From contig JAFDHG010000033.1 in the NCBI GenBank assembly GCA_019308925.1, positions 1-45,884 on the forward strand: a stretch of DNA of 45,884 nt. The letters run 5' to 3'. Below, piece by piece: positions 1 through 45,884 of this stretch. A program made the position numbers and the translations under genes. The stretch comes from Deltaproteobacteria bacterium. Its GTDB lineage: Bacteria; Desulfobacterota; B13-G15; RBG-16-54-18. Every line of letters starts with the position of its first letter. Within the stretch, counting starts at the first letter, position 1. A model generated the notes under the pieces. That model saw only the letters and a program-made list of their open reading frames with translations, ran no database searches and had not been told where the DNA came from.

Positions 1-128
1 GGCATAGGATGTGTTTCAGCAAAGATTTTTGAACCCTCAAATTCAAATATTATCTTGAAAAGAATCTGAGCAACGATAAAAGCGATCGCTGCTTGTGCTT
101 CCATTGAAAATTTGCTTATAAAGCTCAT
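1..128 (-). CDS. Unidentified protein, N-terminal part only (cut by window edge)
   Basis: An open frame starts at ATG (126-128, read on the minus strand) behind a strong ribosome binding site (AGGAGGG, 7 bases upstream) and runs off the window after 42 residues. It begins MSFISKFSMEAQAAIAFIVA and has a hydrophobic stretch near residues 12-27, so it may be a membrane protein. It lies downstream of the chelate-binding protein in the same direction, so it may belong to the same uptake operon. I do not recognise the family. Confidence 0.6.
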   Translation of the reverse strand, partial: MSFISKFSMEAQAAIAFIVAQILFKIIFEFEGSKIFAETHPM

Positions 129-150
129 CTTTTACCCTCCTAATCTTTTC

Positions 151-300
151 CTACTTCCGCCCGATGTCGAGGTCTATCGGGCTCATGGACGTATCCAGTG
201 TGCGTCTACGCACCGACTTGAACCCGATGCGAAGCATGGAATTGGCAATAAAGCCCTGATCGAAGTACATATCCTGATCCATCAGCGCCATAGACATCAT
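151..300 (-). CDS. Possible small protein, 49 aa, unidentified
   Basis: This frame fills the gap between the binding protein and the partial gene at the left edge. It starts at a double ATG (295-300) and ends TAG 22 bases before the next start. No good ribosome binding site is visible. The product is Met-rich at its start (MMSMALMDQDMYF) and basic in the middle (SVRRRT). It could be a real small gene, or the tail of a decayed one, because the frame is open for 10 more codons upstream to a TAG. No family recognised. Confidence 0.3.
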   Translation of the reverse strand: MMSMALMDQDMYFDQGFIANSMLRIGFKSVRRRTLDTSMSPIDLDIGRK

Positions 301-327
301 GCTGAGCACGTGGATGTCAGGCCTCGT

Positions 328-1308
328 CTATTTATATAGAACCGATATCCACAATCTTAAGATATAGGGATATTCTATGATCCACTCATCGATATAGCCT
401 GGAAGGCTGTACATTTCATAATTTTTGACAGCAGGGACTTCCCTTAATGACGGATTCTTCTTTAAGGCCTTTTGTAAGGCCTTTTCTACAGCAAAAGATT
501 CACCTGTTAGGATGATCACATCAGGATTTGCCTTGGCTATGTCTTCAATATTTCGCAATAAAAAAGATCCCCTTTTAACTTTTACCCCTTCAGGTTTAAT
601 AAGGTTCCCCACATTGATGCACCCCATAGGTTTAAGGAAAAACCGGTCTGCATAACCACCTGGAGCCACTACTTGAATAAAGGTATGAGCGCCTTTTGCC
701 ACGACGATACCATTGAGTATCAAGACCTTCTTCCCGAGTTTTTCCTTGGGCATTTTGGTCTTGGATCTTTGTAATGCAGTCTTGTAGGCTGTGATTAACT
801 CCTCGGCCTGGGTTTCCCGGTTTAGCAGTTTACCTGTTTGCTTGATGGCCGATTCAATCCCTTCTGAAAAATCAACGAATTCTAATTGCAAGCCCTTCCC
901 TTTGAGCAAGGGGACTATCTTCATGGGGTTGGCCTCAGGCGGCAGATGGATATCAAAATTCACGTTTTTCTCAATTAAGATGCGTTTAATACCCCTCTCT
1001 TTGGCCACATTGGCAACAAGGTCTTTCTTCTTAACAATAACCCTCTTTGGGCAACCCAAAAATTGCACTGTAGTCAATTTCTTGGGAATACCGCCCCAGC
1101 ATCTAACAATCATAGCTTCAGGTACAATGCCCAGGTTGTAAGCGATATCAACCAGCCGGTCTCCGATCATGATGGCCTTTATCTTTTTTCGGCCGGGGTT
1201 AAGTTTCACGGCGGAGGCCGGCATTGCCACCAAAGATGATAGGGCGATCAATATAAGCATACTCAAAGCCAATTTAAGTACACTATTTTTTCTCATAATT
1301 CTTGACAT
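328..1308 (-). CDS. Periplasmic chelate-binding protein of an ABC transporter (BtuF/FepB-like)
   Basis: The product has a clear Sec signal peptide (basic MRKNSVLK, hydrophobic run, ending near ASA) and a TroA/BtuF-like fold pattern: IKAIMIGDRLVDIAYNLG at the start of the first lobe, a long middle helix (residues about 150-185) and a second lobe with NPDVIILTGESF. Such proteins capture Fe-siderophore, heme or cobalamin in the periplasm and pass it to a permease; the ligand cannot be read from sequence. The start chosen is the ATG at 1306-1308, because GGGAGG lies 8 bases before it; the GTG three codons earlier is too close to that site. No permease or ATPase partner is visible on this side of the window edge. 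The heme radical SAM enzyme at 3429-4862 makes heme a reasonable ligand guess. Confidence 0.75.
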   Translation of the reverse strand: MSRIMRKNSVLKLALSMLILIALSSLVAMPASAVKLNPGRKKIKAIMIGDRLVDIAYNLGIVPEAMIVRCWGGIPKKLTTVQFLGCPKRVIVKKKDLVANVAKERGIKRILIEKNVNFDIHLPPEANPMKIVPLLKGKGLQLEFVDFSEGIESAIKQTGKLLNRETQAEELITAYKTALQRSKTKMPKEKLGKKVLILNGIVVAKGAHTFIQVVAPGGYADRFFLKPMGCINVGNLIKPEGVKVKRGSFLLRNIEDIAKANPDVIILTGESFAVEKALQKALKKNPSLREVPAVKNYEMYSLPGYIDEWIIEYPYILRLWISVLYK

Positions 1309-1336
1309 ATTATTCACCTCCCAAGTTTATTCCCTC

Positions 1337-2178
1337 TCATTTTTCTGGTTCCCACCACATAACAACTGCTTTGTTTTTCTCCCTATATTTGCCGTTTTCT
1401 GATTTGTTTAATAAATGGTCTCTTATCCTCCCTTCAACCGCATGGTCAACTTCTATAAATCGCCCAATAAAACTTGCTATGTACCTTATTTCCTCCTCTA
1501 AACTCCGCTCAAAGGTGTAATCAAAACATCTAACCATTACTAATCTTCCCCATTCTCGTAGAATTACATAGGCGAAGTAGTCTGCATCTGGCTCAAACTG
1601 ACCAGTATATTTTTGATTGCTCACCACCTCAAATATCTCCTTTACAGTTTCATCTCTCCCACACGGCTGTATTACTGCACAATACCTTTTCGATGCATCT
1701 TCCATTCTCTTTAGAGGTTCTTCGATATCCTCTATTTGCCAGAGGAAATGGGAACAAACAACCAGATCAAATTTATCTTTGATTTCATCGTCGTTAACTT
1801 TCCCCCAATTTTCATTAATAATCTCCACATTTTTTAGCTTATCTTCCTTTAAATTTGTCTTTAAATGCCTTATATTCGTTTCAGAGAACTCGATGCCAAC
1901 GATCCTTTTGACCATCTTTGATAAAGGGATTGTCAATGTTCCTGGCCCGGTTCCAATCTCTAATACCTCAAAATTATTATCTAATATCTCATTCAATATT
2001 TCGGTTGCCTTTCTTCCGAATTCGTAATCATTTAACTTGATTCGCCTGGAGAAGTCCTCTGCAGATTTTTTTAAAAGTCATTGTCATAGCTAACTTTCGG
2101 TTTTCTCATCCTCTCCTTTCTCATCTCTTTCCACGCATCTTGCCAATTTATGCGATGTTTAAGGTTTCTATTTTTCAT
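1337..2178 (-). pseudogene. SAM-dependent class I methyltransferase with a frameshift
   Basis: The main open part (from a TTG at 1994-1996) carries the glycine-rich SAM loop VLEIGTGPGTLTIPL, an acidic end of strand 2 (VGIEFS) and DLVVCSHFLWQ, all typical of class I methyltransferases. The frame is open further upstream (RRIKLNDYEFGRKATEIL, as expected for the family) to a TGA at 2078-2080. A second frame begins at ATG 2176-2178 behind AAGGAG, reads MKNRNLKHRINWQDAWKEMR, and stops at a TAA in the T/A homopolymer at about 2065-2076. Together they make one normal methyltransferase of about 280 residues, split by a one-base change in that run. It may be a true frameshift mutation or a sequencing or assembly error. 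The substrate is unknown. Confidence 0.7.
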
Positions 2179-2225
2179 TCGAATCTCCTTCCTAAATTTT
2201 GAGCTCCTGCTCCTCAGCTAGAGAC

Positions 2226-2293
2226 AAGCATGAGTCGACCCTCCGTTGTTTAGGTTTCAGTAAATCCCTAAGTAGCGGATTCGACCCATGCTT
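2226..2293. repeat. Inverted repeat, 13-bp arms with one mismatch
   Basis: The arms AAGCATGAGTCGA (2226-2238) and TCGACCCATGCTT (2281-2293) pair with one A-C mismatch around a 42-base loop. The repeat sits between the methyltransferase start and the Slp lipoprotein stop. There is no U-run on either side, so it is not a standard intrinsic terminator; it may stabilise or process the transcript. Confidence 0.5.
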
Positions 2294-2381
2294 TCAAGCT
2301 CTATCTTATTACGGCCAGCACAAATTCTGGTGAGGAGCCAAAGTGTTATTATCCTCTCCTTTTTCGGGCCTACCCTCTGCT

Positions 2382-2939
2382 TCACCACCACCAATAGGGA
2401 TACCAGTAAGGGTAATACCCCCAGGGATAATGCCAATAAGGGTAAGGATAATAAACCCTTTCTTCTTTTTCAGGCCACAAGTGGATTTCCTTGACAGAGA
2501 TCAAGGGATAGGTATAGTCGATTTCACCAAGTCTCTGAACCTTCTTTCCCTGGATCTCTCCGGCTATTGTTACCTCTCTTCCCTGTCTATAGATAGCCAC
2601 ATCTAAGTAACCGGGGTGTAAGGCAAGAAACCTTCCCTCTGATACGTCAACATCCTTTGGCCTTCCTTGCGTGCCAGCAGGCTTTTGAAGCACCTCGATC
2701 ATGGTCCCTTCTTTCAGGTTCACAGAGCTTATAATCACCCCGCTCCAGAGGACAGTTTTGCCCTTATAGATATCCGGATCTTTCAAGACCACACTTAAGG
2801 TGAGTTCCTTTGCTACTTGCTCTCTCAACTGTTTGGAGATCACTGGGGCGCAGCCGGTCAGGGAGAAAAGGCCATAGAGCATAAATATAAGGCCCAAAAC
2901 TAAAGGCCAGATGCTGGTTTTCTTAAAATTCCTGATCAT
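2382..2939 (-). CDS. Slp-family outer-membrane lipoprotein with an aromatic tail
   Basis: The N-terminus has a lipoprotein signal with lipobox LTGC at residues about 27-30. The mature part matches the Slp/YeaY pattern: VLKDPDIYKGKTVLWSGVI, then GRFLALHPGYLDVAIYRQGREVTIAGEI and YPLISVKEIHLWP. Slp proteins are small outer-membrane lipoproteins linked to starvation or acid stress in enterics; the exact role is unknown. The last 25 residues are odd: YYPYPYWHYPWGYYPYWYPYWWW-like, almost only Tyr, Pro and Trp (I give the pattern, not the full string). It lies upstream of the methyltransferase in the same direction. Confidence 0.8.
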   Translation of the reverse strand: MIRNFKKTSIWPLVLGLIFMLYGLFSLTGCAPVISKQLREQVAKELTLSVVLKDPDIYKGKTVLWSGVIISSVNLKEGTMIEVLQKPAGTQGRPKDVDVSEGRFLALHPGYLDVAIYRQGREVTIAGEIQGKKVQRLGEIDYTYPLISVKEIHLWPEKEERVYYPYPYWHYPWGYYPYWYPYWWW

Positions 2940-2992
2940 AATTTCCCTCCTATCTTTTCATTATCCTTTCCGCAAATTTCCATACCTCCTCC

Positions 2993-3454
2993 TTACTCAT
3001 CTTTGTCCGGTAAGGAACGGGCGGCTTTTGACCCCGAAGCATCGGGTCGATGCAAGGTTGGAATTCTGAAGATGTGCATACTTACGCCAATAAGGATCAA
3101 TAATAAAATGATCCTGCCGACAATCTGATCAAGAACGAAGATGCATGAATATCCTATGGTCAATATCAGGAAGGACAGAACTATAAGCTTTTGCCTTAAC
3201 GAAATCCCCTTACCCTCGCGATAATTCTTGATGTAGGCCCCGAAGCATTTGTTGTTAAGGAGCCAGTTGTGAAATCTCTCTGAACTTCGGGCAAAGCATA
3301 TAGCGGCAAGTACGAGAAACGGGGTTGTAGGCAAAAGAGGCAAGATTATCCCGAGAGTCCCAATTCCTACAAAAAACATCCCTCCAATTACCAAGCATAT
3401 TCTAACTGCTCGGCTCCTGCGCATGATTTCATTTGAAATGATTGCCTTCTTCAA
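2993..3454 (-). CDS. DUF454 (YbaN-family) inner membrane protein
   Basis: The 153-residue product shows the hallmark LGIILPLLPTTPFLVLAAICFARSS, with the conserved PLLPTTPF motif, followed by SERFHNWLLNN and two more membrane segments. DUF454 proteins are small inner membrane proteins, often next to heme-use genes. The gene overlaps the end of the HutW-like gene by 26 bases, so the two are likely translated together. An alternative start is the internal MRRSR about 10 codons in. The function is not known; the genetic link to heme enzymes is the only clue. Confidence 0.85.
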   Translation of the reverse strand: MKKAIISNEIMRRSRAVRICLVIGGMFFVGIGTLGIILPLLPTTPFLVLAAICFARSSERFHNWLLNNKCFGAYIKNYREGKGISLRQKLIVLSFLILTIGYSCIFVLDQIVGRIILLLILIGVSMHIFRIPTLHRPDASGSKAARSLPDKDE

Positions 3455-4862
3455 GGTCCATCATACCGGGACTGGCTGGATGTTTTTCAAATACTATGGT
3501 AAAATAATCAATCAACGCCTGGCAGAGGTTCACCTGCCAGAACTCGCCTGCTAAGGTCAGCTCTATCCAGCCGTCATCCATTTTAATTAGACCAACCCTT
3601 TTCCACTGGTCAAGCAATGGTGAAAATATCTCTTCTAAATTGAAACCGTAATATTCCCCAAGCTCTTTTAAATAGCAATGCCCTTGTTCCATCTGCCCCA
3701 CAAACTCCTTGAATAGATCGTTATGCCCAGGCTGTTTCATGGCCATGGCAATCGGTTTGCTTCCCTGGTCTATCCTTCGATAATAACCATCTAATTCATT
3801 TTCCTGGAAAAAGAAGTACCCATTCAGCCAGCCGCCAGCACCAGAACCAAAGGGGACACAAACCTTGCCAGAGAGGGCCAGGGCATTGTAAATATTTCTT
3901 TCCCGTGTGGTTCTTCCCCAGTGACTCATAGAAAATCTCCTATATCTGGCCTGCTTCATGATCTCTACCCCTCTTGCAAACATATCCGCCTGCATAGGGA
4001 TATCTGCTGGTGGCTGGACAATGCCCTTTTTTGCAGCCTGCTCTAATTTTCCCCCTTTATAAATATTGAGCTGATATAAGTCTACCCCATCCAGCCCTAA
4101 GTCTGTGTATTGTGTTACGTCTTGTTCCCATATCTCCATAGTTTGATAGGGAAGTCCATAGATCAAATCTATAACTATTACTGCCTGATCAAGGCCATTA
4201 AGATACTTAAGTCTCTCTATTATCTTTTCTCTTGGCTCTATGCGGCCCATCTTTCTCCGCACAAAGGTATCAAAGCTCTGAACCCCTATGGAAAAGCGGT
4301 TAACACCACCCTCTAAACAGGCAAAGACCTTATCATCTGGAAAATGATAGATCCGCCCCTCAACGGTAATCTCGCAATCATTGGCCAGGGGCAAGGAGTT
4401 GCGAATGGCCTTCAAGAGTCTCGAGAGATTTTTGACACTTAAGGCAGTGGGAGTACCCCCTCCAAGGTAAATGGCATGAAAGGGGTGGGATTTAATAAAT
4501 GGGGCATTGGCCACCATCTCCAATTCCCGTATTACACAGTCTATATAATGGTCTTCCTCTTCAGCTCTATAAGGATTTTGATAAAAGCCGCAGAAAAGGC
4601 AATGGGTTTCGCAAAATGGGATATGAAAATAGGCCACTCTTTTTTCTTTCTTTCCCGCTGCGGCCAAAGAGTTACTCCATACTTCTTGAATGGCTTTGGG
4701 ATCAAGGGGCTGCCCCCTGGCCCCTGGATGCACTGCACTCTTTCTGTCAAAGGCTGCATGCAAAGGATCCCCATTTTCGTTGGCAAAAAACCTCCGCTTT
4801 CCCTTTAAGGTCATTTCAGAGGTATAATGGTCAAGCAAACCGATATTAAACTTATCCTTCAC
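3429..4862 (-). CDS. hutW: Anaerobic heme-degrading radical SAM methyltransferase (HutW/ChuW family)
   Basis: This is a HemN-like radical SAM protein of 477 residues. The Fe-S motif CETHCLFC places Cys at 84, 88 and 91 (CX3CX2C), followed by the IYLGGGTPT loop and NRFSIGVQSF, both typical of the HemN superfamily. The N-terminal leader (MTLKGKRRFFANENGD) and the C-terminal winged part (FEKHPASP end) resemble HutW/ChuW, which open the heme ring without oxygen using S-adenosylmethionine and release iron, rather than coproporphyrinogen oxidase. The start is a GTG at 4860-4862 behind GAGGA. The DUF454 gene overlaps its 3' end. A role in using heme as an iron source under anaerobic conditions fits the binding protein, TonB and Feo genes in the window. 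Distinguishing it from other HemN-like enzymes needs a phylogeny. Confidence 0.8.
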   Translation of the reverse strand: MKDKFNIGLLDHYTSEMTLKGKRRFFANENGDPLHAAFDRKSAVHPGARGQPLDPKAIQEVWSNSLAAAGKKEKRVAYFHIPFCETHCLFCGFYQNPYRAEEEDHYIDCVIRELEMVANAPFIKSHPFHAIYLGGGTPTALSVKNLSRLLKAIRNSLPLANDCEITVEGRIYHFPDDKVFACLEGGVNRFSIGVQSFDTFVRRKMGRIEPREKIIERLKYLNGLDQAVIVIDLIYGLPYQTMEIWEQDVTQYTDLGLDGVDLYQLNIYKGGKLEQAAKKGIVQPPADIPMQADMFARGVEIMKQARYRRFSMSHWGRTTRERNIYNALALSGKVCVPFGSGAGGWLNGYFFFQENELDGYYRRIDQGSKPIAMAMKQPGHNDLFKEFVGQMEQGHCYLKELGEYYGFNLEEIFSPLLDQWKRVGLIKMDDGWIELTLAGEFWQVNLCQALIDYFTIVFEKHPASPGMMDLEEGNHFK

Positions 4863-4914
4863 CTGGAATCCTCATGACCCTGAGGGGTCACCAATAATCA
4901 TGGAACTGTAAACC

Positions 4915-5538
4915 CTACATTTCAACAAAATACATAAGTATACCTAAGGCAATCAGTACTGTCCCTATAATGCCCCTTTCATGATGTTTTAGGAATTGCC
5001 ATTTGATTTTTTCTATTCCTCTCAGGGCAAGATTTACCATGAGCACCATACCAAGGACAGTTACAATTAGATATATGGCTGAGACAGCAATTATCCCAAG
5101 AACACCAGCAGTGCCGGCGGTGAAATAATACACTCCAATAGCTACACATGGTGAAAAAAATAGTGCAGTGCCTAAAGAGGCTATGATAGCGAACTTTTTA
5201 TGGTTTTTTGTAAAGATTTTATTTTCATCTTGACGTGAGTTTTTAAGACCCAAGAATAGATAAATAATTCCCAATAAAATCAATATCAAAGGAGCTGCGA
5301 TTTTCGTTACAAATTCATGGGTAGAGGAAAGTTTATAACCGATTATACCAATGATAATGCCAATCAAAATAGTGCTGACTATATGAGGAATGGCAATAAG
5401 TGCTGTGATAAAAGATGTTTCTATAGGTGACCACCTCTCAGTTTTACTAATCATGACAATAGGCACCCAATGGTCTGGCATCATTGCGTGAATCACACTT
5501 AAAATCGAGGCCCCAAACAAAATAGGTAAAAGTTTCAT
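4915..5538 (-). CDS. Polytopic membrane protein, NicO/RcnA- or TauE-like
   Basis: The 207-residue product has about six membrane segments and almost no soluble domain. Its start, SVIHAMMPDHWVPIV, resembles the His-X4-Asp signature of the NicO/RcnA nickel-cobalt transporter group and of related LysE-superfamily exporters. A charged loop near residues 100-115 separates two halves (three plus three segments), as in that group. It could move Ni2+, Co2+ or another small solute. It lies between the HutW-like gene and the DUF4491 gene in the same direction. Confidence 0.6.
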   Translation of the reverse strand: MKLLPILFGASILSVIHAMMPDHWVPIVMISKTERWSPIETSFITALIAIPHIVSTILIGIIIGIIGYKLSSTHEFVTKIAAPLILILLGIIYLFLGLKNSRQDENKIFTKNHKKFAIIASLGTALFFSPCVAIGVYYFTAGTAGVLGIIAVSAIYLIVTVLGMVLMVNLALRGIEKIKWQFLKHHERGIIGTVLIALGILMYFVEM

Positions 5539-5608
5539 CTATGTTTACGTAGAAAATAGCTCACAGACAAGAAGGTTCCTTTAGCCTCGATGTCTTTTGA
5601 ACACCAAC

Positions 5609-5687
5609 TTCAGGGGGCTTCGCCCCCTGAAACCCCCAATAAAGAACACTCCTTTTTGGGGGAGCTTGAGGGGGAGAACCCCCTCAA
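5609..5687. repeat. Two adjacent GC-rich hairpins in the intergenic gap
   Basis: TTCAGGGGG/CCCCCTGAA (5609-5617 with 5623-5631, loop CTTCG) and TTGAGGGGG/CCCCCTCAA (5666-5674 with 5679-5687, loop AGAA) are perfect 9-bp stems. They lie between the DUF4491 gene and the NicO-like gene, both read leftwards. They have the look of a small dispersed palindrome or a transcript-end structure; neither is followed by a clear U-run. Confidence 0.6.
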
Positions 5688-5772
5688 CGAAAGGTCTGAA
5701 GTATGAAAAGTCACCATTTTCATCCCTCATGGGTGGCGAGAACCGCCATGGCGGTTAGTTTCCCCATAAATT

Positions 5773-6063
5773 CTATTTGTCACCTCTTTTTGGATTTTTG
5801 GGAAACCATCCTTTTCTGACCCGCTCCTTTTGTTTAAAGAGCTCATATATGCTCCACAAGAGGGCAAATCCAAAAATACCAAGACTGCCGGATAGAAATT
5901 TGTTATCCACCAGAAGAGAGATTACAATGAGAAGAGAGCCAATGAAAAAGAGTACTGGCCACCACCTGGTTCCCCAATAATATTCACCCTTCATGACAAG
6001 CAGGTGACAAAAGCCAATCGCCAATAGCACAGTAGCACCCAGCATCAGACCATAAACGTTCAT
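5773..6063 (-). CDS. DUF4491 small membrane protein
   Basis: The 96-residue product has three membrane segments and the family pattern LLVMKGEYYWGTRWWPVLFF, GSLGIFGFALLWSIYELF and the basic end KERVRKGWFPKNPKR. This matches DUF4491, whose function is unknown. The length is normal for the family. It follows a 132-residue membrane protein by about 70 bases in the same direction. Confidence 0.8.
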   Translation of the reverse strand: MNVYGLMLGATVLLAIGFCHLLVMKGEYYWGTRWWPVLFFIGSLLIVISLLVDNKFLSGSLGIFGFALLWSIYELFKQKERVRKGWFPKNPKRGDK

Positions 6064-6134
6064 TTCAAGCCCCTATCGATTTGGATCTCTTCAATCTGCT
6101 TAAAGAACTTCAAAAGTCAAGGTCGATTAATTAA

Positions 6135-6533
6135 TTATTTTGGTCTACGTTTTAACGTCAATTTTTTATGCATAAGAACGGAAAGAATGACTTGTACAAG
6201 TGCAAGACATTCAAATATCAGAAGTATCGTGAGTTTCTCCAAAGGAAATTGGAATACTGGAATTCCCATACGGACAGTCATATGGAGAGGGGAGTAAAGA
6301 AGTATAAACAATGGGCCTATGAAAGCCAACCAGTGCACAATGGATTTGACTGCTTTTGTATACTCTCTGAAAGAAGCAATTCCGATCCAGATTGTCAGCA
6401 CTGAAGCAACTAACCCGAGTATTACCCCAGTAAGACAGACAAAGCCACAAAGATAGTAAATCACCTTAGATATGAAGTACAATGATCCAAGCACAACATA
6501 GATGAAATATGTCTTCTCTTCTGTAAACTCCAT
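6135..6533 (-). CDS. Unidentified four-segment membrane protein, 132 aa
   Basis: The product begins MEFTEEKTYFIYVV and contains about four hydrophobic segments and a basic tail (KKLTLKRRPK). The start has a modest ribosome binding site (AGGAG before ATG). I do not recognise a family. It follows the CcdA/TauE-like gene by about 250 bases that hold no supportable gene, so it may or may not be in the same operon. Confidence 0.65.
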   Translation of the reverse strand: MEFTEEKTYFIYVVLGSLYFISKVIYYLCGFVCLTGVILGLVASVLTIWIGIASFREYTKAVKSIVHWLAFIGPLFILLYSPLHMTVRMGIPVFQFPLEKLTILLIFECLALVQVILSVLMHKKLTLKRRPK

Positions 6534-6780
6534 GATTATTCTCCTTTATTCCTCTTTTAGATTACCGATTGCCAATTAGTGGTTAATCCTTTTAGATTTC
6601 ATGTTTTACTCCTTCAAGGCCAGTTGTTCCGGTTTTTCGAAAAGTTTGGAGACATTTTTGACCATCTACTAATAACTAGCGAGAAGAGCGGCCACGTATA
6701 CGATACCTTCGTTGCGCATAGATATCTTCAGTCATCTGTAAGGTCTATTTGTCATCTATCTTTTTTAGAAACCATCCTCG

Positions 6781-7500
6781 TTAAGATATTGCGGAGAAAC
6801 CACCAAGCAAGATCAATATCATGCCAGAGAGCCTCTGAAACAGCATCCTGTACTGTGGCACCTCGGCCTTTATTTTCTTGGAGAACCAGCCTGCCAGAGC
6901 AGAAATAATTACAAGTGGAGAAACTGCGGTGCCGATGCCGAAAAGCGCCATTAAAATGCTACTGGAGATTACTGACGGCATCTGTAAGCTGTAAAGCAGT
7001 ACAATAACCATTGGCGGACATGGAATTGTAGCGAATGCCATTCCCATAATAAACAAGTGAGTTGTTGGACTGAAGGCAAGATTTGTTGAGAAAAAAACAA
7101 ACATCTTTGTTTTTTCTTTAGTTTTTTCGCATTTTACGTACCACGGACGTATAATCATTAGCAAACCAATTGAGATTATCACTACACAACAGAGTATTGA
7201 CCCATATTTAAGATCACTTCCCACATTGATAAACGTTTTACCGATATAACCTGCGGTCAGTCCCAAAATTCCACACATGAAGACCCTTCCAATGGTAAAT
7301 ATAACAAAAGATTTTATTCCATTCAGAGCACCCTCTCTTGATCCCATGATATAAGTACTTACAAATGGAGTACAGGCAACATTACAATAACTTATCCCTG
7401 CCCCAATACCGATGAACAGGGCGGTAGAGTAAGAAATTGCAAATTGTGCCAAGAGATTATCATTTAACAAATCAACTTTTCCCCCGTAGATTTCCGGCAA
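6781..7500 (-). CDS. CcdA/TauE-like membrane protein at the end of the double-cubane operon
   Basis: The 239-residue product has six or more membrane segments. Two Cys-Pro sites stand out: SYCNVACTPFVSTYIMG near residue 40 and ATIPCPPMVIVLL near residue 160. This paired cysteine/proline arrangement recalls the CcdA/DsbD and UreH-like transmembrane families, which move reducing power or a solute across the inner membrane. The start overlaps the activase gene by 29 bases, so it is the last gene of that tight operon. A role in supplying reductant or a sulfur or metal species to the double-cubane system is inference. Confidence 0.7.
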   Translation of the reverse strand: MPEIYGGKVDLLNDNLLAQFAISYSTALFIGIGAGISYCNVACTPFVSTYIMGSREGALNGIKSFVIFTIGRVFMCGILGLTAGYIGKTFINVGSDLKYGSILCCVVIISIGLLMIIRPWYVKCEKTKEKTKMFVFFSTNLAFSPTTHLFIMGMAFATIPCPPMVIVLLYSLQMPSVISSSILMALFGIGTAVSPLVIISALAGWFSKKIKAEVPQYRMLFQRLSGMILILLGGFSAIS

Positions 7501-8263
7501 TTATGGCAGCCCCGATTGCGCCGTTTAGTTGTGGCTTTCTCGCGACGTAGATATCCATCATCAATTCGTCCTCGAATGCAGCGACAAGACCGGGATTGAG
7601 GGCCACTCCACCAGTCAGGAGCAGGTCAGGTTCAAAACTGGCCTTTCTTGCCATCCCTGAAATTCTTTTAGCCAGAGATCTATGGATTCCGGCAATTATG
7701 TCCTTTCTATCTTTCCCTCGGGCAAGCAGCGATATCACCTCAGATTCCGCAAATACTGCGCATGTGCTATTAATCTGGCACGGAGTCTTTGCCTGAAGAG
7801 AAAAGGGGCCAATCTGTTCAACGTTTACCTCAAGAACACGGGAAAGGACTTCTATAAAACGCCCTGTGCCCGCAGCACACTTGTCATTCATAATAAAATT
7901 TTTTGTTTCCCATTTTTCGTCAATGACAATCACTTTGCTGTCCTGACCACCAATGTCAATGATTGTCCTGATCTTACTTCCTTCAGGCGCTGTCCAGATC
8001 GCCCCTATGGCATGGGCCATTATCTCACTTACCGTTTCATTCGAAATATCAATTAATCTCCGGCCGTACCCTGTAGAAGTAATGGCAATGATATCCGATG
8101 GAGATAAACTTAGATCACTTAGGAGTTCATCAAACATTTCCCTGGACTTCTTACGGCAATCTATCCCGGTAGGGGCAATTTTATAGCCCATTAATGTGCT
8201 GTCATTTATAACAGCCACCTTTATGTAAGTTGACCCAGCATCAATGCCTGCATAACATTTCAT
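7472..8263 (-). CDS. ATP-dependent activator of a 2-hydroxyacyl-CoA dehydratase/double-cubane protein (BadF/HgdC family)
   Basis: The 263-residue product shows the ASKHA ATPase fold: GIDAGSTYIKVAV (phosphate 1), IIDIGGQDSKVI (phosphate 2), LLTGGVALNPG (adenosine). The two Fe-S cysteines expected for this family are present in NDKCAAGTGRF and STCAVFAESEV; in the family they hold one [4Fe-4S] cluster between two subunits. Such activators use ATP to push a low-potential electron onto their partner. The partner gene (8269-9612) ends five bases upstream, which fits an activator-reductase pair. Length is normal for the family. Confidence 0.9.
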   Translation of the reverse strand: MKCYAGIDAGSTYIKVAVINDSTLMGYKIAPTGIDCRKKSREMFDELLSDLSLSPSDIIAITSTGYGRRLIDISNETVSEIMAHAIGAIWTAPEGSKIRTIIDIGGQDSKVIVIDEKWETKNFIMNDKCAAGTGRFIEVLSRVLEVNVEQIGPFSLQAKTPCQINSTCAVFAESEVISLLARGKDRKDIIAGIHRSLAKRISGMARKASFEPDLLLTGGVALNPGLVAAFEDELMMDIYVARKPQLNGAIGAAIIAGNLRGKS

Positions 8264-8268
8264 ATAAT

Positions 8269-9612
8269 TTAAGCCTCCTTCATCTTTCTCTTTTTTGAAT
8301 TTATAATCTCTATAAATGCCTCAATACGTGTTCTGAGCTGTTCAATGTCTTCAGGATTGTAATCCGTTTCTATTCGCAGCACAGGGATATTCTTCTCTTT
8401 CATTATCTTTTCTACACGAATCAGCTCAAAGTCATAAACGACGCACCCTTTGAGTACATGGTATATGATGCCATCGATGTTGAATTCTTCAGCCATCTGA
8501 AGCAATCGGTAGAGCCTGTCTTCATTTGGTGTAAATGATGGACAGACGCAAGGCATAAGGTACCTGGCAGCAATACCCACCATCATATCCTTCACCGATT
8601 TTTCGGTTGTCCCTATGGGATCGTATAGATAACGATTGCCCATACATGTCTCGTCGGTTACGATCACAGCGCCCATCTCTTCGATGAGAGAAGGGATTTT
8701 CCAATTAGGAAAGATCATCGGAGAACCGGCAATCAATATGCGCGGGGTATACTCGCTACAAACAAACTGACCTTTATGGTACAGTGCTTCTAATTCATCG
8801 TTTAATTCGCTCATTGCTCTTGTCCACTCAAATGCAATATCATAACTATAGGCATTGATGGCAAGCATGGCCTCGCGCCCCAGAATTACAGGCGCAGGCG
8901 ACTTTCTGATTTCATAGAGCCTGCGTGCCTGGTACCTAGCTCGGTTTATTATCCCGATTGAGTCTTCCAATGCCTTACGCCTGATACGTCTACCTATAAA
9001 TTTTCTACCTGTGAGTTTTTCGATATTCTTCTTTAAAGTGTAAAGTTGTTGAATCCATTGTCTTCTTGAGCCATCGGTATCCTTGATGTGTGGGACTTCA
9101 AGCATCCAAACCTCTGTATAATTGGAAAGTTCCTCACCTAACTTCCTCTTTGCATCACAGGTGGTAGAAACTATGACGGCATCGCACATTTGATATAGAG
9201 ATATAGGGTTCAAAGAAGTGAAACCCACAGAGGCCTTTACCACTGGGCATGTATCCCGAGGTACAAGTTCATCTCCTATGCAGGACGCCTCATAGCTTCC
9301 TCCACAAAGTCGAACAGGTATTGCACCAGCTGCGTAGATCAGTTCTTCAGGGACCGTGATGCAATAAGTGCCAATTATCTTTCTATTATCCCTTCCCTGA
9401 AGTTGTCTATATCTTCGCACCTGGTTTTTAACAAATGCATCTCGCATTATGTTGATAAAGTAGTATATACCCGCTGGCAGGTTAGAGTTATTATCTAATT
9501 CTGCAAGCATCATTTCTGCTGAATGGGCAAGATTGCGGCTAAAACTCTCTTTCCGTCCTTGCAATTGACCAGTTTCCTTAATCAATTCTTTTTGGATTAT
9601 CTCTTTATTCAT
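8269..9612 (-). CDS. Double-cubane-cluster protein (HgdB/DCCP-like ATP-dependent reductase)
   Basis: The 447-residue product is a single-chain homologue of the 2-hydroxyglutaryl-CoA dehydratase B/D subunits. Conserved cysteines are in RDTCPVVKAS, STTCDAKRKL, DETCMGNRYL, MPCVCPSFTPNEDR and VLKGCVVYDFE. The TTCDxK, ETCxG and CxCPxxxPN set is what is seen in the double-cubane cluster proteins described from Carboxydothermus, which carry an [8Fe-9S] cluster and reduce small molecules with ATP. True dehydratases have two different subunits; here only one is encoded, with the activase directly downstream. The gene overlaps the NapH-like gene by four bases (ATGA). The natural substrate of such proteins is unknown. 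Confidence 0.85.
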   Translation of the reverse strand: MNKEIIQKELIKETGQLQGRKESFSRNLAHSAEMMLAELDNNSNLPAGIYYFINIMRDAFVKNQVRRYRQLQGRDNRKIIGTYCITVPEELIYAAGAIPVRLCGGSYEASCIGDELVPRDTCPVVKASVGFTSLNPISLYQMCDAVIVSTTCDAKRKLGEELSNYTEVWMLEVPHIKDTDGSRRQWIQQLYTLKKNIEKLTGRKFIGRRIRRKALEDSIGIINRARYQARRLYEIRKSPAPVILGREAMLAINAYSYDIAFEWTRAMSELNDELEALYHKGQFVCSEYTPRILIAGSPMIFPNWKIPSLIEEMGAVIVTDETCMGNRYLYDPIGTTEKSVKDMMVGIAARYLMPCVCPSFTPNEDRLYRLLQMAEEFNIDGIIYHVLKGCVVYDFELIRVEKIMKEKNIPVLRIETDYNPEDIEQLRTRIEAFIEIINSKKRKMKEA

Positions 9613-10586
9613 TGATATGGTTCCGAAACTACTTGATGTTTTTCTTCAGGAAATCCCGAGGTGATATGCTGCCTGGAGAAAAACCCCTTACTACTTGACT
9701 TATAAATCGTTCTACCAAAGAAGGTTGCTCTCAGCGTTTCATCTTCAGGGCAATATTCCACGCATCGCAAGCACAGGGTACAATCAGTGAAAGTTACATC
9801 CTCGTTTTTACGCTCTGTTAGTAAATCTTTTATCTCCATAGGGCAGACATTGTAACATATTCCGCACATGGTACATTTCTGGCAATCTTTTTTGAGTTTT
9901 ATGAAGCTAATTTTCTTGTAAAAAGAAAGGAATAAACCCATTGGACAGTAGGGACACCAGAACCTCCTTTTTAGCAATGCGCCAAAGATAACTACACCTG
10001 AAAAGATGAGCCCCAGGACTGACATAATGATGGTGGTAGTGCTCTTAAAATTAACAGCTACATCAACAGTGTCCCCGAGGATAAAGGGAAGAATATATTT
10101 TCCCGGACACAACTGGCAGAATGGTTGGCGTAAATCCATGGCAATGGATTTTCCGAAGAAAGGAAAGGACACCCAAAGAGGTATAAGTAAGGCGATGAAT
10201 AGAAAGATCCACTTTACACAACTGAGTTGTGCACGAAGCTCTTCAGGAAAACTTATATAGCCAAGGTGTAGCTTTCTCCTGATTAAGTCCAGGACATCTT
10301 GAAAAAATCCCAATGGGCATATCCATCCACACCACGCCCTGCCAATAACAATGACTAAAAGTGAGAAGTAAAGGAGGTACTTTCCGAGAGACTTGTATGC
10401 CTCCCAGTACCCATGATCAAGTAGGTGTTGAAGAACCCACAAAAAACAGGTTCCACTCCTCGATTCAACATAAAAACAGGAGAAGGTTGGCAGAAAATTG
10501 CCCAGAGAAAGGGCTGCAAGGCCTCCAAAACTCAATACAAAAAATGATACGGTCAGTGTTATCCATCTAATTTGTGAAACTGTCAT
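9609..10586 (-). CDS. NapH/NosR-like polyferredoxin membrane protein
   Basis: The 325-residue product has four or five membrane segments with the conserved CGWICPLG and WCPYCPMG loops of the NapH/NosR/RdxA group, then two ferredoxin motifs near the C-terminus: CQKCTMCGICYNVCP and CTLCLRCVEYCP. These proteins take electrons from the quinol pool or pass them to soluble partners through [4Fe-4S] clusters. The gene starts four bases after the stop of the gene upstream and overlaps the double-cubane gene, so it is probably the electron donor for the activase or reductase. That coupling is inference from the operon. Confidence 0.9.
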   Translation of the reverse strand: MTVSQIRWITLTVSFFVLSFGGLAALSLGNFLPTFSCFYVESRSGTCFLWVLQHLLDHGYWEAYKSLGKYLLYFSLLVIVIGRAWCGWICPLGFFQDVLDLIRRKLHLGYISFPEELRAQLSCVKWIFLFIALLIPLWVSFPFFGKSIAMDLRQPFCQLCPGKYILPFILGDTVDVAVNFKSTTTIIMSVLGLIFSGVVIFGALLKRRFWCPYCPMGLFLSFYKKISFIKLKKDCQKCTMCGICYNVCPMEIKDLLTERKNEDVTFTDCTLCLRCVEYCPEDETLRATFFGRTIYKSSSKGFFSRQHITSGFPEEKHQVVSEPYQ

Positions 10587-10589
10587 GTC

Positions 10590-11582
10590 TTAATCTTTTT
10601 TTATTTTATATCCATCAAATTTAGTAATAGCCCATCTATCTCGCCTTTGCTTAAGGTAGATTGTCCCGACAACAACAACAACAAACAAACCTGTTCCCAA
10701 TACAGCCCAAAGAATAAATCCTTTTGCCTTGCTTAGCCATTCGGGCGGAGGCTTTACCACAGACATCACAAGGCTTGAACAATGATATTCCCCTGTTAGT
10801 GGGTCCTTATGAGTTACTACGTACAGGTATTTCTCATCTTTTTTCAAGCCTTCGAGAGGAGTGATTAAAATTATGCCATCAGAATCAGTTCTGATGCTTT
10901 TCCTCCAGCCGCTTTCAGTCAGAATAGCGACCTCTGTATCTCCAAGTGGCTGGCCTCTATAAAAAATCTTCATTTTGTGCTCTTTGAGGGCTGTTTGATA
11001 GCTACCCATGAAAGGGCCTCCCCCTACTCTCTTTTTAGCTATGAACGGCCCTATTTCCAAAGGAAATTCCTCCTCCATACCTTTGAAGAAGACATCCGGT
11101 TTTGGGTCAATACGACCACCTCGTTTAAAGTGATATACAAGTTGTTTCGAATAGAAATGAACCTTCTCACTCTCACCATCTGAATCAAAATCCATAACCT
11201 CGGCATCTACATGAGCGCCGATAAGATAAAGTCCTCTAATATCTGTTGGCAATGTAACTTCTAAACTCTTAGAATCCAAATTGACCTGCGAGACAGCGCC
11301 TTCAGGGTTTCTGATCCATACGGTTGCTTTATTGCCCTTAACTGCCTTGGCAATAGCACTTTCCTCCTTAGTTCCCAGTGGAAACTTGCCCCGGCGCAGG
11401 ATTAGCGACTTTGGCCTTTCAAAGGCAGCGACTATCTCCTCCCTGCTCAAAGTAGCACCAACATGCCTGTTGGGGGATTTAACCTCCCACCAGAGTGACT
11501 CTGCAGGTTCTGCCGCTTTTGCGGCGGAACCTGCTACCACGAACGTAGCCAATAGAAATATGAACCATTTTTTCTTGTCCAT
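10590..11582 (-). CDS. Exported protein anchored by a C-terminal membrane helix, first gene of the double-cubane operon
   Basis: The start at 11580-11582 gives a clean signal peptide (MDKKKWFIFLLATFVVAGSAAKA). A reading start 14 codons further up (MCLMKSF...) is possible but would bury the signal. The body is mostly beta, with DFDSDGESEKVHF and an Ig-like segment (MKIFYRGQPLGDTEVAILTE) like DUF4198 or other metal-binding periplasmic domains. It ends with one membrane helix (about residues 285-310) and a short basic cytoplasmic tail. Four bases separate it from the NapH-like gene. It may sense or bind the operon's periplasmic substrate; this is inference. Confidence 0.65.
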   Translation of the reverse strand: MDKKKWFIFLLATFVVAGSAAKAAEPAESLWWEVKSPNRHVGATLSREEIVAAFERPKSLILRRGKFPLGTKEESAIAKAVKGNKATVWIRNPEGAVSQVNLDSKSLEVTLPTDIRGLYLIGAHVDAEVMDFDSDGESEKVHFYSKQLVYHFKRGGRIDPKPDVFFKGMEEEFPLEIGPFIAKKRVGGGPFMGSYQTALKEHKMKIFYRGQPLGDTEVAILTESGWRKSIRTDSDGIILITPLEGLKKDEKYLYVVTHKDPLTGEYHCSSLVMSVVKPPPEWLSKAKGFILWAVLGTGLFVVVVVGTIYLKQRRDRWAITKFDGYKIKKD

Positions 11583-11610
11583 CTTCTCAGCTTCTTTCTT
11601 TCCGAAGGAC

Positions 11611-11675
11611 TTCATCAGGCACATATCCTAATCGGGCGAGTCAGGTCATACAAGACCTGACCCCACCCGATTAGG
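11611..11675 (-). repeat. Hairpin repeat, copy A (before the exported protein gene)
   Basis: On the minus strand this reads CCCGATT...ATGTGCCTGATGAAG, with an inner perfect stem TCAGGTC/GACCTGA around ATACAA and an outer GGG/CCC part. A diverged copy lies at 13633-13691. Both are followed by ATGTGCCTGATRAAG. The copy here spans the possible upstream start of the exported protein. It may be a regulatory hairpin or a small dispersed repeat. Confidence 0.6.
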
Positions 11676-11832
11676 GTAGTGGGGAGATAGATGTCCAAAT
11701 AAAAATCCAAAATTTATTGTAAACTTTTGCCTCTATCTTAGGTGCGATGACCATTACTTAAACTAATTTTATCTCTTCTTCCTGCTCCAATATGACCAGT
11801 CCATTTTTAAAATTGCCTACGCATTTGCTATA

Positions 11833-11994
11833 TTAGGCCTTTGCTTTATCTTTCTTAGATAATCTTCCACGTCCAAAGTTCCACACTAAACCAGCGCAAA
11901 GGACTGCCAAGACACTAATATGGGGCCACAGGCGGCATAGCCCTGTGCAACCACTGATTTGTCCTTTTGTAAGTACACTTATCGGGACACACAT
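11833..11994 (-). CDS. Small Cys-containing membrane protein, 53 aa
   Basis: This gene has a very good ribosome binding site (GGGGGTGA, 8 bases before ATG at 11992-11994) and ends in TAA. The product has Cys at 2, 16, 20 and 33, one membrane segment (about residues 24-40, SVLAVLCAGLVWNF) and a basic tail (RGRLSKKDKAKA). It starts 30 bases after the stop of the TPR gene in the same direction. I know no family. The 160 bases between it and repeat copy A hold no other supportable gene. Confidence 0.65.
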   Translation of the reverse strand: MCVPISVLTKGQISGCTGLCRLWPHISVLAVLCAGLVWNFGRGRLSKKDKAKA

Positions 11995-12023
11995 TGTTCT
12001 CTCACCCCCTCTCTAAGAAAAAC

Positions 12024-13442
12024 TCAAAGTTCGGCTAATAATTTTTGTGTTTTCTCTATTACTCTATTGTTTCCTCTTTCTTCAGCAAGTTTTATTGTTA
12101 TTTGAAAATACTCTTTCGCTTTTTCCTTATTTCCCATTTTAGAGTAGGTAATTCCAACATTCTTATGCGCCTCTAAATAAGAATTCCAATAATAAACTCT
12201 TCGGTCGGTTTTCTCTTTTAAGCTTATTACCTTTTTGAAATCAGAAATGGCTTTATCATATTGCTCAAGTTCTATATAGCATAATCCTCTTTCTTGATAA
12301 TTCGTGTATCCGTTTCTGCCTGTCTGAATTCTCTTACTCAATAATTCAACTGCTTTTTGCAATTGTTCTTTTGCTTTCTCCATTTCCCTGCTTTCTTTAT
12401 ACGCTTTGCCCAACCATCTCCGTAGCGATTCTTTACTCCCGTGACGAAGGGGCAAATCTAATGCCCTTTTTAGATTGGCAATTGCTTTATCATATTCGCC
12501 AAGACCATAATGGCACTTTCCAAGTGTAGAGTAATAATTTGAGTCCTTTTTTGAACCCTCTAATTCAATTTTCTTATTAGCATATCTAATTGCTTCTTCG
12601 TATTGCTCCAGTTCTAAATTTATAATAGCAATATAAGTAAATGCAGCATCATTGTCTGGTTCTAACTCTATTACTTTCTTGAAATCAGAAAGTGCTTTTC
12701 TAATATCTATAAAGTTCATATAATTTCGTCCTCGGCTATAATATACACCTGCCAGCCCTTTAGAACCTACCCTAGCTATGATTTCCCTTTCGTGCTGGAG
12801 TGCCTTATTATACAGTTTCTCTGCTTCTTCCCAGTTCCCATATCTATAAATAGCATTAGCTTTTCCAGCCAGTGCCAGTACATAAGAGTTGTTTAATTCA
12901 ATCACCTTGTCAAAATCTGCAATTGCCTTATTATATTTATCTTCATCTTCAGCACTAAAGGGCTTACTGTAGTAATGCACAAATTTGTTATAAGCAAGTC
13001 CACGGTTGTAATAAGCATCCACATAATCCGGATCCAATTCTATGGCTTTACTAAAATCAGAAATTGCTCTTTTGTATGGGTCTTTGTTGCCCCAGGAGCC
13101 CTTTTTAAAATATGAAAGCCCTCTATTGCAGTATGCCACTGCGTAATCTGGTTTCAATTCTATGGCTTTATCGTAGTCCGAAATCGCTTTCTCGTATTCC
13201 TTAAGTCCGGCATAGGCAAGTCCCCGGTTGTTGTACAGGGATGCATCATCAGGATTAGACTCTATCGCCCTGGCATAGTTTTCGATGGCCTCCTGGAAAT
13301 TCCCCTTTTTATACTCGGCAAGTCCCGAATCGCTGTATTTCCATTTATACTGCGTGCTTACCAAAGACCAGACCACCAACCCCATAAGGATTACCAACAC
13401 TATCCCTATTAGATTCCTCTTTTTCCTACCTTTCTTTCCCAT
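12024..13442 (-). CDS. Membrane-anchored TPR-repeat protein
   Basis: The 472-residue product has a basic N-terminus and one membrane helix (residues about 11-28), then about ten tetratricopeptide repeats. Examples are NRGLAYAGLKEYEKAISDY, NRGLAYNKF, TYIAIINLELEQYEEAI and YYSTLGKCHYGLGEYDKAI. TPR arrays bind other proteins, so this is probably a scaffold facing the periplasm or cytoplasm. Base composition is more A/T-rich than that of the neighbouring DUF4198 and receptor genes, which suggests a different history. No catalytic domain is seen. Confidence 0.85.
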   Translation of the reverse strand: MGKKGRKKRNLIGIVLVILMGLVVWSLVSTQYKWKYSDSGLAEYKKGNFQEAIENYARAIESNPDDASLYNNRGLAYAGLKEYEKAISDYDKAIELKPDYAVAYCNRGLSYFKKGSWGNKDPYKRAISDFSKAIELDPDYVDAYYNRGLAYNKFVHYYSKPFSAEDEDKYNKAIADFDKVIELNNSYVLALAGKANAIYRYGNWEEAEKLYNKALQHEREIIARVGSKGLAGVYYSRGRNYMNFIDIRKALSDFKKVIELEPDNDAAFTYIAIINLELEQYEEAIRYANKKIELEGSKKDSNYYSTLGKCHYGLGEYDKAIANLKRALDLPLRHGSKESLRRWLGKAYKESREMEKAKEQLQKAVELLSKRIQTGRNGYTNYQERGLCYIELEQYDKAISDFKKVISLKEKTDRRVYYWNSYLEAHKNVGITYSKMGNKEKAKEYFQITIKLAEERGNNRVIEKTQKLLAEL

Positions 13443-13476
13443 AGTTTTATCCTTCTTGTGAATTTAAGAGACTCTC

Positions 13477-13642
13477 TTATTTGGACTTCTCTTCTTCCAT
13501 TGACTTCTTTTCCTCGTCCGTTGATGGAGGCCCCTCTTGTTCGACCACATGACACGCTCCGGCAGCGAAGACGATGATATAGGGCACCTCTGGCTTGTCA
13601 CTTGTCAATGTTAAGCTCGCCAAAGACCTTTATCAGGCACAT
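13477..13642 (-). pseudogene. Remnant of a small periplasmic protein related to 21312-21632
   Basis: Two frames together match the C-terminal third of the 109-residue family protein at 21312-21632. The first starts at ATG 13640-13642 (MCLIKVFGELNIDK, stop TGA 13598-13600). The second, one base shifted, reads KPEVPYIIVFAAGACHVVE, against RPDVPFKVIFDAGPGHVVE in the intact paralogue, then an acidic/basic tail and TAA at 13477-13479. The signal peptide and Cys-rich part are missing. It could also be expressed as a 43-residue protein from a TTG at 13606-13608, but no good ribosome binding site supports this. Confidence 0.6.
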
Positions 13643-13691
13643 CTTCTTCTTCGGGCGGGTCAGGTCATACAGGACCCTAACCCGCCCGATT
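13633..13691 (-). repeat. Hairpin repeat, copy B
   Basis: This is the second copy of the element at 11611-11675. A perfect 9-bp stem CGGGCGGGT/ACCCGCCCG (13652-13660 with 13681-13689 region) encloses CAGGTCATACAGGACC. In the minus direction it stands directly before ATGTGCCTGATAAAG. The stems of the two copies differ in sequence but keep pairing, which suggests selection for the structure. Confidence 0.6.
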
Positions 13692-13731
13692 GGGGGGTGA
13701 AGAAGTCCTAAACCGTTGATCTTTTATTCCC

Positions 13732-13851
13732 TCACTCCAGTTTGAAGACGATCTCCACCTCTATCTTGACCCTAGAGGGCCCCAGGCCCCTGGGAAGAGG
13801 GGTAAAGGGGTTGGCCCTCGTTAAAGAATTCCCACATTTACGGCACCTCAA
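13732..13851 (-). CDS. Possible zinc-ribbon-like small protein, 39 aa
   Basis: A frame overlapping the end of the DUF4198 gene reads RCRKCGNSLTRANPFTPLPR and ends VKIEVEIVFKLE. It holds one CxxC knuckle and an amphipathic C-terminus like a real protein end. The only start is a TTG (13849-13851) and there is no clear ribosome binding site, so it would depend on coupling with the gene it overlaps. It may instead be the tail of a lost gene. Confidence 0.3.
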   Translation of the reverse strand: MRCRKCGNSLTRANPFTPLPRGLGPSRVKIEVEIVFKLE

Positions 13852-14647
13852 AGGTCAAAGTCGCTGTCAGAGAGATTTCATCGCACTTCTCCCTCATGTC
13901 CCCTGAGGCAGGGGATTTCTTTACTGCCTTTATCAGCCATGGCCCCCAGTGCAGGAGCCTTATCCTTGCCACCCCCTCGCCGTCTGTGAAGGTTGCAAAG
14001 GCGAAGTCGTCTCGGGTCGAAAATCCCGTATAGGTGGCATAGACGCGCACGTATTTAGCCGGCTTCCCGTTGAAGAGGACCTTCACGGGTAGTAGATGAC
14101 CACCATCGCCCTTGAGACTGTATGGGTTGGCAAGGGGCACTATCTCCAGCCTGTGGCCCACCGGTTTCTCAAAGGGGTTACCTTTCACCTTGCCCACGTT
14201 GGTCAGGGCCTTGGCATATTGCTCAAAATAGAGGCTGAGGATGACGCCTTCAAGCCCCTCCTTTGTGCCCAGTTTGTGGTGGACCTTCTCTCCCTTTTCG
14301 TACATGGTGTAATAGCCCGGCTTCTTCACGGCGCAGAGGATGTATCCTCCAGGTTCTTCGAACTCCACCCTGGTGGCCAAAAGACCACCAGGGCCAGGGG
14401 TCAACTCCTTCTTATCTCCCCCAGGTTCGACCATTGAGAGGCCGTTGAGCGCTTCCGGTCTCAGGAAGTCGGCTGCGGGGTAGCGATGACCCCAACCCAT
14501 GTAGAGTTTGGTTGCAGTGCCATAATCCGGATTCCACTTCGGAGAATAGTCTGTGAGGTTTATCCAGAGGGTGTGGGCACTGACCTGATGGCAGAACCCC
14601 AAAAGGAGCATCACAAAAATTATTAACCCTTTTCCCATCCTTTGCAT
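13838..14647 (-). CDS. DUF4198 periplasmic protein (NikM-like domain)
   Basis: The 269-residue product has a signal peptide ending at VSAHTLWIN; the His right after cleavage is typical of DUF4198 and related NikM-type proteins, where a freed N-terminal His can bind metal. The Ig-like body includes LEIVPLANPYSLKGD and PVKVLFNGKPAKYVRVYATY, the family's core pattern. Such proteins are found next to nickel or cobalt importers and TonB receptors. The gene starts 17 bases after the receptor stop, so the two are one operon. The start is ATG 14645-14647 behind AAGGAG. The exact metal cannot be read. Confidence 0.85.
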   Translation of the reverse strand: MQRMGKGLIIFVMLLLGFCHQVSAHTLWINLTDYSPKWNPDYGTATKLYMGWGHRYPAADFLRPEALNGLSMVEPGGDKKELTPGPGGLLATRVEFEEPGGYILCAVKKPGYYTMYEKGEKVHHKLGTKEGLEGVILSLYFEQYAKALTNVGKVKGNPFEKPVGHRLEIVPLANPYSLKGDGGHLLPVKVLFNGKPAKYVRVYATYTGFSTRDDFAFATFTDGEGVARIRLLHWGPWLIKAVKKSPASGDMREKCDEISLTATLTFEVP

Positions 14648-14664
14648 GGCTTTCTCCTTTTATA

Positions 14665-16590
14665 TCAAAACGTCAATTTGAGCCCGCCAAAGACCTGGAC
14701 CCCGTCTATATCGTACTCGTCATACGCCTTCTGTCCGCACCTGTCCGAGTAGTACCACCCCACGTTCTTCTTGTTGAAGAGGTTGTCTATCCTCAGAAAG
14801 AGCTCGGGGCGTATGGGAAGGCCCTTTATCTCGGTGATCTCCTTTGTGAAGGCGAGGTTGACTATGGCATAGTCATCTAGCTTTCGGGCGATTTCCGTGT
14901 ATGCGTAGCGCTCCCCTATGTATTCCACCTCCAGGATTGTCTTGAAGGCGATCTGGGGGATATCGTATTGGAGCTCAACATCGACCTTGTGCCTGGGTCT
15001 GAAATCGAGTTCTCTGTGCAGTTGTCTATCCCTCGTGTGGAGGAGCGTGTAGCCGAGGAAGGCCGTGAGGTTTTTGAGGGGACGGAAAGGAGGACGGAAG
15101 GTAAGGCTTAATTCCAGCCCCTGCGTTATGGCCTCCTCTACATTTATCCAGTACATATCAGGCCCCACCCGCTTGGAGTCGATAAGATCTTCAACCTCGT
15201 TCCTGAAATAGACGAGCCTTCCCAGGAAGGTGTCGCCGTAGGTGTATTCAACCCCGGCTTGATAGCCCATGGACTCTTCTGGTTCAAGGTTGGGGTTGGC
15301 GTGCATGTTCCAGGGCCCCATCTTCCACCCATCGGCGTAGAGCTTCACCAGGGTGGGGGATCTGAAGGCCTTTCCCACCGAGCCAAGGAGCCTTAGGCCT
15401 TTCACTACCTCAAGGGAAAGACTCCCCTTGGGGTTGTACTGCGTCCCCCACTCCTTATGATCGTCCACCCTGAGCCCGAGGACAACGGTAAGGGGGTCTA
15501 TTATATTCCATTCGTCCTGGATAAAGAAGCCGTGGGTGTAGGCATCGGCCTTAAATTTCTTTCCGTCATCGTCTATCTCCTGAAGGAGGTAGCTATAGCC
15601 CCCGGTAAAGGTGTGCTCCCCAAAGAGCTTTACCAGTCGGCTGTAGGCCACCTCTCCTTCATAGTTGTCGCTCACCCAGTCAGATTTCCTGTCCTTGGTA
15701 TAGTGTTTGTAGTCGAACCATGACCCCCTGACAGTGAGTTTCGAGACCTCATCCGGTAACCATTCACCGATGGTATTGAGGCCAAACCTCTTCTGGGTGC
15801 GATGCATGTCAACCCTTTTGATCGTCCCGCGGCTACATTTGTAATCCCAGTCCATCCTATTCTTAGAATAGTAGGGTTGAATGCTCAACTTGATATCTAG
15901 GGGAAATTCATACTGAAAGTTGCCCTGAAACATGTGTTCGTAGTATCTGTCGTAGTAATCATGGACCCCATCGGATTTCCGGTAGGTATAATTTAGAAAG
16001 CCTCCGAAGCCCTTGTAGCTGAACCCGGCGCTTGATGAGTGGACCTGTGTATTCCTGCTTCCGAAGCCTGTTGAAGCCGATACAGTCGGTTTTACAGGGG
16101 GCGACTTGGTGATGATATTCACCACCCCTCCCACCGCATCGCTGCCGTAAAGCGCTGAGAAGGGCCCCTTGACCACCTCTATCCTCTCGATCATCTCGAC
16201 GGGGTAGGCCTGAAGGTCTATGGCGGATGCATGGCCCCCGAGGACCCTCTGACCATTCATTAGGACCATGGTATGCTTGGCATCAAGACCCATGATCTGG
16301 ACATGCCCCTTGTCACCCCAGGTCCCCACGTGCTCGGTCACCTTGAGGCCGGGGATCAGCTTCAAGGCGTCCTGGACGGTCTTGACCCCCCTTGCCTCGA
16401 TCTCCTCTTTTGTGATCACCTCCACCACCGCCGGGACCTCTCCGACGGTGCGTTCTGTCTTGGTAGCGGTGATAATTACCTCACCCAGCTCCAATACATC
16501 TCTTTTTTCCTCTTCTTTTTCCTCCTCCCCGAAGGAGAGGCTCGAGAACAGGAAAAAGAGCGCCAGCGTAAAAATTACGATCCTCTTCAT
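14665..16590 (-). CDS. TonB-dependent outer-membrane receptor
   Basis: The product has a signal peptide (MKRIVIFTLALFFLFSSLSF), a TonB-box region (LGEVIITATKTER), a plug domain (GVKTVQDALKLIPGL; IERIEVVKGPFSALYGSDAVGG; VVNIITK) and a barrel ending in a C-terminal aromatic (LKLTF), as needed for outer-membrane assembly. The FRSPT and NPNLEPEES loops resemble the FRAP/NPNL region of heme receptors and also occur in cobalamin receptors. The start at 16588-16590 was chosen because AGGAGGTGA lies seven bases ahead. The gene is preceded at once by the structured element 16619-16714 with its terminator, so expression is probably controlled by premature termination. TonB, ExbB and ExbD are encoded just upstream. 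Confidence 0.9.
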   Translation of the reverse strand: MKRIVIFTLALFFLFSSLSFGEEEKEEEKRDVLELGEVIITATKTERTVGEVPAVVEVITKEEIEARGVKTVQDALKLIPGLKVTEHVGTWGDKGHVQIMGLDAKHTMVLMNGQRVLGGHASAIDLQAYPVEMIERIEVVKGPFSALYGSDAVGGVVNIITKSPPVKPTVSASTGFGSRNTQVHSSSAGFSYKGFGGFLNYTYRKSDGVHDYYDRYYEHMFQGNFQYEFPLDIKLSIQPYYSKNRMDWDYKCSRGTIKRVDMHRTQKRFGLNTIGEWLPDEVSKLTVRGSWFDYKHYTKDRKSDWVSDNYEGEVAYSRLVKLFGEHTFTGGYSYLLQEIDDDGKKFKADAYTHGFFIQDEWNIIDPLTVVLGLRVDDHKEWGTQYNPKGSLSLEVVKGLRLLGSVGKAFRSPTLVKLYADGWKMGPWNMHANPNLEPEESMGYQAGVEYTYGDTFLGRLVYFRNEVEDLIDSKRVGPDMYWINVEEAITQGLELSLTFRPPFRPLKNLTAFLGYTLLHTRDRQLHRELDFRPRHKVDVELQYDIPQIAFKTILEVEYIGERYAYTEIARKLDDYAIVNLAFTKEITEIKGLPIRPELFLRIDNLFNKKNVGWYYSDRCGQKAYDEYDIDGVQVFGGLKLTF

Positions 16591-16618
16591 CTTCTCACCT
16601 CCTGAAATCATGTTGTTG

Positions 16619-16714
16619 AAAAAAGTAGGCGTAACCCGATGACTCCTCCACCGAGTTACGCCTTCACTTCCCCTGACCGATTCAGGGGCCGTAAGACGTC
16701 CCTACGATAATCTT
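16619..16714 (-). ncRNA. Structured RNA element copy 1, leader of the TonB receptor
   Basis: Read on the minus strand: GATTAT, GGGACGTCTTACGG, a hairpin CCCCTGA/TCAGGGG, AAGTGAAGG, then a 14-bp hairpin (GGCGTAACTCGGTG/CATCGGGTTACGCC, 16628-16662) followed by TACTTTTTT. The last part is an intrinsic terminator placed 29 bases before the receptor start. UUACG in the first part can pair with CGUAA in the terminator's 5' arm, so two exclusive structures are possible. Copies are at 20012-20114, 25853-25950 and (first half only) 25804-25852. It resembles no riboswitch class that I can name. Confidence 0.65.
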
Positions 16715-16779
16715 GATCTGGTTTCATTCTTACATTAAATTGACAACAACCTTTCTCCCTGCTACAATAATTACGGGCC

Positions 16780-16843
16780 TGGTAGAAATGCTTACCAGGT
16801 GCCGGCGGAAAGCAGATATTCCTTTAGCCGGGAGCTGCTTTCC
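16780..16843. repeat. Long inverted repeat after tonB
   Basis: GCGGAAAGCAG pairs with CTGCTTTCCGC (11 bp) around a 19-base loop, next to a second stem CCTGGTA/TACCAGG. It lies between the tonB stop and the receptor leader. On the plus strand a T-run follows (GGTTTTTT), on the minus strand it does not. It may end or protect the exb-tonB transcript. Confidence 0.5.
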
Positions 16844-16896
16844 GCACCTATTTGGTTTTTTAATCTTTCATCTCATCTTTCATCCCTCCTTTCTTT

Positions 16897-17550
16897 TCAT
16901 CTTGCATGCGTTAATTCAAAACATAGGCATATATTCATGGTTAACGACCTCTCTCTTATTTCCTCTGGAAAAGGAGGAAATGGATTCGCCTTTTTAATAC
17001 TCTCTATGGCGGCCTTATCTAAAATTTGGTGAGGGCTGGATTTGACTACCTTAATATCTTTGAGTCGCCCGTTTCTTAAAATGACAAATTTTAGCCACAC
17101 CAAGCCCTCAATGCCTTCATCTCTGGCAAACAATGGGTATCTTTTATTTTCTTCAATCTTTTGTTTAATAAGTCGTTGATAGTAAAGGAGGGGATCAACT
17201 TTACCACCATAATGTTTTGGGAAAAGATTGGTCATGCTTGCTAGCGGTGTAGGCCTATACCTTGTTTCCTTAATAGGTTCTACAATGCTTTTTGGATATT
17301 GCCTGTATTTTACCTTTTGATGCACTATCTCCTTTATTGGATCTAAGTTGTGGGTCACCTGCTTAATCCTTTTCGGCCTCAATGGGACCTTAGGAGATCC
17401 CTCTTCCTTTATCTCTCTTAAGTCCACCTCTATTCTACGCTCATGCCTATTTGCAGTGAATACGTCAGTAAAGGAAAATATTATAAATGCATGTAATGCA
17501 ATAGAAAAAAGGAGAAATAATCTTATGGCCCTATTATTTCTGTTATTCAT
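16897..17550 (-). CDS. tonB: TonB energy transducer
   Basis: The 217-residue product has one N-terminal membrane helix (LFLLFSIALHAFIIFSF), a basic and proline-containing middle region that spans the periplasm, and a TonB C-terminal domain with EGIEGLVWLKFVI and LDKAAIESIKKANPFPPFP. The NPFPPFP-type motif is characteristic. The start is ATG 17548-17550, which overlaps the exbD stop (ATGA) and has AAGGAAG before it. TonB links ExbB/ExbD in the inner membrane to receptors such as the one at 14665-16590. Confidence 0.9.
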   Translation of the reverse strand: MNNRNNRAIRLFLLFSIALHAFIIFSFTDVFTANRHERRIEVDLREIKEEGSPKVPLRPKRIKQVTHNLDPIKEIVHQKVKYRQYPKSIVEPIKETRYRPTPLASMTNLFPKHYGGKVDPLLYYQRLIKQKIEENKRYPLFARDEGIEGLVWLKFVILRNGRLKDIKVVKSSPHQILDKAAIESIKKANPFPPFPEEIRERSLTMNICLCFELTHAR

Positions 17551-17954
17551 TGTTCTTCCTTTTTGGTAGCGATACAAAGCCTCGCTGCGCCGGCTGTCTT
17601 TGCAACGTCCATTACCTTTACTGCTTTATTTAAAATTACATTTCTATCCGCCTTTATCACTACTAATTTGTCTCTGTCAGTGCCTATAAGAGACCTTAAT
17701 TCATAGTGGAGTTGATGTAAGGTAAGTTCTCTATTTCCAATAAATACCCTGCCTTCTTTAGAGACATATACTGTAATTTCCTTTTGGGTCTGGGGTGTGG
17801 TGGAATCTGCCTGAGGAAGCTTTACCGAGATACCTTCTTCGGTGATAAACCTTGTAGTTAAAAGAAAGAATATAATCAGCAAAAATACCATGTCTATTAA
17901 GGGAGTAAGAGGCACCTCTGCACCATTCTTTGCATTTTTTTTAAGTCTGATCAT
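17547..17954 (-). CDS. exbD: ExbD-type proton-channel subunit
   Basis: The 135-residue product has one membrane helix near the N-terminus, including PLIDMVFLLIIFFLL with the conserved membrane Asp, followed by a small periplasmic domain (VYVSKEGRVFIGNRELTLHQL; VVIKADRNV). Length is normal. It overlaps exbB upstream and tonB downstream by four bases each, so the three are translated together. Confidence 0.92.
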   Translation of the reverse strand: MIRLKKNAKNGAEVPLTPLIDMVFLLIIFFLLTTRFITEEGISVKLPQADSTTPQTQKEITVYVSKEGRVFIGNRELTLHQLHYELRSLIGTDRDKLVVIKADRNVILNKAVKVMDVAKTAGAARLCIATKKEEQ

Positions 17955-18550
17955 CCAATCCCCTCTAAAAATTCATTAAGCCTATTCTGCAACGTTGTGG
18001 TAAAACTCCTTACCCTGTTTACTAGATAATTGTGGGCCACTACCGTTGGTATAGCTACAGAAAGCCCTAATGCAGTAGTGAGCATGGCCTCCCATATGCC
18101 ACCTGCCAGCACACTGGCATTCACCCTTCCTCCCAATCTTTCAATTACCATAAATGCCCTTATCATCCCTGTTACCGTGCCCAATAGCCCTAAAAGTGGG
18201 GCAATATTTCCCACAGTGGCTAGCACAGGTAGGTGCCTTTCTAGCTCCTCTACTTCCCTTTCTGCTGCATTGGACAAAGCCTTTTCTATGGCCTCTTTAC
18301 CGCGTCCATATCTTTTGATGCCTTCTCTTAACACCTTACCCAAGATGCCCTTGCTATTTTCCGCCATGGATAAGGCACCATTTGTTTTTTGTTCTTTTAA
18401 TGCCTTTTGAATCTCCATTGGCAGGTCTGGATTTTTAATCTTTAGCTTTCTGAATTGGTAAAGCCTCTCTAGTACGATAGTAAGGGCAATCACAGAGCAA
18501 AAAAGTATAGGAATTACCAATATGCCCCCTTTTGCTAAAAAAGAAATCAT
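17951..18550 (-). CDS. exbB: ExbB/TolQ/MotA-type proton-channel subunit
   Basis: The 199-residue product has three membrane helices, the first at residues about 5-25. The family motif region is present: LPVLATVGNIAPLLGLLGTVTGMIRAF and EAMLTTALGLSVAIPTVVAHNYL. It forms the pentameric channel that, with ExbD, uses the proton gradient to energise TonB. The gene starts eight bases after the stop of the repeat protein 18559-19926, so both are probably one transcript. Confidence 0.92.
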   Translation of the reverse strand: MISFLAKGGILVIPILFCSVIALTIVLERLYQFRKLKIKNPDLPMEIQKALKEQKTNGALSMAENSKGILGKVLREGIKRYGRGKEAIEKALSNAAEREVEELERHLPVLATVGNIAPLLGLLGTVTGMIRAFMVIERLGGRVNASVLAGGIWEAMLTTALGLSVAIPTVVAHNYLVNRVRSFTTTLQNRLNEFLEGIG

Positions 18551-18558
18551 AATCTCTC

Positions 18559-19926
18559 CTAAAGGGTTATGTCTGGTTTCCCATCATAATTCAGGTCTTT
18601 TTCTGTCTTAACTAGCTTTCCCTTTTTCCCATAGGACTTCCAGACATCTATTTTCCCGTCTTTATTGGTATCTTCTTCTATCCTTATAAGTTTCCCCTTT
18701 TCATAAAAAGAGAAACTGTCCCATTTTCCATCACCGTCTTTATCATGCACAGCCTTAAATGGGTTCCCTTCTTTATCATAATGACAGCAAGTATCTATCC
18801 TTCCATCTCTATTTTCATCATGTTCTGATTTTATAAGCCTTCCCTTATCGTAATATGCTATTTCATCGATGATACCGTCATGATTTGAATCTTTTTTGTG
18901 CCTTACTAATTTCCCTTTTTTGTAAAGATACCAGTTGTCAATCCTGCCGTCATAATCCTCATCAATTTCTAATCTCTCTTCTTCTCCTTGCCGAGAAAAG
19001 TATATCCATGAGTCCATTTTCCCGTCTTTATTTCTGTCCTGAAGTTGTCTATATAGGCCCCATTTTTTATATTCATTTCTTACATCAAATTTGCCATCAT
19101 GATTTGAGTCTACCTCTTCCAAAATCAACAATTCTTCCTGATAATGTTTTACTAAATCTGCCTTTCCATCAAAATTTGTGTCTATTTCTTCTTTGGTTAT
19201 TTTCCCCACCCTATCCAGATAGAGCCATGCATCTACCTTTCCGTCCTTGTTTCTATCCTGCTCCTGCCTTGCCTCCTTGATGTAATCCCAAGTATCTATG
19301 TTTCCGTCAAAATCGCTATCCCACTGCGCCCTTATAACCTTCTCTTTCTCATAAAATTTTATGGCATCTACTTTTCCGTCAAAGTTTGTATCCAGCCGAC
19401 TTTCTTTTAGCTCTTCGACCTTTTCAAAATAAAGCCATGTATCTATCTTTCCATCCTCATTTTTATCTTGTTCTTGCTTTATAAGTTCCCCTTCTTTATA
19501 AAAACTAAAAGTATCGAGCTTTCCATTGGAATCCTTATCTATTGCTACCTTTTCTTTTTTCCCCTCTTTGTCTAAAAAGATGATTATCTCCCTTAGACCA
19601 TCTTCATTTTTATCTTGCTCTTGTCTTTTTAATTTTCCCCCTTCAAAAAAACTCCAGGTATCAATCTTGGCATTATGATTGGTATCGCTTTCTATCCTCA
19701 CCAAATTCCCTTTTTCAAAATATCTCCACTCATCCACTTTTCCATCAAAATTCAAATCAGATTCTATCCTTATTAAATCCCCTTTCTTATCATAATAGCC
19801 CCGTACATCTATCCTTCCATCATTATTGATATCTTTCTCCAATGTCTTTGCAAAACAGTTTGATGTGCATATCAATAAAACTACTGCCATTATTATTCCA
19901 ACCATACCACGCGTTTTCTTAGCCAT
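18559..19926 (-). CDS. Exported protein with 18 EF-hand/dockerin-like calcium-loop repeats
   Basis: After a signal peptide (GIIMAVVLLICTSNCFA) the product is almost only a repeat of about 21-25 residues: D-x-N-x-DGK-x-D-x-W/F-x-Y followed by a short glycine turn and K/E-rich strand. I count 18 loops of the type DTNFDGKVDA, DRNKDGKMDS and DSNHDGIID. The Asp/Asn spacing matches the calcium loop of EF-hands and dockerins. Cysteine is rare. The ATG at 19924-19926 is preferred over the TTG three codons upstream. It leads the exbB-exbD-tonB operon. A role as calcium-dependent cell-surface or periplasmic partner of the TonB system is inference. Confidence 0.85.
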   Translation of the reverse strand: MAKKTRGMVGIIMAVVLLICTSNCFAKTLEKDINNDGRIDVRGYYDKKGDLIRIESDLNFDGKVDEWRYFEKGNLVRIESDTNHNAKIDTWSFFEGGKLKRQEQDKNEDGLREIIIFLDKEGKKEKVAIDKDSNGKLDTFSFYKEGELIKQEQDKNEDGKIDTWLYFEKVEELKESRLDTNFDGKVDAIKFYEKEKVIRAQWDSDFDGNIDTWDYIKEARQEQDRNKDGKVDAWLYLDRVGKITKEEIDTNFDGKADLVKHYQEELLILEEVDSNHDGKFDVRNEYKKWGLYRQLQDRNKDGKMDSWIYFSRQGEEERLEIDEDYDGRIDNWYLYKKGKLVRHKKDSNHDGIIDEIAYYDKGRLIKSEHDENRDGRIDTCCHYDKEGNPFKAVHDKDGDGKWDSFSFYEKGKLIRIEEDTNKDGKIDVWKSYGKKGKLVKTEKDLNYDGKPDITL

Positions 19927-19963
19927 TACGCACAAATTTAGACTTATCTCTATTTATTAAGCA

Positions 19964-19992
19964 GGACTAACACACCCATTTTTTCTTGTCAA
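19964..19992 (-). promoter_or_regulatory. Possible promoter of the repeat protein-exbBD-tonB operon
   Basis: On the minus strand a perfect -35 (TTGACA, 19987-19992) is followed after 17 bases by TAGTCC, a weak -10. It lies between terminator copy 2 and the start at 19926. Confidence 0.35.
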
Positions 19993-20011
19993 GCCAAAAT
20001 AAGTCTTGTTG

Positions 20012-20114
20012 AAAAAAAGAAGGTGCAACCCGATGCCCTTCAGGGGCCATTAAGTTACGCCTTCACTTCCCCTGACCATATCAGGGGCCGTAAGACGTCC
20101 CTAAAATAATCTTA
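20012..20114 (-). ncRNA. Structured RNA element copy 2 with terminator
   Basis: This copy follows the stop of the gene 20112-20420. It has GATTAT, GGGACGTCTTACGG, the hairpin CCCCTGA/TCAGGGG (20069-20075 with 20081-20087), AAGTGAAGG, and the terminator hairpin GGCGTAAC/GTTGCACC (20022-20061) with an inner GCCC/GGGC stem and a run of seven U. The arms differ from copy 1 but keep pairing. Here it would end the Feo-island transcript, before the promoter of the next operon. Confidence 0.65.
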
Positions 20115-20420
20115 AGCGGTTTCCGTTAGCACCGCCATGAGTCTCTTCCTCAATCCCTCCAGCCTCTTTGATTTGAAAGCCTTCTTTGTCTCCTCCAGGG
20201 TCTCTATGGTCTCCGCAAGGACCTGGCGTAACAACTTTCTGTGCGGGCAATCCACAAGAGAGCAGAGGTCAACAGGACACCCATCTTTAATCTGTTCCAG
20301 GATGCTGAACAGCACATGTTGTTGCATATCTACCCGATCATGGAGGTCCTGGGTGCTCCTCTCGATAATCTTCATTAAATAATCTTTATTCCCCTGTGCC
20401 AGGACCTTCTCCTGCTTCAT
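20112..20420 (-). CDS. Unidentified 102-aa protein with a Cys cluster (paralogue A)
   Basis: The product has an amphipathic N-terminal helix (IIERSTQDLHDRVDMQQH), a cysteine cluster (CPVDLCSLVDCPHRKLL; Cys at about 52, 57, 62) and a long basic C-terminal helix (TIETLEETKKAFKSKRLEGL). It is a close paralogue of 25949-26263; about three quarters of the residues match. Both copies are followed directly by the same structured RNA element. The start is unsure: the AGGAG lies directly against the ATG, so a slightly later start may be used. The Cys/His set could bind a metal. No family recognised. Confidence 0.7.
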   Translation of the reverse strand: MKQEKVLAQGNKDYLMKIIERSTQDLHDRVDMQQHVLFSILEQIKDGCPVDLCSLVDCPHRKLLRQVLAETIETLEETKKAFKSKRLEGLRKRLMAVLTETA

Positions 20421-20490
20421 CTCCTAACCCTCCCTATAAAGGACTGGATCTGCCCTCTGCCCAGAAGAAGACAGGGGGCAGAAAAAGGGC

Positions 20491-21291
20491 TCATTCCATG
20501 TCCCTTGCCTGGATCCAAATGATAGCGTCCTGGGAGAACTCCTTGCCCTTGTATTCTTTCTTTGGACCTACACCAAGGGCAGCAAACCCCCACCAGCCGG
20601 CTTTGGGGATACCAAAGGTGAATACACCGTTGGCGTCTGCCTTGATGGTCTGGGTAACAAAGGCATCCTGAGGCGCTTCAACTTTAGCTTTTTTGGCGAA
20701 GGCATTACCCATAACATCGTGGTTCAGATACTCCACCTCGACCTCGGCAAAGGGGACGGGCTTGCCATCGCAATTCACAACGCCCCTAAATACGTTTCCT
20801 GTCCAGAGGGCATAGGGCTTGTCAAGGGGGACGATCTCAGCCGCAAGCCCTATCTCTGCGTCCCAATCAGTGGGAAGACCAGCCACGTTCACGATCATCT
20901 TTGTGATCTGTTGCATATAGATATCCTCTGACTTTTCGTAGTAGGGTGCAGGGACGAGGCAAAATACATAGTCCCCCATCCCTCTGAGTTTGTAAGAAGT
21001 CTTAAAGGCCTTGCCCTCGTTTGTCAGGCTCCTCCAGATGATGGACTTAAGACTCCCCTTAAGATCCTTTTTCTTCCCCTTATGGACGACAAAAAACCCC
21101 TCAGGGGTGCCCATATCCATGGTATGCCCGGCCTCAAAGGGATGAGTAAAGACCAGCTTGAAGTCTATCTTCCCTCCTTTGGTCAGGGCACTCTCCGGGG
21201 TGTAAATCATCTGGAAATGGGCAAAGGCAGGGACACTCAACGCAAAGACCATCAACCCAATCAGTAACAACAACCTTACCCTTTTCATCAT
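20491..21291 (-). CDS. DUF4198 periplasmic protein, second copy
   Basis: The 266-residue product has a signal peptide ending at VPAFAHFQMIY; as in the other copy, His follows the expected cleavage site. Family patterns are DFKLVFTHPFEAGHTMDMG, EIVPLDKPYALWTGNVFRG and KADANGVFTFGIPKAGWWGF. It stands directly downstream of FeoB and a small periplasmic protein in the same direction. Two ATG codons lie side by side; the second fits the ribosome binding site (GAGGG) better. It probably binds a metal or chelate in the periplasm and hands it on; the metal is not known. Confidence 0.85.
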   Translation of the reverse strand: MMKRVRLLLLIGLMVFALSVPAFAHFQMIYTPESALTKGGKIDFKLVFTHPFEAGHTMDMGTPEGFFVVHKGKKKDLKGSLKSIIWRSLTNEGKAFKTSYKLRGMGDYVFCLVPAPYYEKSEDIYMQQITKMIVNVAGLPTDWDAEIGLAAEIVPLDKPYALWTGNVFRGVVNCDGKPVPFAEVEVEYLNHDVMGNAFAKKAKVEAPQDAFVTQTIKADANGVFTFGIPKAGWWGFAALGVGPKKEYKGKEFSQDAIIWIQARDME

Positions 21292-21311
21292 TTCACCCTC
21301 ATTTTAAATTT

Positions 21312-21632
21312 TTATTCAGTGATATCCTCGCCCTTTACCTCCACCACATGGCCTGGTCCTGCATCGAAGATCACCTTGAAGGGCACATCAGGCCTCTTGA
21401 AGGTGAACTCGCTGTCCTCATTCATCTTACCTTTGATGAGCACTTTTCCCTTTGCGTCCACCACCTTCATACTCACACCAGCAGCCGAGGAACCGTCAGA
21501 GAAGCCACCTTCGCAGGTGATGGTCCCATCCCCATTGTCGAAGCAGGAGCACAGCGGTGTGTGGGAAAGGGCCTGCCCAGCCAGAAAGATACACAATGTC
21601 AGCAGACCAATGCCGAAAAGGACCTTCTTCAT
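21312..21632 (-). CDS. Small exported Cys-rich protein, 106 aa
   Basis: The start MKKVLFG (ATG 21630-21632) has a strong GGGGGTGA site and gives a signal peptide ending at ALSHTPLCSCF. A His again follows near the cleavage site. The mature protein begins with a CSC pair and then CEGG, then a carboxypeptidase-regulatory-like beta domain (AGVSMKVVDAKGKVLIKGKM; KRPDVPFKVIFDAGPGHVVEV). It sits between FeoB and the DUF4198 protein. A degraded relative lies at 13477-13642. It may be an accessory metal-binding protein; I know no named family. Confidence 0.75.
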   Translation of the reverse strand: MKKVLFGIGLLTLCIFLAGQALSHTPLCSCFDNGDGTITCEGGFSDGSSAAGVSMKVVDAKGKVLIKGKMNEDSEFTFKRPDVPFKVIFDAGPGHVVEVKGEDITE

Positions 21633-21637
21633 AAGAC

Positions 21638-24139
21638 TCACCCCCTTTCTAGTATATCTTCTTTATATTTCGGCTCCCTCCTGATGAGAGCCATCAATGC
21701 CGTTATGGCTATTGCCATGGCATAAAATCCAACCATCGCCCCCATCCCGCTCAGGCCGAGGAGATTCCCACCGCTGAACACCAGGATAGCCATCATCAAC
21801 CCCAGGAGGGTAGGGTAGAGGGCGGCAAAGAGCATCCACATCCATCCTAGGCGTCCTGACTCCAACTTGACCATGATAAGGGTGGGGATGCAGGGGGGAT
21901 ACATGGCCATGAAGATTATGATGGCCAGGGCGTGAAGGGGGGTGAATCCCTTTTCCTTCTTCTTCATCCTCGCCTCGAGGGCTGCCTTCTCTCCCCCTGA
22001 TGGTTGGTAAATAGCCCCTAAGGTAGCCACACTGCTCTCCTTTGCTGCAAAGGAGCTCAGGAGGGCGATGTTTATACGCCAGTTGAACCCTGCAATCTTA
22101 GTAAGGGGTTCGAGGAAACGACCAAAGCGCCCCAAGTAACTGGAGGAGATGGTTTCATCCTTTTTATGCCTCAAGAGCTTCTTTCTGGCTCTAACCAGTT
22201 TCTTAAAGGTCTTGTTGACCTTTTTTGCCTCCTTATCCCTTCCTGGCTTTACGATCTTGAAGAATTCTGGGTTTTCCCTCCGGAATTCTTCATCGATGGC
22301 CCTCTTTTTCTCCTTACTCTTTGCACCCATCCTGGCCTTTTTGTAATCGTTCCAGTATCCCATAAACTCCATCAGCCTCGGTCCCCCAAGGAGGCCGGCA
22401 TAGGGATTGCCCTCTATCTGGTTAAAAAAGGTGGTGATTGCCCCTTGCGCCCGTGTCTCGTAATAGGCCTCCCTCTCCTTATTTAGTCCAGGAAGGCTGA
22501 TGAGGACATAGACGATGAGGGCTATGACGATGATGATGGTTATGACCTTCCTGACAAAGAGCCAAGTCCTCTCTAGGCAGCGACGCAGAACGCCCTGCGC
22601 TGTGGGGAGTTGATAGGGGGGCATCTCTAAGATAAAGGGTGCACTCTCTTTCCTTCTGAGGACAGTGAGGGTCAGGGCCTTGGCCACTGCCAGGGCTACG
22701 ATAATGGTGATGGTGGCGATGAAGAACATAACCATGCCCTTGTGCTGGACAAAGAATATACTGACAAGCAGGGTATAGAAGGGGATCTTTGCCATACAGT
22801 TCATGAGAGGGACTGTCAAGATGGTCGCCATCTTCGCCCGCTCGTCCTTGATGGTCCTACAGGCCATCACCCCTGGTATAGCTCACCCCCCTACAAATAC
22901 GCCGCCCAGGATTAGAGGGAGGGTGGACTGGCCGTGGAGGCCGAAGTGGCGGAAGATCCTGTCAAGGATAAAGGCCATCCTGGGCATGTATCCTGTATCT
23001 TCTAGGATGGCTATCAAGGCGAACAATATCAGAAAAAGAGGGACATAGTTCAGGACTGCGATGACACCGTCAACCACCCCTAAGGGGACAGAGCGGATAA
23101 GGGGTTCCTCTATAAAACCAGGGGAAGGCAGAATTGAGGCCACTAGCTCCTTGAACCCGGCAAGCAGCGGCCAGGTGTAGGCAGTGACCTTATAACCCTG
23201 GACAATGGAGAGCTCAAAAAGGGCATAGATGATCGCAGCCAGGATGACAGGCCCCAAGAATCTGTTGCAGACGACCTTGTCAATCATATCGGACAGGGTT
23301 GAAGGGACCTCTCGTTTCTTCCTGACGGAGTGCTTTACGATCTCATCCGCGCTCTGGTATCGCCGGGTGGCAATGAACCTCTCCGGTGCCTCATTGTGCT
23401 TAGAGGCGAACTCCTCCCTCTTTGTCTCCACATATTTTAGGATCTCCTTGGGGTCTTCGAGGTGTTTCTCGATGAGTCTCTGTGTCTCGCTGTCGCCCTC
23501 CATGAGTTTTACTACAAGCCACCTCAGGGGGTAGCTCGCAGAGAGTTGTTCGCTCTTTGAAAGCTTGCTTTCCAGTTCCTTCAATATGGGTTCTAGAGGG
23601 CCATAATCAATACGAAAGGGTTTAAAGGCCTCCCTCCCTTTATAGGCCTCAAAGGTGGCCTTCCGAAGCTCCTTCTTTCCTTTTCCTCTGTTTCCAACCG
23701 TAGGGACTACAGGGGTTCCGATGCGTCTGCTCAACTCTTTCACATCGATCTTAAGACCCCGTCTTTCTGCCACATCCATCATATTTAGATCGATGACCAC
23801 GGGGATCCCCATCTCCAGGAGTTGGAAGGTGAGGTAGAGGTTTCGTTTGAGGTTTGAGGCATCGGCGATATCAACAACCAAGGCGGGTCTTTTATGGAGG
23901 ATAAAGTCCCTTGCTATCCTCTCCTCTAAGGAATAGGAGGTGAGGCTGTAGGTTCCAGGAAGGTCAACCAGTTCTATCCGCGTATCCTGGTAACGATATG
24001 TGCCCGACTTTTTCTCCACGGTCACCCCAGGGTAGTTGGCCACATGTTGACGGGCACCTGTGAGCATGTTGAAGACCGTCGATTTACCCGAATTTGGCTG
24101 CCCTGCCACTGCCACCAGGGCCTTTTCTTTCCTTTTCAT
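21638..24139 (-). CDS. feoB: FeoB ferrous iron transporter with an in-frame TGA at a conserved Cys (probable selenoprotein)
   Basis: Read as one gene with TGA as residue 419, this is a normal FeoB of 833 residues. The G domain has GQPNSGKSTVF (G1), VDLPGTYSLT (G3) and NMMD (G4). The Gate/core membrane domain follows. The first half ends LPLILGGVFVGG, then TGA (22883-22885), then AIPGVMACRTIKDER in the same frame. The family has Cys here (GCxxPxxMATRT); the second FeoB in this window reads GFGCNIPAIMATRT. The second family cysteine (VPLMNCMAKIPF) is intact and no other lesion is seen. This favours selenocysteine over a random stop, with a possible SECIS just downstream. The alternative is a nonsense mutation, or a split FeoB from an internal GTG at 22868-22870. 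It is coupled to feoA upstream. Confidence 0.75.
22849..22885 (-). promoter_or_regulatory. Candidate bacterial SECIS hairpin for the FeoB TGA
   Basis: After the TGA, 13 bases are followed by UGAUGG/CCAUCA (22864-22869 with 22849-22854), a perfect 6-bp stem. Inside it CC/GG can pair around UGUA with a bulged A. The apical loop starts about 21 bases after the TGA and has G at its second position. This fits the general rules for bacterial SECIS elements as I remember them (short stem, G early in the loop, 16-37 bases from TGA), but those rules are loose. Confidence 0.45.
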
Positions 24140-24375
24140 AATGGTTCTACTTCCACATATCTTGCCTCATCATGGCGGATACTGACTTGGTATTCACCCA
24201 AGCTGATCTCCACCGGGTCTATGAGGGGGGCATTGCGGATGACCTCTATCTGGACTCCAGGGATAAAACCCATGTCTAGCAACCGCTGGCCCAAGATACC
24301 CGTGGCCATTATCCCCTTGATCCGACACTGCTCCCCAGGTCTGATCTCATCCAAGGTCATTGCCCACCCTTTCAT
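24136..24375 (-). CDS. feoA: FeoA-type SH3-like protein
   Basis: The 79-residue product has the FeoA pattern LDEIRPGEQCRIKGI, LGQRLLDMGFIPGVQIEVI, and DPVEISLGEYQVSIRHDEARYVEV. FeoA binds FeoB on the cytoplasmic side. It overlaps the feoB start by four bases and the mini-FeoA upstream by four bases (ATGA), so translation is coupled. Confidence 0.88.
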   Translation of the reverse strand: MKGWAMTLDEIRPGEQCRIKGIMATGILGQRLLDMGFIPGVQIEVIRNAPLIDPVEISLGEYQVSIRHDEARYVEVEPL

Positions 24376-24473
24376 TCCACCCGGACCTTCTGGGCCATAC
24401 CATGACCAATGGTGATTGATTCATCTTCCACCTTTGCCTTTTCTCCGATTTGGAGTTCGCTTAAGAGTTTCAT
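24372..24473 (-). CDS. Mini-FeoA, 33 aa, with the middle of the domain missing
   Basis: Behind a good ribosome binding site (AAGGAG, 6 bases before ATG 24471-24473) the frame reads MKLLSELQIGEKAKV, which is a FeoA start, and ends ITIGHGMAQKVRVE, which is a FeoA end. The central 40 or so residues of the SH3-like barrel are absent. It keeps its site and overlaps the next feoA start, so it may still be translated as a leader for coupling. It is either an internal deletion remnant or a reduced functional peptide. Confidence 0.6.
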   Translation of the reverse strand: MKLLSELQIGEKAKVEDESITIGHGMAQKVRVE

Positions 24474-24497
24474 GAGTATCTCCTTTGGATTAGATTT

Positions 24498-24701
24498 TCA
24501 TTTACGCCTCATCCTACCACCGCACTCCGGACATACCTCTTCTCGACAGGGTATACCTGGCCTGTGAGGGATAACCTTGGCGCATACTAAACAGATGCAC
24601 TCTCCCCCTGGCCCAAGCCCCCTTCCTGTCAGGTTCAGTTGTGAGCTGCTGTTTATGCGCCCTGGCCTGATAGTGAGATCGCCCTTTTCATCATTCTTCA
24701 T
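24498..24701 (-). CDS. Small Cys-rich protein with two CxxC knuckles
   Basis: The 67-residue product has GRGLGPGGECICLVCAKVIPHRPGIPC then CPECGGRMRRK (shown here as two separate motifs). The cysteines form CICLVC and CPEC pairs with His between, as in a zinc- or Fe-S-binding knuckle. Similar short proteins occur beside iron or iron-molybdenum cofactor genes. It overlaps the end of the DUF2325 gene by 11 bases and has GGAGGAAG before its ATG. Confidence 0.65.
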   Translation of the reverse strand: MKNDEKGDLTIRPGRINSSSQLNLTGRGLGPGGECICLVCAKVIPHRPGIPCREEVCPECGGRMRRK

Positions 24702-25769
24702 CGCCTTCCTCCCCCTCTATCCCCATTCCCAAGGCCCTGTACAGAGAAGTCAATCCGGCGCTGGGAAGGGGAATGAAGGGCTTGTCCTCCTTCTTGCAGA
24801 GCCTTTTTGCTATGCTAGAGGCGAAATGGCTGACACAATTGACCGGAAGGAGGACAACGTCAGCCCATTTAACCTTGTTCTCGAGAGCCTCTCCCCCCTT
24901 GCCATAGTAACCGCTGTGGTACTCAAAGATTCCTCCTAGTGACTCTATAAGCTGCCGATAGCGATCTTCCATCCTACCCAGACCGCCGATAAACAGGACC
25001 TTTTTCCCCTTTAATGAATGGATGGTAGAGGGCAAAGGTACAGGAGAAGGGAGACTTTCTTCTTGCCCTGAGTTCGCCTTCAAGCCCATCTTTTCCAACT
25101 CTTTCTCCAGCTCTTTTACCTTCTTTTCTAATAAAAGGCGGAGGTTCCTCTCCTGCTGCAACCTCCCCAGCAACTCTGTCCTCTTCTGCCTCCATCTAAG
25201 GGTTGCTTCCGTGGGGACCGAGACCGTGCCAATTGGAAGCTTCTTCAAGCCATCGAGCTTTTCCTTCAAAGATTGAAGGACTTTTTCTTTTTCCCGTACC
25301 TTCCCCTTCAGCCGATCCCGCTCAGATCGAACCCTGGAGAGTCGATCCTGGATCTTTGTGAGCCTCTGTTTTAGGTTCTCCAACTCCCCGCCCAAGCCCG
25401 CCACTTTCCGTACTCTCGCGATTTGCTTTGTTGCGTTCCCAAAGCAGGTCATGTGGACTTCGCCAAAGATCTTCATCAGCAGCTCAGGAGGGACATCCTC
25501 TCGAGTCATGATCGCCCAAAAGGACCCTTTCATTTCTCCTTGCTGAATCAATTCCCTCCAAACCCCTTCAATCTCCTCACCCTCTACCCTGTCCCGATTA
25601 AATGGCTGTGGACCTCGAAGGGTGTGGCTGCACCGTCCTTGCTAAATCCCGTCTGTCTTGCTAGCTTTCTCGCCTCTTCATCCGTGAGGCAAATTCCAAA
25701 TGCGTGGCACATCAACCATTCGATCTCCCAGAGAGGGCGCCTTTTCTTTAAAGGGACCAACGTTTGCAT
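24691..25769 (-). pseudogene. DUF2325 coiled-coil protein broken by a frameshift
   Basis: The N-terminal part starts at ATG 25767-25769 behind GAGGAGG and reads WLMCHAFGICLTDEEARKLA and ATPFEVHSHLIGTG, then stops at a TAG at 25584-25586. The rest continues in another frame (VEGEEIEGVWRELIQQGEMK), followed by FWAIMTREDVPPELL, a long coiled coil (about 90 residues from LENLKQRLTK) and the DUF2325 C-terminal domain (KGKKVLFIGGLGRMEDRY; YYGKGGEAL; VLLPVNCVSHFASSIAKRLC). Together they form one family protein of about 355 residues with a one-base shift near 25560-25600. The DUF2325 domain is Rossmann-like with a conserved Cys; its role is unknown. The shift may be real or a sequence error. If real, translation could restart at the TTG at 25549-25551. 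Confidence 0.65.
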
Positions 25770-25803
25770 AATCCACCTCCTCTTTTGAATTTTGCGATCT
25801 CAC

Positions 25804-25852
25804 GTTACGCCCTCCCTTTCCCTGCCGTGCAGGGTCCGTAAGACGCCCCAAT
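25804..25852 (-). ncRNA. Half copy (3b) of the structured RNA element, before DUF2325
   Basis: On the minus strand: GGGGCGTCTTACGG, hairpin CCCTGC/GCAGGG (25820-25825 with 25829-25834), AAAGGGAGG, GCGTAAC. The terminator half is missing. It lies 35 bases before the DUF2325 start. The stem differs from copies 1-3 but still pairs, and the flanking conserved bases are kept. Confidence 0.55.
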
Positions 25853-25950
25853 AAAAAAGAGGTAACCCGATGTCCTTTGAAGACCATCAAGTTACGCCTT
25901 CACTTCCCCTGCCCATCGCAGGGGCCGTAAGACGCCCCAAAAATAATCTC
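25853..25950 (-). ncRNA. Structured RNA element copy 3 with terminator
   Basis: It follows the stop of 25949-26263: GATTAT, GGGGCGTCTTACGG, hairpin CCCCTGC/GCAGGGG (25906-25912 with 25918-25924), AAGTGAAGG, then the terminator GGCGTAACTTGATG/CATCGGGTTACC with inner stem GTCTT/AGGAC and a U-run (25853-25858). The A-T pair of copies 1 and 2 (TGA/TCA) is C-G here (TGC/GCA), a compensatory change. Confidence 0.65.
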
Positions 25951-26263
25951 AAGCTGTTTTTATTAACACATCCATCAACCTCTTTCTCAACCCCTCCAGC
26001 CTCTTTGATTTGAAGGCCTTCTTTGTCTCCTCCAATACCTCTATGGTCTCGGTCAGGACCTGGCGCAACAACCTTCTGTGCGGGCAATCCAGCAGAGAAC
26101 AGAGATCAGCAGGGCACCTATCCTTCATCTCTCCCAGGATGCTGAGCAGGATGTGTTGTTGCATATTTACCCGATCATGGAGGTCCTGGGTGCTCCTTTC
26201 GATGAGATTTTTCAAATGTTCTTTATTCCCCTGCGCCGGGACCTTTTCCTCTTTGATAGACAC
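25949..26263 (-). CDS. Unidentified 104-aa protein with a Cys cluster (paralogue B)
   Basis: This is the sister of 20112-20420: same length, same helix pattern (LIERSTQDLHDRVNMQQH), same Cys cluster (CPADLCSLLDCPHRRLL) and same basic C-terminal helix (VLEETKKAFKSKRLEGL). The start is a GTG (26261-26263). A DtxR-like inverted repeat lies upstream (26301-26319), so it is probably iron-controlled. It stands at the front of the DUF2325-feoA-feoB group. Function unknown. Confidence 0.75.
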   Translation of the reverse strand: MSIKEEKVPAQGNKEHLKNLIERSTQDLHDRVNMQQHILLSILGEMKDRCPADLCSLLDCPHRRLLRQVLTETIEVLEETKKAFKSKRLEGLRKRLMDVLIKTA

Positions 26264-26300
26264 AATATTGGCCTTTCAAGATTTTATAAGATTAATAAAA

Positions 26301-26319
26301 TTAGATTAGTATCATCTAA
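26301..26319 (-). promoter_or_regulatory. DtxR-like operator before paralogue B
   Basis: TTAGATTAGTATCATCTAA is a 19-bp inverted repeat with seven of nine pairs matching. It has the same TTAG...CTAA ends as the other three boxes in the window and lies 38 bases before the GTG start. Confidence 0.5.
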
Positions 26320-26336
26320 CTTTTACATAAAAAATT

Positions 26337-26555
26337 TTACTTTTCTACCAGGATCTTAGTGGCTACCCCATAGCCCAGGGCCAGCCGTGTCTCCTTTACC
26401 AGGACCATCAGAGGTCCTCGTCCACCGTTGTTCAAGACCTTCATCCGTACGCCCGGCACCAGCCCCATACTGTAAAGTCTTGCCTGTAGCCCACGACCAG
26501 CGTTTATACCCACCAGGGTGACCTCCTCTCCTGGCCCTGTCATGGTCAGCGGCAT
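26337..26555 (-). CDS. feoA: FeoA-type SH3-like protein
   Basis: From ATG 26553-26555, behind a strong AAAGGGGGG site, the product is 72 residues: PGEEVTLVGINAGRGLQARL, LVPGVRMKVL and LALGYGVATKILV. This is a full FeoA. It directly follows the DtxR-type regulator (15 bases), so both come from one promoter. It may serve either FeoB in the window. Confidence 0.88.
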   Translation of the reverse strand: MPLTMTGPGEEVTLVGINAGRGLQARLYSMGLVPGVRMKVLNNGGRGPLMVLVKETRLALGYGVATKILVEK

Positions 26556-26570
26556 AAACCCCCCTTTCAA

Positions 26571-27344
26571 CTAGACCTCCTCTATATAGACATTAGAGGC
26601 CTCTTCTTTACGTAAAGAAAGATGGTACCCCTTCAGCTTGACCTCTACTGGGTCTCCGAGGGGGGCTATGTATTCCATCTCCACGATGGCCCCAGGCACC
26701 ACTCCCATATCCAGTATACGTTGGTGAATCTGGTCTGTCCCCTTGACCTTGGCGATTCTTCCCTTTTGGCCAGGTGAAAGCTCCATCAATGACTTTTCTA
26801 TGGGTTGCGCCTCTTTTCTTGTTTCCATCTCTTTTAGCTTGAAGTCGAATTCCTTCACAAACTCCCTCATGTGCCTCAGGCACTCTTGCGGTGAATGGCC
26901 CTCAGTACCCTTGGCACAATAAGTGGCAAATGATTTCAACCAACTGGGACCGCTTCGAGGACAGACCTCTATGAATTCCATAAACTCCACCAGCCGCTCC
27001 ATGGTCTCAGGACTTACGGCATGCTCCATCTTGCAGGCATCTTCCTCGGCCCTTTTAAGGTCTATACCCAAGATGTTGGATAGGAAACTGGATAGTAACT
27101 CGTGCTTGCGCTTGACCTCTTTGGCTAGATCCAAACCCTTATCAGTCAGCTCCACGTATTCATATTTTTCATGGTTGATCAGGCCCCTTTGCATGAGGGT
27201 GTTGAGCATGCTGGTCACGGTGGGGAGCTTAACGTCCATGTTTTTGGCTATGTCCTTGACCCGGACAGCCTTCTTTTCCTCTTCTAAAAGAAGGATGGCC
27301 TCAAGATAATCTTCCATGGTGGGGGTCAGTATTTCATTATTCAT
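26571..27344 (-). CDS. DtxR/MntR-type metal regulator with a C-terminal FeoA domain
   Basis: Residues 1-75 form the winged helix (TPTMEDYLEAILLLEEEKKA; PTVTSMLNTLMQRGLI); residues about 75-140 the metal-binding dimerisation domain (CKMEHAVSPETMERLVEFM, with the Cys/Met, Glu and His ligands expected in this family); residues about 180-257 a FeoA/SH3-like domain (LSPGQKGRIAKVKG; DMGVVPGAIVEME; LSLRKEEASNVYIEEV). A CP...C cysteine cluster (EVCPRSGPSW, YCAKGTEGHSPQEC) lies between them and could bind a second metal. The promoter contains a perfect inverted repeat, which suggests autoregulation. It probably controls the iron genes here. Confidence 0.9.
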   Translation of the reverse strand: MNNEILTPTMEDYLEAILLLEEEKKAVRVKDIAKNMDVKLPTVTSMLNTLMQRGLINHEKYEYVELTDKGLDLAKEVKRKHELLSSFLSNILGIDLKRAEEDACKMEHAVSPETMERLVEFMEFIEVCPRSGPSWLKSFATYCAKGTEGHSPQECLRHMREFVKEFDFKLKEMETRKEAQPIEKSLMELSPGQKGRIAKVKGTDQIHQRILDMGVVPGAIVEMEYIAPLGDPVEVKLKGYHLSLRKEEASNVYIEEV

Positions 27345-27360
27345 TATTAACCCCTCAAAA

Positions 27361-27406
27361 TAGAATTAGATAATTCTAATTTAAATCCTCAAAATTTTTT
27401 TGTCAA
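27361..27406 (-). promoter_or_regulatory. Promoter and operator of the DtxR-type regulator
   Basis: On the minus strand: -35 TTGACA (27401-27406), 17-base spacer, -10 TAAATT (27378-27383). Overlapping the end of the -10 is a perfect 18-bp palindrome TAGAATTA-GA-TAATTCTA (27361-27378). The layout (operator over the -10) fits repression by the metal-loaded regulator. Confidence 0.75.
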
Positions 27407-27515
27407 GCATTTTTTTATTTTTTTTCTTACGCTTCTGATCCCTCAATCTATCTTTTGTTACACTATGTTAGAAGGTTTGAAGAAAAGATCGGGAAGCTCC
27501 AAGGGAATTTTGCTA

Positions 27516-27665
27516 TCATTTTCCATCTCTGACAAAATAATAAATTTCCTTAACCTTCTCCTCTTTAGTTTTCAGATTTGAAAATTTCTTTCTGGTCAAT
27601 TCTTGAATTTCTTCTGCATAATAATTCAATATGCGTGTTGGTTGTAAATATTGTTGCATCTCCAT
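27516..27665 (-). pseudogene. N-terminal fragment of a transglutaminase-like protein
   Basis: From ATG 27663-27665 (GAGGTGAAG ahead) the frame reads MEMQQYLQPTRILNYYAEEI and KTKEEKVKEIYYFVRDGK, then TGA. YLQPT...EEKV..IY.FVRD is the usual start of transglutaminase-like proteins; the catalytic Cys-His-Asp part is missing. The 27420-27515 and 27666-27835 flanks hold nothing I can support. Confidence 0.5.
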
Positions 27666-27835
27666 CTTCTTCACCTCTATTTATCCTGTGGAATGATAGC
27701 ACGGACCGAGCTATCAATACTACCCCACCACCATTGAAAACTACCGGTTTGTTTGGCAACCCTAATCAATTATCAATCAGTTAATCTAAATAGGTTTTAT
27801 TAATAGTATTATACTTTACTAATTGCAAAAAATCC

Positions 27836-27864
27836 TTGACAAACTAGGATTGCTGTGTTATATA
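27836..27864 (+). promoter_or_regulatory. Promoter of the ferredoxin gene
   Basis: A perfect -35 (TTGACA, 27836-27841), 17-base spacer and -10 TATATA (27859-27864), part of TATATATAAT, stand about 65 bases before the ferredoxin start. No DtxR-like box overlaps it. Confidence 0.75.
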
Positions 27865-27931
27865 TAATATTGGCAGAGTCAATTATGCTTGCCCTTAGAA
27901 AGACCTAAAATAAGGAAAGGAGGTAAACCCC

Positions 27932-28126
27932 ATGGCTCACAGAATCGATCCAAAAAAGTGTGTTTCTTGCGATGCCTGCCGCCTTATGTGCCCGAGGAAC
28001 GCAATCAGTAACGCAGAGACCGAAAAGACATACATTATCGATCCTAAACTGTGCAATGACTGCGTTAACCTGCCTGTCGTCCGGTGCGTTCCCCATTGCC
28101 CTGTGGATGCGATCTCACCTGCCTGA
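27932..28126 (+). CDS. 2[4Fe-4S] ferredoxin
   Basis: The 64-residue product has Cys at 10, 13, 16, 20 (CX2CX2CX3CP) and 41, 44, 52, 56 (CX2CX7CX3CP). The seven-residue spacing in the second motif is as in FdxN-like and other low-potential ferredoxins. The ribosome binding site is AAAGGAGG. A strong terminator follows, so the gene is a single transcription unit. It may supply electrons to low-potential enzymes such as the double-cubane system, but that is not shown. Confidence 0.9.
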
Positions 28127-28152
28127 ACCAACATGGAGCGAGCATGCATCCG

Positions 28153-28188
28153 GCCGAGACGGATCCGCCTATCCGTCTCGGCTTTTTT
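28153..28188 (+). terminator. Intrinsic terminator of the ferredoxin gene
   Basis: A perfect 12-bp stem GCCGAGACGGAT/ATCCGTCTCGGC with a six-base loop is followed by TTTTTT. Confidence 0.92.
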
Positions 28189-28195
28189 GTCTTGA

Positions 28196-28777
28196 TCACA
28201 TACTTATGAACGCGGCTGCCTGCTCCCTGGCCTGCTCGAATTCGCGGCTTTTGCGCAGGGAGGGGGTGGGATCTCCGTAGATCCTCCAGCCACAGTTCCC
28301 TGTGGACCGCAACGGGATCAACCCCATGTATCCCAAGACGTCCTTGATGGGATAGCCAAGGGCCAATCCGATCTCGTGCGGTATCTGTCCCTTGTCTTGC
28401 CAGCGCCGCCCCACCTCTTCCAAGAACTCGATGGGCCCGATGTCGTGCGGGTAGCCCATTTTATCGAAGACCCACTGTGGCACGTTCGACAGTGTTTTTT
28501 GTACCTTCATTTGGTCATAGATGATTACCCTGGCGCACACTTGACTACGGCAAAGCACGAGGTACGAAAACCCCCATGATCGCGAAAGCGCTGCGATACG
28601 CTCGATACGTTGATCAATGCTCAACTCGGAATGTTCGGCCCTGAGCATCAACAACTCACCAGCTTTGTCCGCAAACAGCACGCTGGCCATATCAAAAAAC
28701 AACCATTTTTCGAATTCGGTTACAACCTCAGGCAAATGGCTTGCTTGCATTTTCCACGCTTCAAATTTTGGACTCAC
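28196..28777 (-). CDS. DUF3793 family protein
   Basis: The 193-residue product has the family's central patterns: DMASVLFADKAGELLMLR, then LCRSQVCARVIIYD, and the end YPIKDVLGYMGLIPLRSTGNCGWRIYGDP. DUF3793 proteins are often found beside iron transporters and flavodoxins in anaerobes, mostly Firmicutes; function unknown. The start is GTG behind GGAGGAAAAAG. Its promoter carries a DtxR-like box, which supports an iron link. The gene converges on the ferredoxin. Confidence 0.75.
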   Translation of the reverse strand: MSPKFEAWKMQASHLPEVVTEFEKWLFFDMASVLFADKAGELLMLRAEHSELSIDQRIERIAALSRSWGFSYLVLCRSQVCARVIIYDQMKVQKTLSNVPQWVFDKMGYPHDIGPIEFLEEVGRRWQDKGQIPHEIGLALGYPIKDVLGYMGLIPLRSTGNCGWRIYGDPTPSLRKSREFEQAREQAAAFISM

Positions 28778-28902
28778 CTTTTTCCTCCATTAATAATACA
28801 GTTCTTACACCACAGAAGTAGCGGCACTTCTTGGGCTTCTCAAAACAACGGCAATCACTTCGTGTTGTTGTGAAGCGCCCGGTTATTAGTATGAAACAAC
28901 AA

Positions 28903-28940
28903 TATTAGAACAATCTAATACATGAATTATTCTTTGTCAA
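28903..28940 (-). promoter_or_regulatory. DtxR-like promoter-operator before the DUF3793 gene
   Basis: On the minus strand -35 TTGACA (28935-28940), 17-base spacer, -10 TAGATT (28912-28917). A 7-4-7 inverted repeat TATTAGA-ACAA-TCTAATA (28903-28920, plus strand) overlaps the -10. The sequence before the -35 (AAAAAATGC) is identical to that before the regulator's promoter. Confidence 0.7.
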
Positions 28941-28976
28941 GCATTTTTTTGAATTTTTCATGCCGATGTTGGGTCC

Positions 28977-30992
28977 TTAAAACACTCTTCCTATCTGATA
29001 TATTAACACCGCCAATATCCACCCCAGGATCAGGCTATAGCTTACGGCCAAAAGGGTCCAGCGCCAATTGGTCTCCCTCTTTATGGTGGCGATGGCGGCG
29101 ATACAGGGGATGTAGATGAGGGACATTGTCATAAATGCATAGGCCGAAAGGGGTACGAAGTATTGAGGAAGGACCTCCCTAAGTCCCTCTCCCTCCACTC
29201 CATAGAGCGTCCCCAGGGTGCCAACCACCACCTCTTTGGCCACGATCCCGAAAAGGAGCGCTACCGCTGCCTGCCAGAAACCAAAACCAGCCGGCTTGAG
29301 GAGGGGGGCGAATATAGAACCCAACCTCCCAATCAGGCTCCCCTGGGAACCGTACTCCACTCCCGGAGGGAGAGAGGCCAGCAACCAGATCAGCACAACC
29401 CCTGCAAAGATGATAGTCCCTGCCTTGCGGACGAACAAGCTCCCCCTCTCCCACATGTGCAAAATGACCCCCTTGAGGGAGGGGAGGCGATAGGGAGGAA
29501 GTTCCATGATCAAGGGCGCCACCTCCTCCCTGAAGAAGATGGCCTTAAATATCCGCGCCATAATGGTGGCCAGGACGATACCCAAGAGGTACAGGGAAAA
29601 GACCACCAGGCCTTGCCTCTGGGCGAAGAATGCCCCGGCGAAGAGGGTGTAGATGGGCAATCTGGCCGAGCAGGACATCAAGGGGTTAACCAGGATCGTG
29701 AGAATTCTGTCCTTTTTGCTCTCCAGGGTCCGGGTGGCCATGATGGCCGGGATGTTGCAGCCGAAACCGATGATCATCGGGATAAAGGACTTACCATGCA
29801 ACCCGAGGGCATGCATCAACCTGTCCATCACAAAGGCGGCCCTGGCCATATATCCCGAGTCCTCCAGGATGGCGATGGCGAGAAAGAGTAGCAGGATATG
29901 GGGTAGGAAGACCAGTACCGATCCGACCCCTGCGATGATCCCATCGGAGAGGAGGGATATGATCCAGGGGGGCGCCCCAAGAGGTTGGAGGAGGGAGGTG
30001 GTGCCACTGCCCAACCAGCCGAAGAAGGCATCGATCAGGTCGGCCAATGGCCCGCCCAGGCCGAAGACGATTTGGAAGGTCATTACCATGAAGGCGAGGA
30101 AGATAGGGATGCCCAGATACTTATTGGTCAACACCTTATCTATCTGGTCGGACCAATTTATCCTCTCTTCTATATCGGCCCGCTTTTTTATGCACTCCTT
30201 GCACAATCCGTGGATATAACCATATCTCCTTTCGGCGATGAGGGTCTCCAGATCATCATACCCCAGATCTCTTTGGACCTTGAGCAAAAACCGGTTCAAC
30301 TTACCCTCATCGATCCCTTTTCTATAGAGCAGTTTCAGGACGTCAGGGTCTCCTTCTAAGAACTTGATGGTGCTCCATCGAGGGGGATAAGGGAAGTCCT
30401 CCAGGGATCTGATCTCTTCCTCCACCTCTTCGATCATTGTTTCGGTATCCCGGCCATAGTCGATCTTGAACTTGTTATCGGTTCTGGTAGCGGTTGAGAG
30501 GATGGTCTTTTTGAGGTCTTCTATCCCCTGTCCCTTGTTTGCTACTGTGGGCACCACGGGTGCCCTTACCACGTCCGAGACGGTCTGGATGTCTATCTCC
30601 CACCCGCGCTTTTCAGCCAAGTCCAGCATATTGAGACAGATGATCAGATTGACCTTCAACTCCAGGAGCTGGGTGACCAGGTAGAGATTTCTCTCCAGGT
30701 TGGTGGCGTCAACGATTGCAACCACCAGATCGGGCCTCTCCTTCACCAGGAAGTCTCTGGCGATCTTCTCATCGATGGAGTAGGCGGTGAGCCCATAGGT
30801 GCCGGGGAGGTCTACCACCCTCACCCGCGCCCCCTGAAAGGTGAACTCCCCCTCCTTCTTTTCCACCGTGACACCGGGCCAGTTGCCCACATGCTGCCTG
30901 GAGCCGGTGAGCTGGTTGAAGACAGTGGTCTTGCCCGTATTGGGGTTGCCCGCCAGGGCAATGAGTATCTCCTTTCCCCCCTTTTTCTTCAC
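28977..30992 (-). CDS. feoB: FeoB ferrous iron transporter, cysteine form
   Basis: The 671-residue product has GNPNTGKTTVF (G1), VDLPGTYGLT (G3), NMLD (G4), a helical spacer and the membrane domain with GFGCNIPAIMATRT and LVNPLMSCSARLPIY, both family cysteines present. Length is normal for the shorter FeoB type. It ends the feoA-feoA-feoB operon that starts near 31.7 kb. It differs in the region around the first Cys (no GGVFVGG insertion) from the TGA-containing FeoB at 21638-24139, so the two are distinct subfamilies. Confidence 0.95.
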   Translation of the reverse strand: MKKKGGKEILIALAGNPNTGKTTVFNQLTGSRQHVGNWPGVTVEKKEGEFTFQGARVRVVDLPGTYGLTAYSIDEKIARDFLVKERPDLVVAIVDATNLERNLYLVTQLLELKVNLIICLNMLDLAEKRGWEIDIQTVSDVVRAPVVPTVANKGQGIEDLKKTILSTATRTDNKFKIDYGRDTETMIEEVEEEIRSLEDFPYPPRWSTIKFLEGDPDVLKLLYRKGIDEGKLNRFLLKVQRDLGYDDLETLIAERRYGYIHGLCKECIKKRADIEERINWSDQIDKVLTNKYLGIPIFLAFMVMTFQIVFGLGGPLADLIDAFFGWLGSGTTSLLQPLGAPPWIISLLSDGIIAGVGSVLVFLPHILLLFLAIAILEDSGYMARAAFVMDRLMHALGLHGKSFIPMIIGFGCNIPAIMATRTLESKKDRILTILVNPLMSCSARLPIYTLFAGAFFAQRQGLVVFSLYLLGIVLATIMARIFKAIFFREEVAPLIMELPPYRLPSLKGVILHMWERGSLFVRKAGTIIFAGVVLIWLLASLPPGVEYGSQGSLIGRLGSIFAPLLKPAGFGFWQAAVALLFGIVAKEVVVGTLGTLYGVEGEGLREVLPQYFVPLSAYAFMTMSLIYIPCIAAIATIKRETNWRWTLLAVSYSLILGWILAVLIYQIGRVF

Positions 30993-31012
30993 CTAGTACC
31001 TCCTTTTTCCTT

Positions 31013-31243
31013 CTAAGCTTGTAGTACAAGGATCTTATGGGCCATGCCGAACCCCAGTCCAATCCTCATCTCCCCCTTGCCGATGATGACTTGGCCAGGA
31101 GCGGAGTTGGAGATCACCTCGATCACGTCCCCTAGCCCGATCCCAATGCCGAGGAGCCTTCGCATCAACCCGCGGCCAGCCCTTATCTCCACTACTTGTA
31201 CCCGTTTTCCTTCTCTGACCATGCTCAACGGTATAGGGGCCAT
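31013..31243 (-). CDS. feoA: FeoA-type SH3-like protein
   Basis: The 76-residue product shows LSMVREGKRVQVVEIRAGRG, MRRLLGIGIGLGDVIEVI and RIGLGFGMAHKILVLQ, a standard FeoA. It lies two bases after the stop of the FeoA-like gene 31246-31482 and 20 bases before feoB. Confidence 0.9.
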   Translation of the reverse strand: MAPIPLSMVREGKRVQVVEIRAGRGLMRRLLGIGIGLGDVIEVISNSAPGQVIIGKGEMRIGLGFGMAHKILVLQA

Positions 31244-31245
31244 AA

Positions 31246-31482
31246 CTACTTCCTTTCGATCAATACCAGTTCCGCCTCTTCTTTGCGCAGGGAGAGGTGA
31301 TAACCCTTTACCAGGACATCAACCGGGTCCCCGAGAGGTGCTACCTTTTCCACCTGGATCTCTGTTCCTGGGACGATCCCCATATCGAGAAGTCTCCTCT
31401 TGACCTCTCCCTTGCCTTTGAGCCTGAGGACCTTTCCCTTTTGTCCTGGTTTGAACTCCTTGAGGGTGAGCATTTCTTCCAT
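31246..31482 (-). CDS. feoA: FeoA-type protein, regulator-like variant
   Basis: From ATG 31480-31482, behind GAGGAGG, the product is 78 residues: LKEFKPGQKGKVLRLKG, LLDMGIVPGTEIQVEKVAP and LSLRKEEAELVLIE. It resembles the C-terminal FeoA domain of the DtxR fusion protein (LRKEEA end) more than the other FeoA. A broken DtxR start lies just upstream, so this gene is probably the free C-terminal domain left after deletion of the regulator's middle. Confidence 0.8.
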   Translation of the reverse strand: MEEMLTLKEFKPGQKGKVLRLKGKGEVKRRLLDMGIVPGTEIQVEKVAPLGDPVDVLVKGYHLSLRKEEAELVLIERK

Positions 31483-31547
31483 CTCTATACCTCCTCTTTG
31501 ACAATGTTCAGGTCGTTTCCCTGTTTTGGCAAAGTAACTGGATGAAG

Positions 31548-31646
31548 TTAAGAAACCTCTCTCACCCGGATCACTCGACCCTTTTGTCCGATCAACCAGA
31601 TGGCCTCCAGATAGTCTTCCAGGCTGGCCGTAAGCGTTTCTCCCAT
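31548..31646 (-). pseudogene. N-terminal fragment of a DtxR-type regulator
   Basis: From ATG 31644-31646 (AAGGAGG ahead) the frame reads TASLEDYLEAIWLIGQKGRV then RVREVS and TAA. This is the first helix and start of the DNA-binding domain of DtxR/MntR proteins (compare TPTMEDYLEAILLLEE at 26571-27344). The recognition helix and the metal sites are missing. Confidence 0.7.
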
Positions 31647-31666
31647 GAGGCCTCCTTGGTGATATG

Positions 31667-31705
31667 TTAGGAAAGACTAATAATAGGTACAACTTATTTA
31701 GTCAA
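31667..31705 (-). promoter_or_regulatory. DtxR-like promoter-operator of the second feo operon
   Basis: On the minus strand -35 TTGACT (31700-31705), 17-base spacer, -10 TATTAG (31677-31682). TTAG-N6-CTAA (31667-31680) overlaps the -10, as at the other two promoters. Confidence 0.65.
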
Positions 31706-31836
31706 GGTTTTTTTAGCAGTTCGCTTCCATTATGGGAGCAATGATATGGCAGAATTGAGTTTTGCCTGGGGGAAGTTGATCGAAGTTTGTGGAGGGAAAA
31801 AAATAGAAGGCCTTCACTTGCTTCAAATCTTTAACC

Positions 31837-32256
31837 TTATACTTGAGCTATGTTGCTTACGAAATTTGCCCACTTTTTTCCATCTTCAGCTCCCATTTTT
31901 TCTAGGGAGATCCCTGCGCTAAAATAATATGATGTCCCCCTTGAGCAAAGGTCATACCACACAACCCTTCCTATCGCTTTGATCCTTTGGGCCTTCGGAG
32001 GTATCCATATGTCCAATTCTACCAATTTTTCATTCAATACGAGGAAAGGACCCAGCTTTACAGGTGCGTCTCCTTTCTGAATTATGAGACTATCATTTTC
32101 TAAGAATACCTGTACTTCTATTAAGAGGCCATCAAGGGAGACATTTTTGGTTTGCGACTTGACAGGTTGGTCATGTTTGGCTGTTCCCAACAACTTCATT
32201 CTTAACAGAAGAGGGATCTCCAATCTTTTGAACGTACGATGCTCAACCATTTGCAT
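31837..32256 (-). CDS. PilZ-domain protein
   Basis: The 139-residue product carries RTFKR near residue 7 (RxxxR) and NVSLDG near residue 39 ((D/N)xSxxG), the c-di-GMP-binding pattern of PilZ domains, followed by beta strands such as IKAIGRVVWYD and a C-terminal YYFSAGISLEKM. Single-domain PilZ proteins act as c-di-GMP-dependent adaptors. It stands alone on the minus strand. A -35-like TTGACA lies at 32447-32452 with a possible -10 (ACTAAT) 16 bases on. Confidence 0.75.
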   Translation of the reverse strand: MQMVEHRTFKRLEIPLLLRMKLLGTAKHDQPVKSQTKNVSLDGLLIEVQVFLENDSLIIQKGDAPVKLGPFLVLNEKLVELDIWIPPKAQRIKAIGRVVWYDLCSRGTSYYFSAGISLEKMGAEDGKKWANFVSNIAQV

Positions 32257-32694
32257 TTCTCACCTATAGCAAAAGATAGATTTTGGGATATATTAAGGGA
32301 TATAAAAATACCATTACAGGCTAAAACAAGGGCACCTCTGTAAACTTCTTCTCCTAACACGCCCAGGAGGTTGGGGTTAGGTTGTTACCTTATCTATCGC
32401 CTGTTAGAAACGAATATACAAAACATTAGTTTAAAAATCTAGCTATTGTCAAGCAAAACCTTGATCGGGTTAAACACGGATTTTAGACTTCAGAGACCCA
32501 AGAAGGGGTTTAAGGACAGGACATGGCCAACCCTGAGGGGCAATTTCCCCCTTGACCTTGCCGCATAGTAGGGGAAGAATAGGGTAAGTTGATGATAAAA
32601 CGTACTTCAAAGGCCAAATGGAATAATGGAGCTTATAAATTGCATATCTGAGTTAATGAAAACAGTGATTATGTTTTTGTAGGAGGTATTTGCT
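32257..32694. other. Intergenic region between diverging PilZ and peptidase genes
   Basis: It holds the possible PilZ promoter described above. The peptidase start has a clear TAGGAGG but no strong plus-strand promoter. An inverted CTCCT/AGGAG pair lies near 32352-32372. Nothing else could be supported. Confidence 0.5.
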
Positions 32695-33558
32695 ATGGAC
32701 AAAAAGGCTATGGGTTGGTTGCCCGATTATCCCGATTATCGGGATTATACCATAGGGCATAGGGAAGTAGAGCCGATGTTAAAGAAGGTGGGCCTAGCTA
32801 AACCGAGAAAGGGAGAAGTTCCGAAATCTGTTGATCTGAGGGAGTGGTGTCCACCTGTCGAGGATCAGGGGGAGCTTGGGTCTTGTACGGCCAATGCAGG
32901 AGTGGGGTTGGTGGAGTATTTTGAGCGCCGGGCCTTTGGGAGGCACATTGACGCCTCCCGCCTCTTTCTCTATAAGGTAACCAGAAACATCCTGAATTGG
33001 AAGGGGGATACTGGTGCCTTCCTCAGGACTACCATGGGTGCCATGGTGCTGTTCGGGGTTCCGCCAGAGGAATATTGGCCCTATGTAATTGAGGATTTTG
33101 ATGCAGAACCTCCACCTTTCTGTTACGCCTTCGCCCAGAACTACCAGGCCATCAAATACCTGCGCCTCGACCCACCCGATACCTCTAAAGAGGATCTTTT
33201 GATCCAGATAAAGGGGGTTTTGGCTGCTGGGGTTCCTTCGATGTTTGGCTTTACCGTCTATAGCTCCATATCCGAGGCAGGCCCTGAAGGAAAGATCCCC
33301 TTTCCCTGTCCTGGGGAGAAGATCATCGGTGGTCATGCCATAGTAGCGATGGGGTATGATGATAAGGTCAAGATCGTAAACCCCACCTGCGCTGCGGAGA
33401 CCCAAGGGGCCCTCCTCATCCGCAACTCCTGGGGCGAGGGGTGGGGGGATAAGGGATACGGCTGGCTCCCCTATGAGTATGTCTTAAAAGGCTTGGCCAT
33501 CGACTGGTGGGTTCTGCTCAAGAACGAGTGGGTCGATACCGGGGAGTTTAAGCTTTAA
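32695..33558 (+). CDS. Papain-like (C1) cysteine peptidase
   Basis: The 287-residue product has the catalytic region DQGELGSCTANAGV (Gln and nucleophile Cys64), the His region IGGHAIVAMGYDD and the Asn region LIRNSWGEGWGDKGYGW. The start (MGWLPDYPDYRDYTIGHR) and VDLREWCPPVEDQ are as in prokaryotic C1 peptidases without a long pro-part. No signal peptide is visible. The gene runs convergent with the FmdE gene and overlaps its end by four bases. Confidence 0.88.
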   Translation: MDKKAMGWLPDYPDYRDYTIGHREVEPMLKKVGLAKPRKGEVPKSVDLREWCPPVEDQGELGSCTANAGVGLVEYFERRAFGRHIDASRLFLYKVTRNILNWKGDTGAFLRTTMGAMVLFGVPPEEYWPYVIEDFDAEPPPFCYAFAQNYQAIKYLRLDPPDTSKEDLLIQIKGVLAAGVPSMFGFTVYSSISEAGPEGKIPFPCPGEKIIGGHAIVAMGYDDKVKIVNPTCAAETQGALLIRNSWGEGWGDKGYGWLPYEYVLKGLAIDWWVLLKNEWVDTGEFKL

Positions 33559-34172
33559 GCATCAGTGCAGTACCTTGAGAAGCAGGGGAGGCAGAGGGTC
33601 TTTCCATTACAGATCCTTGCCCGCGTCTCCATACATTCTTCTCCGCAAAGGTCGCACCGGAGGTTGTTGAAGACCATGGCCTTAGGGGGAGGCTCTATTT
33701 CGGCCTCCTTTACCTCAAAGAAGACCTTATTGGGTATCTCCAGGAGGGAGAGGGCGATCCGTCGATGGTTTTCTTTAAACCTTTTTTGCTCCCTTTCATT
33801 AGCATCGCCCGCTAATACTTTCTTGGACAAGGCTGGGTGACCGGGGTACTGTTGCCAGATGTCGCCCTGGCCCTTGGCATAGAGCCTGACGACCTGGTTA
33901 TTGTCCCGCCGTCCGAAGAAGTAGACATGCTTGCCATGATCCCAAAACTTTATGTTCCCTTTGCCAAAGGTGCAGCCGGTGATTACCTGAACGGCGTCAA
34001 AGGCACAGGAGTTGTTAGAGACAATGGCAAAGAGGTCCTCATGGGGAGGAGTTATCCCCAGGAGTTGGAGACTATAGGTGGAGGCCTTGTAGCCGATGAC
34101 CAAACCCGGACAGAGGTGTCCGTGGAAATCCACACAACGAGAAAGCAATATCGGTATTGGTTGCTCTTTCAC
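33555..34172 (-). CDS. FmdE-family protein with a C-terminal zinc finger
   Basis: The 205-residue product shows VDFHGHLCPGLVIGYKAS and SCAFDAVQVITGCTFGKGN, the metal-site pattern of the FmdE domain (His and Cys near residues 14-19), and then a zinc finger (RCDLCGEECMETR...CLPCFSRYC). FmdE-like proteins accompany molybdenum or tungsten enzymes or metal importers; the biochemical function is uncertain. The start overlaps the ABC ATPase stop (ATGA), so it belongs to the transporter operon. This links the transporter to metal or cofactor delivery. Confidence 0.88.
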   Translation of the reverse strand: MKEQPIPILLSRCVDFHGHLCPGLVIGYKASTYSLQLLGITPPHEDLFAIVSNNSCAFDAVQVITGCTFGKGNIKFWDHGKHVYFFGRRDNNQVVRLYAKGQGDIWQQYPGHPALSKKVLAGDANEREQKRFKENHRRIALSLLEIPNKVFFEVKEAEIEPPPKAMVFNNLRCDLCGEECMETRARICNGKTLCLPCFSRYCTDA

Positions 34173-35770
34173 TTTTGCCCCCTTTCTTCTTCAGCGAATC
34201 TCCTCCAATAATTGTCTGCCCCCTCATATTTGTGGCGGTCGAGGTCGAGGACTTGATCGGCCACCTTGGAGGCGAGTCCCAAATCGTGGGTGATGAAGGT
34301 CAAGGAAAACCCCATCTCGGCCTGTAATTCGAGCAAGAGGTGCAGAATATCTGAGCGCAGAACCGGATCTATCCCTGCGGTGACCTCATCAGCAATAAGG
34401 AGGGTAGGACTGAGGACGATCCCTCTGGCAATGGCCAACCTGGCGATCTCGCCCCCGCTCAGGTGGTGTGGGTACTCTTGGAGAAAGGCGGTAGTGGTTG
34501 GCAAGGCGACCAACTCGAGGGACTGTTTAATGAGGAGGGATCGCTCCTCTTTTCTCCCGGGGCCATGGAGCAAAAGGGGTTCCTCCACCACCTCCCTCAC
34601 GGTGAAACGGTGGCTTATGGTCTCATGGGGGTTTTGGGGGATGAGCTGCACCTCTCTCTTTAGATCGGAGAGGTTGTAAGTGACCTTTCCCTGGAAGTGG
34701 CGTATCTGCCTTGCCATGACCCTGGCAAGGGTAGTCTTACCACTGCCCACCTTACCCACTACGGCAATGGTCTCACCCCTTTTGATCTCCAGGGAGACGG
34801 GGGGGAAGACCTCTTTCCCCTCATAGCTTACGGTGACACCCTCCAAGTGACAGACAGTCTCAATTCCTCCCAGTAGGCAGCGGATAAGACGACCAGGGGA
34901 GACCTCCTGCAGGGGAGGGAAGACCTTTGAGCATTCCTTCTGTTTCTGAAAGCATCGAGGGGCATAGGGGCACCCCTCTCCCCCTGCCGGTGCCCTCTTC
35001 ATCCTCTCCAATTCCTTCTTGCGGTCAAGGGATGGGGAACTTCTGATAAACTGGCGTGTATAAGGGTGTAGCGGTTTACTGAAGACCTCCTCCTTTGGTC
35101 CTACCTCTACCGAGGTTCCCCGAATGATGAAGATCACCTCGTCAGCCAATCTCTGTGCCTCCTCGACATTGTTGGTCACAAGGAGTATCCCCTTTTCTGT
35201 CTTGAGCCCTTCGATAATCTCCCAAACCCTCCTTTTGCTTTTCCTATCCATAGAAGAGGTAGGTTCGTCAAGCAGCAGTATGGGAGGGTCGAGGATCATG
35301 GCATTCAGAAAGAGGGCCTTTTGCCTCTCGCCGCCGCTTACCTGGTGGGGGTATCTCTCCAAGAGGCCCGGGGAGAGCCCAAGGCTCTTTATCCATCCCT
35401 CCAAATCGATGCGTGGGGGCACCCCTCGTTTTCTCGACACCTCCAGGATTTGATACGTCAGGGGAAAAGAGGGGTCAAACCAGTTGAAGCTATTCTGGAA
35501 GACCATGGAGACCTTGGTCCAGCGATAGTCTCTTAAATTCCTTATCGCTCCTAAGGGTAATCTCTCCTCCCCAATCCTGATGGCTCCCTCCATCTTGGCC
35601 TCATCGATCAATCCCATAATGGCCCTGGCGATGGTGCTCTTGCCACTGCCCGACTCACCGAGGATGGCCACAAGCGTTCCTGTCTTCAACTCAAAGGAGA
35701 GCTCCCGTGCAGCCACCACGGCCTCTCCCCCTCTAACATATTCTACCTGGAGACCTTCAACAGCAATCAC
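34169..35770 (-). CDS. ABC transporter ATPase, DppD and DppF halves fused
   Basis: The start is the GTG at 35768-35770, which overlaps the permease stop and has GAGGAG ahead. The product has two complete ATPase domains: GESGSGKST, SGGERQKALFLNAM and LLDEPTSSMD in the first, and GKVGSGKTT, SGGEIARLAIARG and LIADEVTAGID in the second. Between them is the Cys motif of the peptide/nickel family (CPYAPRCFQKQKECSKVFPP), which in other members binds an Fe-S cluster. Usually DppD and DppF are separate genes. Confidence 0.92.
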   Translation of the reverse strand: MIAVEGLQVEYVRGGEAVVAARELSFELKTGTLVAILGESGSGKSTIARAIMGLIDEAKMEGAIRIGEERLPLGAIRNLRDYRWTKVSMVFQNSFNWFDPSFPLTYQILEVSRKRGVPPRIDLEGWIKSLGLSPGLLERYPHQVSGGERQKALFLNAMILDPPILLLDEPTSSMDRKSKRRVWEIIEGLKTEKGILLVTNNVEEAQRLADEVIFIIRGTSVEVGPKEEVFSKPLHPYTRQFIRSSPSLDRKKELERMKRAPAGGEGCPYAPRCFQKQKECSKVFPPLQEVSPGRLIRCLLGGIETVCHLEGVTVSYEGKEVFPPVSLEIKRGETIAVVGKVGSGKTTLARVMARQIRHFQGKVTYNLSDLKREVQLIPQNPHETISHRFTVREVVEEPLLLHGPGRKEERSLLIKQSLELVALPTTTAFLQEYPHHLSGGEIARLAIARGIVLSPTLLIADEVTAGIDPVLRSDILHLLLELQAEMGFSLTFITHDLGLASKVADQVLDLDRHKYEGADNYWRRFAEEERGQK

Positions 35771-36609
35771 CCTTGTTGTCTCCTCAATCTTGGTTCCACC
35801 ATTTCTTCCATCATGGCTCCAAGAACCCCCAGGCTGATCAGTAGCAGTGACAGGGCGACAGAGGGACCTAAGAGCCACGACCACCAGTTGGGAAAACCAG
35901 GATACTCCAGGGCGTTGCGCAACATCCCCCCCCAGCTTTTCCCCTCAAAGGCACATACCCCCAAAAAAGAGGCGATGGCCTCCAGAAATACACCCATCTT
36001 GAACTTCCTCACCACGGCCAGCATGATCAGGGGGTAAAGTTCTGGCAATACGTGTCTGATCAGCAGATAAGGCCTCTTTGCCCCCAATCCCTCGGCATAT
36101 CTTACGTAAGGTTTGGTCAAGGTCTCTTTGATCTTCTCGCGGAAAATTCTGGTGCTATGGGCCCAGAGGAAAAACGAGAGCAGAAGGATCAACCGGACGG
36201 CATCTACCTCTATGTATACTCCAAAGAGGATGATCAGCAGGAGGGAGGGGATGGTGATCATCAGGTCAACAAACCTCATGAGGACCTGTTCCATTGCCCA
36301 CCCCATTGTGGTGGCGAGGAAACTGAAGAGGATGGCGATAAAAGTTCCCAACAGCGCACAACCAAATCCTATCCATAGGGTATACCTCGCCCCCCAGATC
36401 ACCTCACTGAGGATATCTTGTCCCAAATCGTTGGTTCCTAGAATATGGCGCAGATTGTAGGTGAGGAAGGGACTGGTAACGTAGTCACCCTCCGGATAAG
36501 GGGCCATCCAGAAAGGGAAGATGGCCAGAAGAAAAAAGATGAGGATTATCCCGAGGCAGGCCCAGGCGAGCTTTTCCCTTTTCAGGTATCCCCAGTACTG
36601 AATGTGCAT
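35767..36609 (-). CDS. ABC permease, DppC/NikC-like
   Basis: The 280-residue product has about six membrane segments and the family EAA loop around YAEGLGAKRPYLLIRHVLPELYPLI. An N-terminal segment with PFLTYNLRHILGTNDLGQDIL is typical of DppC-type permeases. It overlaps the DppB-type permease by one base and the ATPase by four. Confidence 0.92.
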   Translation of the reverse strand: MHIQYWGYLKREKLAWACLGIILIFFLLAIFPFWMAPYPEGDYVTSPFLTYNLRHILGTNDLGQDILSEVIWGARYTLWIGFGCALLGTFIAILFSFLATTMGWAMEQVLMRFVDLMITIPSLLLIILFGVYIEVDAVRLILLLSFFLWAHSTRIFREKIKETLTKPYVRYAEGLGAKRPYLLIRHVLPELYPLIMLAVVRKFKMGVFLEAIASFLGVCAFEGKSWGGMLRNALEYPGFPNWWSWLLGPSVALSLLLISLGVLGAMMEEMVEPRLRRQQG

Positions 36610-37532
36610 TATTCCCTCACCCCCAATCTTTTGTTTATCAGGTCCGCCGCAAGGTTAAACCCCAACACCGACATGGTGAGCAGGAGGATGATCCCGTTGA
36701 TAAGGGGGTAGTCCCGTGAGAGGATGGCCTCCTGAAGGAGAGAACCCAGTCCAGGATAGTGGAATACAACCTCCACGACAATTCCCGCTGTCAACAGGGT
36801 GCCCAATGACACGGCTAACCTCTGGATCCAGAGGGGAAGGATGTTCCTGGCTAGGTGAAGGTATTTGATCCTCGTATTCCCCACCTCCTTGGCCTGAAGG
36901 GCGAGGACGAAGGGTTCCTTCAGGAGAAAGACCACGTTGTTTCGAGTCAGGAGGAAGTTCAGGGTGACGTGGGAGACAATGAGGGTTAGGGTGGGGAGAA
37001 CGAGATATTGAAAGACCTCCAAGGGACCGGAGCCGGAGATGGAGGTGACCCCTCCCGGGAAGAAGCGATAATAAAAGAGGTAAAGGAGCACACCGCCCGA
37101 GACCATTGGCGGGAGGGCACCGAGGCCGATAAAGGTAAAGAGCCCCAGGCGGTCGAAAGGGCTGTCTTTCCTGGTGCCCGCCTCCATCCCGAAGATGAAG
37201 CCTATCAAAGCAGAAAAGAGGAAGGCCGGCACGACCAAAAACAGACTCCTCCTTCCATAATCCCAGAGGAGGTGGGATACCTCCTCCTGCTCCACTAGGG
37301 AGTAGCCCAACTCCCCAACAAAGATATTTTTCAAAGAGGTAAGGACTTGTTCATAGATGGGTTTGTCCAATCCGTAACGAGCCCTGAGGGATTCTAATAG
37401 GGCCGGGGGGACCTCGGCTATAGGGTCGTTATAATAGAGCTCCAGCGGGTCCCCCGGCAAAAGATGTGGGAGGGTAGAGAGGAAGGTCAAGATGAGAAAA
37501 AAGGCTATGGTATAGGATACAAATAGCCTCAC
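36609..37532 (-). CDS. ABC permease, DppB/NikB-like
   Basis: The 307-residue product has about six membrane segments and starts LFVSYTIAFFLILTFL, then LPGDPLELYYNDP and YGLDKPIYEQVL, patterns of DppB-type permeases. The EAA loop lies near KEVGNTRIKYLHLARNILPLW. It overlaps the binding protein gene by four bases. Confidence 0.92.
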   Translation of the reverse strand: MRLFVSYTIAFFLILTFLSTLPHLLPGDPLELYYNDPIAEVPPALLESLRARYGLDKPIYEQVLTSLKNIFVGELGYSLVEQEEVSHLLWDYGRRSLFLVVPAFLFSALIGFIFGMEAGTRKDSPFDRLGLFTFIGLGALPPMVSGGVLLYLFYYRFFPGGVTSISGSGPLEVFQYLVLPTLTLIVSHVTLNFLLTRNNVVFLLKEPFVLALQAKEVGNTRIKYLHLARNILPLWIQRLAVSLGTLLTAGIVVEVVFHYPGLGSLLQEAILSRDYPLINGIILLLTMSVLGFNLAADLINKRLGVRE

Positions 37533-39040
37533 TGCTTCCTTTCGACAAAGATCAGTTTGTTAAGAGGCAGGGGAATCCCGAAGGCGACTCCCCCTGGCGT
37601 CAGGTAGAATTCTGCCTTGTCACTAAAGGCATAATACCAGGTCGGGTAATAAAGGGTCAAGGCAGGGAGCTTCTCGGCATAGACCTCCTGAAATTTGCAC
37701 ATGACCTTTCTTCGCTCCTCTTTGTCCCTTAACCTTTCCACCTTCTTTAAGAGGGCCTTCAACTGTGCGTCCTCGAACCTGGCGCTGTATGTGACCTTCT
37801 GGGTGATGAATTTAACCATCATTGAGGGCGCTCCACCAAGACCGCCGTGCCCCGTGATGGCGAGATCGAAATTGTCCTTCATGATCAGGGCATCGGCCGT
37901 GTTTAAGTCGTAGAATCGCACTTTTACCTTCAGACCCACCCCTTTCAATGCCTTCTGGACAAACTCTGCATCCTTGCGGAAGCGGCTAGAGGCGATCATC
38001 GTAATCTCGGTGGGGAGGTTGGCCTTTCGGATTAAACGCCTTGTCATCTCCGGCCTATACGGGTATTGATTTGAAGAGGGACAGTACCAGGGATTATCAT
38101 CTGGGAGAAAATTGGGATTCCCCTTTTTGGCAAAGCCCATCTTCACGATTTTTACCATGGCCTCCCGATCTATGGCGTAGGCAATGGCCTGCCTGGCCTT
38201 TTGGTGGGTAAAGGGGCCTTTGCGCGTATTGAACAAGAGCTTCAAATTCCAGTAGGATGGGCCGGAGATTACCTTTAGCCCATTTTCCTGCATGCGGGGG
38301 ATCATCTTGCCGTTTATCCGGGCCATGTCTATCTCCCCGTTTATGAGGGCCTGGTGTTGGTCAGGCACCTTTTTGAAGATGACCTTCTCGAACTTGGGTT
38401 TCCCCATGAAGTAGTCATGATTGGCCCGGTAGATGTACAGGTCCTCGCCCTTGTGGTATTCCTCTAAGATAAAGGGACCAGTGCCAATAAAAGAGCGAGG
38501 CGCCGTGAAATGGTACGGATCTCCCACACCCTTCCAGATATGTTCAGGAATGATAAGCATGGTCCCCACATAGTGGCCGATAAAGTCCGGATTTGGGCCC
38601 TTGAGGTATACAGTGACCTTCCTTCCCTTGACCTGAACATCTTTGATTAGACAGGAGACCTTACCGTAAAAGGGGACGGGGTACTTAATAATGTATCGGA
38701 AGGTAAAAGCCACATCCCGGGCCGTGAGGGGCTTTCCATCATGCCAGAGGATTCCCTCTCGAATCAGGAAGGTCCAGCTATTTTCCTTCTCATTATAGGA
38801 CCACTTCTCTGCCAAGAAGGGGATGGTCCCCTTTTGGTCCTTCCACACCAAGGTATCAAAAAGGAGAGAGGCCCTGCAGTATCCTGGTCCACGGGGGACA
38901 CAGGTGTAGGGATTTGGATAGCCCCAGGAGGCCCTCAGACCGGTTGCATCCCCGAGGACAATGGTCTGCGCCCTACCTGTGGGGATAAGGGTTAGCAATA
39001 AAAAGAACAGGAAAGACAACAAGATATAAATTCTCTTCAT
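37529..39040 (-). CDS. Periplasmic binding protein of the peptide/nickel family (SBP_bac_5)
   Basis: The 503-residue product has a signal peptide ending at PTGRAQ and the family-5 patterns FLAEKWSYNEKENSWTFLIR, LWHDGKPLTARDVAFTF and QAIAYAIDREAMVKI. Ligands in this family are peptides, nickel chelates, heme or sugars and cannot be read here. The FmdE protein at the end of the operon makes a metal or cofactor ligand plausible. The start at 39038-39040 has GGAGGTGA, placed right after the T-run of the hairpin at 39057-39109. Confidence 0.9.
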   Translation of the reverse strand: MKRIYILLSFLFFLLLTLIPTGRAQTIVLGDATGLRASWGYPNPYTCVPRGPGYCRASLLFDTLVWKDQKGTIPFLAEKWSYNEKENSWTFLIREGILWHDGKPLTARDVAFTFRYIIKYPVPFYGKVSCLIKDVQVKGRKVTVYLKGPNPDFIGHYVGTMLIIPEHIWKGVGDPYHFTAPRSFIGTGPFILEEYHKGEDLYIYRANHDYFMGKPKFEKVIFKKVPDQHQALINGEIDMARINGKMIPRMQENGLKVISGPSYWNLKLLFNTRKGPFTHQKARQAIAYAIDREAMVKIVKMGFAKKGNPNFLPDDNPWYCPSSNQYPYRPEMTRRLIRKANLPTEITMIASSRFRKDAEFVQKALKGVGLKVKVRFYDLNTADALIMKDNFDLAITGHGGLGGAPSMMVKFITQKVTYSARFEDAQLKALLKKVERLRDKEERRKVMCKFQEVYAEKLPALTLYYPTWYYAFSDKAEFYLTPGGVAFGIPLPLNKLIFVERKQ

Positions 39041-39056
39041 CTTCTCACCTCCACAT

Positions 39057-39109
39057 AAAAAAAGTCACAAAGGTTTCAGAGGCTTCTGCCTCTTTTGGGC
39101 CTTCGTGAC
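39057..39109 (-). terminator. Attenuator-like hairpin before the ABC binding protein gene
   Basis: On the minus strand GTCACGAAGG pairs with CCTTTGTGAC (39100-39109 with 39064-39073) around an inner stem AGAGGC/GCCTCT, and TTTTTTT follows. The T-run ends seven bases before the ribosome binding site. A terminator between promoter and first gene suggests regulated readthrough. No leader peptide of note is seen. Confidence 0.65.
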
Positions 39110-39141
39110 CCTGTTGTTTCGATCACCAAATTTTCATAAAA

Positions 39142-39170
39142 ACCGTAAGACATTTGCCCCTCTTTGTCAA
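39142..39170 (-). promoter_or_regulatory. Possible promoter of the ABC-FmdE operon
   Basis: On the minus strand TTGACA (39165-39170), 17-base spacer and TACGGT (39142-39147). The -10 is poor. Confidence 0.4.
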
Positions 39171-39231
39171 GGGCCTTATTTTTTTAAACTGTGAAATCTG
39201 GGGCAGAAAAAGGGGCGATGGAAACAAGGGG

Positions 39232-39260
39232 TTGACAGAGGAGGGGGGATATGTTAATTA
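39232..39260 (+). promoter_or_regulatory. Promoter of the aminotransferase leader
   Basis: TTGACA (39232-39237), 17-base spacer and TAATTA (39255-39260). Transcription would start near 39267, at the first arm of the attenuator. Confidence 0.7.
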
Positions 39261-39266
39261 CACAGC

Positions 39267-39418
39267 AGAGAGGGGCCAAATGGGTTTAATGAATCTTTAC
39301 CTTTATTATTATGTGGGGGAAAATAGGAGCCTATGGGCCTCTCTGTAGTGATGATCTGAAAGCAAAAAGGATTACCAGGGGCCGATGGGCACAATGCTTA
39401 TCGGCCCTTAATTTTTTT
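39267..39418 (+). promoter_or_regulatory. Ribosome-mediated attenuator (tyrosine-codon leader)
   Basis: Four arms are visible. Arm 1 AGAGAGGGGCC (39267-39277) pairs with arm 2 GGGCCTCTCT (39335-39344). Arm 2 can instead pair with arm 3 AGGGGCC (39377-39383), giving an antiterminator. Arm 3 GGGCCGAT (39379-39386) pairs with arm 4 ATCGGCCC (39400-39407), followed by TTAATTTTTTT: the terminator. A ribosome stalled at the Tyr codons would cover arm 1 and leave arm 2 free; one at the leader stop would cover arm 2. Confidence 0.8.
39280..39348 (+). CDS. Leader peptide with a Tyr run, 22 aa
   Basis: The peptide is M-G-L-M-N-LYLYYY-V-G-E-N-R-S-L-W-A-S-L; Tyr codons are at 39298-39300 and 39304-39312 (three in a row). 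The ribosome binding site is GAGAGGGG. Stop TAG 39346-39348 lies just after arm 2 of the attenuator. There is no Lys codon, which argues against lysine control. Confidence 0.75.
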   Translation: MGLMNLYLYYYVGENRSLWASL

Positions 39419-39430
39419 GGAGGTGACTCC

Positions 39431-40609
39431 ATGGAGAGAAGGGCAAAGTTTGAACCGGCACAGCGCCTCAAGGAGCTCCCCCCATATGTCTTTGCCGAGA
39501 TCGAGGCGAAGAAAAAGGAGCTGGAGGCCAGAGGTATAGAGATCATAGACCTGGGCAGGGGAGACCCCGACCTTCCCACCCCCCCACATATCGTCCAACG
39601 GCTCAAGGAGGCCTTAAAGACCCCAGATTTCAACCGCTATCCCTCCTATGTTGGGCTTACGGAGTTCCGCCGGGCTGCGGCCCGCTGGTATAAAAAGAGG
39701 TTTGGCGTATCCTTCGATCCAGAGACTGAGGTCGTCTCCCTCATCGGCTCCAAAGAAGGGGTGGCCCATGCCCCTCTAGCATATATTGACCAGGGAGATA
39801 TCGCCTTGTTTCCTGACCCCTGTTTCCCGATCTTTTATACCTCTATCCTCTTTGCCAAGGGAAGGCCTTATCCCATGCCGTTGTTGGAGAAAAACGACTT
39901 TGTCCCCGACCTGGGCCAGATCCCACAGGAGGTAACTGAGGCGGCCAATTTGCTTTCCATAAACTATCCCAACAACCCTACAGCAGGGGTGGCCTCCAAA
40001 GAGTTTTTCCGAGATGTTGTCCGCTTTGCCAAGAAGTACCACCTTGTTGTGGTCCAGGACCTGGCCTATTCGGAGATCTACTACGATGATCATTACATCC
40101 CCAGCTTCTTTGAGGTGGACGGGGCCATGGATGTGGGGATCGAGTTTCACTCCCTCTCCAAGACCTACAATATGGCTGGTTGGCGCATTGGGTTTGCGGT
40201 GGGCAATGCCGAATTATTGCGCTACCTGGTCTTGGTGAAGACCAACATAGATGCGGGCATCTTCGAACCGATCCAGTTGGCTGGGGTAGAAGCCCTTGAG
40301 GGTGATCAATCGGGTGTTGACGAGCTGCGCAGGATATACCACCGACGCAGAGATATCCTGGCGGCTGGGCTGCGCCAGGCAGGACTCGATTTCAGGCTCC
40401 CTCAGGCCACCTTTTATTTCTGGGTGCGGGTACCCTCTGGGCACACCTCAGCCTCCTTTGCCGATCACCTCCTGGATGAGGCAGGGATTATGGTAACCCC
40501 AGGGCACGGCTTTGGCCAATACGGAGAGGGATACATCCGCCTCTCCTTCACTGTCCCAGATGAGGAGCTTCAGGAGGCCGTCAACCGATTGGCAAAGATT
40601 AAGGTGTAG
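39431..40609 (+). CDS. Class I aminotransferase, LL-diaminopimelate aminotransferase-like
   Basis: The start at 39431 has GGAGGTGA nine bases ahead. The 392-residue product shows LGRGDPDLPTPPHI, YPSYVGLTEFRRA, LIGSKEGVAHAPLA, NYPNNPTAGV and the PLP-lysine motif FHSLSKTYNMAGWRIGF (Lys244). The GSKEGxAH and FHSLSKTYNM patterns are those of DapL, which makes LL-diaminopimelate from tetrahydrodipicolinate. However the gene is behind a tyrosine-type attenuator, which would fit an aromatic aminotransferase. The fold family is sure; the substrate is not. Confidence 0.88.
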   Translation: MERRAKFEPAQRLKELPPYVFAEIEAKKKELEARGIEIIDLGRGDPDLPTPPHIVQRLKEALKTPDFNRYPSYVGLTEFRRAAARWYKKRFGVSFDPETEVVSLIGSKEGVAHAPLAYIDQGDIALFPDPCFPIFYTSILFAKGRPYPMPLLEKNDFVPDLGQIPQEVTEAANLLSINYPNNPTAGVASKEFFRDVVRFAKKYHLVVVQDLAYSEIYYDDHYIPSFFEVDGAMDVGIEFHSLSKTYNMAGWRIGFAVGNAELLRYLVLVKTNIDAGIFEPIQLAGVEALEGDQSGVDELRRIYHRRRDILAAGLRQAGLDFRLPQATFYFWVRVPSGHTSASFADHLLDEAGIMVTPGHGFGQYGEGYIRLSFTVPDEELQEAVNRLAKIKV

Positions 40610-40673
40610 GTTATTTATGTGTATGAATGGGATGTTGTTGAATGGGTTGGATTACTCTTTAACAACGCTTGGG

Positions 40674-40706
40674 TGCCTTAGAGATAGCAGCCGAAGAAAC
40701 TCTCAT
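40674..40706 (+). repeat. Direct repeat copy 1 (33 bp)
   Basis: TGCCTTAGAGATAGCAG and CCGAAGAAACTCTCAT make a 33-base unit matching 45053-45085 at 29 positions. It lies between the aminotransferase and the radical SAM gene. No gene is supported in it. Confidence 0.6.
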
Positions 40707-40756
40707 TCCCCTTCCACTCCTTTGGGAGTAGAGAAGTTTTTTGTAAGGAGTGAGTT

Positions 40757-41815
40757 ATGTATGAGCAGGGAGTCATCAGGCCGCCCAGCGAAGCATCGAG
40801 CTTATTAGTACGGGTGACGCGAAATTGTCCCTGGAACAGGTGTCTTTTTTGTCCTGCATACAAAGGGACGACCTTTTCCAAAAGGAGCGTTGAGGAAGTT
40901 ATAAGAGATATCGATTCCATGGCCGAGGACTATGGCCCCAATGCCGATATGATCACAACGGCATTCTTGCAGGATGCGGACAGTCTGATCATTTCAACTG
41001 CAGAATTAGTGTCAATCATTGAGCATCTTAAAAAAAAGTTTCCCAAGGTTACCCATGTAACTACATATGCCCGCACAAAGACTATGAAGAGAAAGAACGT
41101 CGATGACTATAAACAGCTCAAGGAGGCGGGTTTGACGAGGATCCATACGGGCATGGAAAGTGGGTCTGCCACTGTATTGGAGATGGTACGAAAGGGATCG
41201 ATCCCTGAGGATATCGTAGCTGGAGGTCTTCGGGTTATGGAGGCCGGTATTTCGCTTTCAGAGTACATCATGCCGGGCCTTGGAGGGCAAACCTTGAGCA
41301 CAGAACACGCCCTTGAGACCGCCAAGCTGCTTAATACGATTAGACCGGACCACATCAGAGTACGCACCTTTGCCATGCACCCAGAGTCACCCATGAAAAA
41401 GATGGTTGAGGATGGGACATTTGTCCCGATGAGTGATGATGAGATTGTGGCTGAGATACGGTTACTCGTCGCTAACCTCGACGAGATGCACAGCTATTTT
41501 CACTGCGGTGATTTCAGTTTAAACCTCTTGATGCAGGTTGATGGATATCTTGACCGCCAAAAAAGTGCGATGTTGGAAGAGCTGGACGCATTTCTCTCGT
41601 TGACCAAAGAGCAGAAACAGGCCTATTCCCTTTTGCAGCGTTCGTATCCTGCCTTCCAGCAACCGATCGAGGCAGTCAAGGATGAGAAGGTGCTGAAACA
41701 GGTGTTGCGCGAAATTGAAAGATTGGAAAAGAAAGGCGAGGAAGGGTTCAATAAATACATACAGATGCTTATGTCCTATCAATTACCACAACCACAGACC
41801 GATAACTGGACGTAA
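40757..41815 (+). CDS. Radical SAM protein with a CX4CX2C motif
   Basis: The 352-residue product has NCPWNRCLFCPAYKG (Cys24, 29, 32), so the spacing is CX4CX2C and not the usual CX3CX2C. GLTRIHTGMESGS and SLSEYIMPGLGG are patterns of the HemN/elongator-like radical SAM group. The C-terminal quarter is helical and lacks a known accessory domain. The start has AAGGAG ahead. The reaction is unknown. The 295 bases downstream to the next gene hold no supportable feature. Confidence 0.85.
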   Translation: MYEQGVIRPPSEASSLLVRVTRNCPWNRCLFCPAYKGTTFSKRSVEEVIRDIDSMAEDYGPNADMITTAFLQDADSLIISTAELVSIIEHLKKKFPKVTHVTTYARTKTMKRKNVDDYKQLKEAGLTRIHTGMESGSATVLEMVRKGSIPEDIVAGGLRVMEAGISLSEYIMPGLGGQTLSTEHALETAKLLNTIRPDHIRVRTFAMHPESPMKKMVEDGTFVPMSDDEIVAEIRLLVANLDEMHSYFHCGDFSLNLLMQVDGYLDRQKSAMLEELDAFLSLTKEQKQAYSLLQRSYPAFQQPIEAVKDEKVLKQVLREIERLEKKGEEGFNKYIQMLMSYQLPQPQTDNWT

Positions 41816-42110
41816 AATAAATTGCGAAAAGTTAATATTATTGAATCAGGGTTAAATTACTCTGTCAACAACATCCCCTTTTCACCCCCCATATCAAGAC
41901 GCAACTCTCATTTTCTTCCCAATAAAATTTCGAAAATCAAGACCTTATTCCCAACGATTTCTTCTACTTCCCTGATATGCTGAAAAAATATGAATACTTC
42001 TACCCAGAAACGCAAGTTTTCATGTTGCCAATCCGGTCAGTTCTGTATATACTCCTTCAATGTTCTTGTCATTTTCCGAGATTGTTGGCCTTTAGAGAGG
42101 AGATGATAAA

Positions 42111-44957
42111 ATGAGAGAGCAGACAGGACTTTTCCGAGTGGTTATTGCAGTCATAGTGATTCTCATTGTGCTGGGTGCGTTGGCCTCGAGCTTTTATACG
42201 GTTTGGCTTTGGTTTCAGAACCTACAGTTTTCCTCAGTGTTTCTTACCATGGTGATCTCAAAAATTCTGATTGGCCTGGCTGCCGTACTGGTTTTTCTCC
42301 TGGTCGTGGGGATCAATTATTATGTTGCCCGACTCTACGTGAAAAAGACCCATCCTGTAAGTGATGGAGAGGGCGGGATTTCTGTAGAAGGTCTTCCCAT
42401 CAGTGAAAGGGGGATCCGCTGGGCCATTGGGGCCTTTCTCATCATTGTTGCCCTGATGATAGGCAGCGCTGCCTCCACAAAGTGGAGTATGATCCTACTC
42501 TATTTTCACCCCAAGTCATTCGGGATCTCTGATCCCATCTTCGGCCGGGATGTGGCATTTTATGTTTTTTCTTTGCCTTTCTACCTGTTTCTGAAGAACT
42601 GGCTCATAGGCTTTGTGGTTTTTTCTGGTGTGGTTGCCATCCTGGTATATAGCAGGGGGAACCTCATACATATGGAGGTGGGAACCATCCAGGCCCAGGA
42701 CCAAAAGGTGCAGCTACCTAGCAAATTGAGAATAGATTCGTCCGTAAGGAAGCACTTGTCCATTCTGGGGATGATCATAGCTGCCCTTTTGGTATGGGGA
42801 TACTGGCTGAAAGTCTACCAGCTTATGTACTCAACAGGGGGGCCGGCCTTTGGAGCGAGCTATACGGATATTCACGTGCAATTGGTAGCGTACAGAATTC
42901 TGATGGTAGTCCTTGGAGCTTTTGCCATCTTCCTGGCAGTAAACATGGTCCTGCAAAGGAGGGGCGTTCTTTTGGTTGGCCTGGCAGTAATCCTCGGAGC
43001 CATGGTGGTGGCCAGCTTCATCATTCCGTCTATCGTGCAGAATTTCGTCGTGAAACCTAATGAACTTGATATGGAAAGACCATACATCGCCTATAACATC
43101 GAAAATACTCGCAGGGCTTATAACCTCGACAGAATCGAGGAGGAGGATTTCATCGTCGATGAAAATCTCACCATGGCGGACATCGTGAAAAACAGGTTGA
43201 CCATCGAAAATATTCGGATCTGGGACGAACGACCCCTGAAGGAAACGTACCAGCAACTCCAGTCGATTCGGCTGTATTATGATTTTTCAGGTATTGACGT
43301 GGACCGCTATATTCTCGATGGTCAGTATCGGCAGGTGACCCTCTCGGCCCGTGAAATCTCTGTGGATCAGTTACCTCGCCAGGCGAAAACATGGGTGAAC
43401 AGGCACCTGAAGTTTACTCACGGCTATGGACTGGCTCTGAGTCCTGTCAACCAGGTCACCCAGGAGGGGCTCCCAAATTTGTTGATCAAGGATCTCCCCC
43501 CCGTGACCCGGGGCATTGAAGTCAAGCGACCCGAGATCTATTATGGAGAGAAGACGAAAAACTACGTCATTGTTCAGACGAAGGAAGAAGAGTTTGATTA
43601 CCCCAAAGGAGACAGCAATGTCTATACGACGTATCAGGGGGATGGAGGGGTTCCCATCAATTCTTTCCTGAGAAGGCTTCTCTTCGCGATCACTTTCAGG
43701 AGTACGGATATTCTCTTTACCGGTTATCTAACACCGCAAAGCCGGATCATGTTTTATCGGCCCATCGACAAACGCGTGAAAAAGATTGCCCCCTTTCTCC
43801 GGTTCGACCGGGACCCTTATCTGGTCATTGCCGACGGGCATCTCTTCTGGATCCTCGACGCCTACACCACAACACCCATGTATCCCTATTCCTCCAGGAT
43901 GTCGAAAAAATTCGGTTTGGAAATCAACTACATACGGAATTCGGTCAAGGCCGTTGTCAATGCCTACACGGGCAAGGTTGACCTCTATGTTATAGATGAG
44001 GCCGATCCGATCATTGGGAGTTTCATGGAGATCTTTCCGGATCTGTTTCGACCCATAGATGAAATGCCCGAGTCTCTAAAATCTCATATTCGCTACCCGA
44101 GAGACCTTTTTGATATTCAGGCGGCCATGTACCGATCTTACCATATGCAGGATGTGCAGGTTTTTTACAATCAAGAAGACCTCTGGGAGATTCCTAATGA
44201 ACTCTACGCCGATACCCAGCAAGAGATGGTACCTTATTACATCATCATCAAGCCGCCGGGCGAGAAGCGTGAAGAATTTCTCCTGATGCTTCCCTTTACA
44301 CCTTCCAAGAAGGCCAACATGATTGCCTGGCTTGCGGCGCGAAGCGATATGCCTAACTATGGAGATCTTTTAGTTTACAAGCTCCCAAAGGACAAGCTTG
44401 CCTTCGGTCCCATGCAGGTGGAAGCCAGGGTGGATCAACAGACTGAAATTTCTCGCGAATTGACCCTTTGGGGACAGATGGGCTCACGAGTTATTCGGGG
44501 GAACCTCATGGCAATCCCCATCGAGAAGTCCTTCCTCTACGTGGAGCCTGTCTACCTGCAGGCCAGCCAGGAATCAAAACCAGAGGTTGAAACCCCTGGA
44601 AGAATGGCAAGACCCTCTATGGGCCGACCGGAAAGGCCCACACGGAGCATTGCCCTTCCCGAGTTGAAGCGGGTGATTGTGGCCTATGGCAACGAAGTGG
44701 TCATGAGAGAGGATCTGGCTGGCGCACTGGCCGCAATCTTTGAAGAAATGGAGCTTCCCAAAGAGGTCATGCCAGGGGAAAGGGTAGAGAAGAGATCGAT
44801 CCAGGATCTGATCGTTTCTGCCCTGGACCAATACAAGACAGCTCAGAAATACCTGAAGGCAGGGGACTGGGCAGGATACGGACAGGCACTCGAAAAAATG
44901 GAAGAGATACTGGAGGAGCTTGCTCAGGCAGGTAAAAGCGTCCCATCCAAAAGGTGA
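42111..44957 (+). CDS. UPF0182 (COG1615) large membrane protein
   Basis: The 948-residue product has about seven membrane helices in the first 300 residues and a long extracytoplasmic domain. Typical patterns are RDVAFYVFSLPFYLFLKNWL, AYNIENTRRAYNLDRIEE, LKFTHGYGLALSPVNQVT and GYLTPQSRIMFYRPIDKRV. The C-terminus holds a coiled segment (ALDQYKTAQKYLKAGDWAGY; ALEKMEEILEEL). UPF0182 proteins are widely found and without a known function. The start has GAGGAG ahead. It forms a single gene unit. Confidence 0.92.
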   Translation: MREQTGLFRVVIAVIVILIVLGALASSFYTVWLWFQNLQFSSVFLTMVISKILIGLAAVLVFLLVVGINYYVARLYVKKTHPVSDGEGGISVEGLPISERGIRWAIGAFLIIVALMIGSAASTKWSMILLYFHPKSFGISDPIFGRDVAFYVFSLPFYLFLKNWLIGFVVFSGVVAILVYSRGNLIHMEVGTIQAQDQKVQLPSKLRIDSSVRKHLSILGMIIAALLVWGYWLKVYQLMYSTGGPAFGASYTDIHVQLVAYRILMVVLGAFAIFLAVNMVLQRRGVLLVGLAVILGAMVVASFIIPSIVQNFVVKPNELDMERPYIAYNIENTRRAYNLDRIEEEDFIVDENLTMADIVKNRLTIENIRIWDERPLKETYQQLQSIRLYYDFSGIDVDRYILDGQYRQVTLSAREISVDQLPRQAKTWVNRHLKFTHGYGLALSPVNQVTQEGLPNLLIKDLPPVTRGIEVKRPEIYYGEKTKNYVIVQTKEEEFDYPKGDSNVYTTYQGDGGVPINSFLRRLLFAITFRSTDILFTGYLTPQSRIMFYRPIDKRVKKIAPFLRFDRDPYLVIADGHLFWILDAYTTTPMYPYSSRMSKKFGLEINYIRNSVKAVVNAYTGKVDLYVIDEADPIIGSFMEIFPDLFRPIDEMPESLKSHIRYPRDLFDIQAAMYRSYHMQDVQVFYNQEDLWEIPNELYADTQQEMVPYYIIIKPPGEKREEFLLMLPFTPSKKANMIAWLAARSDMPNYGDLLVYKLPKDKLAFGPMQVEARVDQQTEISRELTLWGQMGSRVIRGNLMAIPIEKSFLYVEPVYLQASQESKPEVETPGRMARPSMGRPERPTRSIALPELKRVIVAYGNEVVMREDLAGALAAIFEEMELPKEVMPGERVEKRSIQDLIVSALDQYKTAQKYLKAGDWAGYGQALEKMEEILEELAQAGKSVPSKR

Positions 44958-45052
44958 TATCTCCATACCTCTGTAGATTTGCGAGGGGAAGGGTAAGATA
45001 AATGGGTACCTCCCGCAATTTTTCTCTTTAACTACCCTTGAGTGCCCTTGAA

Positions 45053-45085
45053 TGCCTTGGAGATAGCAGACGAAGAAATTCACAT
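45053..45085 (+). repeat. Direct repeat copy 2 (33 bp)
   Basis: TGCCTTGGAGATAGCAG and ACGAAGAAATTCACAT, matching 40674-40706 at 29 of 33 positions. Upstream CTCTTTAAC also recurs. It lies between the UPF0182 gene and the DUF4019 gene. Confidence 0.6.
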
Positions 45086-45180
45086 AATTTGATGTTCCAG
45101 GAGCATCAAGGTTTGTCTGCCTTGGCATGTGACCCCCTTTTCCCTCCTAACGGTCGGCTGCATCCGCTGGTTGGGTGTTT

Positions 45181-45603
45181 CTATTTCATGTAGTACCCTG
45201 AAACCCGCCACTTCCCGTCTCTATCCACCATAGGGGTGACAGTCTCAATGGCAGATTTCTTGTTCTCAAAGGAGGCCCTGAACTGGATCACAACATACTC
45301 TCCATCCGGGGCTCCTGGCAAAGAGGTACAATAGCGCTTTGATTTGAGTTCTCTTGAGATGTTTTTCCCTAAAGGCCTTCTCAATGCTTGCATCGTCTGT
45401 TGCCATTGCTCTTTGGACACGGCTGTCTTGAAGAACTCGGCTGCCTCATCCCAGCTTTCCCCATACCTTTCGGCATCTACGAGCGTGAGCCAAGATTGCG
45501 CCGCTTTTATGGCTACCTTTTCCGCCTGCGGATTGGTTGATGAGCCGCAACTGAGAATGCTGAGGATTCCGATTGTCAGCAGAACCGCGATGACCCTTTT
45601 CAT
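45181..45603 (-). CDS. DUF4019 lipoprotein
   Basis: The 140-residue product has a lipoprotein signal with LSCGSS (Cys19) and the DUF4019 pattern AAQSWLTLVDAERYGESWDEAA, then VSKEQWQQTMQALRRPLG and YVVIQFRASFENKKSAIETV. Length is normal. The function of the family is unknown. The stop is near the convergent UPF0182 gene. Confidence 0.85.
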   Translation of the reverse strand: MKRVIAVLLTIGILSILSCGSSTNPQAEKVAIKAAQSWLTLVDAERYGESWDEAAEFFKTAVSKEQWQQTMQALRRPLGKNISRELKSKRYCTSLPGAPDGEYVVIQFRASFENKKSAIETVTPMVDRDGKWRVSGYYMK

Positions 45604-45816
45604 TGCAATCTCCTTTCTCGCGCCCCACGCCAGAGCTATGTTGCGGGTAGACAGCGAAGCTGTTAGCCGTCAGTTTCAGTGAGTAGTTAGGCCGATTGAA
45701 TATTTCATTTATTAAATGTCAGGACAGACCTTAATCTTAGGCCTCTTCTCTTCATGAATTATATTATTACATGAGTCAAGAGCAGACTTGATAATCATAT
45801 AAAGGGCACCTCCTGT

Positions 45817-45884
45817 CCCATCGCAAAAATGATAAAGTACGATGCGATGGGGGAAATAGACAGTTAATTAACCAAAAGGAGGTG
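45817..45884 (+). promoter_or_regulatory. Hairpin and ribosome binding site of a gene beyond the window
   Basis: CCCATCGC/GCGATGGG (45817-45824 with 45844-45851) is an 8-bp stem with a 19-base loop. The window ends in AAAAGGAGGTG, a strong ribosome binding site, so a plus-strand gene should begin a few bases past the edge. The stretch 45604-45816 holds no supportable gene. Confidence 0.5.

Follow-up and report, generated by a model that had tools for sequence, protein, structure and literature searches.

Bacteria take up ferrous iron mainly through the importer FeoB; how metal gets past the cysteines of its gate is, to our knowledge, still unsettled. Most known selenoproteins are redox enzymes. 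In a 45,884-nucleotide stretch of DNA from a deltaproteobacterium (assembly GCA_019308925.1, contig JAFDHG010000033.1; referred to below as the window, which means this whole stretch), a feoB gene carries TGA where one of these cysteines would be encoded. Is the gene broken, or is the UGA read as selenocysteine (Sec)? An initial annotation, made from the DNA letters alone, had named it a candidate selenocysteine iron transporter, and the selenocysteine part of that proposal is now supported by TGA at this codon in six genomes and by a Sec pathway in the host. On this comparative sequence evidence, it is highly probable that the gene encodes a full-length FeoB-family transporter in which UGA codon 419 is decoded as Sec by the host SelB and tRNA-Sec. 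We call the predicted product Sec-FeoB. The gene, its UGA and the other iron genes used for comparison are as follows.

21638-24139, minus strand: Sec-FeoB gene, 833 residues with selenocysteine predicted at residue 419, terminal TGA at 21640-21638; matched by Pfam and TIGR00437
22883-22885, minus strand: in-frame TGA, the predicted selenocysteine codon (U419), at the position of Cys403 in E. coli FeoB
26571-27344, minus strand: fusion of a DtxR-type iron-dependent repressor with FeoA, located between one feoB gene and the other
28977-30992, minus strand: the window's second FeoB (671 residues), with Cys at the same column; an internal comparison

The two halves of the Sec-FeoB gene (open reading frames 22883-24139 and 21638-22870) had been said, with no strand given, to lie in one frame with the TGA as sole interruption. 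This is the case on the minus strand: reading through from 24139 to 21638 gives a complete FeoB whose only internal stop is the TGA, in the context LGGVFVGG-U-AIPGVMACRT. The open codons flanking it number 428 and 415, against at most 164 and 112 for the other in-frame TGAs of the window with long open stretches to either side. Gene calling based on stop codons cuts the gene in two at the UGA, which makes Sec-FeoB easy to overlook. The product has the Pfam domains FeoB_N, FeoB_Cyto, Gate (twice) and FeoB_C, and scores 499.7 bits against NCBIfam TIGR00437 (cut-off 315.65). It thus shares with the E. coli protein the GTPase, cytosolic helical, two Gate and FeoB_C domains as well as an adjacent FeoA, and the two are 34% identical over 550 residues.

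In the alignment, residue 419 falls on Cys403 in the GFGCNVP motif of E. coli K-12 FeoB, and the other gate cysteines are kept as C448 (E. coli Cys432) and C750; with U written as C, positions 419, 448 and 750 are invariant in the eight FeoBs aligned. The second FeoB of the window has GFGCNIPA at the column of residue 419, as had been noted. The window protein differs from E. coli FeoB in having Sec for Cys403, preceded by a few additional residues (GGVFVGG-U versus GFG-C), in having a charged insert at about residues 550-660, and in having operon partners that resemble NikL and DUF4198. The conserved gate Cys by which FeoB membership is judged (E. coli C403) is absent from the window gene, where Sec is its direct analogue; this loss leaves the gene within the FeoB family, in which the Cys is common but not indispensable. 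An AlphaFold model built with eight sequences had a mean pLDDT of 63.7, with values below 50 around residue 419, and was set aside; because of this low confidence, the gate role of the residue rests on homology.

The initial annotation had called for a search for sel genes. In the host genome (G000) this search found SelA (630.9 bits), SelB (399.7 bits), tRNA-Sec (selC; 79.4 bits, anticodon UCA) and two SelD genes (L119, L152), both of which have TGA where SelD is known to carry Sec and provide an internal positive control.

G000:C22:130-1053: SelD gene with in-frame TGA at the Sec site
G000:C3:63912-64748: SelD gene with in-frame TGA at the Sec site

All six hosts of a Sec-FeoB gene have tRNA-Sec. 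SelA gave no match at E<=1e-20 in G046, a single-contig assembly that encodes SelB, tRNA-Sec and a Sec-type SelD along with its Sec-FeoB, and was not found in the fragmented assembly of G163; the G046 result counts against Sec decoding. A second tRNA-Sec-like match in G046 was rejected, being tRNA-Cys.

Homologues were sought by whole-genome searches in up to 970 genomes, repeats included, and the codon at the residue-419 column was read in 70 genes of the subfamily. It is TGC or TGT (Cys) in 63 of these, TGA in six and GGC (Gly) in one, so that the TGA does replace a conserved FeoB Cys, as had been claimed. The TGA genes are L025 (the window gene, G000), L027 (G046), L061 (G141), L078 (G163), L082 (G397) and L083 (G409); the five further genomes belong to two other lineages, and identity between lineages is 64-70%. 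A second internal stop, which the initial annotation had suggested looking for, was found in none of the six. Codons for Sec and Cys occur side by side: the window gene's closest relative, an orthologue in G003 that is 82% identical, has TGT at the column; G141 has two feoB copies, one with TGA and one with TGT; and two genomes of one genus, with near-identical context, have TGA (G409) and TGT (G410). In the class of G369 (390 genomes), 62 genomes have members of the subfamily and every gene read has Cys at the column; the matches in this class whose locus was left unread contain no internal stop. The one Gly codon belongs to L072 (G276:C1:1886014-1888464), whose adjacent relatives have a CC pair (GGCCVPG). 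Several stops were considered as column-419 stops and rejected: L127 has its TGA, and L133 and L140 their TAA, at other positions, and among distant homologues with stops (e.g. L036, L038, L092, L093) all those read have Cys. Relatives were absent from viral contigs, and from plasmids at E<=1e-100.

A tree built after masking column 419 distributes the TGA genes over three well-supported (starred) clades, each of which also has Cys members. By parsimony the TGA/Cys label changes five times, at least three of these changes being forced by starred branches. Such scattered exchange between Sec and Cys is typical of selenoproteins, and unlike what is seen in decaying genes.

Two stretches downstream of the UGA were examined as possible RNA signals.

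22874-22882, minus strand: GCTATACCA, the nine bases 3' of the TGA, shared without change by the six TGA genes from three lineages
22849-22869, minus strand: SECIS-like hairpin, a candidate only, with a 6-bp stem, an inner 2 bp, a bulged A and the loop UGUA

The hairpin had been proposed as a SECIS element. Its place and its spacing hold: a UGAUGG/CCAUCA stem with an inner CC/GG and a single bulged A carries a loop that begins 21 bases past the TGA, and the TGA genes allow a hairpin with a loop that starts about 20-25 bases past the UGA and has G as its second base. TGA genes are not alone in having it: a comparably strong hairpin (-8.9 kcal/mol) is present at this place in L026, the closest Cys homologue. 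RNAalifold found no supported covariation among the six TGA sequences. When hairpin energy was set against synonymous recodings the values were 3% for L027, 0% for L061 (a different hairpin), 17% for L025, 27% for L083, 62% for L082 and 87% for L078, so that the test is significant for only some TGA genes. An Rfam scan reported no SECIS in Sec-FeoB, nor in the SelD positive controls, and hence is undiscriminating here. We regard the hairpin as a candidate SECIS that is not specific to TGA genes.

The conservation of GCTATACCA is a better sign. Synonymous sites between the TGA lineages are near saturation, yet these nine bases are common to all of them; from codon usage, the chance that three lineages agree at the three codons is about 0.0009, and empirically four of 161 three-codon windows, this one included, agree across the three lineages. 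Among 64 non-TGA genes the stretch occurs in two, L080 and L090. Both lie within TGA clades, where recent replacement of Sec by Cys would be expected to leave such genes. Part of the conservation could stem from common descent.

Since five other genomes carry this substitution too, mutation and sequencing error are both very unlikely. That a TGC or TGT was misread as TGA, as might be suspected of a window from a 120-contig draft, has a negligible probability, since the five other assemblies are independent, one of them (G046) being a single contig of 2.54 Mb, and since the nine bases past the TGA are those of the distant TGA genes and not the GCCATACCG found in the closest Cys gene.

A nonsense mutation, at which translation would end and leave the 3' half as a pseudogene remnant, had already been judged the less likely explanation. 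The TGA itself is what such decay would produce, and an adjacent feoA-like open reading frame (24372-24473) does resemble a genuine deletion remnant, but a decaying gene would not be expected to share its TGA codon with genes of five other genomes, three lineages being represented in all, nor to lack any second stop. Selection also speaks against decay. In close pairs, TGA-TGA pairs included, Nei-Gojobori omega is 0.12-0.16 upstream of the TGA and 0.07-0.22 downstream; for the TGA-TGA pairs the downstream values are 0.074 (L082/L083) and 0.170 (L027/L061). These ratios indicate that purifying selection acts on both halves of the gene and that the 3' half is translated. We consider decay scarcely credible.

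Could the gene instead encode a split FeoB, with translation stopping at the TGA and re-initiating just 3' of it to give two cooperating half-proteins? In the window gene a restart is conceivable at a GTG-ATG pair 12-15 bases past the TGA. In L078, L082 and L083, however, the downstream Met is replaced by Leu (CTC), and the next in-frame ATG lies about 30 bases past the TGA, beyond the gate motif. Moreover, orthologues encode a single uninterrupted chain, and a split would leave the Cys at this column in other genes unexplained. This arrangement is very improbable.

The alternative that survives best accepts Sec decoding and gives it another meaning, namely a selenium- or redox-dependent switch on the amount of full-length transporter, with no special selenol chemistry in the gate. 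Bacterial UGA decoding, as described in one report (PMC4513850), competes with termination, reaches 30-40% recoding and depends on selenium, and a regulatory role would suit a family in which Cys functions at the column in most relatives and one genome, G141, has both forms. The repeated exchange of Sec and Cys at a residue conserved throughout FeoB nevertheless speaks for the side chain having a role, and we think it unlikely that a switch is the main function.

Our preferred reading is thus that SelB and tRNA-Sec decode codon 419 to yield a single full-length FeoB in which the side chain matters. The selenol of Sec419, in the first Gate domain, would take on the function that Cys403 has in E. 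coli FeoB, and could act as a softer, more acidic ligand or as a redox-sensitive gate for a divalent metal, whose crossing of the membrane would be controlled by the GTPase domain. An earlier proposal places Cys residues of FeoB along the path of the metal (PMC4847171).

Which metal does Sec-FeoB carry? The initial annotation had assumed iron, which is the default for the FeoB family; the conserved operon, in the order feoA-feoB-small secreted protein-DUF4198, points as much to nickel or cobalt. The partners of feoB are:

24136-24360, minus strand: feoA (74 residues), which shares four bases with the start of feoB; Pfam FeoA, E=1.2e-21
21312-21641, minus strand: small protein, predicted to be secreted and probably starting with HTPLCSC when mature, like the first half of NikL (a subunit of the nickel/cobalt ECF transporter)
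20491-21291, minus strand: DUF4198 protein, predicted to be secreted, mature N-terminus probably HFQM; Pfam PF10670, E=2.3e-61

The small secreted protein has the motif HTPLCSC...GDG...CEGGFSDGSSAAG and matches no Pfam family above threshold. Against the NCBIfam NikL model (NF058648) it scores 53.5 bits (50-54 overall) where the cut-off is 100, and only over the first 91 of 180 positions; it therefore resembles the N-terminus of NikL and falls short of assignment as NikL. It lies 3' of feoB in 50 of the 64 homologues with sequence there, including all five such TGA genes. This small NikL-like protein, with its probable N-terminal His and CxC motif, is widespread and linked to the FeoB subfamily of Sec-FeoB. 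The DUF4198 protein scores 208 bits against a PF10670 gathering threshold of 34, and DUF4198 is also found downstream in the operons of G046, G141 (both copies) and G409. Judging from their signal peptides, both secreted proteins of the window probably begin with His once mature.

A DUF4198 protein of Ideonella binds nickel through its N-terminal His with a Kd of 18 nM (PMC12537917), and NikK and NikL are components of a nickel/cobalt transporter (PMC2667541); other DUF4198 genes have been tied to iron acquisition (PMC11870441). Since the DUF4198 family has nickel-binding members, the cargo of Sec-FeoB may be nickel or cobalt instead of, or besides, iron. The operon is like the NikKMLQO nickel/cobalt ECF transporter in having DUF4198 and NikL-N-terminus-like proteins, and unlike it in that no NikM, NikQ or NikO was seen beside Sec-FeoB, FeoB being the membrane part. 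The two secreted proteins, with their probable N-terminal His, would pass the metal to Sec-FeoB, and ordinary iron uptake could be covered by the canonical second FeoB and the DtxR-FeoA regulator. It is conceivable, though less likely than not, that Sec-FeoB forms the membrane channel of a nickel (or cobalt) uptake system not described so far. Its DUF4198 and NikL-like periplasmic proteins, with their N-terminal His, would hand metal to the gate selenolate, and the subfamily would have swapped its cargo from iron to a softer metal.

The feoA-like open reading frame at 24372-24473 (minus strand, 33 residues, MKLLSELQIGEKAKVEDESITIGHGMAQKVRVE) corresponds to no more than the two ends of a second FeoA-like protein, which is found near the operon in other genomes, and looks like the remnant of an internal deletion. 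Other uptake genes of the window encode a Peripla_BP_2 binding protein (328-1317), a TonB-dependent receptor (14665-16611), an oligopeptide/nickel-type ABC ATPase (34169-35884) and an SBP_bac_5 binding protein (37529-39040).

An inventory of 119 prokaryotic selenoprotein families published in 2026 lists several transporters in its Table 1 and no FeoB (PMC13188914). These transporters (mercuric transport protein, cation ATPase, YeeE/YedE, SaoP and the SO_0444 Cu/Zn efflux protein) resemble Sec-FeoB in mediating membrane transport, in many cases metal-linked, and in a predicted UGA-encoded Sec; they differ in belonging to families unrelated to FeoB. Searching the full-text literature, a scope that takes in few subscription papers or preprints so that an earlier report is possible, we found no report that links FeoB to selenocysteine or selenoproteins. 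Judged by the criteria usual for computational prediction, Sec-FeoB is predicted to be a new selenoprotein family and is the first Sec form of FeoB that we have found described. It adds a family in which the selenol probably meets a metal ion. The exchange of Cys and Sec in the FeoB gate is a natural experiment on this residue, and a natural swap at a single gate position, even within one genome, marks the residue as chemically important.
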